Source: Salegentibacter mishustinae (GTDB lineage Bacteria > Bacteroidota > Bacteroidia > Flavobacteriales > Flavobacteriaceae). From it: a stretch of DNA of 64,000 nucleotides. Position numbers and translations under genes: made by a program. Location of the stretch: positions 248,001 through 312,000 of the forward strand of contig NZ_LLKN01000002.1 of the NCBI RefSeq assembly GCF_002900095.1. The letters run 5' to 3'. The notes below the pieces were generated by a model, which saw nothing but the letters and a program-made list of their open reading frames with translations, did not search any database and was not told the origin of the DNA. Below, one piece after another: positions 1 through 64,000 of this stretch (the stretch's first letter is position 1; the number at the start of each line of letters is the position of its first letter).

Positions 1-421
1 TACTGGCGTAAACTTTCGGTAAAATTTCACCAAAAAGTAGAATTATAAATGTCACTATACCAACTTCAATAAGAAATTTAAAGTTGATGCCGTAGAATAC
101 CGTATTCATTCCGCCAAAAAGTTCATCGGCGAGATTATCAAATAGTAGCACTATGGCTATATTGATAAAATTATTGGCCACAAGAATGGTAGCCAGCAAC
201 TTTTTAGGTTTATCTAAGAGATCTACCACAATTTGTTGCGCCTTGCTACGCTTCCCGTCTTCAGCAATTACATCGGCGGGTGTTAACGAAAAGAATGCTA
301 CTTCAGCCCCAGAAATTAAGGCTGAACAAAGTAAAAGCAGCAATAAAACTAAATAGCTAAATAGCTGCGTAAAATCAAAAGCGGCCCAAAACAAAAATAA
401 ACTGGGAGGTTCTGAATCCAA
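1..421 (-). CDS. gldE: Gliding motility-associated protein GldE, N-terminal part
   Basis: The frame runs off the left edge, so only about 140 N-terminal residues are present. They contain a hydrophobic segment leading into ISGAEVAFFSL, then LLATILVANNFINIAIV and LFGEILPKVYA, which match the membrane CNNM (DUF21) domain of the CorC/HlyC family. The start appears to be TTG at 421; an in-frame TAA lies just upstream and no earlier ATG exists. In Flavobacterium, gldE is a cytoplasmic-membrane gene tied to gliding and type IX secretion and is typically found beside ssb and mutY, as here. The family call is firm; the GldE name rests on that neighbourhood. Confidence 0.88.
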   Translation of the reverse strand, partial: MDSEPPSLFLFWAAFDFTQLFSYLVLLLLLLCSALISGAEVAFFSLTPADVIAEDGKRSKAQQIVVDLLDKPKKLLATILVANNFINIAIVLLFDNLADELFGGMNTVFYGINFKFLIEVGIVTFIILLFGEILPKVYAS

Positions 422-442
422 ATGATGGAGTTTTAATTAAAC

Positions 443-913
443 TTAGAAAGGCAAATCGTCTTCCTCTTCTTCTTTTGCCATAGATTGATTGGCAAAATTA
501 TCATTTTTAGGCGTGTTTTGTTGACTTTGAGCAGGGGAATTTTGCTGCTGCATATTTCCACCACCTTCATTCTCTCCTTTTGGAGTTAAAAAGGTAAACT
601 CTGTACACTGTATTTCGGTGGTGTAACGATCATTTCCCTGGTCGTCCTGCCATTTTCGGGTTTTAATTCTACCCTCAATATAAACCTTATCACCTTTTTT
701 AAGGTATTTCTCGCAAACCTCAGCAGCTTTATTACGCACCACTATATTATGCCACTCGGTATTGGTAACGCGCTCGTTGGTTGTACGGTTAGTATAAGTT
801 TCGTTGGTAGCCAGCGGAAAACGCCCAATTGCGCCACCGCCTTCAAAATAATGCATTTTCACGTCGTCTCCCGTATGCCCAATCAGCATTACTTTGTTTA
901 ATGTACCTGTCAT
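443..913 (-). CDS. ssb: Single-stranded DNA-binding protein
   Basis: A 156-residue protein with an N-terminal OB fold (NKVMLIGHTGDDVKM, then the WHNIVV and GDKVYIEGRIKTRKW strands), a low-complexity Gln/Asn linker from about residue 115, and the acidic tip EEEEDDLPF that recruits repair and replication partners. It binds ssDNA during replication, repair and recombination. It lies 22 bp upstream of gldE on the same strand and downstream of mutY, and may be cotranscribed with gldE. Length and tail are typical of the family. Confidence 0.97.
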   Translation of the reverse strand: MTGTLNKVMLIGHTGDDVKMHYFEGGGAIGRFPLATNETYTNRTTNERVTNTEWHNIVVRNKAAEVCEKYLKKGDKVYIEGRIKTRKWQDDQGNDRYTTEIQCTEFTFLTPKGENEGGGNMQQQNSPAQSQQNTPKNDNFANQSMAKEEEEDDLPF

Positions 914-1017
914 CTTAATTAAATTATTTTTAGCCTAAAATGGCTGTTTATTTACACCCTAAAATACTGAAAAATTTATTGCTAAGTAAAGCTAAATTCC
1001 ATAAAACTTTAAACAAA

Positions 1018-2073
1018 TTATAAGGAATAGGTTTCCAGCGCAGTTTCCTCAAGGAAATTAGCAATTAAAACCGGTACAGGGTAATCTTTCACATTCTTTA
1101 CAGGAATTCCCTCTTCTCCCACGCTCTCAGCTTTCACCCACCAAAAATGCGTATAAATATGCTGATGCGAAAGCTTATGTACCACGGGTTTTTTATTATG
1201 AAGCTGCAGCGATAATTCCTGGACTCCAAGAATTTCGTTTATTTTTTCTTCGGAAGGAAAAGCGCCTTCGCTCACCGGTTTTTCGGTTTCAATTAATGGG
1301 AACTCATATAATCCGTTCCAAATTCCCTTTCCCGTTCTTTGCTGAAGCAGGGTTTTATTTTCTTGAGAATAAACCACTAAATAATTAAAGTAGCGTTTTA
1401 TCACTTTAGTTTTCTTCAGTTTAACCGGCAGGTCTTTAATCTTATTCTTCTGTAAAGCCAAACAACCTGAACTTAAAGGACAAGTTTCACAAAGCGGATT
1501 TCGAGGTTTGCACTGAAGCGCACCAAATTCCATTAAAGCCTGATTAAAACTGGGAGGATCCTTTTCATCCAACAATTCTGAAGCAAGAGCCTTGAATTCC
1601 TTGATGCCGGCTGTTGAATTTATTGGAGTTTCTATATCAAAAAACCGAGATAGAACCCGATAAACATTCCCATCTACTACCGCAACGGGCTCATTATAAC
1701 AAATAGAAGCAATGGCGGCAGCGGTATAATCGCCAACCCCTTTTAGTTCTTTGAGTTCTTTATAAGAACCCGGGAAAACGCCATTGAGCTCTTCAGCTAC
1801 GTATTTAGCGCTCTCATGAAGATTTCTGGCGCGAGAATAATAACCCAAACCCTGCCATAGTTTAAGCACTTTTTCCTGCGGCGCTGCAGCAAGATCAAAA
1901 ACACTGGGAAATGCAGATATAAAACGCTGATAATAGGGCAAACCCTGCTCTATTCTAGTTTGCTGAAGCATAATTTCACTCAACCAAATATGATATGGGT
2001 CGCTGGTTTTGCGCCAGGGCAATTCGCGTTTATTTTTTAAATACCAATCAATCAATACTTTAGAGAAAACCAT
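1018..2073 (-). CDS. mutY: A/G-specific adenine glycosylase
   Basis: Removes adenine mispaired with 8-oxoguanine. The protein has the N-terminal EIMLQQTR segment carrying the catalytic Glu, the helix-hairpin-helix LKGVGDYTAAAI followed by the catalytic Asp in AVVDGNVYRV, and the four cysteines of the [4Fe-4S] loop (CKPRNPLCETCPLSSGC). A C-terminal NUDIX-like domain for 8-oxoG recognition begins near FNYLVVYS. ATG at 2073 is preferred over the in-frame TTG two codons upstream. About 350 residues is normal for MutY. It reads away from the divergent HU gene. Confidence 0.96.
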   Translation of the reverse strand: MVFSKVLIDWYLKNKRELPWRKTSDPYHIWLSEIMLQQTRIEQGLPYYQRFISAFPSVFDLAAAPQEKVLKLWQGLGYYSRARNLHESAKYVAEELNGVFPGSYKELKELKGVGDYTAAAIASICYNEPVAVVDGNVYRVLSRFFDIETPINSTAGIKEFKALASELLDEKDPPSFNQALMEFGALQCKPRNPLCETCPLSSGCLALQKNKIKDLPVKLKKTKVIKRYFNYLVVYSQENKTLLQQRTGKGIWNGLYEFPLIETEKPVSEGAFPSEEKINEILGVQELSLQLHNKKPVVHKLSHQHIYTHFWWVKAESVGEEGIPVKNVKDYPVPVLIANFLEETALETYSL

Positions 2074-2158
2074 ACACAAAATAGACTTGGTGCAATATTA
2101 AAAGTTTATTCCGTTATTATTTAATGAATTAGGCTTGAAATATTGTAGATTTAATTCT

Positions 2159-2166
2159 TATATTTG
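2159..2166 (+). promoter_or_regulatory. Bacteroidota-type -7 promoter box for the HU gene
   Basis: TATATTTG matches the Bacteroidota -7 consensus TAnnTTTG. A TTG at 2135-2137 lies 21 bases upstream, a plausible -33 element. The HU start codon is about 50 bases downstream. Confidence 0.6.
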
Positions 2167-2217
2167 CGCCCTTGAAAAATATAGAAATCCCAATTTATAA
2201 TATTAAATAGTACGAAA

Positions 2218-2508
2218 ATGACGAAAGCAGATATTGTAGCAAACATTTCAGAAAAATTAGGAATGGAAAAAGGTGATGTCCAGGCTACTATTGAAACCTT
2301 CATGGATGAGGTTAAAACTTCATTAGAAAGTGGAGATAACGTATATTTAAGAGGATTTGGAAGCTTTGTTGTAAAAACAAGAGCCGAAAAAACCGGAAGA
2401 AATATCTCTAAAAACACAACTATTAAAATCCCTGCACACAACATTCCGGCTTTTAAACCAGCCAAAATATTTGTTGAAGGGGTAAAAACTAACGTAGAAG
2501 TTAAGTAA
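2218..2508 (+). CDS. hup: HU family DNA-binding protein
   Basis: A 96-residue nucleoid protein: N-terminal helices (MTKADIVANISEKLG) and the beta-arm with RGFGSFVVKTRAEKTGRN and the conserved proline tip near IPAHNIPAFKPAK. It bends and compacts DNA as a dimer. A consensus -7 promoter sits about 50 bases upstream, and a tiny basic-protein gene and RNase G follow on the same strand. The overlapping opposite-strand frame (2151-2531) is a shadow. Confidence 0.95.
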   Translation: MTKADIVANISEKLGMEKGDVQATIETFMDEVKTSLESGDNVYLRGFGSFVVKTRAEKTGRNISKNTTIKIPAHNIPAFKPAKIFVEGVKTNVEVK

Positions 2509-2563
2509 TTCGAAACCCTAATAAGTTTCACAGAAAATAATTTATTAATTAAAAAGGAACACT

Positions 2564-2653
2564 ATGCCAAGTGGTAAAAAAAGAAAAAGACATAAGGTAG
2601 CTACGCACAAGCGTAAAAAAAGAAACAGAGCTAACCGCCACAAGAAAAAGTAG
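2564..2653 (+). CDS. 29-residue highly basic small protein
   Basis: ATG at 2564 opens a 29-codon frame ending TAG at 2653. The product starts MPSGKKRKRHKVATHKRKK, ends NRHKKK, and is about two-thirds Lys, Arg or His. A-rich sequence precedes the start, and the stop codon lies in the stem of a downstream terminator hairpin, as expected for a real short gene. Its composition fits an rRNA-binding ribosomal peptide or a nucleic-acid-binding peptide. Short proteins of this kind occur in other Bacteroidota; I cannot name the family with confidence. It lies between HU and RNase G. Confidence 0.8.
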   Translation: MPSGKKRKRHKVATHKRKKRNRANRHKKK

Positions 2654-2670
2654 TTTTCATACTACTTTTT
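2645..2670 (+). terminator. Intrinsic terminator after the small basic protein
   Basis: AAAAAGTAGT (2645-2654) and ACTACTTTTT (2661-2670) form a perfect 10-bp stem with a 6-base loop followed by T residues. The stop codon of the 29-residue gene is inside the left arm. Confidence 0.8.
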
Positions 2671-2815
2671 TTGTTTAAAACGTTCATTGAAATTGAAACC
2701 CAGCTTATTACCTAACAAGTTTAGGGTTTCTTCAGGATTAAAAACCCTGTGATAAAATAATGTTTAATCCATCTGTAACTGCCTAGGCAGCTATAGATAT
2801 AAATCGAAATAGAGT

Positions 2816-4354
2816 GTGGACAAAGAATTAATTATCAGGTCCGGAACCTCTGCTGTAGATTTTGCCTTACAAAAAGATGGAAAACTTATTGAACTCAACA
2901 AAGAAGAAGACAGCAACAAATTTAATGTTGGTGATATTTTTATTGCCAAGATTAGAAAAGCTGTACCTGGGTTAAATGCTGCATTTGTAAATGTTGGCTA
3001 CGAGAAAGATGGTTTTTTACACTATCACGATCTCGGCCCCCAGGTATCTTCCATGCTTAAGTTCATAAAACGTGTAAGCACAGGTAAATTAAAAGATTAT
3101 TCCTTAAAGAATTTTACATTCGAAAAGGATATTGACAAAGACGGCGTAATTACCGATGTCTTAAAGTCAAATCAGTCGCTACTGGTTCAGGTTGTTAAAG
3201 AACCTATTTCTACCAAAGGCCCCAGGATAAGTTCAGAGCTTTCTATTGCGGGTCGTTATATAGTACTGGTACCTTTTTCTAATCGTATTTCAGTTTCACA
3301 AAAAATTGAAAGTAAAGAAGAAAAGGACCGGTTAAAAAGATTGGTAAAAAGCATTAAGCCCAAAGGTTTTGGGATTATTGTTAGAACCGTAGCCGAAGGC
3401 AAAAAAGTAGCAGAGCTGGACAAAGACCTTCAAAATTTGATGGGTCGCTGGACAGGAATGTGCAAGAAGATGTATAAGCCGCATCACCCCTCTAAAGTAC
3501 TAGGAGAATTAAACAGGGCTTCTTCCCTGCTAAGAGACATCTTTAATGACTCTTTTACTTCTATTATTGTAGACGACGAGACGCTTTATACACAAATTAA
3601 AGACTATGTGGGCGAGATCGCCCCGAGTAAAGAATCGATTGTTAAATTATATCAATCTAATGTTCCAATTTTTGAAAAACACGGTATCGAAAGACAAATA
3701 AAAACTTCATTTGGGCGCACCGTCTCTATGAGTAAAGGCGCCTACCTGGTAATAGAACATACCGAAGCTATGCACGTTATAGACGTAAATAGCGGTAATC
3801 GTTCTAACAAATCAAGAAACCAGGAAGATACTGCGTTAGAGGTGAACATGATTAGCGCCACAGAAATAGCCCGGCAATTAAGATTGCGAGATATGGGTGG
3901 CATAATCGTAGTAGACTTCATAGACATGGGCAAGGCTGAAAACCGCAAGACCCTGTTTGATCACCTTAGGAACGAAATGAGTGACGACCGTGCAAAACAT
4001 AAGATTTTGCCACCGAGTAAATTCGGGTTGATACAAATTACAAGACAACGCGTAAGGCCGGAAATGAATATTAAAACCCGTGAGGACAATCCTAACGGCG
4101 ATGGTGAAATTGAAGCACCAATACTTTTAATAAACAAAATGAAAACCGACCTGGAAAAACTTATAAAGAAAGATCATAAAAAGATCACTTTGAGTGCGCA
4201 TCCATTTATTGCAGCCTTTTTAACAAAAGGCTTTCCATCTCCCCGCTCGCAATGGTTTTTAGACCATAAGCGATGGGTGAAAATTTTACCTAGAGACGCT
4301 TACACGTACATGGAATATCATTTTCACGATAAAGAAGGAAATGAAATCCTTTAA
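2816..4354 (+). CDS. rng: Ribonuclease G/E family endoribonuclease
   Basis: A 512-residue protein with an N-terminal S1-like RNA-binding domain (about residues 36-130, VGDIFIAKIRKAVPGLNAAF) and the RNase E/G catalytic core. The metal-binding aspartates are D323 in VIDVNSGN and D367 in GIIVVDFIDMG. It is expected to cut single-stranded RNA in rRNA maturation and mRNA decay. It lacks the long C-terminal scaffold of RNase E, so RNase G is the better name. The start is GTG at 2816. It follows HU and the small basic protein and ends just before a strong terminator. Confidence 0.95.
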   Translation: MDKELIIRSGTSAVDFALQKDGKLIELNKEEDSNKFNVGDIFIAKIRKAVPGLNAAFVNVGYEKDGFLHYHDLGPQVSSMLKFIKRVSTGKLKDYSLKNFTFEKDIDKDGVITDVLKSNQSLLVQVVKEPISTKGPRISSELSIAGRYIVLVPFSNRISVSQKIESKEEKDRLKRLVKSIKPKGFGIIVRTVAEGKKVAELDKDLQNLMGRWTGMCKKMYKPHHPSKVLGELNRASSLLRDIFNDSFTSIIVDDETLYTQIKDYVGEIAPSKESIVKLYQSNVPIFEKHGIERQIKTSFGRTVSMSKGAYLVIEHTEAMHVIDVNSGNRSNKSRNQEDTALEVNMISATEIARQLRLRDMGGIIVVDFIDMGKAENRKTLFDHLRNEMSDDRAKHKILPPSKFGLIQITRQRVRPEMNIKTREDNPNGDGEIEAPILLINKMKTDLEKLIKKDHKKITLSAHPFIAAFLTKGFPSPRSQWFLDHKRWVKILPRDAYTYMEYHFHDKEGNEIL

Positions 4355-4359
4355 ATACT

Positions 4360-4395
4360 AAAACGCCTTTCGTTAAATCGGAAGGCGTTTTTTTA
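4360..4395 (+). terminator. Intrinsic terminator of rng
   Basis: An inverted repeat based on AACGCCTTtc and gaAAGGCGTT flanks a short loop and is followed by a run of seven T residues just after the rng stop codon. Confidence 0.85.
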
Positions 4396-4492
4396 TGTCT
4401 AAATTTGAAAGTTCTCCGGTATAAAATTTAAACTTCTCAACTTAAAAAGATTAATTTTGAACTTTAAATTCTGAATTCTCCAATTTTAACTC

Positions 4493-4969
4493 TTGAAAGA
4501 ACCCCAGGAATCTTATACCGTTAAAGAAGCAACCATCAAACTGATGCAGTTCTGCGCTTACCGTGATCGTTCTCACAAAGAAGTTGAAGAAAAACTAGGT
4601 AAAATGAATATGATCCCTGCTGCGCAGGAACAGATCATCATTCAGCTGATGCAGGAAGACTTTTTAAATGAAGAACGTTTTGCAAGAAGTTTTGTAAGAG
4701 GAAAGTTTAGAATAAAAAAATGGGGAAAAATAAAGATCAAGCAGGAATTGAAATTCAGGGAAATTTCTGCCCCAATAATAAAAAGCGCCCTTACCGAAAT
4801 AGACCAGCAAAGATATATCGCCACATTATACGAACTGGCAGAGAAGAAACTAAAGCTTTTAAAAGAACCCGATAAATTTAAAAAGAAGCGCAAATTGGCC
4901 GATTTCCTGCTTCGCAAAGGTTATGAAAGTAATTTGGTTTACGAAGCAACAAACGAGCTCTTAGAGTGA
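4493..4969 (+). CDS. recX: Regulatory protein RecX
   Basis: A 158-residue helical protein of the RecX family, which modulates RecA filaments. The N-terminal region has LMQFCAYRDRSHKEVEEKL and the diagnostic DFLNEERFARSFVRGKFRIKKWGKIKIKQEL segment, followed by the repeated three-helix modules typical of RecX. The start is TTG at 4493 with no in-frame ATG upstream. It stands alone, about 140 bp after rng and its terminator; recA is not nearby. Confidence 0.93.
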   Translation: MKEPQESYTVKEATIKLMQFCAYRDRSHKEVEEKLGKMNMIPAAQEQIIIQLMQEDFLNEERFARSFVRGKFRIKKWGKIKIKQELKFREISAPIIKSALTEIDQQRYIATLYELAEKKLKLLKEPDKFKKKRKLADFLLRKGYESNLVYEATNELLE

Positions 4970-5163
4970 TTATTAGAAGCCTACAAACTGTTCGAACTTA
5001 TCATCCGAAGCGAAGGAATGAACGCGGGTATCCTTTGTGGGAAGAGTGAAGAGTTAATAAGAATTAGTGAATTCGTAGCTACGATACACGCAACCAAAAA
5101 TATATTCTACATTAAAAATGAGATTTCCACCTTGCTTAAAACTGGAAATAAACTCTAATTCAC

Positions 5164-6045
5164 TTAAACCTTATTCTTCTTATGCGTACGTTCAATTGCC
5201 TGTTCGTTTTTATAATCTATCCACTTTTGCCCTTTTAGTTTACGCATATAGTTATCAAAATTACGCATCACCAACAAATTATAAACGGCTTTAGAAAAAT
5301 TGGTAAGCGTTCTTGGAGTTGCTCTTAGACTCATAGAAAAACCTGGAGTTAGATAGGTCATTTGGTGCCAGTATCCTTCAGGCATATACAATGCCTCACC
5401 ATGTTTCAATTCAGTCACATAACCTTTCGCTTTTTTTAGAACCGGGAATTTTTTAAAATCGGGGTTATTGAAATCTATGTCTTCACGAGAAATTAGAGCG
5501 TGAGGGACTTTATATAAATATTTGCCTTCTGAAGGCGGATAAATTATACAGCGTTTTTTTCCGTGGAAATGAAAATGAAGGATATTCGCAAAATCAATAT
5601 CGTAATGCATAAAGACTTTAGAATTCTCCCCGCCAAAAAATAAAGTAGGCAACTGCTTTATAAACCTAAGCCCGAGATCTGGAAAGCGAAAATCCTTCTG
5701 TAAAACAGGCACTTCTTTTAATAAATGATAAAGGAAAATACGGTAATTTGTAGGTTTTGATTTTAGCAGATCTATATAATCTGCCATCTTCATCTTTGTA
5801 TGTGGCTCGTTGAATTTTTGCTCAGACGTTATTGGACGATCGTCATAAAGCGGCACTACCTTTTCTCCCGCAACCTCGCTAATATAATCTAAATCCCATT
5901 TTTGTGTAGCCGGCCACTCGTCTATTAAATGCTCAATAACCACAGGTTTTTGGGGCCGCACATAATTTTCTAAAAAATCTTTCTTAGAAATAGTCTTAAG
6001 CCTCGATATGGGTTCTAAATGTAAGCTTTCTTCTTTCTCCATCAT
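5164..6045 (-). CDS. JmjC/cupin-like Fe(II) dioxygenase-fold protein, copy 2
   Basis: A 293-residue cupin_8 (JmjC-like) protein. The likely Fe(II) ligands are H147 and D149 (MHYDID) and H227 (GYWHQM), the H-x-D...H triad of 2-oxoglutarate-dependent oxygenases that hydroxylate proteins or small molecules. RCIIYPPSE and GEALYMPEGYWH are typical cupin strands. It overlaps the stop of the preceding paralogue by 4 nt, so the two are probably translationally coupled. It ends the biotin cluster. The substrate is unknown; a link to biotin metabolism is only positional. Confidence 0.85.
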   Translation of the reverse strand: MMEKEESLHLEPISRLKTISKKDFLENYVRPQKPVVIEHLIDEWPATQKWDLDYISEVAGEKVVPLYDDRPITSEQKFNEPHTKMKMADYIDLLKSKPTNYRIFLYHLLKEVPVLQKDFRFPDLGLRFIKQLPTLFFGGENSKVFMHYDIDFANILHFHFHGKKRCIIYPPSEGKYLYKVPHALISREDIDFNNPDFKKFPVLKKAKGYVTELKHGEALYMPEGYWHQMTYLTPGFSMSLRATPRTLTNFSKAVYNLLVMRNFDNYMRKLKGQKWIDYKNEQAIERTHKKNKV

Positions 6046-6911
6046 TCAATTCCAGCACTTCTGTGCGTATTTTCAATCGCTTTTCTATTCTTGTAATCTA
6101 TCCAATCCTGGCCCTTAATCTTACGCATTAAATTATCGTAATTTCGGGTAATAATCAAATTTTTGAGTACCTCGGCAATGCGCCCCGGTTTTTGCGGCAA
6201 AGACCTCAATGTCATTGATAAGCTCGCAGTCTCATACTTTATAAAATGCCACCATTTACTGGGAATATATAAAGCCTCCCCGTGCTTTAGTGTAGTTTCA
6301 AAGCCTTTTGCTTTGGCCAGTGCAGGATATTTCTCAAAATCGGGATTATCCATATTTATTATCTCCATACTTACTATGGAATGCGGCACATGATACAAAA
6401 ATTTAGTTTCTGAAGGCGGATAAAGAATCACCCTTTTTTCGCCTACAAAATTGAAATGAAAATTATTAGCAAGATCCATATCATAATGCATCACCACGCT
6501 ACTACCCTCTCCCCCAACAAATAAAACCGGTAACTTTTTAAAGAATTTCACACCAAGATCTGGATACTTAAAATCATCTATTAACTCCGGACAATTTTGC
6601 AGTAGGTTAAAGAAAAACATCCTAAGATCTGTAGGTCCTTTTTCAAGAATATCTATGTATTCCCGCATAGGAATTTTCTTTGCCGGGCCGTGAGAACTCT
6701 GCCTGCCTTTTGCCGGTTTCCCATCGTAAAGCGGTACTACAACATCCCCCGCTTTTTCCCTGAAATAATCAAAATCCCATTTTTTGGTGGCTGGCCAGTC
6801 GGCAGAAAGTTCTTCAAAAACAACCGGTTTTTCGGGAATAAAATAATCTTTCAAAAAATCTTCTTTTGAAAGCGTTTTAACCCGCGGTATGTCTTGCAGA
6901 TTCAATTTCAA
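6042..6911 (-). CDS. JmjC/cupin-like Fe(II) dioxygenase-fold protein, copy 1
   Basis: A 289-residue cupin_8 protein, clearly a tandem paralogue of the next gene: both share KPVVxExL, a W-P-A-T-x-K-W-D segment, MHYDxDxAN, ILYPPSE-like and KHGEALYxP motifs, and the IKGQDWIDYKN tail. Putative metal ligands are H142, D144 and H222. The start appears to be TTG at 6911, 13 bp after the bioB stop, so it is probably in the same transcript. Both copies keep the metal triad, so both may be active. The substrate cannot be read from the sequence. Confidence 0.85.
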   Translation of the reverse strand: MKLNLQDIPRVKTLSKEDFLKDYFIPEKPVVFEELSADWPATKKWDFDYFREKAGDVVVPLYDGKPAKGRQSSHGPAKKIPMREYIDILEKGPTDLRMFFFNLLQNCPELIDDFKYPDLGVKFFKKLPVLFVGGEGSSVVMHYDMDLANNFHFNFVGEKRVILYPPSETKFLYHVPHSIVSMEIINMDNPDFEKYPALAKAKGFETTLKHGEALYIPSKWWHFIKYETASLSMTLRSLPQKPGRIAEVLKNLIITRNYDNLMRKIKGQDWIDYKNRKAIENTHRSAGIE

Positions 6912-6924
6912 ATTGAATTCTTTT

Positions 6925-8016
6925 TTACGCCTTGGCTTTTGACTTTTGTTGCGCCTCTAAATTACGCTCTATCTTATGCCCGGGTCTTGACCATTTTGGT
7001 TTCTCACCCAAATTCTGATATTGAGATTCTTCCGCTGAAACACTTTTAGGCTGTTCTTTTTTCTCAAATGCCTTTTGAGGATTCAACCCTAAAGACCTAA
7101 ACAATTCCATATCCTCATTTACATCAGGATTTGGAGTTGTAAGTAGTTTATCTCCGGCAAAGATCGAGTTTGCACCAGCAAAGAAACACATCGCCTGCCC
7201 TTCCCTACTCATTTGAGTTCTTCCGGCAGAAAGTCTCACCTGGGTTTCAGGCATTACAATTCTTGCAGTAGCGACCATTCTTACCATTTCCCAGATAGAA
7301 ACCGGCTCCTGCTCTTCCATCGGCGTTCCTTCAACAGGAACCAAAGCATTAATTGGTACAGATTCCGGCTGCGGACTTAATGTAGAAAGGGCTACAAGCA
7401 TTCCTGCTCTGTCATCTACACTTTCTCCCATCCCTATAATTCCGCCGCTACAAACCGTAACATTGGTTTTTCTCACGTTACCGATGGTATCCAGTCTATC
7501 CTGGTAACCGCGGGTAGAAATTACTTCTTTATAATATTCTTCTGATGAATCTAAATTATGGTTGTAAGCATACAAACCGGCTTCAGCAAGTCGCTGCGCC
7601 TGGTTTTCAGTAATCATTCCCAGTGTACAGCAAACCTCCATATCCAGTTTATTAATGGTTCTTACCATTTCCAAAACCGAATCGAACTCTTTACCGTCCT
7701 TTACGTTTCTCCAGGCTGCACCCATACACACCCGCGAACTTCCCGACTCTTTAGCACGTAGGGCCTGGGCTTTTACCTGGTTCACGCTCATAAGATCGTT
7801 TCCTTCAACATCGGTATGATATCTTGCTGCCTGTGGGCAATACCCACAATCTTCCGGGCAACCGCCGGTTTTTATAGAAAGTAAAGTTGAAACCTGAACG
7901 GTGTTAGGATCGTGATTTTTCCTATGCACAGTGGCCGCTTCGTAAAGCAACTCCATTAAAGGTTTATTATATATCTCGAGAATTTCTTCTTTTGTCCAGT
8001 TATGTCTTGTGGCCAT
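6925..8016 (-). CDS. bioB: Biotin synthase
   Basis: A radical-SAM enzyme inserting sulfur into dethiobiotin, the last step of biotin synthesis. The [4Fe-4S]/SAM motif is GGCPEDCGYCPQ (C53, C57, C60 from the chosen start), followed by the YNHNLDSSEEYY and GGIIGMGES motifs typical of BioB. I start at ATG 8016 (MATRHNWTKEE) because the seven extra residues upstream are not family-like. A C-terminal tail of roughly 40 residues rich in Lys, Gln and Ser extends past the usual end. It is downstream of the ketoacyl synthase gene and upstream of the cupin pair. Confidence 0.97.
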   Translation of the reverse strand: MATRHNWTKEEILEIYNKPLMELLYEAATVHRKNHDPNTVQVSTLLSIKTGGCPEDCGYCPQAARYHTDVEGNDLMSVNQVKAQALRAKESGSSRVCMGAAWRNVKDGKEFDSVLEMVRTINKLDMEVCCTLGMITENQAQRLAEAGLYAYNHNLDSSEEYYKEVISTRGYQDRLDTIGNVRKTNVTVCSGGIIGMGESVDDRAGMLVALSTLSPQPESVPINALVPVEGTPMEEQEPVSIWEMVRMVATARIVMPETQVRLSAGRTQMSREGQAMCFFAGANSIFAGDKLLTTPNPDVNEDMELFRSLGLNPQKAFEKKEQPKSVSAEESQYQNLGEKPKWSRPGHKIERNLEAQQKSKAKA

Positions 8017-8103
8017 AAAAAATAGATTTGAAATCAAAAATAAATAAAACTGCGCTTTAATAGGCCTTCCGCGAGGAAAGTTTTCAAAGCTTTCTTAATT
8101 ATA

Positions 8104-9261
8104 TCATTTTCGGCTTATTAATACAGAAACTGCGTTCCCACCGAAACCAACAGCGTTTACCAATATATTTTCCAATTTTGAAGGTGATTTACTGATTCCT
8201 GAAAAAGGCACCTCAATAAATTGCTGATGCTGAAGCATTAAAACCGCCAGTTCTAAATTAAGAATTCCTGAAGCTGCAAACGTATGTCCCAATTTCCATT
8301 TATTGCTGGTCAATGCTGGAGTATTTTCACCAAAAAGTGCCTTTATAGCATTTACTTCTGAAAGGTCTCCTTTTAAGGTTCCGGGCGCGTGCATTACTAC
8401 CGCGTCAATTGCTGAAAGTTCTTTCTCTCCAATGGCCATATTCATGGCTTTCTGCAAAGATTCTCCATTGGCTGAAATCGAAACACTATGTTTTAGAGTT
8501 TCGGTCGCGTAGCCAAATCCTGTAATTTTAGCAATTGCTCTATCTGAATCTCCATTTTCAAGCGCCAATATTCCTGAAGCTTCTCCAAGAATCATTGAAT
8601 TTCTCATTTTCTGCATATCCAAAGCGCGACAGGGAAAATCAAGATCTTCTGAAGCGTAGATCTTCATGGCTTTCATTTGGGCAATCGTAAATGGGGTTAA
8701 CGCCGCTTCACTTCCACCGGCGAGGAATTTATCGGCAAAGCCGGCCTGCATCCAGGCAATTGCATTTATAACTGCGTGTAAACCGGTTGAGCAGGTTACA
8801 CTATGAGAAAACTGCGGGCCCTCTGTTTGGAGATCTTGCGAAACCCAGGAAGAAATATTTCCTAAAGTGGTAGAAGGCGAAGCCTGTGTAGCGGCTTTCC
8901 CGGTTTCTACAAATTCTTTGTGGTATTTTTCAAATAACCCGGTAGCACCACGTGAGCTACCAATGTTGACCCCAATATTTTTCTCATTTTTCCAACCAGC
9001 CTCTTTAATTGCTTTTCTGGCTGAAAAAATGGCGAATAAAACCGAATCATCCAGTTTTCTATAATTGGTGTTTTCCTTGCGGAGTGCCTCTATAGCAGCC
9101 CGGGCTTCTATTGGCAAAAAAGCAGCAAAAGCTTCGGTTTCATCAAACTGATGTTTGGAAATAAAATGCTTCGGATTTTTATAGTTTTTCCATATTTCTG
9201 CCGGAGATTGTCCAAGCGCAGAAACAGAACCAAGTGAAGATATAAATACCGGTGATTTCAA
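8104..9261 (-). CDS. Beta-ketoacyl synthase of the biotin cluster
   Basis: A thiolase-fold KAS I/II-type condensing enzyme. The Cys-His-His triad is visible: the cysteine in SVTCSTGLHAV (C157), histidine in VVMHAPGTLKGD (H291) and histidine in KLGHTFAASG (H326). The usual HGTGT motif is HAPGT here. The frame opens at TTG 9303, but I prefer TTG 9261 because a TAnnTTTG box sits between them and homology begins near SPVFISSLGSVSALG. It may elongate the acyl chain that becomes pimeloyl-ACP for BioF; that role is inferred from its place in the biotin cluster. A general FabF-like role is the alternative. Confidence 0.85.
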   Translation of the reverse strand: MKSPVFISSLGSVSALGQSPAEIWKNYKNPKHFISKHQFDETEAFAAFLPIEARAAIEALRKENTNYRKLDDSVLFAIFSARKAIKEAGWKNEKNIGVNIGSSRGATGLFEKYHKEFVETGKAATQASPSTTLGNISSWVSQDLQTEGPQFSHSVTCSTGLHAVINAIAWMQAGFADKFLAGGSEAALTPFTIAQMKAMKIYASEDLDFPCRALDMQKMRNSMILGEASGILALENGDSDRAIAKITGFGYATETLKHSVSISANGESLQKAMNMAIGEKELSAIDAVVMHAPGTLKGDLSEVNAIKALFGENTPALTSNKWKLGHTFAASGILNLELAVLMLQHQQFIEVPFSGISKSPSKLENILVNAVGFGGNAVSVLISRK

Positions 9262-9279
9262 AAGCGAATAATTTTTCCG

Positions 9280-9287
9280 CAAAAATA
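9280..9287 (-). promoter_or_regulatory. Candidate internal promoter for ketoacyl synthase-bioB
   Basis: On the minus strand this reads TATTTTTG, an exact TAnnTTTG -7 box, about 20 bases before the preferred TTG start of the ketoacyl synthase. It could start a separate transcript for the distal biotin genes. Confidence 0.45.
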
Positions 9288-9350
9288 CGGTCTGCTGAAT
9301 CAATCGCTAAATATTTCAATAAAAAAGAAATGAAGATAATGAATCAGAAA

Positions 9351-9426
9351 TCCTGCAAGGTTTGAACAACCTTGTAGGTATATTATTATTTTTCAAACCT
9401 ACGAGGTATAAAAAAACCTCGCAGGA
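9351..9426. repeat. Nested palindromic element inside the biotin cluster
   Basis: The outer arms TCCTGCAAGGTTT (9351-9363) and AAACCTCGCAGGA (9414-9426) pair with one mismatch. Inside them CCTTGTAGGT and ACCTACGAGG form a second hairpin. It fills the gap between the SET gene and the ketoacyl synthase gene and resembles the AAACCTC/GAGGTTT palindromes near 11450 and 60990. Confidence 0.75.
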
Positions 9427-9447
9427 AGGATAGTGGGATAAACAAGC

Positions 9448-10032
9448 TTACCGCTGGTAATAAAGATTTAAAATGGAATCCATTTCTTTTTCGCCTAACA
9501 GGATCTTTTGCAATTCTAATTGAATTCCTTCAGAAACAAGATCAATAAGTGGTTGATAAACTTTTTCGAATTTCAGAATAGATTTCTGCAAAATACCATC
9601 CCATTCTTTATGATAATTTACCAAATCGTCGGGATAAACCTTAGTTCTGGAGGTGTTTTCCCGAAAAGGTTCAAAAACTTCATCGAGATTTAGATATCCG
9701 TAATCGTCGGTTAGCTCTTCGCCTACCTGAATATCTCTCACGGCGATTTCAAAACCGTATGCGGTAGAAAAGCAATTAGAATTAAAACTATGGTTTACAT
9801 ATTTTGCCAAATCCCAACAAAGCACCAAATCGCCAAACCGATTTCGAAAAGCATATTTTTCGAGCATTTGCGCACTTTTAGGATGAAGTTTTTCTACCTG
9901 GGAAGTATAAAAAACGTGATCTAAATCATCCTGAACCCATGTAATAGTTCCCTCGGGAATAAATTTGGTAGCCACAACACCATATCCCACCTTCTCGTTA
10001 ATAAAGCGCAACTCGGTATCTGGATGCATCAT
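9448..10032 (-). CDS. SET domain-containing protein
   Basis: A 194-residue protein with a compact SET fold. GYGVVATKFIPEG near residues 16-28 is the N-SET motif, KYVNHSFNSNC (N80-H81) is the cofactor-binding NHS box, and VGEELTDDYGYLN ends in the catalytic-type Y111. SET enzymes methylate lysine side chains using S-adenosylmethionine. The C-terminal 70 residues are helical and carry no Cys-rich post-SET motif. It lies between bioA and the ketoacyl synthase in the biotin cluster; the target protein is unknown. Confidence 0.87.
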   Translation of the reverse strand: MMHPDTELRFINEKVGYGVVATKFIPEGTITWVQDDLDHVFYTSQVEKLHPKSAQMLEKYAFRNRFGDLVLCWDLAKYVNHSFNSNCFSTAYGFEIAVRDIQVGEELTDDYGYLNLDEVFEPFRENTSRTKVYPDDLVNYHKEWDGILQKSILKFEKVYQPLIDLVSEGIQLELQKILLGEKEMDSILNLYYQR

Positions 10033-10099
10033 AATCGCAAAATTTTAATTCTAATGTAAACAATTAAAGCTTTGCTTTTAAGTCACTTATAAGTTATGC

Positions 10100-11434
10100 C
10101 TAAAATTTATTCAGAAGGTCTTCAATCACCTGGTAGACCTTATCAAGTTCTACCTGCGAAATTGTAAAAGGCGCCAAAATATAAATGGTATTACCAAGCG
10201 GTCTTAGAAACACTCCATTATCCATAAAATGCTTAAAAAGCTGGTTTCTAAGATTGCCATATCGCTCCATTTTCACATTTAGATCAAACGCATAGATCAC
10301 GCCTAGCTGCCGGCGATTGGCAACTTTTGGATGATCCTTTATCTTTTCATCAAAAGCCTGGTGAGATTTAATAACCGATTTGATTTGTTGTTGAATTTCT
10401 TCGGAAATCAATAATTCTACTCCTGCAATGGCCGCAGTACAAGCGGGTGGATTTGCAGAATACGTATGCCCGTGAAATAATCCTTTAGAAATATCATCGG
10501 CATAAAAAGCATCATAGATTTTTTGCGAACAGGTAGTTAGCCCCATTGGCAACAAGCCTGCGGTTAAGGCTTTAGACAGGCACATCACATCTGGTTTGGT
10601 TTCCAGGTAATCTGAAGCAAAATATTTCCCGGTTTTTCCAAAGCCGGTCATTACTTCATCGGCCACGCAAACAATGTCGTGCTCTTTGCAGACTTTCAAA
10701 ATTTCATTCAAGCCTGCAGCGTCGTGCATTTTCATTGCAGCAGCGCCCTGCACTAAAGGCTCGTATATAAATCCTGCAATATTGTTTCCTGAAATTAGTT
10801 CTTTCAACCCCGAAATCACTTCTTCATTATTATCTCCTAATGGAACCGGGATTCGTAAAACTTCAATAAAGTGCTCTTCAAAAGCGCCATTGTAAACCGA
10901 AAGTCCGGAAACTGACATCGCTCCAAAAGTATCGCCGTGAAAACCTTCTTCAAAAGCCAACATCACATTGCGATTATTGCCCTGGTTGTGGTGATACTGT
11001 AAGGCCATCTTTATTCCAATCTCGGTGGCCGTGGAACCATTGTCGTTAAAAAATAATTTCTGCTGATTTTCCGGTAAGATCTTTATTAGCTCTTCAGAAA
11101 GTTTTACCGCCGGTTCGTGGGTAAATCCGCTAAACACAACCTGATCCAGATTTTGCATTTGAGCTGCAACTTTGCCGGTGATATATTCGTTGCAGTGACC
11201 ATATATGGCCGTGTACCAGGAAGCGATTCCATCTATATATTCGCTGCCATCTTCAGCGTAAAGAATACTGCCTTTTGCTTTTACAATAGGCAAAGCTTCC
11301 GGGGAAATTTTATGCTGGGTTAAAGGGTGCCAAAGGTGTTTTTGATCTCGGATAACTAAGTTCAAGCCCCTCCCCTCGGTCCCCTCCCCAAAAGGGAGGG
11401 GAAGGGAATCTTTATTTTTTTTAAAATCTGACAT
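10100..11434 (-). CDS. bioA: Adenosylmethionine-8-amino-7-oxononanoate aminotransferase
   Basis: A class III PLP aminotransferase converting KAPA to DAPA with S-adenosylmethionine as amino donor. It has HLWHPLTQHK at the start of the conserved region, DGIASWYTAIYGH, ADEVMTGFGKTG and the PLP lysine in CLSKALTAGLLPMG. The chosen ATG is 11434. Residues 9-26 (DSLPLPFGEGTEGRGLNL) are encoded by a G/C-rich palindromic repeat rather than native sequence, so the enzyme carries a repeat-derived N-terminal extension in frame. It lies between bioD and the SET gene. Confidence 0.96.
   Translation of the reverse strand: MSDFKKNKDSLPLPFGEGTEGRGLNLVIRDQKHLWHPLTQHKISPEALPIVKAKGSILYAEDGSEYIDGIASWYTAIYGHCNEYITGKVAAQMQNLDQVVFSGFTHEPAVKLSEELIKILPENQQKLFFNDNGSTATEIGIKMALQYHHNQGNNRNVMLAFEEGFHGDTFGAMSVSGLSVYNGAFEEHFIEVLRIPVPLGDNNEEVISGLKELISGNNIAGFIYEPLVQGAAAMKMHDAAGLNEILKVCKEHDIVCVADEVMTGFGKTGKYFASDYLETKPDVMCLSKALTAGLLPMGLTTCSQKIYDAFYADDISKGLFHGHTYSANPPACTAAIAGVELLISEEIQQQIKSVIKSHQAFDEKIKDHPKVANRRQLGVIYAFDLNVKMERYGNLRNQLFKHFMDNGVFLRPLGNTIYILAPFTISQVELDKVYQVIEDLLNKF
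11363..11410. repeat. G/C-rich palindromic repeat inserted in the bioA reading frame
   Basis: C-rich and G-rich tracts in A+T-rich surroundings. CCCCTCCC (11381-11388) and GGGAGGGG (11394-11401) form a perfect hairpin with a CAAAA loop. It resembles the C-rich palindromes at 33605-33628 and 49151-49803. Its length keeps the bioA frame open. Confidence 0.75.
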
Positions 11435-11446
11435 GTTATAATAGTA

Positions 11447-11479
11447 AAACCTCACAGATTTTAGAAACCTATGAGGTTT
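11447..11479. repeat. AAACCTC/GAGGTTT palindrome between bioD and bioA
   Basis: AAACCTCA (11447-11454) and TGAGGTTT (11472-11479) form an 8-bp stem filling the bioD-bioA gap. It shares its left arm (AAACCTCACAGAT) with the element at 60981-61013. It may act as an attenuator or mRNA-stability hairpin. Confidence 0.7.
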
Positions 11480-11482
11480 AAT

Positions 11483-12100
11483 TTATTTCAATTTTTCTCT
11501 AAATAGTTCAGCGTATTCTTTGATCACATTTTGATCAAAATAAGGTTCCTGTTCTATTCTTCCAAGAACCGCTACCCCACCCATTTTTTTAATAATCGAT
11601 TCGGTAGATTTATTTTCTTCTCCAGAAAAAATCATTCCGAAGCAATTCAATCCACGGGATTTTAAAGCTTCTATAGTTAATAAAGTATGATTGATACTTC
11701 CAAGATAATGACGGGAAACCAGGATAATACGATCCTCCGGTTTCATTAAATCGGCGATGGTTTCTTTATCGCTAATAGGAACTAATAAACCACCGGCGCC
11801 TTCAATAACCAAACTATTTTCGGTCTTTGGACGTTTTATTTTTTTTGAAGTAATCTTTACTTCATCAATTTCAGCCGCTGCATGCGGACTCATGGGTGTT
11901 TTTAGCGCAAAACTATTTTTATGAAAAACAGTTTTATCGTTAGAAATTAGTCTTTCTACTTTATGGCTATCAGAATTATCAAGATCGCCGGCCTGGATAG
12001 GTTTCCAGTAATCTGCTTCTAAAGCTTCGGTTAGGATTGCTGAAGCTACTGTTTTTCCAACTTCGGTACCAATACCCGTAACAAAATAGATTTGTTTCAT
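11483..12100 (-). CDS. bioD: Dethiobiotin synthetase
   Basis: An ATP-dependent carboxylase closing the ureido ring of DAPA to give dethiobiotin. The P-loop variant is GIGTEVGKTVAS, the substrate region is YWKPIQAGDLDNSDS, and VIEGAGGLLVPI is the second signature. At 205 residues it is slightly short but complete. It lies between the DUF2007 gene and bioA in the biotin cluster. Confidence 0.96.
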   Translation of the reverse strand: MKQIYFVTGIGTEVGKTVASAILTEALEADYWKPIQAGDLDNSDSHKVERLISNDKTVFHKNSFALKTPMSPHAAAEIDEVKITSKKIKRPKTENSLVIEGAGGLLVPISDKETIADLMKPEDRIILVSRHYLGSINHTLLTIEALKSRGLNCFGMIFSGEENKSTESIIKKMGGVAVLGRIEQEPYFDQNVIKEYAELFREKLK

Positions 12101-12123
12101 TGTTTAAAAATCTTTTAACCCAT

Positions 12124-12534
12124 TCATTTTAGTGTAAATTTCTCTTCACAATTTTCGCAATGATAATCATACTTGTAATGAATTGGTAGAGCGAAGGTGA
12201 GAAATGAAAACAAAAAAGCAAAGAAAGAACGCACATCTTTAATATGCGTGTAAACTTTTACGCGACTGCTTTCACAATGGGGACAAACCACTCTATTTCC
12301 TTCATCGTCCAGGGAATAATTATTGATCTCACTTAAAACCGCCCGGGCTCGCTCCTCATCGTCAGTATATACGTTTAGTTTTATACCGCCAATCGCCTGG
12401 CTTACTAAAGGATCTGTATCGATTAGAACCTGATCTGCAAGAAATACCTCTATACCTTCAGATTGTAACTTCCCTTTTACAATTTGTGCTTCAGAAGAAT
12501 ACTGAAACCTGGCTATGTTTACAAAAGTGTTCAT
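12124..12534 (-). CDS. DUF2007 domain protein with C-terminal zinc ribbon
   Basis: 136 residues from ATG 12534 (MNTFVNIARFQYSSEAQIVKGKL), where DUF2007 similarity begins. The ferredoxin-like DUF2007 domain covers about residues 1-70. A zinc-ribbon-like region follows with two Cys pairs (CPHCESS and CENCEEKF) around a hydrophobic stretch, FFAFLFSFLTFALPI, that could touch the membrane. DUF2007 proteins are called putative signal-transducing proteins, without firm function. It sits between bioF and bioD. Confidence 0.75.
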   Translation of the reverse strand: MNTFVNIARFQYSSEAQIVKGKLQSEGIEVFLADQVLIDTDPLVSQAIGGIKLNVYTDDEERARAVLSEINNYSLDDEGNRVVCPHCESSRVKVYTHIKDVRSFFAFLFSFLTFALPIHYKYDYHCENCEEKFTLK

Positions 12535-12626
12535 ATGTTTATATATTTTATCTAAACCGGAAATTAACCCGTGGCTTATACCTAATGCTGTTACAGCCAA
12601 TTTTTGGGTCTAGCATCACGCCGGTT

Positions 12627-13775
12627 TCATGCCAGTAATTTAGCCAGTATTTTTAAAACCCTGCTTATGTCTTCTTCAGAATTAAAAGAATGCAGGCAAA
12701 ATCTCAACCTTTCCCGGCCTTCGGGCACGGTTGGCGAAAGTATTGGCTTTACTTCAAAGCCTTTTTTTTTGAGACTTTCAGCTATATTCTTTACTTGTTC
12801 GTTCCCCGGAATTATACAACTTTGAATAGCAGAATTACTATCCAGGAAATTTGCTATTAGATTATTTTGAGATACCTGGCTTCTAAAAAACTGAATATTA
12901 TTTTTTAATTGCTGAATTAGCGAAATTCCCTTTTCAAACTCCTGGTAAACCGCTAAAATAGTCGCAACCGAATGGGGCGGCAGCGCGGTAGTATAGATAA
13001 AACTTCTCGAAAAATTAACCAGGTAATCTTTCAAGCTTTTGCTTCCTAAAATTACTGCGCCGTGGCATCCAGGTCCCTTTCCAAAAGTATTCAACCGGGC
13101 GAAAACTTTATCCTGGATTTCCAATTCCTGCACTAAACCCTCACCTTTATCGCTAAAAATACCAGTAGCATGGGCTTCATCCACAATTAAAAAAGCACCA
13201 AATGCTTCTGAAATTTTAGCGAAGTCTTCTAAAGGAGCCATATCACCATCCATGGAAAAAACAGATTCGGTTACGACATAAATTTCGAAATCTTCGCTCC
13301 TTTCGATTTTGGAAAGTTTATTCTGAAGGCTTTCGGGACTATTATGATCAAATTTATAAGCTTTGGCGTGACTCATGCCAATGCCATCTCTTATGGAAGC
13401 GTGCACCAATTCATCGTAAAAAATAAGATCACCTCTTTTTGGGACCGAAGCAAAAAAACCCATATTAGCATCGTAACCCGAATTGTAAATTAAGGCTGCT
13501 TCAATTTGATGAAATTCTGCAAGGTAATTTTCGGTTAGATCATATAGAATATGATTTCCGGAAAGCAGCCTGGAACCGGTAGCTCCATTTTGCAAAAGTT
13601 CATTTTCCTTTAAAATTTCATGTGCCTTATTGTAGATATTTTCCGAAGAAGCTAATCCCAGATAATCATTAGAAGAAAAATCTATAAGCGAAGAAGATCT
13701 TTTCAAACTTCGGAAAGCCTTCTCCTTCTTTCTATTTTCTAAACTTTTCGCTAATTTTAGGGGTAACTTTTGCAT
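12627..13775 (-). CDS. bioF: 8-amino-7-oxononanoate synthase
   Basis: A PLP enzyme condensing pimeloyl thioester with alanine to KAPA. It shows FSSNDYLGLA, GATGSRLLSGNH, the LIVDEAHATG aspartate and histidine, and the PLP lysine in TFGKGPGCHGA. I start at ATG 13775. A TAnnTTTG -7 box ends five bases upstream, so the transcript may be nearly leaderless and the longer upstream frame is unlikely to be translated. It is the first gene of the leftward biotin cluster and diverges from the broken mgtC. Confidence 0.95.
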   Translation of the reverse strand: MQKLPLKLAKSLENRKKEKAFRSLKRSSSLIDFSSNDYLGLASSENIYNKAHEILKENELLQNGATGSRLLSGNHILYDLTENYLAEFHQIEAALIYNSGYDANMGFFASVPKRGDLIFYDELVHASIRDGIGMSHAKAYKFDHNSPESLQNKLSKIERSEDFEIYVVTESVFSMDGDMAPLEDFAKISEAFGAFLIVDEAHATGIFSDKGEGLVQELEIQDKVFARLNTFGKGPGCHGAVILGSKSLKDYLVNFSRSFIYTTALPPHSVATILAVYQEFEKGISLIQQLKNNIQFFRSQVSQNNLIANFLDSNSAIQSCIIPGNEQVKNIAESLKKKGFEVKPILSPTVPEGRERLRFCLHSFNSEEDISRVLKILAKLLA

Positions 13776-13779
13776 AGTA

Positions 13780-13787
13780 CAAAAGTA
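13780..13787 (-). promoter_or_regulatory. -7 promoter box of the biotin operon
   Basis: The minus strand reads TACTTTTG, an exact TAnnTTTG box, ending 5 bases before the bioF ATG. If transcription starts at the usual distance, the bioF message has little or no 5' leader. Confidence 0.55.
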
Positions 13788-13808
13788 AGCATTCACCGAA
13801 ATAATCTT

Positions 13809-14256
13809 ATGGATTGGACATTATTTGCCTTAAGAGTTGGCCTTGCCACTGCTGCCGGTTTAATTATAGGCCTGGAACGGGAAATTCAAGGCAAGGAGGC
13901 AGGTCTTAAAACAAATGCCCTGGTTTCCCCTTGGAGCCGCGATCTTTATTTTAATGTCATTAGAATTTGAAGGTGATAAATACGTAGATATTACCCGTGT
14001 TTTAGGTCAGATCGTAGTTGGAATTGGATTTATTGGAGCAGGAACCATACTGGAAAAAGAAAGAAAAGTAAAGGGACTCACTACAGCGGCTACGATATGG
14101 TGCAGTGCAGGAACAGGTTGCCTGGCGGGATTTGGAATGTATACAGAATTAGCAATAGTGAGCGGGATCATCCTTACCATCAACCTTATCTTTGGATATA
14201 TAGAGCACAAAATGAAGAAAAAGGCAAAAAAAGAGGATGAAAAAAATTTAGATTAG
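13809..14256 (+). pseudogene. mgtC: MgtC/SapB-family membrane protein, frameshifted
   Basis: The first part (LRVGLATAAGLIIGLEREIQGKEAGLKTNALV) is the canonical MgtC N terminus. The frame then breaks at CCCC (13927-13930) and stops at 13970. The rest continues in the +1 frame as LGAAIFILMSLEF...IVVGIGFIGAGTI...GLTTAATIWCSAG. Removing one C restores the family sequence NALVSLGAAIF exactly. MgtC-type proteins are inner-membrane proteins tied to Mg2+ limitation and phosphate/ATP balance. The break is a true pseudogene, a sequencing error in a C run or, less likely, programmed +1 shifting. A second ATG at 13915 could start only the C-terminal part. Confidence 0.9.
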
Positions 14257-14257
14257 A

Positions 14258-14662
14258 CTATTTGTCTTCCATTTTCGAATGATCTACATTATCTTCTGGA
14301 GTATCATCGATCTCGCTTTTTAATATATAGGAATTCTTTTGGTATTTACCTCGTAGATCGTCCATTATAGAACCTTCCCACAACCTAACCCCCATAAAAT
14401 AAGAAGCTCTTCCAATTATATGCGCACTTACCGGTGCAGTTAAGAAAACAAAAAGAATAATCACCAGAGACCTGGAGGTAGCAGAGAGATCATTAAAAAA
14501 AACGGCAGTCCCTACCAGAATTAAACCTACTCCTAAAGTTGCGGCCTTTGTATTTACTGAAATTCGCATATACGTATCGGGCATTCTTACCAGTCCGATT
14601 GCTGAAAGCAAAACGAATAAGGTTCCCAAAGTGACTAAAATTACAATTATTACTGAACTCAT
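14258..14662 (-). CDS. mnhG: Mrp Na+/H+ antiporter subunit G
   Basis: A 134-residue membrane protein of the MnhG/PhaG family: three transmembrane helices with GLVRMPDTYMRISVNTKAATLG, the family signature, between the first two. The roughly 45-residue tail is hydrophilic and ends in an acidic stretch. It is the last gene of the mnhABCDEFG operon and overlaps mnhF by 4 nt. Confidence 0.95.
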   Translation of the reverse strand: MSSVIIVILVTLGTLFVLLSAIGLVRMPDTYMRISVNTKAATLGVGLILVGTAVFFNDLSATSRSLVIILFVFLTAPVSAHIIGRASYFMGVRLWEGSIMDDLRGKYQKNSYILKSEIDDTPEDNVDHSKMEDK

Positions 14663-14934
14663 TTTTTTCTATTTCGTTTTTCAAGGTAATAGGAAAAGGC
14701 CACCGTACTTAAAAAAGCAATTAAGGCAAGGATCATGGCAGTATCCAGGAAGGTAGACCTTCCGTGTATAATACTGTACACCCCAATAATTCCAATCCCC
14801 GTGGTTATTAAAACATCCAGGGCAATAATCTTATCGGCAATACTGGGACCTTTTATAAACCGGTAAACTATAAGAAGTACCGAAAAGGCCAGTATGGGCA
14901 GAATTACATAATATAAATAATCGGTTAGCGTCAT
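14659..14934 (-). CDS. mnhF: Mrp Na+/H+ antiporter subunit F
   Basis: 91 residues with three predicted transmembrane helices and the MnhF motif RFIKGPSIADKIIALDVLITTGIG. It is part of the membrane Mrp complex that exports Na+ in exchange for protons. It overlaps both neighbours by 4 nt (ATGA-type junctions), which suggests tight translational coupling. Confidence 0.95.
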   Translation of the reverse strand: MTLTDYLYYVILPILAFSVLLIVYRFIKGPSIADKIIALDVLITTGIGIIGVYSIIHGRSTFLDTAMILALIAFLSTVAFSYYLEKRNRKK

Positions 14935-15407
14935 CTCAATATTTCCAAAATACGTTTTTCAAATCCGTTTTTTATTCCCTTTATAAACTCCTCCCTATTG
15001 GTTATATACATACTATGTACATAAAGCACCTTTTTATCGTTTGAAACATCAAGGCTTAATGTACCCGGTGTAAGCGAGATCATATTCGCAAGGAACGTTA
15101 TGCCCAGGTTACTTTGCACGGTAAGTGGCACTTTTACAATACCCGGTTTCATTCTAAAATTTGGGGTAATTACTTCATAAGCTACCTGCAAGTTCGCTTT
15201 AAACAGCTCCCAAAGGAAATAGAAAAAGAAAGCGATTAATTTAGGAAGTAGGGTAAAGTAACGGGCATCGCTGTTTCCACGAGTAATAACCCATAAAATG
15301 AAGAAATTCACAACAAAACCAAACACGTAATTCTGGAAGCCAAAATCTCCTGTAAGGGCCACCCATACAAAGGTGAGTAATAAGTTGGATACAAACCTGC
15401 TCTTCAT
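14931..15407 (-). CDS. mnhE: Mrp Na+/H+ antiporter subunit E
   Basis: A 158-residue MnhE protein: two N-terminal transmembrane helices (FVSNLLLTFVWVALTGDF), then a cytoplasmic domain with MKPGIVKVPLTVQSNLGIT and ANMISLTPGTLSLDVSND, the MnhE signature. It shares one base with mnhD and overlaps mnhF by 4 nt. Confidence 0.95.
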   Translation of the reverse strand: MKSRFVSNLLLTFVWVALTGDFGFQNYVFGFVVNFFILWVITRGNSDARYFTLLPKLIAFFFYFLWELFKANLQVAYEVITPNFRMKPGIVKVPLTVQSNLGITFLANMISLTPGTLSLDVSNDKKVLYVHSMYITNREEFIKGIKNGFEKRILEILR

Positions 15408-16927
15408 TATTCGGATATTTGTGTGTTAAGTACCGCGTCTATATACTGCTGGTTATTCATTAATTCTGATGAAATTCTTGTCGATAATGTTTGAATATGT
15501 TCTGCTCCAAAACCTACATATAAGGTCACCAGACTTAAGAAAACAATAGGCACTACTATCTGAATTCTCTTAATATTTTTAATCTTATGATAATACCTAA
15601 ATTTGGGTCTAACCGGTATTTCCTGTGCATCTTTCCAAAAAACTTCAGCCCAAAGCTTCGCGATTACTACCAAGGTAATAAAACTTGCAAAAATAATAGC
15701 GGCCAAACTCCAATAACTTCCGGTCTCAAAACTCGCGGTAATCAATGATATCTTAGGCCAAAAACCTGACAAAGGCGGGATCCCAACCAGGGAAAACAAA
15801 GGGATAAACATCAACAAACTCAATTTAGGATAATTAGCATAGAAACCACCCAAAGCACGCATACTATTAGAACCCTTTATGCGATATATAAGTCCACTGA
15901 TCATGAATAAATTGGTCTTTACAAGGATATCGTGAACCAGGTAAAAAATTGCACCCGCAATAGCTACTTCGGTGAACATTCCCAATCCACTAATCATATA
16001 TCCAATATGACAAATAATCAAATATGAAAATACCTTCCTAATATTATTTTGAACCAGAGCTCCCAGAGCACCACTAAAAAGGGTAAAAATAGCAAGCACC
16101 AATAGAATTTGATCGAGGAAAGCATCTCCCACAAAGATTAGGGTAAAAACCCTAATTAAAGCATACACTCCAACTTTAGTAAGTAAACCACCAAAAATTG
16201 CTGATACAGCCGAAGGTGGTGTATGGTATGAAGCCGGTAACCAAAAGTATAACGGGAAAACCGCCGATTTAATTCCGAAGCCAATTAAAAATAGAATAGC
16301 GGTTATCTCCACCAGGGCCCTATTTTCAACAGCTGCTACTTTATTGGCCAGGTCGGCCATATTTAGGCTTCCGGTTAAACCATAAAGCACCGCAATTGCG
16401 GTTAAAAAGATCATGGATGCGAGGAAATTCAGCGTAAAATATTTTACAGCTCCTTCCAGCTGCGCTTTTTCGCCCCCAATGGTGATTAATACGAAAGAAC
16501 TAATAATAATAATTTCAAACCAAACATAGAGGTTAAAGATATCTCCTGTTAGAAATGCCCCGGTTAAACCTAAGAGCAGGAAGTGAAAAATGGGGAAATA
16601 CCCGAACCTTAAACGATCTCCAATTACAGAACCCGAGGAAAATATTGAAACTGCCAGCCCTGCAATAGAAGTTAGCAAAACCATGGTAATCGCGAAAGTA
16701 TCGGCGATAAAAGTTATCCCGAATGGAGCCTCCCAACTACCCGCCTGCACGGTTTGAGTTCCATTATTCCAGATATAAGCAAATACACCAATACTTACCG
16801 CAAGGTGAACAAGACTTCCCAGCATGCTAATTATTCGCTGCGTATTGATTTTCTTCCAGAAAAACATTAGCAGGATAGCCAATAATAATTGCAGCAGTAA
16901 AGGATATAATATTAATTGTTGTGTCAT
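15407..16927 (-). CDS. mnhD: Mrp Na+/H+ antiporter subunit D
   Basis: A 506-residue polytopic protein of the ND2/ND4/ND5 (proton-conducting complex I) family. About 14 transmembrane helices are predicted; conserved features include the [14 protein letters not shown] segment with the transmembrane glutamate, [20 protein letters not shown] with the lysine, and [16 protein letters not shown]. It is one of the two antiporter-like subunits of Mrp. It overlaps mnhC by 4 nt. Confidence 0.96.
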
Positions 16928-17277
16928 GAATCTTCGTCTGTTGCGTTCATTTCGTCCAGATCATCGGTTTTAACCACCTTATGCGCTCTTTTTACAAGAA
17001 TAATAGCAAAAGATTGTAAACCGAAACTAATTACGATAGCGGTTAATATTAGTGCCTGCGGAACAGGATCTGCATAAGCTTCTAAAAACACCTTTGATTC
17101 TTCAGGGATAATTGGTGGCGCTCCTTCGGTAATTCTTCCAAGGAGAAAAATGAGGAGGTTAGCACCATTACCTAAAAGAATAATTCCAATAATAAGCTTT
17201 ACCAAACTCCTCCGCAGCATCATATAAATACCCGCGGCATATAGAATCCCAATAATTATCGCTATAAGAACTTCCAT
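16924..17277 (-). CDS. mnhC: Mrp Na+/H+ antiporter subunit C
   Basis: A 117-residue NuoK-like subunit with three transmembrane helices: [30 protein letters not shown] and [23 protein letters not shown], the MnhC signature. The tail is acidic. It is separated from mnhB by 3 bp and overlaps mnhD by 4 nt. Confidence 0.96.
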
Positions 17278-17280
17278 ATA

Positions 17281-17691
17281 TTAAGCTGATTCTGAAATTG
17301 TAAATATTATTGTTAGCGTAACGCCAATCACTACAAGGTAGACCCCAATATCAAAGAATAAGGCCGATCCTATGCTGCTTAGTACCGGAACATGATAAGG
17401 TAACCAAAGCCCCGTCATAAATGCCTGGCCTAAAATCACCGGAGCCATCCCGCTAAAAAAAGCAAGCGCCAAACCAACCGGCATTAAAAATCCAGGGTGA
17501 AATCGTAATAAGCCTTTTGTGTTATCCAGTCCGTTGGCAAAGGCGTGCAGCACAAAAGCGATTGCAGCGATCAATCCGCCTACAAAACCACCGCCGGGCA
17601 AATAGTGCCCCCGCAATAGTATAAAAATGGAGAACACCAACAATACCGGCAAGAGGTAATTAGAAGCTGTTCTTAATATTAAAGTACTCAT
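17281..17691 (-). CDS. mnhB: Mrp Na+/H+ antiporter subunit B
   Basis: A 136-residue MnhB protein with four transmembrane helices and the signature LLRGHYLPGGGFVGGLIAA. The C-terminal FFDIGVYLVVIGVTLTII helix is also typical. It lies 106 bp after mnhA, the largest gap in the operon. Confidence 0.96.
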   Translation of the reverse strand: MSTLILRTASNYLLPVLLVFSIFILLRGHYLPGGGFVGGLIAAIAFVLHAFANGLDNTKGLLRFHPGFLMPVGLALAFFSGMAPVILGQAFMTGLWLPYHVPVLSSIGSALFFDIGVYLVVIGVTLTIIFTISESA

Positions 17692-17739
17692 CTATATAAA
17701 TTTTATTAAAACCGTAAAATAGGTTTTTAAAGTTCTTTT

Positions 17740-17759
17740 TTTACTCGATAATCGAGATT
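17740..17759. repeat. 20-bp palindromic repeat in the mnhA-mnhB gap
   Basis: The sequence around CTCGATAATCGAG is an exact 20-base inverted copy of the site at 53134-53153. The core is nearly self-complementary. Confidence 0.7.
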
Positions 17760-17797
17760 CAATACTACAAGGCTTATCTTGAAATTAAAAATATAGT

Positions 17798-20107
17798 TTA
17801 CTGTGACCTATCGGTACTTTTCAATCTTAATTTCAACAAACCAAAAACACCTATTGCCGCAATAGACAGCACTGAAATTTCCATAAAGGTATCTATACCC
17901 CTAAAGTCTACAAGAATTACGTTTACAACGTTCTTCCCGTGAGCTAAGATATAGGCATTTTTAGCATAAAAATCTCCCAGTTCGGTATTAGTGGGTTCGG
18001 CTAAAACCTGTAAGGCAAGCAAACAAACCACCGTACCTAAAGCTGCTGACAAAATTCCATCTCTAACCCTCATTTTATAATCTGAAAGAGTTAAATATTT
18101 AGGTAATCTATAAAGGACCAATACAAATAATATTACAGTTAGCGTATCAATTGAAAACTGAGTCATCGCTAAATCTGGCGCGCTATAAAAGACAAAAATC
18201 AAACAAATTGCGAGCCCAACAACTCCCATCGCTGCCACCGCAGCAAGCCTGGATTTTGTAAATACGGTATAGAAAACCCCGGCTATTAAAATTATCGCCA
18301 CTACTAACTCGTAAGCGGTAACCTGGGATAATTGAGTATGATCTATTACCACCCTGGAACTGCCAAACATAATATAGCTTACCAAAACCACCAGGAATAA
18401 AACAATTGTGGTTATATAATTTCTTAAATAACCATTTTGAAAAACATTTGTCCAGAATGCTGAAAACACGTTAAAATAATGCGTCCCTTTTTCCAGAATG
18501 CTTTTTGGAGAAATAAACTCTAATTTTCCAATTCGATTTTCAAGTTTGGCTGAAGGCTTAACGAAGAAATACAGCAAGGTTCCTACCGCGATAGTGATTC
18601 CGCTTAATAATAATACCGTATTGAAACCGTGCCATAGCGCCAGGTGATATTCTGAAGCATCAGCGCCTAATGCTGAAACAACAGGCTTCACCAGGGCCGA
18701 TTCTATTAGCATAGGGAAAATTCCGAAAAGAACTCCTAACACAGCAAGAATAATTGCCGGCGCCCACATTAAAAAGTCAGGAGCTTTTACGTCTTTATGA
18801 GCTTCAGGGAGTTTTCCTGTAAAAGGTTTTATTCCGGCTACAAAACCGGCCCAAAGCAATAATATTTTAGTTAAAACAATAGCGATCACAATAACTATCG
18901 TTAACGTTTCAGCGTGCATACTGGCTTCGTAGGTAAGTTCTTTTCCGAGGAAACCAATAGTGGGCGGAATACCCGCACTGGAGATGGCTGCCAAAATACC
19001 GGCGATCGCAACCGGCATCATAATTTTTCGAAGTCCCGCTAATTTTGTGACATCGCGAGTACCTGCCTGATGATCTATAATCCCGGTTACCAGGAATAAA
19101 GTAGCTTTATATAATGCGTGAACGATTATAAAAACCGAGGCGGCAAGGAAAGCATATTTAGTTCCCAGGCCAATAAGAAATACTAAAATACCTAAAGCTG
19201 AAATGGTAGAATAGGCAAGTATACCTTTAAGATCTGTTCTAAAAAGTGCGTGTACTGCTGAATAAACCATGGTGATTCCACCAACGATTATTAAAGTGGT
19301 ATTCCAAAATTCCTGGTCTCCCAGTACAGGCGTAAAACGCATAAGCAGGTAAATACCAGCCTTCACCATCGTTGCCGAGTGTAAATAAGTGGAAACCGGC
19401 GTTGGTGCTTTCATTGCTCCCGGCAACCAGAAATGAAAAGGAAATTGTGCCGATTTGGTAAATGCAGCAACAAAAATAAAGACTACCGCCAGTATATAAT
19501 ATTCGCTTCCGGCAATGGCATCTTTCATACTTAGCATTTCAGAAATGCTGTAAGTGCCGCTAATACTACCCAGTAACAAAGCTCCTGCTAAAAGCGAAAA
19601 TCCACCAAAACCGGTGATTCCCAATGCTGTTAAAGCTGACTTTCGAGAAGCCGGATTTGTATTATTAAACCCGATTAAGAAGAATGAACTTATACTGGTT
19701 AATTCCCAAAAAACGAAAAGTGAAATAAGATTGTCTGAAAGTACCAGCCCGAGCATTGCCGCCATAAATAAGCTCAGGTATCCGTAGAAACGGTCAAGAT
19801 ATTTATGTCCTTTAAGGTATGATGCTGTATAGGCGAAAACCAGGAAACCAATCCCGGTGATCATTAATGAAAAAAGAAGGGAGAGACCATCCAGTTTAAA
19901 ACTAAGGTCAACTCCAAATGCCGGAACCCATTGGTAGGTTTTACTAATTATTTCTCCCGAACTTATTTGCGGAATAAAACTCGCAAAATAAGCAAAAAGT
20001 CCCGCGGGAATAAGCGCTGAAAGAATCGCCAATTTCCCCCTGAAGAACTTTCCGGTAAAAACCAGAAATATTGCGAATAAAAAACCTAAAAGTATTGCTG
20101 CTAGCAT
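17798..20107 (-). CDS. mnhA: Mrp Na+/H+ antiporter subunit A
   Basis: A 769-residue NuoL-like subunit fused to MbhD- and MbhE-like domains. The N-terminal ~500 residues contain ISLFVFWELTSISSFFLIGF, TKSAQFPFHFWLPGAMKAPTPVSTYLHSATMVKAG and HALYKATLFLVTGIIDH. The C-terminal part has AVAAMGVVGLAICLIFVFYSAPDLAMTQF (DUF4040/MbhD) and VILVDFRGIDTFMEISVLSIAAIGVFGLL (MbhE). It starts the operon, with a TAnnTTTG promoter box about 30 bases upstream. The complete A-G set makes a functional Mrp complex likely. Confidence 0.97.
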   Translation of the reverse strand: MLAAILLGFLFAIFLVFTGKFFRGKLAILSALIPAGLFAYFASFIPQISSGEIISKTYQWVPAFGVDLSFKLDGLSLLFSLMITGIGFLVFAYTASYLKGHKYLDRFYGYLSLFMAAMLGLVLSDNLISLFVFWELTSISSFFLIGFNNTNPASRKSALTALGITGFGGFSLLAGALLLGSISGTYSISEMLSMKDAIAGSEYYILAVVFIFVAAFTKSAQFPFHFWLPGAMKAPTPVSTYLHSATMVKAGIYLLMRFTPVLGDQEFWNTTLIIVGGITMVYSAVHALFRTDLKGILAYSTISALGILVFLIGLGTKYAFLAASVFIIVHALYKATLFLVTGIIDHQAGTRDVTKLAGLRKIMMPVAIAGILAAISSAGIPPTIGFLGKELTYEASMHAETLTIVIVIAIVLTKILLLWAGFVAGIKPFTGKLPEAHKDVKAPDFLMWAPAIILAVLGVLFGIFPMLIESALVKPVVSALGADASEYHLALWHGFNTVLLLSGITIAVGTLLYFFVKPSAKLENRIGKLEFISPKSILEKGTHYFNVFSAFWTNVFQNGYLRNYITTIVLFLVVLVSYIMFGSSRVVIDHTQLSQVTAYELVVAIILIAGVFYTVFTKSRLAAVAAMGVVGLAICLIFVFYSAPDLAMTQFSIDTLTVILFVLVLYRLPKYLTLSDYKMRVRDGILSAALGTVVCLLALQVLAEPTNTELGDFYAKNAYILAHGKNVVNVILVDFRGIDTFMEISVLSIAAIGVFGLLKLRLKSTDRSQ

Positions 20108-20136
20108 ATATTTTCTCTCAAAAAGTCCGTTCCCCG

Positions 20137-20144
20137 CAAATATA
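20137..20144 (-). promoter_or_regulatory. -7 promoter box of the mnh operon
   Basis: The minus strand reads TATATTTG, matching TAnnTTTG, 30 bases before the mnhA ATG. Confidence 0.55.
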
Positions 20145-20322
20145 AGAGTTATTATTTAAGTTTTGCAGCCTAATCCTTACTTAAGCACCAGAAGGTTCCC
20201 GATTTAAAAGCTTCCTATTTTTAAGCATTTTAAAAAGCCTGTTTCTTAGCAAATTTCTTAAAATGCTGAAATTAATCTATCCTTTTTAAATTATAAAATT
20301 ATTGTTTTTCAATAATTTAATT

Positions 20323-20330
20323 TAAGTTTG
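20323..20330 (+). promoter_or_regulatory. -7 promoter box for the DUF2975/HTH pair
   Basis: TAAGTTTG matches TAnnTTTG, with a TTG at 20302-20304 as a plausible -33 element 18 bases upstream. It lies upstream of the ATG at 20358, which supports that start over the earlier in-frame codon. Confidence 0.6.
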
Positions 20331-20357
20331 TTATTGATAAACGATAATTATAATTTT

Positions 20358-20870
20358 ATGAAGCCACCGGTTCTTCTCAAAACTATTTTAGGTATTTGCT
20401 TTATTCTTTTAATAATTTCTTACGGAAGTTTGATATTCACTTATGTGGGAATGCTTTTCTTCGACTTTCAATTCCTTATCGAGATCAACAATAATATTAC
20501 AACAGAATTTACCTGGAAAACCACAATGATTGTTTTAGCCAACGTGATAGTTTCGGGAATTTCCATCTATATAATATATTTACTACGAAAACTTATCAGA
20601 AGCTTTTTTAAAGAAGAGATATTTAGTCGACTACAGATATCACTATTTAATCTAATCGGGCAATTAATTGTTCTCTGTACAATCGCTCAGTTTTTCATAG
20701 ACTTTTTCGCAAACCTAATTTTAGAAAACAGAGCAAAATTAAGTTTCACTATAGATTCAGCCTTTGACTCTTCGCTTTTTATACTAGCCCTAGGTTTATT
20801 TTTTATCTATCTTGGAAAGCTTTTTTCGAAATCGAGAGAACTTAAACAAGAAAACGAACTAACCGTTTAG
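20358..20870 (+). CDS. DUF2975 family membrane protein
   Basis: About 170 residues with four predicted transmembrane helices (residues roughly 5-30, 50-75, 95-120, 135-155). RKLIRSFFKEEIFSRLQISLFNLIGQLI between helices 2 and 3 is typical of DUF2975. The start at 20358 is chosen because the -7 promoter lies at 20323-20330. It is followed after 2 bp by a small Cro/C1-type regulator, a common pairing for this family. The cellular role is unknown. Confidence 0.8.
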   Translation: MKPPVLLKTILGICFILLIISYGSLIFTYVGMLFFDFQFLIEINNNITTEFTWKTTMIVLANVIVSGISIYIIYLLRKLIRSFFKEEIFSRLQISLFNLIGQLIVLCTIAQFFIDFFANLILENRAKLSFTIDSAFDSSLFILALGLFFIYLGKLFSKSRELKQENELTV

Positions 20871-20872
20871 GT

Positions 20873-21079
20873 ATGCCAATTAACATCAACCTGGATAAAA
20901 TTCTGGACGAACGTGGGATGAAAAGCAATGAACTGGCTGAGAAAATTGGGATTACCACGGCAAATCTTTCCATATTAAAAACAGGAAAAGCAAAAGCGGT
21001 TCGATTTTCTACTTTAGAGGCGATTTGCGAAGCTTTAGAATGCCAGCCGGGAGATATTCTAGAATATACCGAAAACTAA
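20873..21079 (+). CDS. Small Cro/C1-type HTH regulator (YozG-like)
   Basis: A 68-residue protein that is one helix-turn-helix domain: NLDKILDERGMKSNELAEKIGITTANLSILKTGKAK, then FSTLEAICEALECQPGDILEY. The length and PGDILEY ending fit the HTH_26/YozG group. It is cotranscribed with the DUF2975 gene and may control that operon; this is inference. Confidence 0.88.
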   Translation: MPININLDKILDERGMKSNELAEKIGITTANLSILKTGKAKAVRFSTLEAICEALECQPGDILEYTEN

Positions 21080-21106
21080 AAAAGCCGGGCACTTGCCCGG
21101 CTTTTT
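21078..21106. terminator. Bidirectional intrinsic terminator
   Basis: A perfect G/C-rich stem GCCGGGCA/TGCCCGGC with flanking A5 and T5 tracts lies between the convergent HTH gene and atpC, so it can terminate both strands. Confidence 0.9.
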
Positions 21107-21126
21107 CTATATTTAATTTCCTAAGA

Positions 21127-21420
21127 TTAATCAGCTAAAATAATAGCTTTATTATCTTTCATTTCTAAAACTCCGCCTTTTATAGTATAATAAAGAATAT
21201 TACTATTCCCTTTATCTTTCCTAAAATCTTCAGAAAGCTCATCGTCTAATTCCTTATTAGAGGCGGCAAGTTGAATTTTAACTTCCCCTTCAACCAATGT
21301 AGAAACTATAGGCGCGTGATTGTTCAGCATTTGGAATTCACCGTCGTTTCCGGGAACTTTTACTGCATCAACATCAGCTTTAAAAACTACAGCTTCAGGA
21401 GTTACTATTTCTAAGTACAT
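21127..21420 (-). CDS. atpC: F0F1 ATP synthase epsilon subunit
   Basis: 97 residues with the epsilon beta-sandwich: MYLEIVTPEAVVFKADVDAV, VPGNDGEFQMLNNHAPIVSTL and GGVLEMKDNKAIIL. It is shorter than the E. coli form because the C-terminal helical hairpin is missing, so epsilon-type helix inhibition may not operate. It follows atpD, apart from the rest of the ATP synthase genes, an arrangement known in Bacteroidota. Confidence 0.95.
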   Translation of the reverse strand: MYLEIVTPEAVVFKADVDAVKVPGNDGEFQMLNNHAPIVSTLVEGEVKIQLAASNKELDDELSEDFRKDKGNSNILYYTIKGGVLEMKDNKAIILAD

Positions 21421-21496
21421 ATTTTTTAGTTTGCGTTTACAATTTTCAGCAAAATATTTACTGAATACTGCTCACTGACCACTGTTTACTTTTTAA

Positions 21497-23014
<1,518 letters not shown>

Positions 23015-23089
23015 TTAATTCTTTAATGTTTTCGTATTTAAAATATCTGAAAAACTCAATGTTATAATTCACAATGTGTTAAAATCATA

Positions 23090-23116
23090 CAAAGGTATTT
23101 TCAGGCTGCAAAGATA
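23090..23116 (-). promoter_or_regulatory. Two candidate -7 boxes for atpD-atpC
   Basis: The minus strand has TATCTTTG (23109-23116) and TACCTTTG (23090-23097), both matching TAnnTTTG, 11 bases apart, upstream of atpD. Confidence 0.45.
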
Positions 23117-23216
23117 GTTTTTTCTAAATAAAATCATACCTCTCTTAAAATAACTTTTTTGAAGCTTATTAAAGCTGGCAAAAATTCATCTAAAAGTATT
23201 ATTTTAAAAAGAAAAA

Positions 23217-23244
23217 ATCCCTTTTGAAAAACTTCAAAAGGGAT
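23217..23244 (-). terminator. Intrinsic terminator of glmS
   Basis: ATCCCTTTTGAA and TTCAAAAGGGAT form a perfect 12-bp stem with a 4-base loop; on the minus strand it is followed by a T-rich run, directly after glmS. Confidence 0.88.
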
Positions 23245-23275
23245 CTTTGTAATCTTAATTATTTATTCTGAAAGT

Positions 23276-25123
23276 TTACTCAACCGTAACAGATTTCGCC
23301 AAATTCCTTGGTTGATCTACATTCTTCCCAAGCAATACCGCAATATGGTATGACAATAACTGAAGCGGAATAGTTGTTAGAAGCGGCGTTAGCGGCTCTA
23401 AAGTTTCTGGCACTTCGATCACGTGATCGGCAAGATCTCTCACTTCTTCATCACCTTCAGTAACAATAGCGATGATTTTACCTTTTCTAGATTTAATTTC
23501 CTGAATGTTACTCACTACTTTTTCGTAATGGCCTCTCTTGGTTGCAATAACCACCACCGGCATTTCTTCATCGATAAGCGCAATTGGACCGTGTTTCATC
23601 TCGGCAGCAGGATAACCCTCAGCGTGAATATAGGAAATCTCTTTAAGTTTAAGCGCTCCTTCTAAAGCTACCGGGAAGTTAAACCCTCTACCTAAATAAA
23701 GGCAGTTCCTGGCATCTTTATAAATATCGGCAATCATTTTTATATGTTCATCACCTTTTAATGCTTTCTCTATTTTTGCAGGAATACGCTCCATTTCCTG
23801 CAAATAGGTCATAAACTCTGTATGAGAGATCGTCCCGTTTTGTTTTGCAAGTTTAAGAGCCATTAAAGTAAGCACCGTAATTTGAGTAGTAAAGGCTTTT
23901 GTTGAAGCCACCCCAATTTCAGGCCCGGCGTGAGTATAAGCACCCGCATGAGTTTCTCTTGAGATTGAAGAACCAACCACATTACAAACTCCAAAAGCAA
24001 AAGCTCCTTTTTCTTTAGCCAATTTTATAGCCGCCATGGTATCGGCAGTTTCTCCACTCTGGGAGATAGCTATAATTACATCTTTTTCTGAAATAATAGG
24101 ATTACGATACCTAAACTCTGAAGCATATTCTACTTCAACAGGAATTCTCGCAAGCTCCTCAAAAATATATTCAGCAACCAAACCGGCGTGCCAGCTGGTT
24201 CCACAAGCAACAATAAGAATTCGTTTTGCATTGGCAATACGCTCCAGGTTATCGTCTACCCCGGCCATTCTAATTAAACCTTCGTCGGCCAACATTCTAC
24301 CGCGATAAGTATCTTTAATTGCAGTAGGTTGTTCGTGAATCTCCTTAAGCATAAAATGCTCATATCCACCTTTTTCAATTTGCTCAAGATTAAGCTGAAG
24401 CTCCTGAATATAAGGATCTACCAAAGTATCATCCTGAATTTTCCTAACCCTAACTTCTTTACCTCTTCGCACCACTGCCATTTCACCATCTTCCAGGTAA
24501 ATTGCATTGTTGGTGTATTCTATAAACGGAGATGCATCTGAAGCGATAAAGAATTCATCTTCTCCAACGCCAATAGCTAAAGGGCTACCTAAACGCGCTA
24601 CTACGATCTCGTCTGGCTTGGTTTTATTGTAAACCGCGATCGCATATGCCCCAACAGTTTGATTCAAAGCAATTTGAACTGCTTTCCCAAGTTTAACACC
24701 TTCGTTAATAATTACATCTTCTATAAGATTTACTAAAACTTCAGTATCGGTATCACTTTCAAAAGTATAACCACGAGTTTTCAGCTCTTTTTTAAGTGCA
24801 TCGTAATTTTCGATAATTCCATTGTGAATTATTACAATATCACCAGAATTAGAATAATGAGGGTGACTGTTTACATCGTTTGGAACCCCGTGGGTTGCCC
24901 AACGTGTATGACCAATCGCCACATTCCCGTTGGTAGTAATAGTATTTTCAAGTTTCTCTTTTAGATCAGCAACTTTACCCTGTGTTTTACACATTTTGAG
25001 TTCATTACCGTCATAAAGGGCAATCCCTGCACTATCATATCCACGATATTCAAGTCTCTGGAGTCCTTTAAGGACAACGGGATATGCATCCCTATGCCCA
25101 ATATATCCTACAATTCCGCACAT
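23276..25123 (-). CDS. glmS: Glutamine-fructose-6-phosphate aminotransferase
   Basis: A 615-residue enzyme making glucosamine-6-phosphate for cell-wall and LPS synthesis. The N-terminal glutamine amidotransferase domain begins MCGIVGYIGH with the catalytic cysteine at position 2 and has GHTRWATHG and HNGIIENYD. Two SIS domains follow (ACGTSWHAGLVAEY, ISQSGETADTM, LGRGFNFPVALEGALKLKEISY), ending in NLAKSVTVE. No glmS-ribozyme-like leader is apparent; the gene follows the DUF4270 lipoprotein by 16 bp. Confidence 0.98.
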   Translation of the reverse strand: MCGIVGYIGHRDAYPVVLKGLQRLEYRGYDSAGIALYDGNELKMCKTQGKVADLKEKLENTITTNGNVAIGHTRWATHGVPNDVNSHPHYSNSGDIVIIHNGIIENYDALKKELKTRGYTFESDTDTEVLVNLIEDVIINEGVKLGKAVQIALNQTVGAYAIAVYNKTKPDEIVVARLGSPLAIGVGEDEFFIASDASPFIEYTNNAIYLEDGEMAVVRRGKEVRVRKIQDDTLVDPYIQELQLNLEQIEKGGYEHFMLKEIHEQPTAIKDTYRGRMLADEGLIRMAGVDDNLERIANAKRILIVACGTSWHAGLVAEYIFEELARIPVEVEYASEFRYRNPIISEKDVIIAISQSGETADTMAAIKLAKEKGAFAFGVCNVVGSSISRETHAGAYTHAGPEIGVASTKAFTTQITVLTLMALKLAKQNGTISHTEFMTYLQEMERIPAKIEKALKGDEHIKMIADIYKDARNCLYLGRGFNFPVALEGALKLKEISYIHAEGYPAAEMKHGPIALIDEEMPVVVIATKRGHYEKVVSNIQEIKSRKGKIIAIVTEGDEEVRDLADHVIEVPETLEPLTPLLTTIPLQLLSYHIAVLLGKNVDQPRNLAKSVTVE

Positions 25124-25139
25124 AGTATATTGGTATTAT

Positions 25140-26705
25140 TTAATTAATCTCTGTATAATAAATTCTAAGCTTTAATCGCTTTTCTTCGTCATTTGAAAGG
25201 TTTCCGTGCAAAACGGTTCCTTGCGGGGTCACCACACCCATTACGGGATAAAACTCTACATCTTCAGTATTTCTAACAGCCGCATTATTGGTAATGTTTA
25301 TATTTTGCGTAACAGCCAAACCTAACCTTACATTTTCGGTTTCATTTTCAATAATATTATTAACGTGCTGAGTTACATTTAGTTTATAACGTATTCCATT
25401 GCCATCTTCATCTCTTTCTAAAGGAGTGGAGAAGGAAGAAAGTGAGGTAGCCGGATTATTCTCATTCCCGTCCTGAACAAAATTCAAAGCGAAATTATAA
25501 TCGGCAATAATTCTATTATTATCTAAATCGTAAAGATAAATTCGTGTTGGTTCATTAATTTCACTAGCGAAATCCTGATCTACATAAAAGCTAAGATTAG
25601 CTTCATTAATAAGCCAGTTGTTTTCTCTAAAAGCCTCTATTTGCGCTTCACTTTCAAAAAGTTCTACAATAGTCATAGTGCCTTCCCCTCCATTAAGGAA
25701 AAGTTTTTCTGCACCGGTATCTTCGTTCGATTCCTCAATAGCCTGTAACACATCTCCAGGATATTCTCCTTCAAATGTATTTACAATAGTGCTTCCAAAA
25801 TTCAATTGGTAGTTTCTGGGGCTTCTTACTGTTTCAGTGCCACCATTATCTGTACTTGTTTCAACCTCGGTGGTATAAAAAAGCTCTATCCCGGCATCTG
25901 AATCCTGCAGATTAAAGAAGATCATTGTACCATCCTCTGCCGTTGGTTCAGCTTTAATGAACATTCCGCGTAAGTAATTTTTAAAATTATTGTTATTACT
26001 AAGTACGCTGGAACCTTCTTTCGCTATAATTTTCTCCTGAAAATAATCTACCGGAAGTTTAACTCTTAAAGCAGGCCCTGAAGTAATCGTGTCCTGCTGA
26101 CCTTCTGCATTTTCTTCATAAGAAACAATAGCTCTTGGCGAGGGTATAAAATTATCATTTTCATAAATCACATCCCCAACAAGGTTTTGCTCAAATAGGT
26201 CTTGTTGGTCTGAATAATATTTTTGGCGTTCCTGAAAATCTGCTTCAGGATCCAGATCATTTAGATAATAATTAGATTCCTGTACAGAGATTTTAATTGG
26301 GGTATTTCCATAAATCGAATCTAAAACGTACTCTATATTTCCGTCTGTATCTAATTCTCCTTCTGTACTAAAGTAAGGAATGGTTAACACCACGCTATCA
26401 AGCTCTGGCTCCACCCCAAAAGTAGGATTATTGGTAGGCAAAGAAACTTGGCTAAGTATACTTGCCGTAGTTTGTCCGTAAATTGGGTGATTAAAAACAC
26501 CCAGCAAATGGTTACCCAAATTATTTGTTTGTACTGAATTGATCTTTTTACTGTAAGCAGTTACCTCAACTTCCTCTAATTCAAGATTACTCGGGTTTTC
26601 GATAATTTCACCGCCAACGGTACTATACTCATCATCACATGCCACAAAAGCAAAAACAACAACAAGTAAAGTTGCTGTTTTATACATCATTCTCATTAAA
26701 TTCAT
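25140..26705 (-). CDS. DUF4270 outer-surface lipoprotein
   Basis: A 521-residue protein with a lipoprotein signal peptide (TATLLVVVFAFVAC, then DDEYST after the lipidated cysteine). The rest is rich in beta strands and Asn/Asp/Thr, with LNVTQHVNNII and VTQNINITN near the C terminus, as in DUF4270 proteins of Bacteroidota. The function is unknown. In flavobacteria this family commonly lies beside glmS and a glycogen-synthase-like gene, the order seen here. Confidence 0.85.
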   Translation of the reverse strand: MNLMRMMYKTATLLVVVFAFVACDDEYSTVGGEIIENPSNLELEEVEVTAYSKKINSVQTNNLGNHLLGVFNHPIYGQTTASILSQVSLPTNNPTFGVEPELDSVVLTIPYFSTEGELDTDGNIEYVLDSIYGNTPIKISVQESNYYLNDLDPEADFQERQKYYSDQQDLFEQNLVGDVIYENDNFIPSPRAIVSYEENAEGQQDTITSGPALRVKLPVDYFQEKIIAKEGSSVLSNNNNFKNYLRGMFIKAEPTAEDGTMIFFNLQDSDAGIELFYTTEVETSTDNGGTETVRSPRNYQLNFGSTIVNTFEGEYPGDVLQAIEESNEDTGAEKLFLNGGEGTMTIVELFESEAQIEAFRENNWLINEANLSFYVDQDFASEINEPTRIYLYDLDNNRIIADYNFALNFVQDGNENNPATSLSSFSTPLERDEDGNGIRYKLNVTQHVNNIIENETENVRLGLAVTQNINITNNAAVRNTEDVEFYPVMGVVTPQGTVLHGNLSNDEEKRLKLRIYYTEIN

Positions 26706-26718
26706 TCGATAAAAATTT

Positions 26719-27531
26719 CTATTCAGATAAAACTTCGTTAGTATAAAAATCCTGATAAGCCTGGCTAAACTCCTCCCTGTTTTTATAAGGAAGTAGCGGC
26801 TTATTAAGCCTACTTAGGTATTTAGAAAGATCTTCCGGAATATTTTCACCTGCGGTGATTATCGCATCTGAATGATCTGCTGCAAGCTTCATTAAATTAA
26901 CAAAGTTTGGGGTTTTCAGATGTTTTATATCTTCTTTTTCCATCCCATCATACAATACCTTTTCCTGCATATCTTCATCTAACGTTCCTTCGAAGTCTTG
27001 ATTGTATACAGAAGTAACAATTTTCGCGCCACTAAATAACGGCTCGTTACCATAGTATCTTCTAAGGTATAGCGGAAGCAAGGATGCCAGCCAGCCGTGA
27101 ACGTGAATAATATCGGGCGACCAGTTTAATTTCTTAACGGTTTCTATTACACCTTTTGCAAAAAAGATAGCCCGTTCGTCATTATCTTCAAACAAATTAC
27201 CTTCTTCATCGGTAAGGGTAGCTTTTCTTTTAAAATAATCTTCGTTATCTATAAAGTAAACCTGCATTCTTTCCTTCGGAATAGAAGCCACTTTTATAAT
27301 TAATGGCATATCCAGGTCATTAATCACCAAATTCATCCCTGAAAGTCTTATCACTTCGTGAAGTTGATGGCGACGTTCGTTGATATTACCAAACCGAGGC
27401 ATAAAAATTCTGATTTGCCCTCCAATATTGTTTACCATTTTTGCGGCTTCAAAAGACGTGGATGATATTTCGGTTTCGGGTAGGTAAGGAATAACTTCAG
27501 ATGATACGTATAATATCCTCTTATCTTTCAT
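26719..27531 (-). CDS. One-domain glycogen/starch synthase-like protein
   Basis: 270 residues matching only the N-terminal Rossmann half of GT5 glycogen synthase: ILYVSSEVIPY, IRIFMPRFGNINERRHQLHEV, and DIIHVHGWLASLLPLYLRRYY. The usual KxGGL motif near the start is absent (SSTSFEAAKMVNNIGG instead) and the entire C-terminal GT1 domain with the ADP-glucose site is missing. It may therefore be non-catalytic or act with a partner. It diverges from panC. Confidence 0.82.
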   Translation of the reverse strand: MKDKRILYVSSEVIPYLPETEISSTSFEAAKMVNNIGGQIRIFMPRFGNINERRHQLHEVIRLSGMNLVINDLDMPLIIKVASIPKERMQVYFIDNEDYFKRKATLTDEEGNLFEDNDERAIFFAKGVIETVKKLNWSPDIIHVHGWLASLLPLYLRRYYGNEPLFSGAKIVTSVYNQDFEGTLDEDMQEKVLYDGMEKEDIKHLKTPNFVNLMKLAADHSDAIITAGENIPEDLSKYLSRLNKPLLPYKNREEFSQAYQDFYTNEVLSE

Positions 27532-27571
27532 AAATTGATGGCTTTAATTGCGATTGCGAACAAAAAACACG

Positions 27572-27579
27572 CAAAATTA
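27572..27579 (-). promoter_or_regulatory. -7 promoter box for the leftward glycogen synthase-like gene
   Basis: The minus strand reads TAATTTTG, matching TAnnTTTG, 41 bases before the ATG at 27531. Confidence 0.5.
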
Positions 27580-27610
27580 CAAAAATTTATGCAGATTGCT
27601 AGTAATATAT

Positions 27611-27618
27611 TAAGTTTG
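27611..27618 (+). promoter_or_regulatory. -7 promoter box for panC
   Basis: TAAGTTTG matches TAnnTTTG and lies 24 bases before the panC ATG. It is in the same 110-bp divergent region as the leftward promoter at 27572-27579. Confidence 0.55.
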
Positions 27619-27641
27619 CACGCTGTTAATTTTATAATAAA

Positions 27642-28499
27642 ATGCAGGTTTTCAAAGAAAAAACCCCTTTACAAGAGGCGATTAAAGCCGCAAAATCTAA
27701 AGCTGAAACCATTGGTTTGGTCCCCACTATGGGCGCCTTACATCAGGGTCACTTATCATTGGTAAAACAGGCTTTGGAAGTCTGTGACCGGGTGATTATC
27801 AGCATTTTTGTCAATCCCACTCAATTTGACAATCCCAAGGATCTGGAAAAATATCCGCGTACTTTACCGGAAGACATTAAACTCCTGGAAGAGGCCAGTT
27901 CAAACCTGTGGGTTTTTGCTCCTACCGCTAACGAGTTATACGGTGATAATATAAGTTCTGAGCAGTTTAATTTTGACGGTTTAGAGCAAGTGATGGAAGG
28001 AAAACACCGAAAAGGACATTTTGACGGGGTAGGAACCATCGTAAAAAGATTGTTCGAAATAATTACTCCTCACAAAGCTTTTTTTGGTGAAAAAGATTTC
28101 CAACAGTTACAAATTGTAAGGAAATTAATCGAAAAAACAGGGCTTCCGGTAGAAATAATAGGTTGCCCCATTTTACGAGAAGATAATGGTTTAGCAAGAA
28201 GTTCCAGGAATGAAAGGTTAAATACAAATGAGCGGGAAAAAGCTTCTTTTATTTATCAAACCCTGCTTAAGGTCAAAGAATTATTTGGCACAAAAAGTGC
28301 AGAATATATCCACAACTGGGTAAAAGAGCAATTCACAAATCATCCTGTTTTAAAACTGGAATATTTTGAGATTGCTGATACCCGAACATTAGAAAAAATT
28401 AACCGAAAAAGAAAAGGCAATACCTACCGTGCATTTATCGCAGCCTATGTTGACGATATTAGGCTTATAGACAACATTGCCCTAAATAACGAGGAATAA
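27642..28499 (+). CDS. panC: Pantothenate synthetase
   Basis: A 285-residue enzyme joining pantoate and beta-alanine with ATP. It has TMGALHQGHLSL (HxGH), ISIFVNPTQF, EGKHRKGHFDGVGTIV, FGEKDFQQLQIV and GLARSSRNERL, the conserved PanC motifs. It starts a rightward run with panD (3 bp gap), a membrane protein and further genes. Confidence 0.97.
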   Translation: MQVFKEKTPLQEAIKAAKSKAETIGLVPTMGALHQGHLSLVKQALEVCDRVIISIFVNPTQFDNPKDLEKYPRTLPEDIKLLEEASSNLWVFAPTANELYGDNISSEQFNFDGLEQVMEGKHRKGHFDGVGTIVKRLFEIITPHKAFFGEKDFQQLQIVRKLIEKTGLPVEIIGCPILREDNGLARSSRNERLNTNEREKASFIYQTLLKVKELFGTKSAEYIHNWVKEQFTNHPVLKLEYFEIADTRTLEKINRKRKGNTYRAFIAAYVDDIRLIDNIALNNEE

Positions 28500-28502
28500 A
28501 CT

Positions 28503-28853
28503 ATGCAAGTTCACGTAGTAAAATCTAAAATTCACAGAGTAAAAGTTACAGGTGCCGATCTTAATTACATTGGAAGTATTACCATAGATGAAGATCTTAT
28601 GGAAGCTGCCAATATAATTGAGGGTGAAAAAGTTCAAATTGTTAACAACAATAATGGTGAACGTTTAGAAACTTATGTAATCCCTGGACCAAGAAACACG
28701 GGTGAGATCACTTTAAACGGTGCTGCCGCCAGGAAAGTAGCTAAAGGTGATATTTTAATCCTAATCGCTTATGCTATTATGGATTTTGAAGAAGCCAAAG
28801 CTTTTAAACCTTCGCTGGTTTTCCCAAACGAAGAAACCAATCTTTTGAGCTAG
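28503..28853 (+). CDS. panD: Aspartate 1-decarboxylase
   Basis: A 116-residue pyruvoyl enzyme making beta-alanine. The self-cleavage site is YIGSI, with Gly24-Ser25 producing the pyruvoyl group; [15 protein letters not shown] and [19 protein letters not shown] are family motifs. It supplies the substrate for PanC, encoded directly upstream. Confidence 0.97.
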
Positions 28854-28857
28854 TTAA

Positions 28858-29823
28858 TTGAACAAGAGAATAGTCAAAATACTTAAAATCATACTCCCAT
28901 TATTATTGGGAGTTTTTTTAGTTTGGTATTCTCTAAACAGCGCCACTCCAGAAGAACGGGAAGAATTATGGCTAAATATTTTAAATGCCAACCCGTGGTT
29001 TCTATTACTTTCCATGATTTTTGGTGGGCTTTCCCACCTTTCACGTGCATACCGGTGGAAGTTTATGCTAGAGCCTATGGGCTATAAACCCAGATTACCT
29101 AACAGTTTTATGGCTGTAATGGCCGGCTACCTGGCAAATTTCGGGATTCCACGATCGGGAGAAGTTTTGCGCGCAGCCAGTCTTTCTTCCTACGAAAAGA
29201 TTCCTTTTGAAAAAGCTTTTGGAACCATTATTTCTGAAAGAATTGCCGATGTAGTGGTTATGCTAAGCATTACCGCATTTACACTATTGCTGCAAACCGA
29301 ATATTTACTGGCTTATTTCAATACTCATGACATTAATCCTTTAACCAGTTTTGGGATACTAGTAGCCTTACTATTAGTAGGCATTTTGGCGCTTCAGTTT
29401 ATTAAAAGATCCCAGCTTTCCTTTTTGGTTCGAATCAAAAAAATGGCGCGCGGACTTTTAGAAGGAATGCGCAGTATATTCAGAATGAAACAAAAATGGG
29501 CATTTATCTTCCATACTTTGTTTATCTGGTTAATGTACATTTTAATGTTTTACGTAATTATTTTTGCAGTACCGGGAATGGAAAACACCGAATTTTCTGT
29601 GATTATGGCAGCATTTGTAGTTGGTTCTTTTGCAATTTCGGCCACAAATGGCGGAATTGGCGTTTATCCTGTTGCAATTGGCGCTATTCTGGTTGTTTTC
29701 GGAATCTCTAAGCAAACCGGCGAAGCTTTTGGCTGGATTACCTGGGGCACTCAAACCTTACTGGTACTGCTCCTGGGCGGACTTTCCTTCATATTTCTTC
29801 CTATTTTCAACCGTCAGAAATAA
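28858..29823 (+). CDS. Flippase-like membrane protein (YbhN/LPG synthase TM family)
   Basis: 321 residues with about eight transmembrane helices, of the lysylphosphatidylglycerol synthase TM/UPF0104 family. SHLSRAYRWKFMLEPMG, MAGYLANFGIPRSGEVLRA and the SFAISATNGGIGVYPVA region are typical. The soluble aminoacyl-transfer domain of MprF is absent, so it is probably a lipid transport component. The start is TTG at 28858, 4 bp after panD. A terminator-like hairpin lies in its first codons. Confidence 0.85.
   Translation: MNKRIVKILKIILPLLLGVFLVWYSLNSATPEEREELWLNILNANPWFLLLSMIFGGLSHLSRAYRWKFMLEPMGYKPRLPNSFMAVMAGYLANFGIPRSGEVLRAASLSSYEKIPFEKAFGTIISERIADVVVMLSITAFTLLLQTEYLLAYFNTHDINPLTSFGILVALLLVGILALQFIKRSQLSFLVRIKKMARGLLEGMRSIFRMKQKWAFIFHTLFIWLMYILMFYVIIFAVPGMENTEFSVIMAAFVVGSFAISATNGGIGVYPVAIGAILVVFGISKQTGEAFGWITWGTQTLLVLLLGGLSFIFLPIFNRQK
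28893..28919 (+). terminator. Terminator-like hairpin in the start of the flippase-like gene
   Basis: ACTCCCA (28893-28899) and TGGGAGT (28907-28913) form a 7-bp stem and 7-base loop followed by a run of T. It overlaps codons about 12-19 of the membrane protein gene and could reduce readthrough from panCD. Confidence 0.45.
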
Positions 29824-29860
29824 TCTATATCTTGTGTTGGTTAAACAAAACCCAACACCT

Positions 29861-31009
29861 ATGATTAAAAAATTACTAATTTTTGTGCTGCTAGTGGCGC
29901 CGCTACTAAGCTCAGCACAAACTCTTTATGAAACGATCTCTTCCGAAAAACTCGGCGAAACAAGAGAAATCAAGATTCAATTACCACGAAATTACGACGA
30001 GAACACCGAAAAGACTTATCCGGTTATTCTTGTACTCGATGGAGATTATCTTTTTGAGCCTGTGGCTGGCAATGTAGATTATTACTCTTACTGGGAAGAT
30101 GCCCCCGAAATGATTGTGGTAGGCATCAACCAAAGCAAATCCCGTATGGATGATGCCTACTATGAAGAACGCAATTTCCTGCCGGCAGATAAAGGCGCGG
30201 CCTTTTTTGAATTTTTGGGAATGGAACTCTTGCAGCACCTGGATAATAAATACAGAACTGCAGATTTTAGAGTAATTGCAGGGCATGATTACACAGCAAA
30301 TTTCATTAATTACTATCTCTTAAAAACAGATCCAATTTTTGATGGTTATATTAATCTAAGCCCAGACCTGGCACCACCAATGGCCGATCGTATTAGCAAT
30401 GCACTTCGAAAGGCTGAGACCAAAAAATGGCTTTACCTGGCTACCGGTACAGATGATATTCCGCAGTTAAAAAAAGGAATTGAAGACTTAAACTCTCAAC
30501 TTACCGCGGTGGAAAACGAGCTTGTAACCTACGAGTACGATAATTTTGAAAACGCCACCCATTATTCCCTGGTTGGAAAAGCAATTCCGGCTGCTTTAGA
30601 GAGCATGTTTAGCGTTTACAGGCCAATAAGCCAGAAAGATTACAATGAGCTTTTATTACAAACCTCTGTTTCCTCAGTCGATTTTTTAACCGATAAATAT
30701 GAAAGCATTAACGAGCTTTTTGGGATTCAGAAGAAAATAAGGATAAGCGATTTTATGGCCGTTCATAATGCGATTGAAAAAACAAGACGCTGGGACGATT
30801 ATAAAGGTTTAAGCGATTTAGCTTATGAAAATTACCCGGGCACTATGCTAGGCACTTATTTTGAAGCCCGCTATGAAGAAGAAACCGGCAATCCTAAAAA
30901 AGCAATGCGTACCTACCAAAATGCCTACGGACAGGAAAAAATCGCATTTCTAAATACCGATTTTATGCTGGCTAAAGCCGATGCAATTAAAAAAGATTTC
31001 GGTTATTAG
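29861..31009 (+). CDS. Secreted alpha/beta-hydrolase fold protein, esterase-like
   Basis: About 382 residues from ATG 29861, beginning with a signal peptide (IKKLLIFVLLVAPLLSSAQ). The first 270 residues resemble the putative esterase family of enterobactin esterases: EIKIQLPRNYDENTEKTYPVILVLDGDYLF, FRVIAGHDYTANF and NATHYSLVGKAIPAAL. The nucleophile elbow reads G-H-D, with Asp where a serine is expected. The C-terminal 110 residues are helical. The earlier in-frame start would overlap the upstream membrane protein and lack the signal peptide. Confidence 0.82.
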   Translation: MIKKLLIFVLLVAPLLSSAQTLYETISSEKLGETREIKIQLPRNYDENTEKTYPVILVLDGDYLFEPVAGNVDYYSYWEDAPEMIVVGINQSKSRMDDAYYEERNFLPADKGAAFFEFLGMELLQHLDNKYRTADFRVIAGHDYTANFINYYLLKTDPIFDGYINLSPDLAPPMADRISNALRKAETKKWLYLATGTDDIPQLKKGIEDLNSQLTAVENELVTYEYDNFENATHYSLVGKAIPAALESMFSVYRPISQKDYNELLLQTSVSSVDFLTDKYESINELFGIQKKIRISDFMAVHNAIEKTRRWDDYKGLSDLAYENYPGTMLGTYFEARYEEETGNPKKAMRTYQNAYGQEKIAFLNTDFMLAKADAIKKDFGY

Positions 31010-31028
31010 CGGGAAAAATTAAAGCTAA

Positions 31029-32393
31029 ATGGCCAAGGTTAAATCAACGTTTTATTGCCAGAATTGTGGGAGTCAATATTCTAAATGGCAGGGCAAATGC
31101 AGCTCTTGCGGCGAATGGAACACCATTGCCGAAGAAATTGTAGAAAAACCTGACAAAAAAGACTGGAAATCTCCTAGCGAAAGGGAAGCAAAACGAACTG
31201 CCAAACCTTTAAAAATAGCTGAAATTGAAAACAGCCCCCAAAATCGATGGAATACCGGTAATAATGAACTGGACCGGGTTTTAGGCGGCGGACTTGTACC
31301 TGGATCGCTCACCCTACTGGGCGGTGAACCGGGCATAGGAAAAAGTACACTTCTCCTTCAAATTTCACTTCAATTAAACTACAAAGTTTTATACGTTTCG
31401 GGCGAAGAAAGTCAGCAGCAAATAAAAATGCGCGCAGAACGCATCAATCCAGTAGCTGCCAATTGTTATATTCTTACCGAAACCAAAACCCAAAATATCT
31501 TCAGGCAAATTGAAGCTATTGAGCCCGAAGTAATTATTATAGACTCTATACAAACCCTACACAGCGATTATATTGAAAGTGCACCGGGTAGTATTTCGCA
31601 AATTAGAGAGTGCACCGCAGAACTCATTAAATTCGCTAAAGAAACTAACACTCCTGTTATTTTAATTGGCCATATCACCAAAGAAGGAAGCATTGCCGGC
31701 CCAAAAGTGCTAGAGCATATGGTTGACACCGTTTTGCAGTTTGAAGGCGATAGAAACCACGTATATCGAATTCTTAGAGCTCATAAAAACCGTTTTGGTT
31801 CTACCCACGAGCTAGGAATCTACGAAATGCAAGGCAGCGGCTTACGAGAAGTAAGCAATCCTTCTGAAATTTTGATTTCCAAGAATGATGAAGACCTTAG
31901 CGGAACAGCAATTTCAGCGACTCTAGAGGGAATGCGACCGCTTATGATAGAAATACAGGCCCTGGTGAGTACGGCAGTTTATGGAACTCCACAACGTTCC
32001 GCCACCGGTTACAATGTAAAAAGACTGAATATGCTTTTGGCGGTTCTAGAAAAACGAGCCGGTTTTAGATTAGGCGCCAAAGATGTTTTCCTAAATATTA
32101 CGGGAGGAATTAGTGTAGACGATCCTGCGATAGACCTGGCTGTAATCGCTGCGATCTTATCTTCCAATGAAGACATCTCTATTCCAAAAGATATCTGTTT
32201 TGCTGCCGAAGTTGGCCTTGCTGGTGAAATTAGGCCTGTGACCCGCGTGGAACAGCGCATTATTGAAGCCGAAAAACTTGGTTTTGCTTCAATCCTGGTT
32301 TCCAAGCAAAGCAAGATCCCAAAAAGCAACTTCAATATTAATGTGGTGAAAGTGGCAAAAATTGAAGATGTGGTAAGCCATTTGTTTGGGTAA
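31029..32393 (+). CDS. radA: DNA repair protein RadA
   Basis: A 454-residue RecA-like helicase/branch-migration protein. The N-terminal zinc finger is CQNCGSQYSKWQGKCSSCGEW, Walker A is GGEPGIGKSTLLLQ, the family motif is HKNRFGSTHELG, and the C-terminal Lon-protease-like domain has DVFLNITGGISVDDPAIDLAV. It promotes recombination-intermediate processing. It is 19 bp downstream of the esterase-like gene. Confidence 0.97.
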   Translation: MAKVKSTFYCQNCGSQYSKWQGKCSSCGEWNTIAEEIVEKPDKKDWKSPSEREAKRTAKPLKIAEIENSPQNRWNTGNNELDRVLGGGLVPGSLTLLGGEPGIGKSTLLLQISLQLNYKVLYVSGEESQQQIKMRAERINPVAANCYILTETKTQNIFRQIEAIEPEVIIIDSIQTLHSDYIESAPGSISQIRECTAELIKFAKETNTPVILIGHITKEGSIAGPKVLEHMVDTVLQFEGDRNHVYRILRAHKNRFGSTHELGIYEMQGSGLREVSNPSEILISKNDEDLSGTAISATLEGMRPLMIEIQALVSTAVYGTPQRSATGYNVKRLNMLLAVLEKRAGFRLGAKDVFLNITGGISVDDPAIDLAVIAAILSSNEDISIPKDICFAAEVGLAGEIRPVTRVEQRIIEAEKLGFASILVSKQSKIPKSNFNINVVKVAKIEDVVSHLFG

Positions 32394-32472
32394 TTTGGAA
32401 ACTGAAAGGTTTAATAACCAGCTTCTTAATCTGGCATAATTACTGCTCTAAATTGCACGGAAACGCAAGACT

Positions 32473-33681
32473 ATGAAGCAAATCAAAATTTTAAGCTTAT
32501 TCTTAATTTTAATAATTTCGGGATGTTCACAAGTAAATAAAGCAGCCGATTTTATCACCAATCCTACTGCCAAAGAAAAATATAAGCGTGATTTTAAAGT
32601 TTCAGATGAATTATTCTCCATTTGGGAGAATTCTGTAGAAATCGCTTTTCAGGATAGTGTAAGTGTAAACCTTCCTTACGCCGAAACCGGTAAATTCTTT
32701 CCTAGAAATTTCTCAGTATATTCTTATGAAATTGAGCTTCAACCGGGAGAAGTTTTTAATGTAGAAGTCGAAACCGACTCTATAAGACGATTGGTTTTTA
32801 TTGAACTTTTTGAAAAAACTAGTGATTCTACAAACCTATTTGAAAAAGTCAAATCTTCAGATTTCCAAAAGAAGAATTTAAGCTTTGAAGCCGATAAAAA
32901 AGCAAACTACAAATTAGTCATCCAACCTGAAATAGAAGCCTATACAGCATTTACAATTAAAATGGAGAAAAATCCAGCTTATTTATTTCCAGTAGCTTCC
33001 GGAGTTAACGCAAGTGTACAAAGCTATTGGGGAGACAATCGCGATGGTGGCGCAAGAAGCCACGAAGGTATCGATATTTTTTCAAAAAGAGGAACGCCTG
33101 TCGTAGCTGCCACAAGTGGTAGTATTGGCTACACCGGTGAAAAAGGCCTTGGCGGCAAACAGGTTTGGCTACGAGACCGCAAACGCAATCAGTCACTTTA
33201 TTATGCGCATTTAGATAGTATTGCAAATGTTAGCGGAAATGTAAAAAGAGGGGATACTTTAGGTTTTGTGGGCAATACGGGAAATGCCAGGACTACGCCG
33301 CCACACCTGCATTTTGGTATTTACAAAAGTTACCGCGGTGCGATAAATCCCTTGCATTTTGTTTATCAAACCAATGTATTGGAAACCGAACCTGAGAAAT
33401 TGGATAGTATTCCACACAAATTGATCGTACAGAATAGCAAAGCCAATCTTAGGAATAAGCCAACAACTTCAAATTCAAAGATTTTAAGTACGTCTGAATC
33501 ACAGGACACCCTTCAATTTCTAGGAAAAACCAACGAATGGTTTCACGTTAGAAACCCTGAGAACAAAGCCTCCTTTATCCATCAAAGTTTGGTTACACCA
33601 AATAGCCCCCTAACCCCCAAAGGGGGAATTAATCAGATTTTTATGGCGCAGGATTGGGATAAGTTTCGTGAACTTTGTTGA
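32473..33681 (+). CDS. M23 peptidase lipoprotein with SH3-like domain
   Basis: A 402-residue putative peptidoglycan endopeptidase. The lipobox is LIISGCSQ. The LytM/M23 domain covers about residues 180-295, with Zn ligands in SHEGIDIF and HLHFGIY and the catalytic segment YYAHLDSIA. An SH3-like domain follows (ANLRNKPTTSNSKILSTSES). The last ~25 residues (from NSPLTPKGGI) come from a C-rich repeat and sequence antisense to the next gene, so the original C terminus was probably shorter. It overlaps the convergent aldo/keto reductase gene by 41 nt. Confidence 0.88.
   Translation: MKQIKILSLFLILIISGCSQVNKAADFITNPTAKEKYKRDFKVSDELFSIWENSVEIAFQDSVSVNLPYAETGKFFPRNFSVYSYEIELQPGEVFNVEVETDSIRRLVFIELFEKTSDSTNLFEKVKSSDFQKKNLSFEADKKANYKLVIQPEIEAYTAFTIKMEKNPAYLFPVASGVNASVQSYWGDNRDGGARSHEGIDIFSKRGTPVVAATSGSIGYTGEKGLGGKQVWLRDRKRNQSLYYAHLDSIANVSGNVKRGDTLGFVGNTGNARTTPPHLHFGIYKSYRGAINPLHFVYQTNVLETEPEKLDSIPHKLIVQNSKANLRNKPTTSNSKILSTSESQDTLQFLGKTNEWFHVRNPENKASFIHQSLVTPNSPLTPKGGINQIFMAQDWDKFRELC
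33605..33628. repeat. C-rich palindrome in the end of the M23 peptidase gene
   Basis: CCCCC (33614-33618) and GGGGG (33622-33626) enclose AAA, within a CCCCCTAACCCCC tract. It encodes NSPLTPKGG in frame and is similar in style to the element in bioA. Confidence 0.65.
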
Positions 33682-34678
33682 TCTCCTCCAGAACTTCTTT
33701 GGAAAGATCTACATCTATACTTCCAATATTTTCCTCTAACTGTTTTATAGAGGTTGCGCCAATAATATTACTGGTCACAAAAGGTCGTGTATTCACAAAA
33801 GCCAGTGACATTTGTGCAAAATTCAAATTATGCTTTTTAGCGATCTCGCTATAAGCACGTGTAGCTTTTACTGCTACATCTCCGGAATACCTCTTATACT
33901 GTGAGAATAACCCCAATCTTGAATTTGGCTCAATCCCATCTAAATGTTTTCCGCTTAAAGTTCCCATTCCTAATGGGGAATAAGGAAATAAACCTACATT
34001 TTCACGATGAAGCACTTCGGTAAGGCCTACTTCGTCTTTTCTATTCAGTAAATTATATGGGTTTTGCACCGTGACCATTTTTGGAAGATCGTGCTTTCTG
34101 CTTTCTTCCAGAAAACGCATTAGTCCGTATGGAGTTTCATTTGAAAGGCCCACCTGCCTAATTTTCCCTTCTTTTACGAAATCGCTTAAAGTTTCCAATA
34201 CTTCCTGGAAATTTTCTTCCCAGGCTTCATTTTCATCGTGTTCATAACTTAATTTTCCAAAGAAATTGGTATTTCTTTCCGGCCAGTGAAGTTGGTAAAG
34301 ATCTATATAATCTGTTTGTAATCTTTTTAAACTCTTGTGCAAAGCATCGGTTACTGCTTCCTTAGAAAAACCAAGGTTATCCCTAATATGATCCATGGCA
34401 TTTCCAGGGCCTACTACTTTAGAAGCCAACACGACTTCTTCCCTTTTTCCCGATTTTTTAAACCAGGAACCAATAATTTCTTCAGTACTTCCCTGGGTTT
34501 CTGCTTTTCCCGGTATAGAATACATTTCTGCCGTATCCAGGAAATTTACCCCTTTATCTAAAGCAAAATCTATTTGTTCATGACCATCGGCTTCGGTGTT
34601 TTGTTCACCGTAAGTCATGGTGCCAAGGCATATTTTACTAACTTTTATATCGGTATTAGGGAGCGTTGTATATTTCAT
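33641..34678 (-). CDS. Aldo/keto reductase
   Basis: A 345-residue NADPH-dependent oxidoreductase of the Tas/YghZ-like group. The catalytic tetrad is visible: Asp and Tyr in NFLDTAEMYS, Lys in LASKVVGP and His in LYQLHWPERN. The cofactor region GATSIKQLEENI is near the C terminus. The substrate is not evident. Its 3' end overlaps the repeat-extended tail of the M23 peptidase gene. Confidence 0.93.
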   Translation of the reverse strand: MKYTTLPNTDIKVSKICLGTMTYGEQNTEADGHEQIDFALDKGVNFLDTAEMYSIPGKAETQGSTEEIIGSWFKKSGKREEVVLASKVVGPGNAMDHIRDNLGFSKEAVTDALHKSLKRLQTDYIDLYQLHWPERNTNFFGKLSYEHDENEAWEENFQEVLETLSDFVKEGKIRQVGLSNETPYGLMRFLEESRKHDLPKMVTVQNPYNLLNRKDEVGLTEVLHRENVGLFPYSPLGMGTLSGKHLDGIEPNSRLGLFSQYKRYSGDVAVKATRAYSEIAKKHNLNFAQMSLAFVNTRPFVTSNIIGATSIKQLEENIGSIDVDLSKEVLEEINKVHETYPNPAP

Positions 34679-34703
34679 TAATTTTTCTTCAGCAATTATT
34701 ATT

Positions 34704-35648
34704 TTATTCGTTCAGCAATTTAGTTACCTCATCTAACTTTGGTGTTAAAATCACCTCAATTCTTCTATTTTTTGCCCTTCCTTCAGCAGTTTCGTTGGTA
34801 GCGATGGGAGCATATTCTCCACGCCCGGCCGCAGTTAAATTCTGAGGATCTATGTTATTGTTTTCCTTTAAAATTTGCACTATAGAAGTTGCTCTCTTGG
34901 TAGAAAGATCCCAGTTATCGTTTAATGGGCCGCTACCGCCGTAAGGAACATTATCCGTGTGACCTTCAATTAAAACCGCGATATCCGGATTTTCTGCCAA
35001 CACCTGCCCTAACTGTTTTACGGCCTGTCTACCTTCAGCATTTACCGCCCAGCTACCAGAGCTAAACAACAATTTATTTTCCATAGAAACGTAAACTTTG
35101 CCATCACGCTGTTCTACGGTTAAACCTTTGCCTTCAAAATTTGTAAGTGCCTTAGAAATAGCATCCTTTAAAGCATTCATTTTAGCATCTTTGGCGGCAA
35201 TTAATTCTTCCAGCTCGTTTACTCGTCTAGATCGTGCGTCTAAATCGCGCTGCAACTTATCTAACCTGGCTTGTTCTTTTACCAGCGCCTGTTCTTTTTC
35301 TTCTAATTCAGCTAGTAATTGGCGATTTTGCCGTGAATTTTCTGAAATTGCCGCAGAACTGTTTTCTTCCAGGGCATCGTAAGAATCTTTAAGGGTAGCG
35401 TAATTTTTCCTGGAGCTTTCTAATTCATCTTTTAAACGATCTCTTTCAGTTGTGGCATCAGCGTAATCTTTTTTTAATGCTGAATATTCTTCATCCAGAT
35501 CTCGATATTTTTCGAGTTCAGATTGTGTATTTCGGTTCTCCCGTTTTAAATCGGCGTGCCTGCCTTCAAGTTCCTGGTATTTTTTAGAGGACACGCAGGA
35601 AGTCAGCATAAAAACCGCTGAGAATGCTAAAACAAGTATTTTTTTCAT
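34704..35648 (-). CDS. OmpA-family lipoprotein with coiled coil
   Basis: 314 residues. The lipobox is FMLTSC. Residues 30-170 form a long heptad coiled coil rich in Glu, Lys and Arg. The C-terminal OmpA domain has LFSSGSWAVNAEG, IAVLIEGHTDNVPY and NRRIEVILTP, the peptidoglycan-binding motifs. It probably bridges the outer membrane and cell wall. Confidence 0.92.
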   Translation of the reverse strand: MKKILVLAFSAVFMLTSCVSSKKYQELEGRHADLKRENRNTQSELEKYRDLDEEYSALKKDYADATTERDRLKDELESSRKNYATLKDSYDALEENSSAAISENSRQNRQLLAELEEKEQALVKEQARLDKLQRDLDARSRRVNELEELIAAKDAKMNALKDAISKALTNFEGKGLTVEQRDGKVYVSMENKLLFSSGSWAVNAEGRQAVKQLGQVLAENPDIAVLIEGHTDNVPYGGSGPLNDNWDLSTKRATSIVQILKENNNIDPQNLTAAGRGEYAPIATNETAEGRAKNRRIEVILTPKLDEVTKLLNE

Positions 35649-35684
35649 TTTTATAATTTTAAATTCAAATATCTTCTATTTTAC

Positions 35685-35763
35685 CGTCATTGCGGGCCCG
35701 ATAATAATTGGAAGAAGCAATCTAGAGATTAGTGGAGATTACTTCACTCCGTTCGTAATGACG
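35685..35763. repeat. Dispersed CGTCATTGCG...AATGACG repeat
   Basis: The 79-bp element begins CGTCATTGCG and ends CGTAATGACG, giving near-inverted ends, with GAAGCAATCT inside. Elements with these ends are common intergenic repeats in Bacteroidota. It occupies the gap between the OmpA lipoprotein gene and xth. Confidence 0.7.
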
Positions 35764-35769
35764 TCCTTT

Positions 35770-36540
35770 CTAAAAATCAGACTCCAATTCTACCAAAACA
35801 GGACAATGATCACTGTGTTTGGCCTCGGGTAATATAACGGCGCGTTTCAATTTTTCTTGTAAAGGTTGAGCTACGAGATTATAATCTATACGCCAGCCTT
35901 TATTATTGGCCCTCGCATTCGCACGATAACTCCACCACGAATAATTATCGCCTTCTTCATTAAAATGCCTAAAGGAATCTATAAAGCCACTTTTCATAAA
36001 ATCGTCTATCCACTTTCGTTCTTCCGGCAGGAATCCCGATACGTTTTTAAGCCGAACAGGATCGTGAATATCAATAGCTTCGTGACAAATATTATAATCC
36101 CCACAAATAACTAGATTTGGCAAATCCTGTTTTATTTCGTCTATATATTGCTGAAAATCATCCATAAACTTAAATTTATGTTCCAAGCGCGCAATATTAG
36201 TCCCCGATGGCAAATACAAACTTATGATAGAAAAGCCTTCAAAATCGGCACGAATGGTCCGGCCTTCCTGATCCATATAATCTATCCCGGTACCATATTC
36301 TATATGCAAAGGTTTGTGCTTGCTTAAGATCGCAACGCCACTGTAACCTTTCTTTTGCGCAGGATACCAGTAATGATATGGATAACCTGAATCTTTAAAA
36401 TCGTCCAGGTTTAATTGTTCTGGCTGCGCTTTTATTTCCTGGAGACAAACCACATCTGGATCTGCCTGTTGCACCCAATCTAAAAAGCCTTTTCTAATGG
36501 CAGCTCTAATTCCGTTTACGTTATAGGAAATGATTTTCAT
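35770..36540 (-). CDS. xth: Exodeoxyribonuclease III
   Basis: About 256 residues from ATG 36540 of the EEP (exonuclease-endonuclease-phosphatase) family: MKIISYNVNGIRAAIRKG, VCLQEIKAQ with the catalytic Glu, GYSGVAILSK, LVICGDYNICHEAIDI, and HSDHCPVLVEL at the end. It acts at AP sites in base-excision repair, matching the nearby MutY function. Confidence 0.96.
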   Translation of the reverse strand: MKIISYNVNGIRAAIRKGFLDWVQQADPDVVCLQEIKAQPEQLNLDDFKDSGYPYHYWYPAQKKGYSGVAILSKHKPLHIEYGTGIDYMDQEGRTIRADFEGFSIISLYLPSGTNIARLEHKFKFMDDFQQYIDEIKQDLPNLVICGDYNICHEAIDIHDPVRLKNVSGFLPEERKWIDDFMKSGFIDSFRHFNEEGDNYSWWSYRANARANNKGWRIDYNLVAQPLQEKLKRAVILPEAKHSDHCPVLVELESDF

Positions 36541-36592
36541 GAAAGTCAATTTTCCTCAAAAATAAGGTTAAATGCAAGATTTACAAGTTGGA

Positions 36593-37132
36593 TTATTGAA
36601 TTTCCAGCAGTCTTTTGGCTTGTTGAAAATGTCGCTCTTCATGTGCAAGAATAATCTTAAAGGCAGCATCGAGCTTATATACAATCTTAGGATTTGCAGG
36701 CGAAGAGATTACCGCGTTTTTCTCTAAAAGATCTTCTGATTCTAAAATCTTTTGTTTTAATTTCTCCTGGTGCTCGGTAAACCTGGCCAGAATATCTTCG
36801 GAATCCCTATATTCTGAAGGTTTCCAAATGGAAAATGTTTTTGTCTTTTTAGTGGTTTCAGGCTGAACCGATTTTAAAATGGTTCTTCCGAAAAAATTCA
36901 CTAAAAACCCGAATTTGGCGGTAAATGCACTTTTATGATCTTTATGCCGAAGCCTATCTATCATTGGAAAGTAAGACTGATTGATCAAAATAAGGTGCTC
37001 TAAGTTTTGTGCAATACTCCAGGTATCAGCATCAGGTTTCCGGTGAATTTCACGCTCGGTTAGACTCCCAAAAGTTTTTGTAAACTTATGGGTAAGTTCA
37101 TCTAACCGGTGTAAAAATTCTTCCGTATACAT
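36593..37132 (-). CDS. DinB-like protein
   Basis: A 179-residue four-helix protein of the DinB_2 family. Three histidines expected to bind a metal are present: the one in WSIAQNLEHLILINQSY and the HEERH pair (HxxxH) near the C terminus. Members include thiol transferases and uncharacterised damage-inducible proteins; the substrate here is unknown. It lies 52 bp upstream of xth on the same strand. Confidence 0.82.
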   Translation of the reverse strand: MYTEEFLHRLDELTHKFTKTFGSLTEREIHRKPDADTWSIAQNLEHLILINQSYFPMIDRLRHKDHKSAFTAKFGFLVNFFGRTILKSVQPETTKKTKTFSIWKPSEYRDSEDILARFTEHQEKLKQKILESEDLLEKNAVISSPANPKIVYKLDAAFKIILAHEERHFQQAKRLLEIQ

Positions 37133-37157
37133 TTCAAAACTATAAATGCGACAACTA

Positions 37158-40133
37158 CTATTCTACAATAAAGCGCTTTACTTTCCCAACTTCCCGGGTT
37201 CCCATTCTTACCAGGTAAACTCCCCTTGTGGCGTAAGACATGTCTAGTTCGTACACATAGCCGCTACCCGAATTTTCCACCTGATTTTCCAACATTTTTT
37301 GTCCTAAAATGTTGTGAACCGTAATTCTTAAGGTCTCCTCATAATCGGTTTCCATCACAATTCTAAACTGTTTATTTTCTTCGGAAACCACTACAAGTTC
37401 AGCTTCATTTAGAATGAAATCTTCAATATCTAAAGTAGAATCGGTAATATTCACGGAATAATCGTGGGTTGTACCATAATCCATTACCTCACACGGATTG
37501 TTGAGATCACCTTCAAAATCTACGTCTCCCGCCCTAATTCTTAGTAAATGCTGGCCTAAAGATGCATCGCCTGGAATACTGAAGTTTGTAGAATGCCATT
37601 CTCCCGCCGTAGGAATGATTTCTGAAGTGATTAAGCGTTCATCATCTCCAAATACAGCATCATCATTTAGATCTATCCACATAGAAAATCGTTCGGCATC
37701 GGTATCGGTTAAGTCTCCAAATAAAGATTGCACAGAAACGGTAAATTCACTCTGCGAACGATCTAAATTAGCCGAAAGTCCAATAAAATCAGCGTAACCA
37801 TTTCCGCAGGGAATACGCTCGTTAAGTACATTTTCAAGTTCGAAGAAGAAAATCCCATCCCCAAAACTACAATCAGATCCTTCTGGAATACAATCTAAAT
37901 TTGCAACCGATCTCACCGTAGTATCGTTGTTAGGTTCAAAATCGTTCTCCAGCCTGGTACCGCCGGTAATTCTATAAGTTCCGGAAGGTGAAATATCTGA
38001 AGTTTCATTAAAAGTATACACTTCTAAACCACCAACAGGCAAGTTGCCGTTAAAAACTTCCCTTACCGGAGTGTTATTTCCTATTTGATAAAAAACAGGG
38101 ATATCCTGTTGTGGCTCGCCTCCAAAGTTTTCGATACTTATCGTTATTTCTTCTGAAGAACTAAAATTCTCCCCGGTTCTTGGCGCATCAATAGAAGTAA
38201 CTCCCACATCGTTAGGCGGTAAATTTCTAACTGAGGTAAGCAACGTATCGTTTTCTTCATTTTCATCGGCTTCCAAATTCGTGCTAAAAATGAATTCATA
38301 AGTTCGCCCAACTTCTGAAAGATCGGCGTTTTCAGAGAAGGTAAATTCAGCCGAACTTGTTGCCGCAATGCTTTCTTCAAAAGTTTCGGTTACTTCTGGC
38401 CCACCATCTATGCTATAACTTACTTCAAAATTAGATTGAGCATTCCGCCCATAATTTCTTATTCTAATCGTAATTTCTTCATTTGCACCCAAACTGGAAT
38501 CCTCGGGACTAATCAAAGAAACAATGCCAAGATCATTATCAAAATCTGGAGCGATCTTAAAAACTCCTACATGATTTTTTCTTTCCTGACCAACAAAATA
38601 TTCACCATTATGCCAAAACGTAAGTCCGTCAGCGGCATCTACACTTAAATGTGCGTAATCGCCATACCTCGAATTAGGATTAGGACTTTCTCCTTCAATA
38701 ATACTTTGCTCTTCTATGGTCATTATTCCGGGTTCATCATTTCGATACCTTCCAGTATAACGTAAAGAGGGAAAAACTGGGTTTTGAGGATTATCGTTTA
38801 AAACGGTGTATCCAAGAGCAATATTTCCTTCTTTATCCATGCCAATACTTCCACTAAATCTATCGCTATTATCGGGGGCATAAGTTCCTTCCTGGAAAAC
38901 ACTCCAGGGGCCACCATCGTTTTGTTGCCTAAGCTCATACCAACGTATTCCCGCATGTTCTGCCGCGCTGGGGTCTACATCTACCACAAAATTCATTACT
39001 ACGGCATTGTAATTTGGAAACTTCCTATAAGTGGTCATATACATCATCGTGGCTTGTAACACATCAATTTCAGGAGTATCGCTACCGGGCTGAGAGAGGT
39101 TTGAAAAGGAGCCTCCATCAAAAGTGGCAAGAAAAGGAGAAACACCATCGGCGGCTCCCAGTTCCTGAGATTCGGAAATTGTAGAATTTGAGGGATTGTT
39201 CCAGTCTACATTAATTAGCCAAAGTTTTAAATGATCTTCATTTACACCTGCCCAGGAATCGTCTTGAAGATAAACTATTGGGGAATTCCCTCTTGGGGGC
39301 AATTCCTGCCCGATTCCTGAAAAGCCTGCAGGGCTGTAAAAACCGTTTGTTTCTATTCCGGGTAGCGGAAAAGACATAATTTGAGCAGTCTCCCCTATTA
39401 GCATTTGATCTCTTTCTAAAGCATAAATCACCTGACTTGTTGCGGCTGTTCTGGAATTTTTATTGGTAGTAATATAATAACCATCTCCCCAAACCGAAAT
39501 TTTAGGATAATCTGGCAACACACCATTCGTGGTAAAACGATAGGTATACCAACCATCGTTAATAGGATCTGGACCCTGCGATACTGCGATCAAGAAACTT
39601 TCAGGGGTATCGCTAAACTGTGAAATTATAAACCTATCGGCGAATTCATCATAAAGAATAATAGGATCGCCAAGGGTTTCATTTGTAAATTCACCTCCAA
39701 TACTTGCTAAAGAAGCAGGTTGCATAATTTGATTCCCCGATTTATCGAAAATTGAAAAGGCCGAATTCCAACCATTTACATAATGATTAGGCCCCGCAGC
39801 TCCCGTTGGATCTGTGGGTGTAGCTTGTGTAGAAACCGCTTCAAAAGTAAAATTAGGAGCTTTCACCGGGATTTCCCCCATTTTTTGTTGCACAGCCTCT
39901 GTTTTGATCTTTGGTAAACCTTTTCCGGGTACGATTTTATTAATTCCGCGATTTCTGGGGTTATATATTTTGAATTCTTTTTCTGGCTGAATTAGTTTTC
40001 TTTTAGACATTGCAGAAGAAGGAACCGCGCTGGCAGAATCTATATAGACAGGGCTGGCGGTCTCCCGCTCCTGACTAAAAACTACAGCATGAAAACCAAA
40101 AAATAAAACTAATAGGATTGTAATTTTTTTCAT
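37158..40133 (-). CDS. Type IX secretion cargo protein with CARDB and GEVED domains
   Basis: About 991 residues from ATG 40133 (signal peptide MKKITILLVLFFGFHAVVFSQ). The first ~480 residues look like a beta-propeller. Two CARDB-like repeats follow (ANEEITIRIRNYGRNAQ and SSEEITISIENFGGEPQ), then a GEVED domain (FSMWIDLNDDAVFGDDERL and YGTTHDYSVNI) and a C-terminal T9SS type A sorting domain (LRITVHNILGQKMLENQV, ending GKVKRFIVE). It should be exported by the gliding-associated T9SS and displayed or released. It may be an adhesin or enzyme; no catalytic motif was found. Confidence 0.88.
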   Translation of the reverse strand: MKKITILLVLFFGFHAVVFSQERETASPVYIDSASAVPSSAMSKRKLIQPEKEFKIYNPRNRGINKIVPGKGLPKIKTEAVQQKMGEIPVKAPNFTFEAVSTQATPTDPTGAAGPNHYVNGWNSAFSIFDKSGNQIMQPASLASIGGEFTNETLGDPIILYDEFADRFIISQFSDTPESFLIAVSQGPDPINDGWYTYRFTTNGVLPDYPKISVWGDGYYITTNKNSRTAATSQVIYALERDQMLIGETAQIMSFPLPGIETNGFYSPAGFSGIGQELPPRGNSPIVYLQDDSWAGVNEDHLKLWLINVDWNNPSNSTISESQELGAADGVSPFLATFDGGSFSNLSQPGSDTPEIDVLQATMMYMTTYRKFPNYNAVVMNFVVDVDPSAAEHAGIRWYELRQQNDGGPWSVFQEGTYAPDNSDRFSGSIGMDKEGNIALGYTVLNDNPQNPVFPSLRYTGRYRNDEPGIMTIEEQSIIEGESPNPNSRYGDYAHLSVDAADGLTFWHNGEYFVGQERKNHVGVFKIAPDFDNDLGIVSLISPEDSSLGANEEITIRIRNYGRNAQSNFEVSYSIDGGPEVTETFEESIAATSSAEFTFSENADLSEVGRTYEFIFSTNLEADENEENDTLLTSVRNLPPNDVGVTSIDAPRTGENFSSSEEITISIENFGGEPQQDIPVFYQIGNNTPVREVFNGNLPVGGLEVYTFNETSDISPSGTYRITGGTRLENDFEPNNDTTVRSVANLDCIPEGSDCSFGDGIFFFELENVLNERIPCGNGYADFIGLSANLDRSQSEFTVSVQSLFGDLTDTDAERFSMWIDLNDDAVFGDDERLITSEIIPTAGEWHSTNFSIPGDASLGQHLLRIRAGDVDFEGDLNNPCEVMDYGTTHDYSVNITDSTLDIEDFILNEAELVVVSEENKQFRIVMETDYEETLRITVHNILGQKMLENQVENSGSGYVYELDMSYATRGVYLVRMGTREVGKVKRFIVE

Positions 40134-40191
40134 TTTGAAATGACTTCTTCTTTTACTTTCTAAAAATAATGATTCTATGCTTATCAAAAAC

Positions 40192-40226
40192 AAAAGGAGC
40201 GATTAAGTTGATTAACCGCTCCTTTT
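40192..40226 (-). terminator. Intrinsic terminator of glyS
   Basis: AAAAGGAGCGATTAA and TTAACCGCTCCTTTT form a 15-bp stem with one mismatch around a short loop, followed on the minus strand by TTTTGTTTTT, just after the glyS stop. Confidence 0.88.
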
Positions 40227-40251
40227 CGTAATTTTAAAAAACACTTTTTAT

Positions 40252-41790
40252 TTATTTTTTCATCCAGGTTTTAAAATCTACTTCCTGTTGAATAAGTGTT
40301 TTAAGTTCTGTAATATCTACGCGCTTTTGCTCCATAGAATCCCTAAAACGCACCGTCACTTTTTTATCTTCAAGTGAGTCGTGATCCACGGTAATACAAA
40401 GCGGAGTTCCCGCGGCATCCTGGCGACGATATCTACGGCCAATCGCATCTTTTTCGTCATACTGAACTCTAAAATCCCATTTTAATTCTTCTATAATTTC
40501 GTGCGCAAGCTCTGGCAAACCATCTTTTTTAACTAACGGAAGAACCGCGGCTTTAGTTGGTGCAAGAACAGCCGGTAGTTTTAGAACCGTTCTGCTGGTG
40601 CCGCCTTCCAGCTCTTCCTCTTTTAATGAAGCCGAAAAAACCGCTAAAAACATTCTATCTAAACCAATAGAAGTTTCAATTACATACGGCACATAATTTT
40701 CTTTCATTTCAGGGTCATAGAAACGCAGTTTCTTTCCTGAATGCTCTTCGTGTGCTTTTAAATCGAAATCTGTTCTTGAATGAATTCCTTCTAATTCTTT
40801 AAATCCGAATGGGAAATTAAATTCTATATCTGTAGCGGCATTCGCATAATGCGCCATTTTCTCATGATCGTGAAAACGGTAATTTTCTTCACCCAAACCT
40901 AAAGAAGCGTGCCACTTCTGGCGGGTTTCTTTCCAGTGCTCAAACCATTTTAATTCTTCACCGGGACGCACAAAAAATTGCATCTCCATTTGCTCAAATT
41001 CCCTTTGACGGAAGATAAACTGTCTCGCTACAATTTCATTTCTGAAAGCTTTTCCTATTTGTGCAATTCCAAAAGGAATCTTCATCCTTCCGGTTTTTTG
41101 CACGTTAGAAAAGTTCACAAAAATTCCCTGCGCAGTTTCAGGCCTTAAATATAAATCTGTGGCCGAATCGGCTGATGCTCCAAGTTTAGTTCCGAACATT
41201 AGGTTAAATTGCTTAACGTCGGTCCAGTTCTTAGAACCGCTTTCAGGACAGGCAATTCCCAACTCTTCAATTAACGCTTTTACATCGGCTAGATTCTCAT
41301 CGGTAAGTGATTTGGCAAGGCGCTCAAGAATTTCTTTCTCCTCCTTTTTATACCGAAGCACCCTTGGGTTGGTTGTTACAAACTCTTCTTCATTAAACTT
41401 ATCACCAAAACGTTTTTTCGCCTTTGCAATTTCCTTCTGCGCTTTTTGATTGATCTTTTCAGCATAATCTTCCACCAAAACATCGGCGCGATAACGCTTT
41501 TTAGAATCTTTGTTATCAATTAAAGGATCATTAAATGCATCTACGTGGCCAGAAGCCTTCCAGGTGGTTGGATGCATTAAGATTGCCGCATCTAAACCTA
41601 CGATGTTCTGGTGCAGTTGCACCATACTTTTCCACCAGTAATCTTTGATGTTTTTCTTTAATTCGGCCCCGTTTTGCCCGTAATCATAAACGGCACTAAG
41701 TCCGTCGTATATTTCACTCGATGCAAAAATATACCCATACTCTTTAGCATGGGATATTACATTTTTAAAAAAGTCTTCTTGTTTTGCCAT
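40252..41790 (-). CDS. glyS: Glycyl-tRNA synthetase
   Basis: A 512-residue class II synthetase of the dimeric (GlyQS) type, not the E. coli alpha/beta form. Motifs include YGYIFASSEIYDGLSAVYDYG, FNLMFGTKLGA, LRPETAQGIFVNFSNVQKTGRMKIPFGIAQIGKAFRNE and an anticodon-binding C terminus (VLPLVKKDG, RRYRRQDAAGTPLCITVD). It sits between a terminator upstream and its own terminator, so it is probably a single-gene transcript. Confidence 0.97.
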   Translation of the reverse strand: MAKQEDFFKNVISHAKEYGYIFASSEIYDGLSAVYDYGQNGAELKKNIKDYWWKSMVQLHQNIVGLDAAILMHPTTWKASGHVDAFNDPLIDNKDSKKRYRADVLVEDYAEKINQKAQKEIAKAKKRFGDKFNEEEFVTTNPRVLRYKKEEKEILERLAKSLTDENLADVKALIEELGIACPESGSKNWTDVKQFNLMFGTKLGASADSATDLYLRPETAQGIFVNFSNVQKTGRMKIPFGIAQIGKAFRNEIVARQFIFRQREFEQMEMQFFVRPGEELKWFEHWKETRQKWHASLGLGEENYRFHDHEKMAHYANAATDIEFNFPFGFKELEGIHSRTDFDLKAHEEHSGKKLRFYDPEMKENYVPYVIETSIGLDRMFLAVFSASLKEEELEGGTSRTVLKLPAVLAPTKAAVLPLVKKDGLPELAHEIIEELKWDFRVQYDEKDAIGRRYRRQDAAGTPLCITVDHDSLEDKKVTVRFRDSMEQKRVDITELKTLIQQEVDFKTWMKK

Positions 41791-41808
41791 AGCGCAAAAA
41801 TAAAAAAA

Positions 41809-41832
41809 CCGCCCTGATAAACAGCAGGGCGG
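41809..41832 (-). terminator. Intrinsic terminator of the coiled-coil protein gene
   Basis: CCGCCCTG and CAGGGCGG form an 8-bp G/C stem around ATAAACAG; on the minus strand it is followed by TTTTTTTATTTTT. It lies just before the glyS start and separates the two genes. Confidence 0.88.
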
Positions 41833-41998
41833 CCTTTGATTTTTAGGTTTTAATCCGGAATATTCATCAATTTCAATACTTACCTTTGTAATGACAAAGT
41901 TTCACTAACATTTTTAATATTAAAAATGAAGTTCAGCTAAGTCGGAATTAACCGCTTTAATTGCATTTTTACTTTATTTCAAGAATAGTGGCGGTTAA

Positions 41999-42883
41999 TT
42001 ATCTTAGGTTAAAAGAGGCCGTTCCCAATAAAGTTGCATTTGCATAAACATATACTTTATAGGTGCCTTCAAGTAATTTATCTTCGTTAGTATTAGCCAG
42101 TAAACAAACATCAAGTTCGTTATTCTCGTAGTAAACTTTTGAAGCCGCACTGTAAACCATTGCTCCACCTTCGTGTTCTACCACAATCTCGTCACCTACC
42201 AGTTCATTTTCAGGATTATAAACCTGTACGTACATATCTCTTTCTCCAGGACCGGCAAGATCGTTGGCTGTAATGGTAAAGCAGGTTCTCACCTGGTCTA
42301 TTCTTCGAGTACGGTCGTTTTCTACTAATTTCCCGCTATTTCTAACAATCACACCTTCTCCTCTTAGATTGGTGATTTTTAACTGGGCTGCACGATCTAC
42401 CTTATTAGAAAGATCCTGGTTTGTAGTTTGTAGAGAATCAGATATACGAGTACGTTCCTCTAAAACTACATTCGTACTGTCTAAAGTTTGAGACATCATT
42501 TGGTTTTGACGGTTCAAACTATCTACCACTCTAAACAAACGCTCTTTTTCAGCCTTCAGGTTTCCAATTTCACGACGATAGCGTGAGATCAATACCAGGT
42601 TAGCTTCATTATCTTCAACCGAATCCAGTAGACGTTCAATTCTATTCCTTGCATCTACAAGGTTCTGATCCATAATTTGATTTTCCTCAATGGCTTCATC
42701 GTATTTCACGATCAAATCATTAAGCTCATCTTCAATCACCTCTTTTTCTTTGGTAAGGATGGCCTTATTTTCTTTCTCTTCGTTATAGAATTTAATTGTA
42801 TAAATACCCAGGGCCAGTAAGGCCACGGCTAAAACTCCCGTTAAGATCTTAAGCGCGGTGTTATTTTTCTTTTCGGTCATCAT
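41999..42883 (-). CDS. Membrane-anchored coiled-coil protein of unknown function
   Basis: 294 residues: one N-terminal transmembrane segment (LTGVLAVALLALGIYTIKF), a coiled coil over about residues 35-165, and a C-terminal beta domain with two cysteines (TCFTITAND and DVCLLANTN). No catalytic motif seen. Such proteins are often named chromosome partitioning proteins automatically, but there is no ParA or Smc ATPase here, so that name is unsupported. Confidence 0.8.
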   Translation of the reverse strand: MMTEKKNNTALKILTGVLAVALLALGIYTIKFYNEEKENKAILTKEKEVIEDELNDLIVKYDEAIEENQIMDQNLVDARNRIERLLDSVEDNEANLVLISRYRREIGNLKAEKERLFRVVDSLNRQNQMMSQTLDSTNVVLEERTRISDSLQTTNQDLSNKVDRAAQLKITNLRGEGVIVRNSGKLVENDRTRRIDQVRTCFTITANDLAGPGERDMYVQVYNPENELVGDEIVVEHEGGAMVYSAASKVYYENNELDVCLLANTNEDKLLEGTYKVYVYANATLLGTASFNLR

Positions 42884-42944
42884 ATAAATAAATTTTGTTT
42901 GTAAATTTAGGAGTTTATTAAGGCAAACTGCAAGGACTTAACAA

Positions 42945-43625
42945 ATGTTTCACGATTTAGCCAACCTGTTCTATCCTAAGATCTGTAATTGTTGTGACAG
43001 CCCATTATTAAAAGCCGAACAAGTAATTTGCACTTCCTGTTTGCACCAACTCCCGGCTACTAATTATCACTTTGATAACGAGAACACCACCAAAAAAGTA
43101 TTTGATGCACGATTAAGCATTGAAAATGCTACTTCTTTGCTATATTTTAGAAAGAAAGGAATAGTGCAAAATCTTATCCATAACCTTAAATATAAAAAGC
43201 AGGAAGAAGTTGGTGATTTCCTGGGAAACTGGCTTGGGGAAGAATTAATTACACATCAGGGTTTTAAAGCTGTTGATTGTGTCATTCCGGTTCCGCTTCA
43301 TTCTCAGAAACTAAAGAAAAGAGGTTTTAACCAGGTTACAGAATTTGGAAAAGAACTCGCAAAAAAATTAGATGCCGAATTTATTGAAAACGTGCTGGTA
43401 AAGAAATCGACTTCCAGAACCCAAACATTTAAAAAACGCCTGAGTAGATGGGGCAGTATTGACGCTACATTTATGGTAGAAAACGCTGAAAAATTAGAAA
43501 ACAAACACCTTCTACTAGTAGACGATCTCGTTACTACCGGCGCAACCCTGGAAGCATGCGGAACCAAACTTCTAAAAATTAAAAACACGAAATTAAGTAT
43601 TGCTACGATGGCAATTACAGACTGA
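42945..43625 (+). CDS. comF: ComF family phosphoribosyltransferase-like protein
   Basis: 226 residues. An N-terminal zinc ribbon (CNCCDSPLL and CTSCLHQLP) is followed by a type I PRTase fold with FNQVTEFGKELAK and the PRPP loop LLVDDLVTTGAT. Members include competence protein ComFC and GntX. The role outside natural transformation is unclear. It diverges from the coiled-coil protein gene. Confidence 0.9.
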   Translation: MFHDLANLFYPKICNCCDSPLLKAEQVICTSCLHQLPATNYHFDNENTTKKVFDARLSIENATSLLYFRKKGIVQNLIHNLKYKKQEEVGDFLGNWLGEELITHQGFKAVDCVIPVPLHSQKLKKRGFNQVTEFGKELAKKLDAEFIENVLVKKSTSRTQTFKKRLSRWGSIDATFMVENAEKLENKHLLLVDDLVTTGATLEACGTKLLKIKNTKLSIATMAITD

Positions 43626-43683
43626 TAGCCGCGTTAAAACCTAAAATAATTGTTTCTTTGTCTTTAGATTTCATTTTTTTATT

Positions 43684-45297
43684 ATGCTGAAACGAATTCC
43701 CGGAATTTTAATAGTTGCTGCGCTGGTTTTGCTATGTGTACAATGTGCCAAAAAAGGAATGCCAGAAGGTGGCCCTGAAGATGAAGAACCACCAAAATTT
43801 ATTAGAGCAAATCCTGAAAATTACAATACGAATTTCAATGCAGATGAAATAAGGATCTTTTTCAACGAGTACATAAAATTGGAAGATGCCCGGCAGCAAA
43901 TAGTAATTTCACCGCCAATAGAACCACGCCCCAGCATCTTGCCAATGGGCTCGGCGCGTAAAGATGTGCGTATACAAAACCTGGATTCGCTTCAGGAAAA
44001 CACCACTTATACCATTAATTTTGGGAAAAGTATTGTAGATAATAATGAAGGCAATCCGCTACCCTATTTCAAATACGTATTCTCTACCGGGGATTACCTG
44101 GATTCCTTAAAAATTTCAGGAACAATAAAAGATGCGTATCAAAAAGCCCCTTCAGAATTTATTTCGATTTTTTTATATGAAGTAGATTCTACTTTTTCAG
44201 ATTCATTAGTTTATAAAGAAACGCCCAGATACATTACCTATACTTTAGACAGTACCGTAAATTTTGAGCTCGAAAATCTTAAGGAAGGTACTTATCAAAT
44301 ACTTGCTGTTGAAGACAAAAACGACAATTATAATTTTAACCCAAAGACCGAAAAAATAGGGTTTATAAAAAACTATATCACGCTTCCCACAGATTCCACT
44401 TACAACATTACTATTTTTAAAGAGCATTTAGATTTTGAAGCGGAACGTCCAAAATTGTTAAAAGGAAATCAGATACTTTTTGGTTACGAAGGCTCTAAAG
44501 GAATAGATAGTGTAGAAATTAATCTGCTAACTCCAAAACCGGAAGGCTTCCAGTCCCGAATTGTAAAAGATCGCAAAACTGATACGCTATACTATTGGTA
44601 TAATATTAGACCAGAAAATGACAGTCTTTCTTTTGAAGTGGTAAGTCCAAAACGCCGTGATACCTTATTCACAAAGATAGCAGAAGCTGAACGGGATTCT
44701 CTTCAAATTACTTCAGAACCCACGGGATCTATAGAGTTTGAACAAAGTTATCGCTTACGAGCAAATACCCCAATTACCGGTTTTGATAGGGACTTGATTA
44801 GCATAAGGGATAGAGATTCTACTTTAGTACCTTTTAATGCTGAAATGCGTAGTCTGGAGAATGAAATCGTAATTTCTTTTGATAAAGAAGAAAGTAGTAA
44901 ATACCAGGTAATGACCTTGCCCGGCGCGGTAACCGATCTTTTTGGGGAGACCAACGATACGATTAGAAATACACTTAGCACCAAATCTTATGCAGATTAC
45001 GGGAGTATTATTTTAACACTCCAAAATGTTGACAGATTCCCGATTGTAGTCCAACTTACTAACGAAAAAGGTGAAGTTCAACAAGAAAAATATTCAACCG
45101 GCGAGAGTAATTTTCATTTCCGATTCCTGAAACCGGGAAAACACCTCATTAGGGTGATTTTTGATGAAAATGAAAATAGAAAATGGGATACCGGAGATTA
45201 TCTTAAAAGAATACAACCCGAGGAAATTCAGTATTACCGCGATACCATAGAAGTAAGATCTAACTGGGATATGCCAGAGACTTTTACTTTAGACTAA
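43684..45297 (+). CDS. Lipoprotein with bacterial Ig-like (SbsA-type) domain
   Basis: 537 residues. Lipobox region LVLLCVQCAKKG; the next residues (GMPEGGPEDEEPP) are a lipoprotein linker. The Ig-like Big_5 domain covers residues about 40-140 (PPKFIRANPENYN, IRIFFNEYIKL, TTYTINFGKSIVDNNEGN). Later segments look like repeated beta-sandwich domains. The function is unknown. It ends 14 nt into the convergent omega-amidase gene. Confidence 0.82.
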   Translation: MLKRIPGILIVAALVLLCVQCAKKGMPEGGPEDEEPPKFIRANPENYNTNFNADEIRIFFNEYIKLEDARQQIVISPPIEPRPSILPMGSARKDVRIQNLDSLQENTTYTINFGKSIVDNNEGNPLPYFKYVFSTGDYLDSLKISGTIKDAYQKAPSEFISIFLYEVDSTFSDSLVYKETPRYITYTLDSTVNFELENLKEGTYQILAVEDKNDNYNFNPKTEKIGFIKNYITLPTDSTYNITIFKEHLDFEAERPKLLKGNQILFGYEGSKGIDSVEINLLTPKPEGFQSRIVKDRKTDTLYYWYNIRPENDSLSFEVVSPKRRDTLFTKIAEAERDSLQITSEPTGSIEFEQSYRLRANTPITGFDRDLISIRDRDSTLVPFNAEMRSLENEIVISFDKEESSKYQVMTLPGAVTDLFGETNDTIRNTLSTKSYADYGSIILTLQNVDRFPIVVQLTNEKGEVQQEKYSTGESNFHFRFLKPGKHLIRVIFDENENRKWDTGDYLKRIQPEEIQYYRDTIEVRSNWDMPETFTLD

Positions 45298-46063
45298 ATT
45301 CATCGCGATCCTGAAGAAACTTGAAATGACTTCGGGTTTCTTCCAGTTGCTTTTTATCCAGGGAAATTTCCTTTACAAAAGGTTCTTCCCTATCCAACTC
45401 GGTCATATTCTGGCCTAAACCATCGTATACAGAGGTATGCCCATTATATTCGGCTTTATTTCCATCTTTTCCGGTTCGGTTTACGCCAATGCAGTAACTC
45501 ATATTTTCTATTGCGCGGGCTTTTAAAAGTACATCCCAGGCAAAAACCCGTTTCTTTGGCCAATTGGCAACATATATTAACAGGTCGTAATCTTCGGTAT
45601 TCCTTGAAAAAACCGGGAATCGAAGGTCGTAGCATACTAACGGACAAATCTTCCAACCCTTATATTCCAAGACCAATCTTTCTTTTCCGGCGGTATAGGT
45701 TTTATGTTCATTGGCCAAAGTAAAAGTGTGGCGCTTATCATAGATTTTATAAGTTCCGTCAGGAAAAACAAAGAAAAGCCTGTTGTAATAATTATCATTT
45801 TCGGTAATGATAAGGCTTCCGGTTACCGCTGCATCTTTCAGTTTTGCCATTTCACGCATCCACTGTAAACTTAAACCATCGGTTTGTTCGGCCAGTCTTT
45901 CAGCATTCATGCTAAAACCGGTAGTGAACATTTCGGGCAGGATAATTAGATCTACATCTTCAGAAAGTGCTTTGATTTCTTTTGAAAAAAGACTTCTATT
46001 TTCCTGCGGATCTTCCCACTTTAAATTTGCCTGTATTATCGCGGTATTTAGTTTTTGTGCCAT
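45284..46063 (-). CDS. Nitrilase-family omega-amidase
   Basis: About 259 residues from ATG 46063. The Glu-Lys-Cys triad of the nitrilase superfamily is visible: Glu in ILPEMFTTGFSM, Lys in IYDKRHTFTLA and Cys in PLVCYDLRFPVFS. The motifs resemble YafV/Nit2-type omega-amidases that hydrolyse alpha-ketoglutaramate and alpha-ketosuccinamate. Overlaps the convergent lipoprotein gene by 14 nt. Confidence 0.9.
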   Translation of the reverse strand: MAQKLNTAIIQANLKWEDPQENRSLFSKEIKALSEDVDLIILPEMFTTGFSMNAERLAEQTDGLSLQWMREMAKLKDAAVTGSLIITENDNYYNRLFFVFPDGTYKIYDKRHTFTLANEHKTYTAGKERLVLEYKGWKICPLVCYDLRFPVFSRNTEDYDLLIYVANWPKKRVFAWDVLLKARAIENMSYCIGVNRTGKDGNKAEYNGHTSVYDGLGQNMTELDREEPFVKEISLDKKQLEETRSHFKFLQDRDEFSLK

Positions 46064-46164
46064 ACCCAAAATTACCAAATTTTAAATTTCTGCTGCTAAA
46101 TCCTTGTTAAACAATTGTAGAAAACTCGCATAATGGATAGTTTTAAAATGTAAAATCATACAAT

Positions 46165-46674
46165 ATGAAAGTACAAACTTTATTGAAAAAGGATTCTTAT
46201 TCCAAAGCCGCCGGTCGCGGATTACTGGCCGGAGTTATTGGCGGATTAGCCGGAACAGCGGTAAAAAGCCTGGTAGAACATTTTTTAACTGTACGGGAAG
46301 TGGAGCAGCGTTCAGCTCAAATTAAAATTGTAGATGATCTTTCTACAAAAATCACCGGTTCTCCAATAAGTGTTGATAATGAAGAATTAGCCGAACAATT
46401 AGTGAATTTCCCAATTGGCGCCAGTGTTGGTGCGGCTTACGGTTTTGGCAAAAAAGACAATGAAAAATTAAATATTACAGACGGGATAATCTTAGGCGGT
46501 TCTACCTGGATCTCCACTCACGAAACATCCCTCCCAATGATGGGATTAGAACCAAAACCTACAGATGTTCCCATGAGAATGCAATTTAATGAACTATTTG
46601 CCCACGTTCTTTTTGGAATTACTACCGAAGTGGTTCGCAGTACAGTTTTGCAAAGATTAAACGAGAGAGATTAA
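46165..46674 (+). CDS. DUF1440 (YagU-like) membrane protein
   Basis: 169 residues. RGLLAGVIGGLAGTAVKSLVEH at the N terminus and HETSLPMMGL, NELFAHVLFGITTEVVR at the C terminus match the YagU pattern, an inner-membrane protein family of unclear role linked to acid resistance in E. coli. Hydrophobic segments suggest three or four membrane spans. It converges on the helicase gene with a 4-nt overlap. Confidence 0.7.
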   Translation: MKVQTLLKKDSYSKAAGRGLLAGVIGGLAGTAVKSLVEHFLTVREVEQRSAQIKIVDDLSTKITGSPISVDNEELAEQLVNFPIGASVGAAYGFGKKDNEKLNITDGIILGGSTWISTHETSLPMMGLEPKPTDVPMRMQFNELFAHVLFGITTEVVRSTVLQRLNERD

Positions 46675-49145
46675 TTTTCCAGGCTTTTTAGCATTCTTTT
46701 AATCCTATCTTCCAGTTTTTCTGAAGATAATTTTTCCCGAAGTCTATCGGTAATAATCGGAAAAGAGAACGGTGTTGGTTTTTCGCATTTTTTCCAAATG
46801 ATCTTTTGGTGATGAATGCGCTCTAAAGCCATTCTTAATCGGCCTTCTTCCAATTGATGCTCAAAAGTTTCCCTAAAGGATTGCAAATACAATAAATTAT
46901 CATCTTCATAATCTTTAAAAACGCTGAACAACAATTGTGAGCTACTTTGCAAATGCTTGCTTTTAATCAATTTATTCGGGTAACCGGTAAAAACCATCCC
47001 GGCAATTACCGCAATATCCCTAAATTTTCGCCTGGCCATTTCTGTAGCGTTTAAACTCTTATAAAGATCATCCATCAAGAATTCTGCGGAAAAAAGATCG
47101 TTATCTAAAACCTGTTGCATATCAATTTCCTGGTCTGAGAGTAGTTCAAATCCGTAGTCGTTAAAGGCTATACTAAACGAAATAGGCGAAAGTAAACTGA
47201 TGCGGTAAGCCAGTAAACTTCCCAAAGCCTCGTGGACAAAACGGCCCTCAAACGGATAAAATATTGCATGATAACCTTCGCGAGTCTTAAAAGTTTCTAT
47301 TAAAAACTCATCTTGCCTGGGGATAATCGATTCTTTTTGCTGCCGTTCCAGAATTGGTTGTAAAGCTTTTAATTCCTCCGATTTTCCCTTAGAACCTGCA
47401 GCAGTTGAAGCTGAGGCCGCATACATTTCTTCCCGAAGCAACTCACTCATTTGCGCTGAGAAGGCCATTCTCCCGCCCATCCAACTAGGCACTTTAGAAG
47501 TTTTTTTCTTCGATTTTCTAACTAAAACTTGCATACTTTTTATACGCACTAATTCCAGGTTTCTTCCGGCGAAGGTAAATACATCACCAGGCGTAAGTTT
47601 GGAAATAAACCATTCTTCTATAGACCCTATAAATCCACCTTTTAAATATTTAACCGTGAGTACCGCGTCGCTTACAATCGTCCCAATTTGCAGTCGGTGA
47701 CGCATAGCAATCCCGCGGTTATTTACTTTAAAAAGACCGTCTTCTTCAATTTCAATTTTCTTGTATTCATCATAAGCCTGCAAACTCTGGCTGCCTTTGG
47801 TAACGAAATTTAAGATCCATAACCATTCATCTTCAGTAATGCCCTGGAAACAAAACGTAGATTTAATTTCGGGCCAGATTTCCTTCGGAAAAAAACCATT
47901 AGAAACCGCTAAAGTTGTGAGGTATTGCACCAGAACATCAAAACTTAACAGATATGGAATTCTATCTTCTACAGCAGTCTTTTGTACCGCTTTTTGTAAA
48001 GCTGAAGCTTCAATAAGTTCTATAGCGTGTGTGGGTAAAAAATGAATTACACTTTCTTTTCCCGGTTGGTGGCCGCTTCTTCCAGCCCGTTGTAAAAACC
48101 TTGCCACACCCTTTGGTCCGCCAATTTGAATAATGGTTTCCACAGGTGCAAAATCCACTCCCAAATCAAGGCTAGAAGTGCAAACCACAGCTTTTAAAGT
48201 TTCATTTCTAATAGCCTGTTCAACCCAAAGCCTGGTTTCTTTATTAATGCTACCGTGATGCATCGCAACTTCCCCGGCAAACTCCGGATATTTATGCATT
48301 AATTTCTGAAACCAAAGTTCGCATTGCGAGCGAGTATTGGTAAAAAGCAGCGTGGTTCTGGAATTTTTAATAATCGGCACTACCTCATCAATCAAGTGCA
48401 AACCCAAATGGCCTCGCCAAGGAAACTTTTCCATTTTCTCCGGAATAATAGATTTCACGCTGATTTTCTTCTTTAGATTCGCCCTGATTAAAGTTGAATT
48501 TTGAAAGGCTTCGGAATCAGGACCGAGCAAAACCTCTCGTGCCTGTTCGAGATTACCAATCGTGGCCGAGATTCCCCAAATGCGTAGATCTTTTGAAACC
48601 GTTTTTAAACGAGACAAAGCAAGTTCCATTTGCACGCCGCGTTTAGTACCCAGTAATTCGTGCCATTCATCAACTACTACAGCATTTAGGTTTTTAAATG
48701 TTTTATCGTAGTTTTTTGAGGAAAGCAATAGCTGTAAACTTTCAGGTGTGGTAATAAGTAAATCGGGCATGGATTTTTTCTGCGCTGTGCGAACTTTTTG
48801 CGGGGTATCCCCTGTGCGAATTCCTACGGTTAAACCACTCTCAATTTCGTCAGCAAATCGTTGCGCCGACTGTTCAATTTCTACCGACAGGGCACGAAGT
48901 GGTGTGATCCAAATTGCTTTTAATCCTTTTTTTTGCTTCGTTTTATAATCGGGGTTTTTCTTAAGATAATCCAGTACTATAGGAACCCAAAGTGCATAGG
49001 TTTTTCCGCTACCTGTTGGTGCGTTTAAAAGTCCATTTTTTTTCTGCAAAAAAGCTGTCCAGGTTTGTTTCTGAAAAGCAAAAGGCTTCCATCCCTGATT
49101 AGAAAACCAGGTTTCGGCAATTTTTGTGAGTTCGTTTCTATTCAT
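46671..49145 (-). CDS. Ligase-associated Lhr-type DEXH helicase
   Basis: An 824-residue superfamily 2 helicase. Walker A is NAPTGSGKTYALW; motif II is VVVDEWHELLGTKRG (DEWH rather than DEVH); motif VI includes FLQRAGRSGHQPGK. The winged-helix and Lhr-core-like C-terminal region (CFQGITEDEWLWILNFV, GDVFTFAGRNLEL) follow. It belongs to the helicase-ligase-exonuclease repair clusters. It is now separated from the ligase gene by the DUF559 insert. Confidence 0.93.
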   Translation of the reverse strand: MNRNELTKIAETWFSNQGWKPFAFQKQTWTAFLQKKNGLLNAPTGSGKTYALWVPIVLDYLKKNPDYKTKQKKGLKAIWITPLRALSVEIEQSAQRFADEIESGLTVGIRTGDTPQKVRTAQKKSMPDLLITTPESLQLLLSSKNYDKTFKNLNAVVVDEWHELLGTKRGVQMELALSRLKTVSKDLRIWGISATIGNLEQAREVLLGPDSEAFQNSTLIRANLKKKISVKSIIPEKMEKFPWRGHLGLHLIDEVVPIIKNSRTTLLFTNTRSQCELWFQKLMHKYPEFAGEVAMHHGSINKETRLWVEQAIRNETLKAVVCTSSLDLGVDFAPVETIIQIGGPKGVARFLQRAGRSGHQPGKESVIHFLPTHAIELIEASALQKAVQKTAVEDRIPYLLSFDVLVQYLTTLAVSNGFFPKEIWPEIKSTFCFQGITEDEWLWILNFVTKGSQSLQAYDEYKKIEIEEDGLFKVNNRGIAMRHRLQIGTIVSDAVLTVKYLKGGFIGSIEEWFISKLTPGDVFTFAGRNLELVRIKSMQVLVRKSKKKTSKVPSWMGGRMAFSAQMSELLREEMYAASASTAAGSKGKSEELKALQPILERQQKESIIPRQDEFLIETFKTREGYHAIFYPFEGRFVHEALGSLLAYRISLLSPISFSIAFNDYGFELLSDQEIDMQQVLDNDLFSAEFLMDDLYKSLNATEMARRKFRDIAVIAGMVFTGYPNKLIKSKHLQSSSQLLFSVFKDYEDDNLLYLQSFRETFEHQLEEGRLRMALERIHHQKIIWKKCEKPTPFSFPIITDRLREKLSSEKLEDRIKRMLKSLEN

Positions 49146-49150
49146 GTTTT

Positions 49151-49287
49151 AACCCTTCCGTCTTATCCAGCTAACGCTGAATAATCCACCTTCCCTTAAA
49201 AAGGGAATGAACGTTTTGATGTTTAAATTTACTCTTTTAGAGTTCCCCTCCTTTTTAAGGAAGGTGCCCAACAGGGTGGAGTGGTTC
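49151..49287. repeat. Long G/C-rich repeat, left copy flanking DUF559
   Basis: About 137 bp running from AACCCTTCC to GTGGTTCAC. It is about 88% identical by eye, in the same direction, to 49668-49803, and contains palindromes based on CTTCCCTT/AAGGGAA and CCCCTCC/GGAAGG. It starts 6 bp after the helicase start codon and ends on the DUF559 stop codon. Confidence 0.88.
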
Positions 49288-49648
49288 ACTTTTTAAAATT
49301 ATCCTCGATCTCTTTCAAAACCGAAGGCAAAAAATCAAACACCATTCTATTTTCAAACCGTATGACTTTAAATCCCCAATCTTCCAGTTTTTTAGTTCTT
49401 TTTTCATCTTTTTCTTCAGCGAGAGGATTTTTGTGCACATCCCCATCAAGTTCTATAATGAGTTGTTCTTCTGCGCAATAAAAATCCACTATAAAATTTT
49501 CTATACTATGTTGTCTCCTAAATTTTCTTCCCTTGAGCTTTCTTCGTTGTAACTGTTTCCATAAAAATGCTTCAGCAGGAGTTAAATTATTCCTTAAAGC
49601 TTTTCGGTAGGGTTCGAGATGTTTTCTATTATGGCTTGGTTTTTTCAT
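49286..49648 (-). CDS. DUF559 domain endonuclease-like protein
   Basis: About 120 residues from ATG 49648 (a longer start at 49678 would lie in the flanking repeat). The Vsr-like DUF559 fold is clear: NLTPAEAFLWKQL, RRQHSIENFIVDFYC and LIIELDGDVH, with candidate acidic catalytic residues Glu, Asp and the ExD pair; WGFKVIRFENRMV follows. It is inserted between the ligase and helicase genes on the same strand, bracketed by two long direct repeats. The fold suggests a nuclease; its biological role is unknown. Confidence 0.88.
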   Translation of the reverse strand: MKKPSHNRKHLEPYRKALRNNLTPAEAFLWKQLQRRKLKGRKFRRQHSIENFIVDFYCAEEQLIIELDGDVHKNPLAEEKDEKRTKKLEDWGFKVIRFENRMVFDFLPSVLKEIEDNFKK

Positions 49649-49667
49649 TTTTTTTAATTTTCTCTGC

Positions 49668-49803
49668 AACCCTTCCATCTTATCCTGCTAACGCTGAATA
49701 ATCCACCTTTCCTTAACAAGGGAAGGAGCGTTTTGTTGTTTTAATTTCCTTTTAGAGTTCCCCTCCTTTTTAAGGAGGGGTGCCCGATAGGGTGGGGTGG
49801 TTA
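49668..49803. repeat. Long G/C-rich repeat, right copy flanking DUF559
   Basis: About 136 bp from AACCCTTCC to GTGGTTAAT, a direct copy of 49151-49287. It includes a clean 9-bp palindrome CCCCTCCTT/AAGGAGGGG. Its end contains the ligase stop codon (49801-49803). Confidence 0.88.
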
Positions 49804-51396
49804 ATCCGGAATTAAATCCCGCAACTCACCCAATGTATTTGCTTCGTGTATGTTTTTATCGGTACGCCAGCGTACCATTCTGGGAAAACGGGTTGCTACC
49901 CCGCTTTTATGGCGTTTGGACTCTGCTATTCCTTCAAAAGCAATTTCAAAAACGTGGTGTGGTGTCACGCTTCTAACGGGTCCAAAACGCTCTAAAGTGT
50001 TTTTCTTGATCCACGCATCGAGTTTTCTAAATTCGGCATCGGTTAAACCGGAATAAGCTTTGGCAAAAGTTACCAGTTCCTTTTTATCATCATTCCACAA
50101 ACCGAAAGTATAATCGGTAAATAAATTGCTTCGTCTTCCGTGACCACGCATGGCATAAGTGAGCACCGCATCTACCGTAAGCGGATCTACTTTCCACTTC
50201 CACCAGTCGCCTTTTTTTCTTCCCACTAAATATGGAGAATCCAATCTTTTCAACATCAAGCCTTCCGATTTTTCCTCCCGGGCACGTTCGCGTTCTTCGG
50301 CAACTTCAGCCCAATTTTTAAAAGAAATTCGTTCAGATAAATGCAATGGAACTTCTTCAGAAGAAACCCCGGCATAGAGTTTCTCCAGAATTTTTCTTCT
50401 TTCAACAAATGGCTCGGTTCTAATATCTACTCCTTTCCATTCCAAAACATCATAAGCTTTTAAAATTACCGGGGTTTTCTCCAGTAATTTTTTACTGATA
50501 TTTTTTCTTCCAATTCTTGTTTGCAAATCTTTAAAGGTTCCAATTTTCCCGTCTGGAAAAGGCAAAATTTCTCCGTCTATTACCGTTCCGTTGGGAATTT
50601 TCCCCACGAAATCTTCAAATTCGGGATACTTATCGGTGACCAGTTCTTCCCCCCGGCTCCAAACAAAAAGTTCGTCATTCCTAATAATTACCTGAGAACG
50701 GATGCCGTCCCATTTATGCTCTGCACTCCAATTAGCCACATCTCCTAATTCTTCAATTTCATCATCTATGGCATAGGCCAGGTAAAACGGATAAGGTTTT
50801 GACAAATAATCTTCTTCGTTTTCTTCTAAAATCAGTTTTTTAAAAGTGGTTTTTTCAGGCTTCCAGTTACCCATCATCTTATAGGCAAGAATATCTTCGT
50901 CGATATCAGTTGCTTTTGAAAGTGCACGCGTCATTAATTTTTGACTTACACCTATGCGAAAACTTCCGGTGATGAGTTTGGTAAATACAAAACGCTCGTA
51001 ATAATTAAGCTCCAGCCAGTTTTTATGCAAATAGTCCTTTTTTTCTGATTCGGCTTTAGGTTTTAACTCTAATATTTCCTGGAGGAATTGATTAAGGCTT
51101 TTTTCGGTATTTTCTTCGGCTGGCGGAATTACCAAAGCGATTGTTTCTGCCAGATCGCCAACAATATGATAAGATTCTTCAAATAGCCATAAAGGAATAT
51201 TAGCCAATTCTGAAGCCCATTGGCGCATTAAAGTAGTATTTACAGGCCTTGGTGGCCTGCGATGTGATAAAATAGCGATAGTCCAAACCTTGTCTTTATC
51301 TGCGGCATTTTTAAAATAATGCGTTAAGGCCTCAACTTTTAGGGTAGTTTTGTTAGTGCTGTCCAGGGTTTTTATAAGCTCTGCAAAGTCCTTCAT
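49801..51396 (-). CDS. ATP-dependent DNA ligase
   Basis: A 531-residue ligase of the LigB/archaeal type. The adenylylated lysine is in AEHKWDGIRSQV (motif I), with VIDGEILPF (motif III), KSEGLMLKRLDSPY (IV) and DWWKWKVDP (V). It acts in a known DNA repair cluster with the exonuclease upstream and the Lhr-type helicase downstream. It is separate from the NAD-dependent replicative ligase. Confidence 0.94.
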   Translation of the reverse strand: MKDFAELIKTLDSTNKTTLKVEALTHYFKNAADKDKVWTIAILSHRRPPRPVNTTLMRQWASELANIPLWLFEESYHIVGDLAETIALVIPPAEENTEKSLNQFLQEILELKPKAESEKKDYLHKNWLELNYYERFVFTKLITGSFRIGVSQKLMTRALSKATDIDEDILAYKMMGNWKPEKTTFKKLILEENEEDYLSKPYPFYLAYAIDDEIEELGDVANWSAEHKWDGIRSQVIIRNDELFVWSRGEELVTDKYPEFEDFVGKIPNGTVIDGEILPFPDGKIGTFKDLQTRIGRKNISKKLLEKTPVILKAYDVLEWKGVDIRTEPFVERRKILEKLYAGVSSEEVPLHLSERISFKNWAEVAEERERAREEKSEGLMLKRLDSPYLVGRKKGDWWKWKVDPLTVDAVLTYAMRGHGRRSNLFTDYTFGLWNDDKKELVTFAKAYSGLTDAEFRKLDAWIKKNTLERFGPVRSVTPHHVFEIAFEGIAESKRHKSGVATRFPRMVRWRTDKNIHEANTLGELRDLIPD

Positions 51397-51445
51397 ATTA
51401 GTTTAGTTTACTTACTTCTCGATTGCGCTCGAAGTGACAAAGCAT

Positions 51446-52465
51446 TCAACTTTCTATTTCTTTTTTCGATTCTTCCTCTCCCATTTCCCCTTCGTATTGG
51501 GTTTCTTCGGTTCGGGCGTCAAAACCTAATTCTCTTAGATAACGTGAGAATATATCGGTATAACCGTGCGTGCAGATCACTTTTTCGGCCCCGGTGGCTT
51601 TTATAGATTTTAAAAGCCCCTGCCAATCGCAATGATCGGAAAGGACGAAGCCACGATCTATGGCTCGTCTTCTACGGGCTCCGCGGAAAGTCATCCAGCC
51701 GCTAGCAGAAGCCGTAACATAAGGCACCATTTTTTTAATCCACGGGCTGCCATGGGCGCTAGGTGGCGCCACAACTATATTCCCCTTAAATTCATTTTTC
51801 TTGGTATCACGGGTAACTCGCGTAGTTTCGGGCATTTCAGATAAAGGGCGAATCACTTCCGTCATATTCTCAATCGCGCCGTGAGTGTAAATTTTTCCTA
51901 TGGAAGTATCTAGATGTTTTAGCAAACGCTGTGCTTTTCCGAGGGAGTATCCAAAAATCACAGAGGTTCTCCCATCTTCCTTATTTTGCTGCCACCAATT
52001 ATTGATCTCGCTAAAAACTTCTGCCTGAGGTTGCCATTTAAACGCTGGTAATCCAAAAGTACATTCGGTGATAAATGTATGGCACTTTACCGGTTCATAA
52101 GGCACTGCTACCCCATCTTCCTCATCTTTGTAATCGCCGGTAAAAACCCAAACTTCGCCTTTATGCTCTACTCTAATCTGCGAAGAACCAATAATATGCC
52201 CGGCCGGATGCAGGGAAAATTTCACGCCATTAATGCTAAAAGTTTCGTTCCATTCTTTCCCGGAGACTTCAATTTCACCCAAGCGATGTTTTATAATAGG
52301 AACATTGCTGTGATGGGTAATGTATTTTTTATGCCCCCAGCGGGAATGATCTGCATGACCATGGGAAATAATGGCTTTATCTACCGGTTTCCAGGGATCC
52401 AGGTAAACATCTGCAGCTTCGCAGTAAATTCCTTTTTTATTAAAAGCGAGTAATGGTGGTTTCAT
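51446..52465 (-). CDS. Ligase-associated metallo-beta-lactamase fold exonuclease
   Basis: A 339-residue MBL-fold nuclease. The HxHxDH metal motif is in ISHGHADHSRWG, with HPAGHIIGSSQIRVE and VFTGDYKDE typical of the beta-CASP-like DNA nucleases, and VLSDHCDWQGL near the C terminus. It belongs with the ATP-dependent ligase and helicase in one leftward operon and likely trims DNA ends. The phosphoesterase (MPE) that often belongs to the same cluster is not present here. Confidence 0.9.
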   Translation of the reverse strand: MKPPLLAFNKKGIYCEAADVYLDPWKPVDKAIISHGHADHSRWGHKKYITHHSNVPIIKHRLGEIEVSGKEWNETFSINGVKFSLHPAGHIIGSSQIRVEHKGEVWVFTGDYKDEEDGVAVPYEPVKCHTFITECTFGLPAFKWQPQAEVFSEINNWWQQNKEDGRTSVIFGYSLGKAQRLLKHLDTSIGKIYTHGAIENMTEVIRPLSEMPETTRVTRDTKKNEFKGNIVVAPPSAHGSPWIKKMVPYVTASASGWMTFRGARRRRAIDRGFVLSDHCDWQGLLKSIKATGAEKVICTHGYTDIFSRYLRELGFDARTEETQYEGEMGEEESKKEIES

Positions 52466-52595
52466 TTTTCTTAAGTACTTGAATTGAAATTACCCAAAAT
52501 GCCACGCCTAAAAAAAGGATTAAGAAAAGATTAGGGATTGATTAAAAGCTCAATATTTTAGAGATTTTTTGGTGAAAAATACTTTTAGCTTTAAG

Positions 52596-52603
52596 TATCT
52601 TTG
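52596..52603 (+). promoter_or_regulatory. -7 promoter box for the TerB-like gene
   Basis: TATCTTTG, exactly TAnnTTTG, lies 21 bases before the TerB-like ATG at 52624. Confidence 0.55.
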
Positions 52604-52623
52604 TCGTATAAAATATATTTAAA

Positions 52624-53046
52624 ATGTCATTTTCAGATTTATTTGGTTCGGGAGAACATCTTCGCAATATCAACCATTTCGCTTCTATTGTAAACCTGGC
52701 CAGTGTAGATGGTGAGATCAACGAAAAAGAGCGTGTACTTTTAGAGCGCTTTGCACGGAAGTTAGATATTAGCGAACAGGAATATAAAATGGTTATTAAG
52801 AATCCACAGGAATTTCCTATTAGCGCTTATAATAGTGTGGAAAAACGTTTAGAGCGTTTGCACGATCTTTTCAAGATTATTTTTGCAGATAATGAAATAG
52901 ACCACGAAGAGGAAACCCTTATTAAGCGTTATGCTATAGGTCTTGGTTTTTCAAATGAGAATGCCGAAAAAATAATTAAAAGATCTATACAGATCTTTAG
53001 TGGACAACTAAATTTTGAAGATTACCAGTATCTATTAGATAAGTAA
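52624..53046 (+). CDS. TerB-like protein
   Basis: A 140-residue helical protein of the TerB (tellurite resistance) superfamily. The pattern of two repeated halves is visible: IVNLASVDGEINEKERVLLERFA and IIFADNEIDHEEETLIKRYA, with acidic metal-binding-like residues. TerB family members bind metal and scaffold complexes; no ter genes are nearby. It diverges from the ligase-associated exonuclease gene. Confidence 0.85.
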   Translation: MSFSDLFGSGEHLRNINHFASIVNLASVDGEINEKERVLLERFARKLDISEQEYKMVIKNPQEFPISAYNSVEKRLERLHDLFKIIFADNEIDHEEETLIKRYAIGLGFSNENAEKIIKRSIQIFSGQLNFEDYQYLLDK

Positions 53047-53133
53047 ACAAGTTCGCAGCAAGCTTACGAAACATTTTTTTTGGAAAATTTAATTTGATTT
53101 CGAGACATCCCGACTCTTCGGGACGAAGCATTT

Positions 53134-53153
53134 AATCTCGATTATCGAGTAAA
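53134..53153. repeat. 20-bp palindromic repeat, partner of 17740-17759
   Basis: AATCTCGATTATCGAGTAAA, an exact 20-base inverted copy of the site in the mnhA-mnhB gap. Confidence 0.7.
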
Positions 53154-53193
53154 ACATATAAATTATTTGGACTTGTGAAAGTCTGAAAAAACT

Positions 53194-53237
53194 TCAGGCT
53201 AAAATAATTCCTACACTTCGGGATTATTTTAGCCTGA
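53194..53237. terminator. Bidirectional intrinsic terminator between TerB-like gene and fbp
   Basis: TCAGGCTAAAATAAT (53194-53208) and ATTATTTTAGCCTGA (53223-53237) form a perfect 15-bp stem around a 14-base loop. T-rich runs follow on both strands. Confidence 0.88.
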
Positions 53238-53267
53238 TATTTTTTATAAACTAAGTGGTTATGCTTT

Positions 53268-54275
53268 TTAACTATACTTCTGCATAAATTCTTCAGCCTT
53301 ATCTACCATATTTTTACTTCCGCAGAAAAAAGGTGCACGCTCGTGTAATTCTTTTGGCTGAATGTCCATAATTCGATTAAATCCGTCGGTGGCTTTACCT
53401 CCGGCCTGTTCTACGATAAACGCCATTGGGTTACATTCATACAATAACCTAAGTTTACCATTATTGGCTTTAGAACTTTTTGGGTAGATAAAAATTCCGC
53501 CTTTGATCATATTCCTGTGAATATCTGAAACCATAGAACCAATATAGCGTGATGTGTAAGGCCTATCATCTTTTTCTTCCTGGCAAAATTTAATATATTT
53601 TTTAACGCCCTCCGGGAAGTGCACATAATTCCCTTCGTTCATAGAATAAATTCTTCCATTTTCTGGAAATTTCATGTCTGGATGCGATAAATACCAGGAA
53701 CCCAGGGCAGGGTTTAAAGTGAACCCGTTCACGCCACAACCTGTGGTATAAACAAGCATGGTAGAAGTTCCGTAAATAATATAACCGGCTGCCACCTGTT
53801 TATTTCCCGGTTGCAAAAAATCTTCACTGGTTACCGGCGTGCCGATTGGAGTCACACGACGATAAACAGAAAAAATAGTTCCTACAGATACGTTAACATC
53901 AATATTAGAGCTCCCATCCAGCGGATCCATAAGGACTACATATTTATTTTTGTTGTCATTATTTTTTCCTGAAATAGTAATAAAATCGTCATTTTCTTCT
54001 GAAGCGATTCCGCAAACAATCTCCCGATTAATTAGCGTTTGAATAAAAGTTTCGTTGGCATAAACATCTAATTTCTGCTGGTCTTCACCCTGGATATTGG
54101 TATCGCCGTGCAAGCCTAAAATATCTACTAAACCTGCTTTATTCACTTCGTGATTTACCACTTTAGCCGCCAGGCGTAAGGACCTAATTAAACGGGATAG
54201 TTCTCCCGAAGAATAAGGAAAAGCCTCCTGATTTTCTATAATGAATTCCCCTAAAGTTTGATTTTTCTTAACCAT
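53268..54275 (-). CDS. fbp: Class I fructose-1,6-bisphosphatase
   Basis: A 335-residue gluconeogenesis enzyme. Metal-binding motifs are ASEENDDF and [27 protein letters not shown], the FBPase class I signature; GGKATDG and [17 protein letters not shown] are near the C terminus. It converges on the TerB-like gene across a long terminator. A TAnnTTTG box lies upstream. Confidence 0.97.
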
Positions 54276-54300
54276 TTTGAACCAATATCGTTATTTGCTT

Positions 54301-54308
54301 CAAAATTA
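54301..54308 (-). promoter_or_regulatory. -7 promoter box for fbp
   Basis: The minus strand reads TAATTTTG, an exact TAnnTTTG box, 26 bases before the fbp ATG at 54275. Confidence 0.5.
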
Positions 54309-54449
54309 TTCATTTATTTTAGTTACTAAAACGTTTTCGCTATAAAGTATTGAAAATTCACAAAAATTTAAATCAGTCAAAAGCCTGGACTATTATTTCT
54401 AATATTTCCGGGAAATTTTTAGAATTATCTAAATTGAAATTTCATTCTT

Positions 54450-54457
54450 TACTTTTG
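54450..54457 (+). promoter_or_regulatory. -7 promoter box for the first GNAT gene
   Basis: TACTTTTG, exactly TAnnTTTG, 19 bases before ATG 54476. Confidence 0.6.
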
Positions 54458-54475
54458 TAGATAAAGCAAATTAAA

Positions 54476-54958
54476 ATGGAATTTAAAATTAGAAAAGCAA
54501 CACTGGAAGATATGCCGGCAGTTCTGGAACTTATAAAGGAACTGGCTGAATTTGAAAAGGAACCCGATGCGGTAATTATTTCGGCAGAAGACCTTAAAAG
54601 AGATGGTTTTGGTACCAATCCGGCCTTTACCTGTTTTGTAGCCGAGGCAGCCGGAAAGATTGAAGGAATGGCATTATGCTATTTTAGATATTCTACCTGG
54701 AAGGGAAAAACAATTCATCTTGAAGACCTTGTAGTTAGAGAAAGTATGCGTGGCAAAGGCTTGGGCAATGCGCTTTACACACGCGTAATTGAATTCGCAA
54801 AAGAACAGGGCGTAAAACGTACCGAATGGGTGGTTTTAGACTGGAATACCCACGCTCGTGACTTTTACAGTCGCAGTGGCGCCACCGTTTTTACCGACTG
54901 GTGTACTGTGCAAATGGAAGAGAACGCGATGAATAAATTTCTGGAGAAATCACGTTAA
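54476..54958 (+). CDS. GNAT N-acetyltransferase, copy 1
   Basis: A 160-residue single-domain GNAT. MEFKIRKATLEDMPAVLELIKELAEFEKEPDA opens the fold and LVVRESMRGKGLGNALYTRVI is the acetyl-CoA loop, followed by VVLDWNTHARDFYSRSGA. It resembles diamine/thialysine acetyltransferases; the substrate is not proven. It is a tandem paralogue of the next gene. Confidence 0.9.
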   Translation: MEFKIRKATLEDMPAVLELIKELAEFEKEPDAVIISAEDLKRDGFGTNPAFTCFVAEAAGKIEGMALCYFRYSTWKGKTIHLEDLVVRESMRGKGLGNALYTRVIEFAKEQGVKRTEWVVLDWNTHARDFYSRSGATVFTDWCTVQMEENAMNKFLEKSR

Positions 54959-55006
54959 TTATAAGCTAAGCCCGCTAAAATAGGCCCGCTTATTAAAATG
55001 TATTCC

Positions 55007-55014
55007 TATTTTTG
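55007..55014 (+). promoter_or_regulatory. -7 promoter box for the second GNAT gene
   Basis: TATTTTTG, exactly TAnnTTTG, 16 bases before ATG 55031. An in-frame ATG at 54998 lies upstream of this box, which supports 55031 as the start. Confidence 0.6.
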
Positions 55015-55030
55015 TAGAAACACCAAATTT

Positions 55031-55501
55031 ATGGAATACGTTATACGTGAAGCTAAGCGGGAAGATATGCCCGCGGTTTTAGAACTTATAAAAGAACTTG
55101 CTGCTTATGAAAAGGCTGCCGACCAGGTTGAAATTCGAGTGAGCGACCTTGAGCACGAGGGTTTTGATGAAGGCAACTTTAAATGTTTTGTAGCCGAAGT
55201 AGATGGAAAGATTGAAGGAATGGCACTTGTTTATTTTAGGTTTTCTACCTGGAAAGGCCGCACCGTTCACCTGGAAGACCTTATTGTTAGAGAAAGTATG
55301 CGCGGCACAGGACTTGGTGGCGCCCTTTACAAAAGAGTAGTAAAATATGGCCACGAAAATAGCGTTAGAAGAGTAGAATGGGTAGTTTCTGAAGGAAACA
55401 AAAATGCACAGGAATTTTACGAAAATACCGGGGCAGATATCAAGAAAAACTGGTATACCGTACATATGGATGAAACCGGAATCCAGAAAAATATCGATTA
55501 A
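55031..55501 (+). CDS. GNAT N-acetyltransferase, copy 2
   Basis: About 156 residues from ATG 55031; a longer in-frame ATG at 54998 precedes the promoter and is not used. It aligns along its length with copy 1, including EDMPAVLELIKELAAYEK, FKCFVAEVDGKIEGMALVYFRF and LIVRESMRGTGLGGALYKRVV. The duplication probably produced two related substrates or conditions. It is 6 bp before aspartokinase. Confidence 0.9.
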   Translation: MEYVIREAKREDMPAVLELIKELAAYEKAADQVEIRVSDLEHEGFDEGNFKCFVAEVDGKIEGMALVYFRFSTWKGRTVHLEDLIVRESMRGTGLGGALYKRVVKYGHENSVRRVEWVVSEGNKNAQEFYENTGADIKKNWYTVHMDETGIQKNID

Positions 55502-55507
55502 AATTTT

Positions 55508-56758
55508 ATGAAGGTTTTTAAGTTTGGAGGCGCATCGGTTAAGGATGCTGCCGGGGTAAAAAATGTTCAAAATGTACTAGAGAAAACCGGGAACGGTCCT
55601 AAAGTGATCGTGATCTCTGCGATGGGTAAAACCACTAACGCGCTTGAAATTGTAATTAAAGATTATCTTTTTGAAAAAGAAATTCCTAAAAGCCTCGAGG
55701 CGGTTGAAGAAACCCATTTTGAGATTTTAAACGAACTTTTTGAAGATACCAAAGCGTCAGTTTTCACTAAAGTTAATACACTTTTTACCGAGCTTAAAAA
55801 TTTTCTTCAGCATAATAAATCTGAACAATACGATTTTGTTTACGACCAGGTAATTTGCTACGGTGAACTGGTTTCTACCACTATTGTAAGTGAATATTTG
55901 AATTCACAAAATGTAAATACCAATTGGGTTGATGCGCGTGAATTTATAAAAACCGATAGTGTTTACCGGGATGCCGGTGTAAACTGGGAAGAAACCCAGG
56001 AAGCAATTCAGCGCAACCTCAATTTAAACAAAATAAACATCACCCAGGGTTTTATAGGCTCAGATCCAAATAACTTTACTACCACGCTTGGGAGAGAAGG
56101 TAGTGATTATACCGCGGCAATTTTCGCCTATTGCTTAAATGCCGAAAATGTGACTATCTGGAAAGATGTGCCCGGGGTTTTAAATGCCGATCCGCGGGTA
56201 TTTAAAGATCCAGAATTACTTCAGCATATTTCCTATGAAGAAGCTATAGAACTTGCCTTTTATGGAGCTTCGGTAATTCACCCGAAAACATTGCAGCCTC
56301 TTCAACAAAAAGAGATTCCGCTATTTGTAAAACCATTTTTAAAACCGGAGAGTGAAGGTACTAAAGTGGGAAAAGGAGCATTAATTTTTCCTGAAATTCC
56401 CTGTTTCATTGTAAAGAACGACCTGGTTTTAATATCGCTCTCTACCCTGGATTTTTCTTTTATGGTAGAAGAAAACATCAGTGAGATCTTTAGGCTTTTT
56501 CATGAGTATCAAATGAAAGTAGATTTAATTCAGAATTCTGCCATTAGTTTTTCGGTTTGTGTAGACAATAAATTCAACCAGTTAGAAAAACTTATTCAAC
56601 ATTTAAAAGCAAGATTTAAGGTAAGTTTTGTGCCAGGAGTTTCACTGTTCACCATTAGACACTTTAATGATGAAGCTATTGCCAGTCTTGAAGAAGACAA
56701 AGAAATTTTATTAAAGCAGCTTACCCATAATACCCTTCAAATTGTGACTCGCAATTGA
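55508..56758 (+). CDS. lysC: Aspartate kinase
   Basis: A 416-residue monofunctional aspartokinase, phosphorylating aspartate for lysine, threonine and methionine. KFGGASVKDA is the ATP/substrate-binding start, GREGSDYTAA and WKDVPGVLNADPRVF are the catalytic region, and a C-terminal ACT-like regulatory region follows (KVDLIQNSAISFSVCVD). No homoserine dehydrogenase is fused. It may be in one transcript with the upstream GNAT gene. Confidence 0.95.
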   Translation: MKVFKFGGASVKDAAGVKNVQNVLEKTGNGPKVIVISAMGKTTNALEIVIKDYLFEKEIPKSLEAVEETHFEILNELFEDTKASVFTKVNTLFTELKNFLQHNKSEQYDFVYDQVICYGELVSTTIVSEYLNSQNVNTNWVDAREFIKTDSVYRDAGVNWEETQEAIQRNLNLNKINITQGFIGSDPNNFTTTLGREGSDYTAAIFAYCLNAENVTIWKDVPGVLNADPRVFKDPELLQHISYEEAIELAFYGASVIHPKTLQPLQQKEIPLFVKPFLKPESEGTKVGKGALIFPEIPCFIVKNDLVLISLSTLDFSFMVEENISEIFRLFHEYQMKVDLIQNSAISFSVCVDNKFNQLEKLIQHLKARFKVSFVPGVSLFTIRHFNDEAIASLEEDKEILLKQLTHNTLQIVTRN

Positions 56759-56794
56759 ATATTTTTTATTGCAACTAATTAAACCAACCAAAAA

Positions 56795-58597
56795 ATGGGA
56801 ATTGTAAGTGCCAGAGAGGTAGCCAAAGTAATGAACCTTGAAAAATTGGGATTTTTAGGAACTTCTATGGGTTGGCTAATTTTAAGAACCACAAAACTCT
56901 CCCGGCTTAATAAAGAATACCAAAAGCGCAAAAACCTCAACGGAATTGACTTTATAGATTCGATTTTAGAAGGTTTTGAAATCGATTTTGAAATTCCGGA
57001 GAAAGACCTAAAACGAATACCTAAATCTGGAGCATTTATTACAATTTCCAATCATCCACTTGGCGGAATTGATGGAATGATCTTGATGAAATTACTACTC
57101 AATCAACGTCCTGATTATAAGGTTATCGCAAACTTTCTACTTCATCGTTTAGACCCACTGCGCCCTTATATTATGCCGGTAAATCCTTTTGAAGATCACA
57201 AAGAGGCAAAATCGAGTTTAGGAGGAATTAAGGAGGCTATCTCCCATTTAAAAGAAGGTCACGCATTGGGAATGTTTCCCGCAGGAGAAGTTTCTACTTA
57301 TAAAGATCAAAAAATAATTGTAGACAAAGCCTGGGAACCGGCTGCAATGAAACTTATACAAAAAGCCAAAGTTCCAGTAGTCCCAATTTATTTTCACGCC
57401 AAAAACTCTACTTTTTTCTACCGCTTAGCTTCTATGAGCGATATATTGCGCACGGCGAAACTGCCCAGTGAAATGCTCACACAAAAAAAGAGAAAAATTA
57501 AAGTGCGCATTGGCAATCCAATTGCAGTAGAAGACCAACTAGAACACTCTAATATAGAAGCTTTCACAGCATTTTTACGTCGAAAAACCTATATGCTAGC
57601 CAATGTTTTTGAAAAGAAAAATCTATTTGATAAAATTCCAAAGACTTTAAAACTTCAGAAAAACCCTAAAAAGATTGCGGGAGAAACGGCTGAAATCTTA
57701 ATGGAAACAGAGGTTGAAAATTGCCGCAAAATGGACAAACGTTTACTGTCCAGTAAAAATTATGAAGTATTTCTGGCTAAAAAAGAAGTGATTCCGCATA
57801 TCGTTGCTGAACTGGGTAGGTTACGCGAAATCACCTTTAGAGCAATTGGCGAAGGGACGAACAATGCTACCGATCTTGATAAATTTGATGATTATTATTA
57901 CCACCTATTTTTATGGGATAATGAGGCCAAAAAAGTAGCCGGTGCTTACCGAATGGGAATGGGAAATGAAATTTATGCCACTCACGGGATTGATGGATTT
58001 TACCTTCAGGAACTTTTCAAATTTGAACCCGAGCTTCATAAAATGATGAGCCAGTCTATAGAAATGGGCAGGGCCTTTATTGTTAAAGACTATCAGCAAA
58101 AACCAATGCCGCTGTTTTTACTTTGGAAAGGCATTGTGCACTGTACTTTGCGTTTCCCTGAGCATAAATATCTTATTGGCGGTGTAAGCATCAGTAATAA
58201 ATTTTCAAATTTCTCCAAGTCATTAATGATCGAGTTTATGAAATCGCATTACTACGATCCTTATATCGCACAGTATATTAAGCCGAAAAAAGAATTCAAA
58301 GTAAAACTAAAAGATGCCGATAAGGATATCCTTTTTGATGCCAGTAAAGCTGACTTAAACAAGTTCGATAAAATTATAGATGAAATTGAGCCCGAAAATA
58401 TGCGGCTGCCGGTGTTGATCAAAAAATATATCAAACAAAATGCAAAAGTTGTGGCGTTTAATGTAGATCCGCTTTTTAATAACGCCGTAGACGGACTGAT
58501 GTATATAAGAATCGCCGATTTACCTGAAAGTACCGTAAAACCAGTGATGGAAGAGTTTCAGAAAGAGCTTGAAAAGAAGTTCAATTTAAAACATTAA
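56795..58597 (+). CDS. olsF: Bifunctional ornithine lipid synthase (OlsF-like)
   Basis: A 600-residue fusion. The N-terminal part is a PlsC-like O-acyltransferase: ITISNHPLGGIDGM (H87 and D93, a H-x5-D spacing) and LGMFPAGEVSTY. The C-terminal part is an OlsB-like GNAT N-acyltransferase: ITFRAIGEGTNNATDLDKFDDYYYHLFLWD, VAGAYRMGMG and EMGRAFIVKDYQQKPMPL. OlsF proteins, known from Flavobacterium, build acyl-oxyacyl ornithine lipids in one polypeptide. The residue pairs support both activities; the lipid product is inferred from family. Confidence 0.88.
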   Translation: MGIVSAREVAKVMNLEKLGFLGTSMGWLILRTTKLSRLNKEYQKRKNLNGIDFIDSILEGFEIDFEIPEKDLKRIPKSGAFITISNHPLGGIDGMILMKLLLNQRPDYKVIANFLLHRLDPLRPYIMPVNPFEDHKEAKSSLGGIKEAISHLKEGHALGMFPAGEVSTYKDQKIIVDKAWEPAAMKLIQKAKVPVVPIYFHAKNSTFFYRLASMSDILRTAKLPSEMLTQKKRKIKVRIGNPIAVEDQLEHSNIEAFTAFLRRKTYMLANVFEKKNLFDKIPKTLKLQKNPKKIAGETAEILMETEVENCRKMDKRLLSSKNYEVFLAKKEVIPHIVAELGRLREITFRAIGEGTNNATDLDKFDDYYYHLFLWDNEAKKVAGAYRMGMGNEIYATHGIDGFYLQELFKFEPELHKMMSQSIEMGRAFIVKDYQQKPMPLFLLWKGIVHCTLRFPEHKYLIGGVSISNKFSNFSKSLMIEFMKSHYYDPYIAQYIKPKKEFKVKLKDADKDILFDASKADLNKFDKIIDEIEPENMRLPVLIKKYIKQNAKVVAFNVDPLFNNAVDGLMYIRIADLPESTVKPVMEEFQKELEKKFNLKH

Positions 58598-58684
58598 GCT
58601 GTTAATTTCATGTTATTCTGAAGCTTTCATTATGAAGGTTTTTAATTCATCCTTATCTTGAATTTGATAAAATTAAAGTTAGAA

Positions 58685-59335
58685 ATGGAAAAGATACTAA
58701 TAGCCGGTTCAACCGGACAAACAGGGAAAAGGGTTATTGAAATTTTAAATAATACCGAAAATTTTAAACCCATTGCCATGATTCGTAAAGAGGAGCAGAA
58801 GCAAATCTTTGACGATATGGATGTAGAAAGTGTAATGGCAGATCTTGAAGGCGAAATAGACCACGCTTTTAATGGAATAGATCGTGTTATTTTTGCTGCT
58901 GGTTCTGGTGGTAGTACTGGCCCGGAAAAGACAACCGCAGTAGACCAGGAAGGCGCAAAAAAAATGGTAGATGCAGCCAAAAAGCATAACGTAAAGAAGT
59001 TTATTATGCTTAGCGCTATGGGAACCGATAAGCCAGAAGAAGGTGGCGATCTTGAGCATTATCTAAGAGCGAAAAAAGAAGCCGATGATTATCTTGTAGA
59101 CAGTGGAATTGTTTACACTATTGTACAGCCAGGAAGGCTTACCGACGATATGGGGCTTGCTAAAGTAAAATTAGCACCAAAACTAAATGAACGTGGTGAA
59201 ATATCTCGTGATGATGTGGCATTTTTGTTAGTAATGTGCCTCGCCGATCCATTAGGAAAAAATATGGCTTTTCAGGCATTGGAAGGTGAAGAGTCTATTA
59301 AATCTGCGCTTGTAGAATTAAGCCAGAATAATTAA
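58685..59335 (+). CDS. NAD(P)-binding SDR-like protein
   Basis: About 216 residues from ATG 58685. The Rossmann motif is ILIAGSTGQTGKRV (GxTGxTG). IDRVIFAAGSGGSTGPEKT, VKKFIMLSAMGTDKPEE and YTIVQPGRLTDD match the NmrA/YwnB-like atypical SDR family. The substrate is unknown. Starting at 58685 avoids nine poorly conserved residues upstream. Confidence 0.85.
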   Translation: MEKILIAGSTGQTGKRVIEILNNTENFKPIAMIRKEEQKQIFDDMDVESVMADLEGEIDHAFNGIDRVIFAAGSGGSTGPEKTTAVDQEGAKKMVDAAKKHNVKKFIMLSAMGTDKPEEGGDLEHYLRAKKEADDYLVDSGIVYTIVQPGRLTDDMGLAKVKLAPKLNERGEISRDDVAFLLVMCLADPLGKNMAFQALEGEESIKSALVELSQNN

Positions 59336-59359
59336 AAATATCTTTAGATAGAACTTATT

Positions 59360-59398
59360 AAAATGCTGTTTGGTAGTTCCCAAACAGCATTTTTTATT
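59360..59398 (+). terminator. Intrinsic terminator after the SDR-like gene
   Basis: AAAATGCTGTTTGG (59360-59373) and CCAAACAGCATTTT (59380-59393) form a perfect 14-bp stem with a 6-base loop, followed by T-rich sequence. Confidence 0.88.
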
Positions 59399-59815
59399 TT
59401 ATAGATTGTCATTCACAAATTTCTCACACCAGTCTTTTATTTGGTTCCTGGTGCTTCTAAAAGCTTCCTGAATTTCTTCTTCTGAACCTTTTACCTTTGA
59501 AGGATCTTTAAAATTATGATGTAACCTTACCGCATTTTTCGACGGAATAAATGGGCAGTTTTCATTGGCATGATCGCAGACGGTAATAATAAAATCGAAG
59601 TCCATTTCTTTATATTCGTCTACATTATTGCTGGTATGATGAGAAATATCTATCCCATCTTCTTTCATAATGGCTACCGCTTTTTTATTTAAGCCGTGAG
59701 TTTCAATTCCGGCGCTATAAATATTAGCACGCGATTTGGCAAAATGCTCTAAATATCCTTGTGCCATCTGGCTTCTGCAGGAATTTCCGGTACACAGTAC
59801 AAGTACGTTTTTCAT
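59399..59815 (-). CDS. arsC: Arsenate reductase, thioredoxin-coupled (ArsC)
   Basis: About 138 residues from ATG 59815 of the low-molecular-weight phosphatase-like ArsC type. The P-loop is LCTGNSCRSQ with C8 and C13; the second redox pair is C80 and C87 in ITVCDHANENCPFIP. This matches the staphylococcal pI258 arrangement with three redox cysteines. It is downstream of the DUF6428 gene, which has an arsenic-like Cys-rich tail. Confidence 0.93.
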   Translation of the reverse strand: MKNVLVLCTGNSCRSQMAQGYLEHFAKSRANIYSAGIETHGLNKKAVAIMKEDGIDISHHTSNNVDEYKEMDFDFIITVCDHANENCPFIPSKNAVRLHHNFKDPSKVKGSEEEIQEAFRSTRNQIKDWCEKFVNDNL

Positions 59816-59825
59816 AAAAAATAAA

Positions 59826-60311
59826 TTAACAGCAGCCACCGCCGGGAGCACATTCATTTACACTCAGCTCTTCCGATTGGGCTACACCGCAGGCTTCCTT
59901 AGCTTTACAATCGGTTGGATTTATATCTAACTTGATCAATAGGTTGCCATTTTTAATTGCAAAACCGGTTACAAATAATTGTGCGGTATGAAAGTTAGCA
60001 TTGCTATATTCAAACTTCACCTCAGCATCCATATCGTAAGATTTCATTTGGCCTACTCTATCAAGAATTGCCAGGGCTTTGGAAACCTTCATAAATTCAG
60101 TTTTCCCAATTTCTTCCGGACTTTCCCAGAGTTGAATAATGGTTTCGTTCCAGGCATCAGTTCCGGCTCCGCAATCTACCGAGTCGATTTTTAAATGTTT
60201 TACTTCGATTATATGGTAATTAGCTCCTACCAACAGGTTAGGTGCATATTCAAAAAGTAAAGGTTTTGCCTGGTGAGATTTGAGTAAATCGAATAATTCT
60301 GAAGTTTTCAT
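59826..60311 (-). CDS. DUF6428 family protein with Cys-rich tail
   Basis: 161 residues of unknown function. The C terminus is Cys-rich (DCKAKEACGVAQ, then NECAPGGGCC), plausible for thiol binding of arsenic(III) or a metal. Members are known next to arsC in Bacteroidota. A near-perfect ArsR-like palindrome overlaps its promoter, though no arsR gene lies in this window. It is upstream of arsC by 10 bp. Confidence 0.78.
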   Translation of the reverse strand: MKTSELFDLLKSHQAKPLLFEYAPNLLVGANYHIIEVKHLKIDSVDCGAGTDAWNETIIQLWESPEEIGKTEFMKVSKALAILDRVGQMKSYDMDAEVKFEYSNANFHTAQLFVTGFAIKNGNLLIKLDINPTDCKAKEACGVAQSEELSVNECAPGGGCC

Positions 60312-60329
60312 AGCTCTATATATTAATAT

Positions 60330-60345
60330 ATCGCAATATTACGAT
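60330..60345 (-). promoter_or_regulatory. ArsR-like operator overlapping the arsenic operon promoter
   Basis: ATCGCAATATTACGAT is a near-perfect palindrome (ATCG/CGAT arms around AATATT, one mismatched pair). It lies 19 bases upstream of the DUF6428 ATG and overlaps a weak -7-like TAATATTG box, so binding would block transcription. Confidence 0.6.
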
Positions 60346-60408
60346 TAATATAATTTATAAAAAATATAATGCCAATTTTTATTCCTGAAAAATAAGTGTA
60401 GATAAAAA

Positions 60409-60462
60409 TAACCCCTCCGCCTATCGGCACCTCCGCTTAAGAAAAGGGGAGGAACTCTAAAA
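60409..60462. repeat. Short copy of the G/C-rich DUF559-flanking repeat
   Basis: AACCCCTCCGCCTATCGGCACC and GGGGAGGAACTCTAAAA match the reverse complement of the core of the repeats at 49151-49803, in inverted orientation. It directly follows the VOC gene on the minus strand. Confidence 0.8.
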
Positions 60463-60464
60463 TT

Positions 60465-60851
60465 TTATAAAAAAGCCCTGTCATTAGGCTCCCAAAGTTC
60501 TATTTTATTTCCTTCCAGATCCATTATCCAACCGAATTTCCCTTCTTCTACTTTCTGGATTTCATCCATTACTTCAACTCCTTCTTCCTTTAAAGTTTCC
60601 AGCAGTTCTTCAAGATCTTCAACGCGATAATTCATCATAAAATCCTTTTCTGAAGGTTTAAAATGCTCGGTATCTTCCTTAAAAGGGCTCCATTGCGTAG
60701 AACATTTATTCCCATTTTCGTCCAGCCACCAAAACGTGCATCCCCATTGATCTGTATTTAGACCAAGATGCTTGCTGTACCATTCTTTTAACGCTTTTGG
60801 GTCTTTCGTTTTAAAGAAAACTCCGCCTATTCCCGTAACTCTTTTATTCAT
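60465..60851 (-). CDS. VOC (glyoxalase-like) family protein
   Basis: 128 residues with the paired beta-alpha-beta fold of the vicinal-oxygen-chelate family: GIGGVFFKTKDPKALKEWYSKHLGL and MDLEGNKIELWEPND. The last motif carries the usual C-terminal Glu metal ligand. The reaction is unknown. It ends beside the short repeat at 60409-60462. Confidence 0.88.
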   Translation of the reverse strand: MNKRVTGIGGVFFKTKDPKALKEWYSKHLGLNTDQWGCTFWWLDENGNKCSTQWSPFKEDTEHFKPSEKDFMMNYRVEDLEELLETLKEEGVEVMDEIQKVEEGKFGWIMDLEGNKIELWEPNDRAFL

Positions 60852-60980
60852 ATTTTCTGAATTAATTTTTATGAAAATACGCTAATTCGGTTGAAATAAT
60901 CTCTGTATGATCAATTACTTAACAAGCTTCAGATTACTCAGCTTACCATCCCCTTTTTGCAATTACGAAAGCTCATAAAA

Positions 60981-61013
60981 AAACCTCACAGATCTCATAA
61001 GCCTGTGAGGTTT
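60981..61013 (-). terminator. Intrinsic terminator formed by an AAACCTCACAG palindrome
   Basis: AAACCTCACAG (60981-60991) and CTGTGAGGTTT (61003-61013) form a perfect 11-bp stem; on the minus strand the T7 run follows. It lies just after the dehydrogenase gene and belongs to the same repeat style as 11447-11479. Confidence 0.82.
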
Positions 61014-61043
61014 ATACTTTATCTACTTTCAAGAAAATTACTT

Positions 61044-62018
61044 CTATTCTCCTTTTCCGAATTTATCAATAATTTTTCCAGCAATTACACTCGCCAGTCT
61101 TTCGTGAGATTCCTTGGTCCAACCCGCAACGTGAGGACTTAAAATCACATTATTCAAGAACATAAGTTCACGCATTGCATCTGGAATTTGATTTTCTATA
61201 CTTAGCGAAACGTTCTTTTTATTAGAAAAAAGACTTTCAAAAGAAGCTTTTTCATATTCTAAAACATCAAGCCCGGCACCGAGTACACGTCCATCTTTCA
61301 AGGCATCTACAAGATCTGCGGTTATTACATTCTTTCCTCGGGCAGTATTGATAAACCAAAATGGCTTTTTATAAGCATCAATAAATTCTTTATTGATCAT
61401 TTGGTCGGTTTCAGGCGTCCATGGTGTGTGCAAGCTCACTACATCACATTTCTCTCGAAATTCCTCTAAAGATACCTGGCGTACGTGTTCATCGCCTAAA
61501 CCCTCTTTAATATCGTAGCAAATTACCTCAACATCAAATCCGCGAAGTTTTTTTGCGAAGGCTTTTCCCATATTTCCATAGCCTACAATTCCAACGGTTT
61601 TCCCATCTAATTCAAGGCCCCTATTTTCTTCACGGTGCCAAAGTCCGTCCCGAACTTCCCTATCGGCTTTATTCAGTTTATTAAAAAGGGAAAGTAGCAT
61701 TGCCAGGGTATGTTCCCCAACGGCATTTCGGTTTCCTTCTGGCGCAGAAAATAAAGTGATTCCGTGAGCTTCGGCATACTCCACGTCAATATTTTCAAGA
61801 CCCGCTCCTACCCTGGCTATAAATTTTAAATTAGGAGCAGCATCAATAAACTCCCGATCTATGGTATAGCGGCTTCTAATCACGATCCCATCGTACAAAT
61901 GCTGATTCTCCAGCGTTTCTTCGCGGGACTGGCTAAAACCTTCGATGTTTTGATGCCCGGCATCTTGTAATTGTTTGATTAAGGTTGGATGATTGGTATC
62001 TGAATGTAAAATAATCAT
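61044..62018 (-). CDS. D-2-hydroxyacid dehydrogenase (SerA-like)
   Basis: A 324-residue NAD-dependent dehydrogenase. The NAD-binding motif is VGIVGYGNMGKAFAKKL, the catalytic Arg is in NTARGKNVI, Glu in GLDVLEYEK and His in LSPHVAGWT. It resembles 3-phosphoglycerate dehydrogenase but lacks the C-terminal ACT domain, so it may use another hydroxyacid. Serine genes do not flank it. Confidence 0.88.
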   Translation of the reverse strand: MIILHSDTNHPTLIKQLQDAGHQNIEGFSQSREETLENQHLYDGIVIRSRYTIDREFIDAAPNLKFIARVGAGLENIDVEYAEAHGITLFSAPEGNRNAVGEHTLAMLLSLFNKLNKADREVRDGLWHREENRGLELDGKTVGIVGYGNMGKAFAKKLRGFDVEVICYDIKEGLGDEHVRQVSLEEFREKCDVVSLHTPWTPETDQMINKEFIDAYKKPFWFINTARGKNVITADLVDALKDGRVLGAGLDVLEYEKASFESLFSNKKNVSLSIENQIPDAMRELMFLNNVILSPHVAGWTKESHERLASVIAGKIIDKFGKGE

Positions 62019-62383
62019 TGCTCTAAATTGAGTTTTTATTTTTATAAATAACGGCCGCCGGGAGAAAGCGCAAAAAAGGCTACTCCTCGTTAATTAAATT
62101 AGGTTGAAAAATGGAATAATTATATGAAAATGATGGCGGTTTCATCTTTGTACTCACTAAGTGAGATTTTATAAGGCTGAATGAAAAATTTTCACGTCAA
62201 GCTAGATAAACTTATTTCAGCTTCTATAATGTTAGATCCTGAAATAAGTTTAGGATAACGTTTTGGACAGCCTGATTATGTTTTTCAAATTAGTGTAGCC
62301 TGCAAACTTCTTACAGGCATTTTAATAATGAACCGGCAAAGTTAAAGAATGATTTTTGTAATGAGAAACCTAAGGGGTTTAAC
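62019..62383. other. 365-bp gene-free region with an inverted repeat
   Basis: No convincing reading frame or promoter. It contains the dispersed element at 62195-62260 and an A/T-rich remainder. A perfect 13-bp inverted repeat (AAACTTATTTCAG / CTGAAATAAGTTT) is its main structure. Confidence 0.6.
62195..62260. repeat. Dispersed inverted repeat containing CTGAAATAAGTTT
   Basis: AAACTTATTTCAG (62208-62220) and CTGAAATAAGTTT (62239-62251) pair exactly around an 18-base loop; CGTC and AACG flank it. It resembles the common flavobacterial repeat built on a CTGAA...TTCAG stem with GATCCTGAAA. Confidence 0.7.
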
Positions 62384-63733
62384 TTAAAACCCAAGCACCA
62401 ATTTAGAAATATAGAAAAAGAGAAAAATTCCGAAGATATCATTACTCGTGGTGATAAAAGGTCCCGTAGCAATGGCAGGGTCAATACCCTGTTTGTTTAA
62501 AATGATGGGTACAAAAGTTCCCACCAAAGCGGCAACAATAATTACTGAAAGTAAAGAAGCAGCTATAGTTACACTTACCAATTGATCCTGACCTACAATT
62601 AACCCAAATAAAATAACCAGGATTCCCAACGCGACTCCATTTATTAAACTAAGACCTACTTCCTTTACTAAACGCTGTAATAAGCTACCACGTAAATTAT
62701 CATTCGCAAGTCCCTGAACAATTATGGCACTGGATTGAACACCTACATTTCCCGCCATCGCGGCGATTAAAGGCGTAAAAAAGAATAAAATCGGGAATTG
62801 TTCGAGAGCCTCTTCAAAACCTTTCATAATATAAACACTGCCCAGGCCACCAAAAAGGCCCAGCACTAACCAAGGTAAGCGCGCTCTTGTTAATCTTAAC
62901 AGACTATCATCGGCTTCTACATTTTCAGAGATACCCGAAGCCATTTGGTAATCTTTTTCGGCTTCTTCTTTTATAAAATCTACAATATCATCAATAGTAA
63001 TTCTTCCTACCAGGCGTCCCATTTCATCTACTACAGGGATAGCTTCAAGGTCATACTTTTGCATAATTCTAGCTACTTCATCGCCCTCGGTATGCACATT
63101 TACAAAGTCTACCTGCGGTATATACACATCGCTAATATTAGCGTGACTTGGCGCGGTAAGTAAATCTTTTAATGACAGTCGCCCTTTTAATTTATTTTTA
63201 CTATCAACTACATAGATAGAATGTACCCGGGTCACATTTTCGGCTTGCTCACGCATCTCTGTCATACAACCGGTCACACTCCAGCTCTCCTGTACTTTCA
63301 CCAGCTCTTTAGCCATAAGACCACCGGCAGAATCTTCATCATAACGAAGCAGCTCTACAATATTATCGGCGTGTTCCTCGTCTACGAGTTCTGCGATAAC
63401 GTTTTGCTGGCGTTCAGGAGAAAGTTCAGAAATAATATCGGCAGCATCATCGGTATCCATTTCTTCCAGCTCTTCGGCAATTTCTTTAGCCGAAAGGGTA
63501 TCTAAAATACGCTCCCGAACGCCTTCTTCCAGCTCCATTAAAGCTTCGGCTGTTTTCTGGCTGTCTAAAAGTTTAACCACATACGTGGCTTCTTCCAGAG
63601 AAAGTTCGGTTATAATTTCGGCAATATCAGCGTGGTGTACATCTTCGAGATGCAATAACAATTCCTCGTTATTCTCTTCGGCAACAAGAAATTTTATTTT
63701 CTCAATTAATTCACTGCTGATTTGAAATTGCAT
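62384..63733 (-). CDS. mgtE: Magnesium transporter MgtE
   Basis: A 449-residue Mg2+ channel. The N domain has [15 protein letters not shown] and [23 protein letters not shown] repeats, two CBS domains follow ([26 protein letters not shown] and [24 protein letters not shown]), and five transmembrane helices include [16 protein letters not shown]. It overlaps the ksgA stop by 23 nt. Confidence 0.97.
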
Positions 63734-64000
63734 AAGGCTGAATTTTAAGGGTCAAATCGATAAATTCCCGGAAACCTAGTTGTTCCGGGCGTTTTCCAAA
63801 TATAATATCTTCCCTTAGATTATCGGGTAAATCGAAACTTTTTAAACTATTTCGCAAGGTTTTTCTACGCTGCTGAAATGCTGTTTTTACGACTCTAAAA
63901 AACAGTTTTTCATCACAAGGTAGGCTAAAATCTTCCTTTCGGGTTAATCGCAATACTCCGCTATCTACTTTTGGCGGCGGATTAAATACTGAAGGTGGCA
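63711..64000 (-). CDS. ksgA: 16S rRNA dimethyladenosine transferase (KsgA), C-terminal part
   Basis: The frame runs off the right edge. Visible residues read [21 protein letters not shown], the KsgA FxPxPKVxSxV motif, then [21 protein letters not shown] and ending [10 protein letters not shown]. It dimethylates two adenines in 16S rRNA helix 45. It overlaps the mgtE start by 23 nt. Confidence 0.95.

Follow-up and report, generated by a model that had tools for sequence, protein, structure and literature searches.

DUF559 nuclease genes bracketed by palindromic repeats look like overlooked mobile DNA in many bacteria

Introduction

Small nuclease genes of the DUF559 family, accompanied by palindromic repeats and standing at varying sites in many bacteria, look like overlooked mobile DNA. 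The unit described here, from Salegentibacter mishustinae (Flavobacteriaceae), is probably a compact mobile element composed of a DUF559 nuclease and REP elements, REPtron-like and homing-like at the same time, with an enzyme unrelated to RAYT. DUF559 genes are associated with hairpins, change their site over evolutionary time and reside in frame inside host genes; their product has a nuclease fold, and its catalytic domain is under selection. A bolder proposal is that DUF559 and its triple-tract REPs make up a class of mobile DNA of their own, found across bacteria and able to enter intergenic gaps and also, staying in frame and needing no splicing, the genes of essential proteins, with hairpin tracts that could form a triplex; our judgement on it is nearly balanced, leaning slightly towards doubt.

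These readings would suggest a role for a protein family that is common but whose function is unknown, and a probable enzyme for widespread pyrimidine/purine hairpin repeats. They also bring to light that essential enzymes, among them methionine synthase and leucyl-tRNA synthetase, can harbour a nuclease without an intein. In the open-access literature, searched through titles and abstract openings and with subscription papers outside its scope, no report linking DUF559 to such repeats was found.

The unit between the ligase and helicase genes

The window, that is, the whole stretch of 64,000 nucleotides analysed, is G000:C2:248001-312000 of a genome of 3.82 Mb; its relevant features are collected in Table 1. 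A single DUF559 gene (PF04480, E 4.7e-32) lies exactly between the stop codon of an ATP-dependent ligase and the start of an Lhr-type helicase (domains WH_Lhr and DEAD_assoc by Pfam), as the earlier note had reported. Since the helicase ORF starts at 49145 and the ligase stop codon occupies 49801-49803, the gene and its two repeats fill the whole gap; by coordinates, the repeat ends reach 2 nt into the ligase stop codon and 1 nt into that of DUF559. Comparison with relatives makes the ATG at 49646-49648 the likelier start of the gene. Among the matches listed, the nearest named relative for the DUF559 set of the window genome is Salegentibacter sp. R32 (79%).

Table 1. Features of the DUF559 locus and of the related copy elsewhere in the window (window coordinates)
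Feature	Coordinates	Strand	Description	Basis
Lhr-type helicase gene	46671..49145	-	Downstream neighbour of DUF559, ORF intact	ORF list and Pfam
REPIN-like repeat, helicase-side copy	49151..49286		Inverted REP pair with spacer; outer ends AACC...GGTT	
REP element, type CTTCC	49151..49207	+	AACC-CTTCC-GTC, inner hairpin, CACC-TTCCC-loop-GGGAA	Architecture compared by eye with other copies
REP element, type CCCCTCC	49245..49286	-	Inverted relative to the CTTCC-type element	
DUF559 (PF04480) nuclease ORF	49286..49678	-	130 codons	ORF list, Pfam, alignment, AlphaFold model
REPIN-like repeat, ligase-side copy	49668..49802		AACC end overlaps ligase stop codon	
ATP-dependent DNA ligase gene	49801..51396	-	Upstream neighbour of DUF559, ORF intact	ORF list and Pfam
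Lone degenerate REP-like copy	60409..60462	-	Without DUF559 gene	Search and shuffle folding

The direct repeats around the gene, already seen by eye, are borne out by alignment: 121 of 135 aligned letters are the same, two ungapped segments, of 86 and 31 nt, are 88% and 97% identical, respectively, and a search with copy 1 finds copy 2 at E 7.9e-43. Within the window, CTAACGCTGAATAATCCACC (≤3 mismatches) occurs only in these two repeats, no occurrence being expected. The palindromes that had been claimed for them are reflected in their folding, in which copy 1 surpasses 200 of 200 shuffled sequences (z -4.5) and copy 2 surpasses 195 of 200 (z -2.2). The short inverted copy also reported near the end of the window is present, but it is degenerate and folds no better than its shuffles (z -0.8).

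Each repeat, of about 136 bp, consists of two unlike REPs, of the CTTCC and CCCCTCC types, inverted with respect to each other and separated by a spacer, and is thus REPIN-like; REPIN is the term given to inverted REP doublets in a paper that also describes singlets and tandem arrays including flanking sequence (PMC3116915). The REP elements share an architecture in which a first pyrimidine tract is followed by an inner hairpin or short spacer, a second pyrimidine tract, a loop and a purine arm. Repeats in 20 stretches of five genomes, standing there without the gene, have the same architecture by eye, some of them as REPIN pairs, and none lies inside an open frame of more than 129 codons. In these 20 stretches, read by eye, the tetranucleotide GT[AG]G that marks the 5' foot of the hairpin in REP/RAYT systems was not found there, the ends being mostly AACC/GGTT; the CCCCTCC type does have GTGG, within GGGGTGGTT, yet at the opposite end, and the CTTCC type is devoid of it.

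Features typical of insertion sequences and MITEs are irregular or missing. The orientation of the flanking REPs varies by locus, direct at the window site and inverted in others, so that terminal inverted repeats are found in some loci and direct ones in others. No target-site duplication was seen by eye at the window site, where its absence had been remarked before, at a second site or in metH, and no fixed element boundary was seen, the linker of metH being replaced and not simply opened. The second pyrimidine tract mirrors the first more often than it copies it directly (169 vs 48 of 408 instances, 191 ties, p 3e-14), a result that is exploratory because the instances are not independent and the commonest class, CCCCTCCT, is without the preference (13 vs 16 of 62). 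These mirrored tracts hint at compatibility with a triplex.

The enzyme

The window protein matches PF04480 with 110.5 bits (cut-off 20.6); apart from DUF559, Pfam returned a weak match to REase_MTES_1575 and no Y1_Tnp, so that the protein is not a HUH enzyme. The Vsr-like nuclease fold proposed from the sequence is well founded, a PD-(D/E)XK/Vsr-like fold being accompanied by conserved acidic residues: in an alignment of 29 sequences D65, E76, D78 and H82 are invariant, and both the profile and the AlphaFold model (pLDDT 89) match 3hrl, annotated as an endonuclease-like protein, and 3r3p, with a weak further match to 1vsr (Vsr, E 0.03). The second of these structures, 3r3p, is the catalytic domain of the homing endonuclease I-Bth0305I, recovered by profile at E 3e-5 and by Foldseek at E 1.4e-4 with probability 1.0. 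A DUF559-containing gene has been assigned to the EDxHD family in a section on inteins (PMC9403480).

Two other identities were considered and rejected: a known defence gene, for which PADLOC-DB gave no match, and a phage gene, for which there were only four weak PHROG matches, three of them of unknown function. The window protein and two in-frame copies match, below its cut-off, the NCBIfam model PRK09767, which we take to stand for E. coli YcjD.

Variation at the same site among genomes of the genus

Comparison with relatives, suggested in the earlier note as a search for an empty site, shows that the unit is not universal, the window site holding a short gap, a solo repeat, a unit or an array. 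Of 31 genomes, 14 yielded the ligase; 12 of these belong to the window genus, and the gap was read in those 12. It is short in G001 and G005 (17 nt each), G010 (23 nt) and G011 (53 nt); the 17 nt of G001 and G005 resemble the last 12 nt of the repeat joined to the 5 nt that precede the helicase start, and these two gaps may therefore be scars and not virgin sites. G007 has one repeat and no gene, its solo repeat matching the ligase-side repeat of G004 at 93% identity. Repeat, gene and repeat follow each other in the window genome and in G004, in which the gene is frameshifted near its end; G002 has a DUF559 gene with a more complex REP set, and G006 has a repeat, the gene and then five tandem repeats, joined by pieces like the first bases of the helicase and a DUF559 end. 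A different short hairpin, CTCACAGGTTTT...AAAACCTGTGAG, occupies the site in G008, G009 and G014 (L137, L139, L140); it is similar to one beside the repeat in L288 and perhaps represents a second repeat family.

There is a second site, located behind a VWA-domain gene; seven of 14 genomes have it filled and the other seven unfilled. One of the fillings is a pseudogene and another, in G014 (L276), consists of three tandem DUF559 genes with hairpins; the unfilled site of G009 keeps a fragment of repeat-like sequence.

Hairpins at DUF559 loci in other bacteria

In the earlier note, an ancient ordinary gene would have been indicated by relatives that all retain the unit, together with DUF559 genes elsewhere never associated with such repeats. 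Neither is the case: the relatives vary at the window site, and DUF559 loci elsewhere mostly have hairpins of this general architecture on their two sides. In a set of 99 loci from the genus and the family, a few of them overlapping (L066/L094, L027/L030), compared over 220-nt flanks with 297 control pairs from the same loci, the best flank stem had a median score of 19 against 14 in controls (p 2e-52), both flanks exceeded the 95th percentile of controls at 28 loci against 2 of the 297 control pairs, and left and right flanks were alike (p 2e-23). In a second set, of 80 named loci, strong stems stand on both sides in 41 of 77, on one side in 30 and on neither in 6, whereas none of 400 control pairs has them on both sides and 44 have them on one. 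The 5' arm is pyrimidine in 101 of 157 flank stems of the named loci and in 37 of 800 control stems. Hairpins of this kind number 6.08 per kb up to 100 nt from the domain, compared with 0.03-0.08 per kb at more than 500 nt, about a 100-fold difference; at some loci (L236, L245, L265) hairpins of this type are absent.

The association extends over distant lineages, REPs close to AACCACCCC, a small hairpin and CACCCCTCCTnnnnAGGAGGGG being common to loci of Chlorobiota (L233), Acidobacteria (L263) and Bacteroidota. It also holds on plasmids of Alpha- and Gammaproteobacteria, Deinococcus and Cyanobacteria: in 15 plasmid-borne loci, taken from 42 matched records with near-duplicates and clinical organisms left out and two E. 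coli records kept separate, a qualifying hairpin is present in 19 of 30 flanks, compared with 4 of 90 control windows. In plasmids of two Deinococcus species (L339, L344), DUF559 stands between genes of the hpaB-hpaE group.

Repeats, DUF559 and Y1_Tnp across genomes of the family

Two exact repeat patterns, with reversed patterns as controls, were searched in 249 genomes of the family, representing 235 genera. The pattern CCCCTCCTN{2,7}AGGAGGGG is present in 16 of the 249 genomes and CCTTCCCTN{2,7}AGGGAAGG in 27, while each reversed control is present in one. A DUF559 match was found in 31 of the 33 repeat-bearing genomes (weak in G116 and G133) against 88 of the 216 others (p 2e-9), a link that stems in part from repeats beside the gene itself; G170 and G226 bear repeats and are without a DUF559 match. 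Conversely, 88 of the 119 DUF559 genomes are without either exact repeat type, because the exact patterns catch two of many REP sequence types. In at least 20 of the 33 repeat-bearing genomes, by hand and among the places listed, a copy lies more than 3 kb from any listed DUF559. Copy numbers are low on both sides, with 0-20 exact copies of the two repeat types and 0-10 listed DUF559 matches per genome.

These genomes also bear on the reading in which the repeats belong to a TnpA-REP (RAYT) HUH transposase, or to some other enzyme, with DUF559 as no more than a frequent neighbour or passenger. In-frame REPs of TnpA-REP classes have been reported from Bacteroidetes and Cyanobacteria (PMC6006769), the window genome has two Y1_Tnp genes, and Y1_Tnp is somewhat commoner in repeat-bearing genomes (19 of 33 vs 78 of 216, p 0.016), all of which would suit it. 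Yet 14 of the 33 have no Y1_Tnp match, 12 of these 14 having DUF559, and the link between DUF559 and repeats holds within Y1-negative (p 1e-4) as well as Y1-positive genomes (p 1.2e-4); moreover, the flanks of Y1_Tnp have other hairpins, a strong pyrimidine-arm hairpin being found in 1 of 50 of them against 89 of 157 DUF559 flanks. TnpA-REP was rejected as the mover on account of this independence and of the different hairpins, and we give the passenger reading as a whole a small probability.

In-frame copies, descent and selection

In the unselected list of the genus, 13 of 30 DUF559 rows lie within stop-to-stop frames of more than 300 codons, and translation places DUF559 inside metH, leuS and ileS. 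In the family and phylum, DUF559 also lies in frame within recG and hemD (N-terminal) and, as judged by eye, within restriction, methylase and specificity genes; seven host ORFs, from six genes, are confirmed by Pfam, namely metH, leuS (two sites), ileS, recG, hemD and hsdR, host names beyond these six being a reading of the sequence by eye. The in-frame copies were fetched on purpose from the family and phylum matches, together with 20 free-standing ones, and their share among the loci is therefore not a frequency. Their flanking hairpins are translated as peptides, such as APQPPKGE and PPSGAGGAG, and a cyanobacterial CDS on a Pseudanabaena plasmid (L347) is annotated as one frame across its DUF559. 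In the seven host ORFs scanned, no intein domain was detected at E 1e-5 and the reading frame is continuous. The leuS of G008 (L007) differs from that of G004 after GMILG, possibly through another in-frame insertion.

Host alleles with and without the insertion coexist, metH being filled in nine and empty in five of 14 same-genus genomes, and the same metH linker is filled, with different repeats, in G030, a member of another family. The metH of G243 has two inserts, each at its own site; they share 89% identity, and among 140 domains each is the closest relative of the other.

These 140 distinct domains (108 columns) were placed in a tree with many open forks, from which L192-L271 and the loci of the metH/ligase search were left out. 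Copies group by host gene across genera, with 21 label changes against a mean of 78 in shuffles: those of hemD, HsdR and recG each form one clade, the 21 metH rows require 3 changes, and the metH and leuS groups also take in L189 (a peptidase gene by eye) and L181. In 195 of 210 metH pairs and 205 of 210 leuS pairs the inserts are no more alike than their hosts, the pattern expected of mostly vertical descent, and by these comparisons many in-frame copies look to have been inherited in this way for the most part. Two cases are discordant between host and insert, leuS of G004/G008 (host dS 0.34-0.41, insert 1.71) and metH of G009. An estimate of dN/dS was obtained for 18 of 24 insert pairs and lies at 0.04-0.16, so that the catalytic domain is, by these estimates, under purifying selection; the catalytic motif survives in 78 of 85 in-frame copies and in 51 of 55 free ones, and in the leuS copies L110 and L112 the motif is lost, the frame is retained and no strong hairpins are left.

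Purifying selection would equally be expected if DUF559 were an ordinary repair or defence nuclease gene, randomly inherited and lost and framed by terminators or regulatory hairpins, and this explanation can also point to hairpins after genes, which can be terminators, and to the restriction-modification genes among the hosts (by eye; hsdR by Pfam). It accords poorly with the likeness of the two flanks in named loci, far above that of control pairs (p 6e-24), with the solo and tandem repeats at the orthologous site and with the lack of a PADLOC-DB match, and copies in frame inside ORFs are unlikely to be terminators, for which reason terminators were rejected as the explanation of the hairpins. 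Its probability is very small in our view.

The grouping by host gene and the discordant leuS and metH histories agree with pure homing, although the divergences of insert and host do not prove it. In this reading a DUF559 endonuclease would cut the host allele that has no insert, and repair would copy its gene in, with incidental hairpins that ease or insulate the insertion. The structural match to I-Bth0305I points the same way, as does L111 (G153:C1:234000-238900), in which an ORF (1866-4016, minus strand) combines a DUF559-like nuclease with a weak, sub-cut-off match to an intein splicing domain (E 2e-6). Pure homing, however, leaves unexplained why hairpins of one architecture accompany intergenic and in-frame DUF559 genes of many phyla, and why gene-less repeats elsewhere track DUF559; we regard it as unlikely.

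A proposed mechanism and its relation to known systems

In a mobile element made of nuclease and repeats, the DUF559 nuclease would recognise the hairpins, or their site, when single-stranded or extruded, and would nick or cut them, and repair or recombination would then copy into the target the repeat, the gene, or the two together. If a copied repeat-plus-gene recombined with a resident repeat, a direct-repeat bracket like that of the window would result, and recombination between the bracketing repeats would leave a solo repeat like that of G007. Recognition, cleavage and the copying step by the nuclease are what we infer here. The gene-dwelling lineages carry short, stop-free REPs, which would permit in-frame residence in linkers and loops of essential proteins without splicing. 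The suggestion of a mobile unit comparable to REP/RAYT pairs with an unrelated enzyme thus draws support from site polymorphism, the hairpin association and the in-frame copies, the action of the nuclease being presumed. Several observations speak against a mobile element: target-site duplications and a fixed boundary were not seen, the flanking REPs vary in orientation, DUF559 is present in low copy number, the inserts mostly follow their hosts in descent, 36 of 77 named loci have no strong stem on one side or on both, a few repeat-bearing genomes have no DUF559 match or a weak one, and most DUF559 genomes are without either exact repeat type.

REP/RAYT systems likewise have a small nuclease gene flanked by palindromic repeats and gene-less copies elsewhere in the genome, and they share the inverted doublets, singlets and tandem arrays including flanking sequence (as outlined in PMC3116915), an array of this kind being found in G006. 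They differ in their enzyme, RAYT being a HUH Y1 transposase and the DUF559 product having a Vsr-like fold, and in their repeats, those of DUF559 having a further pyrimidine tract, mostly AACC ends and few exact copies per genome; in addition, the DUF559 gene itself changes site, also into coding genes. With the EDxHD nucleases and I-Bth0305I, DUF559 has in common a homologous catalytic fold and insertion at recurrent sites of conserved genes, but the in-frame copies checked are without an intein, stay in the host frame and are bracketed by REPs. Palindromic DNA read through in proteins is familiar from the Rickettsia palindromic elements and other in-frame palindromic inserts; unlike the Rickettsia elements, the DUF559 unit encodes its own nuclease, and it exists both with and without it.

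The ycjD gene of Escherichia coli

The idea is directly testable, because laboratory strains of E. coli carry ycjD with similar repeats beside it. In JM109 this gene, annotated as DUF559, lies between sapF and fabI, and a 551-bp ycjD query matches 3365 of 5426 E. coli genomes. YcjD has been predicted to be a Vsr-related nuclease (PMC1189080) and appears as a hypothetical gene with a restriction-like fold at the eef locus (PMC12817139); neither paper gives it a function. As in the window unit, hairpins of similar architecture are found near the DUF559 gene: downstream of ycjD in H240 and KE47 there are, by eye, degenerate and fuller ones, and a stretch of 1801 bp that takes these in is 99.8% identical between H240 and each of BW25113 and TOP10. 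A 1.8-kb query matched a median of four places per genome, and in one record (H112) the hairpin part alone was matched.

In two genomes without ycjD (L354, L355), an efflux RND operon stands beside fabI in its place; such an operon at this gap is described in PMC12817139. Because the operon occupies the gap in these two genomes, the ycjD-minus allele is not a clean empty site. The alternation of ycjD and the efflux operon beside fabI is a switch of gene content at a DUF559/REP site.
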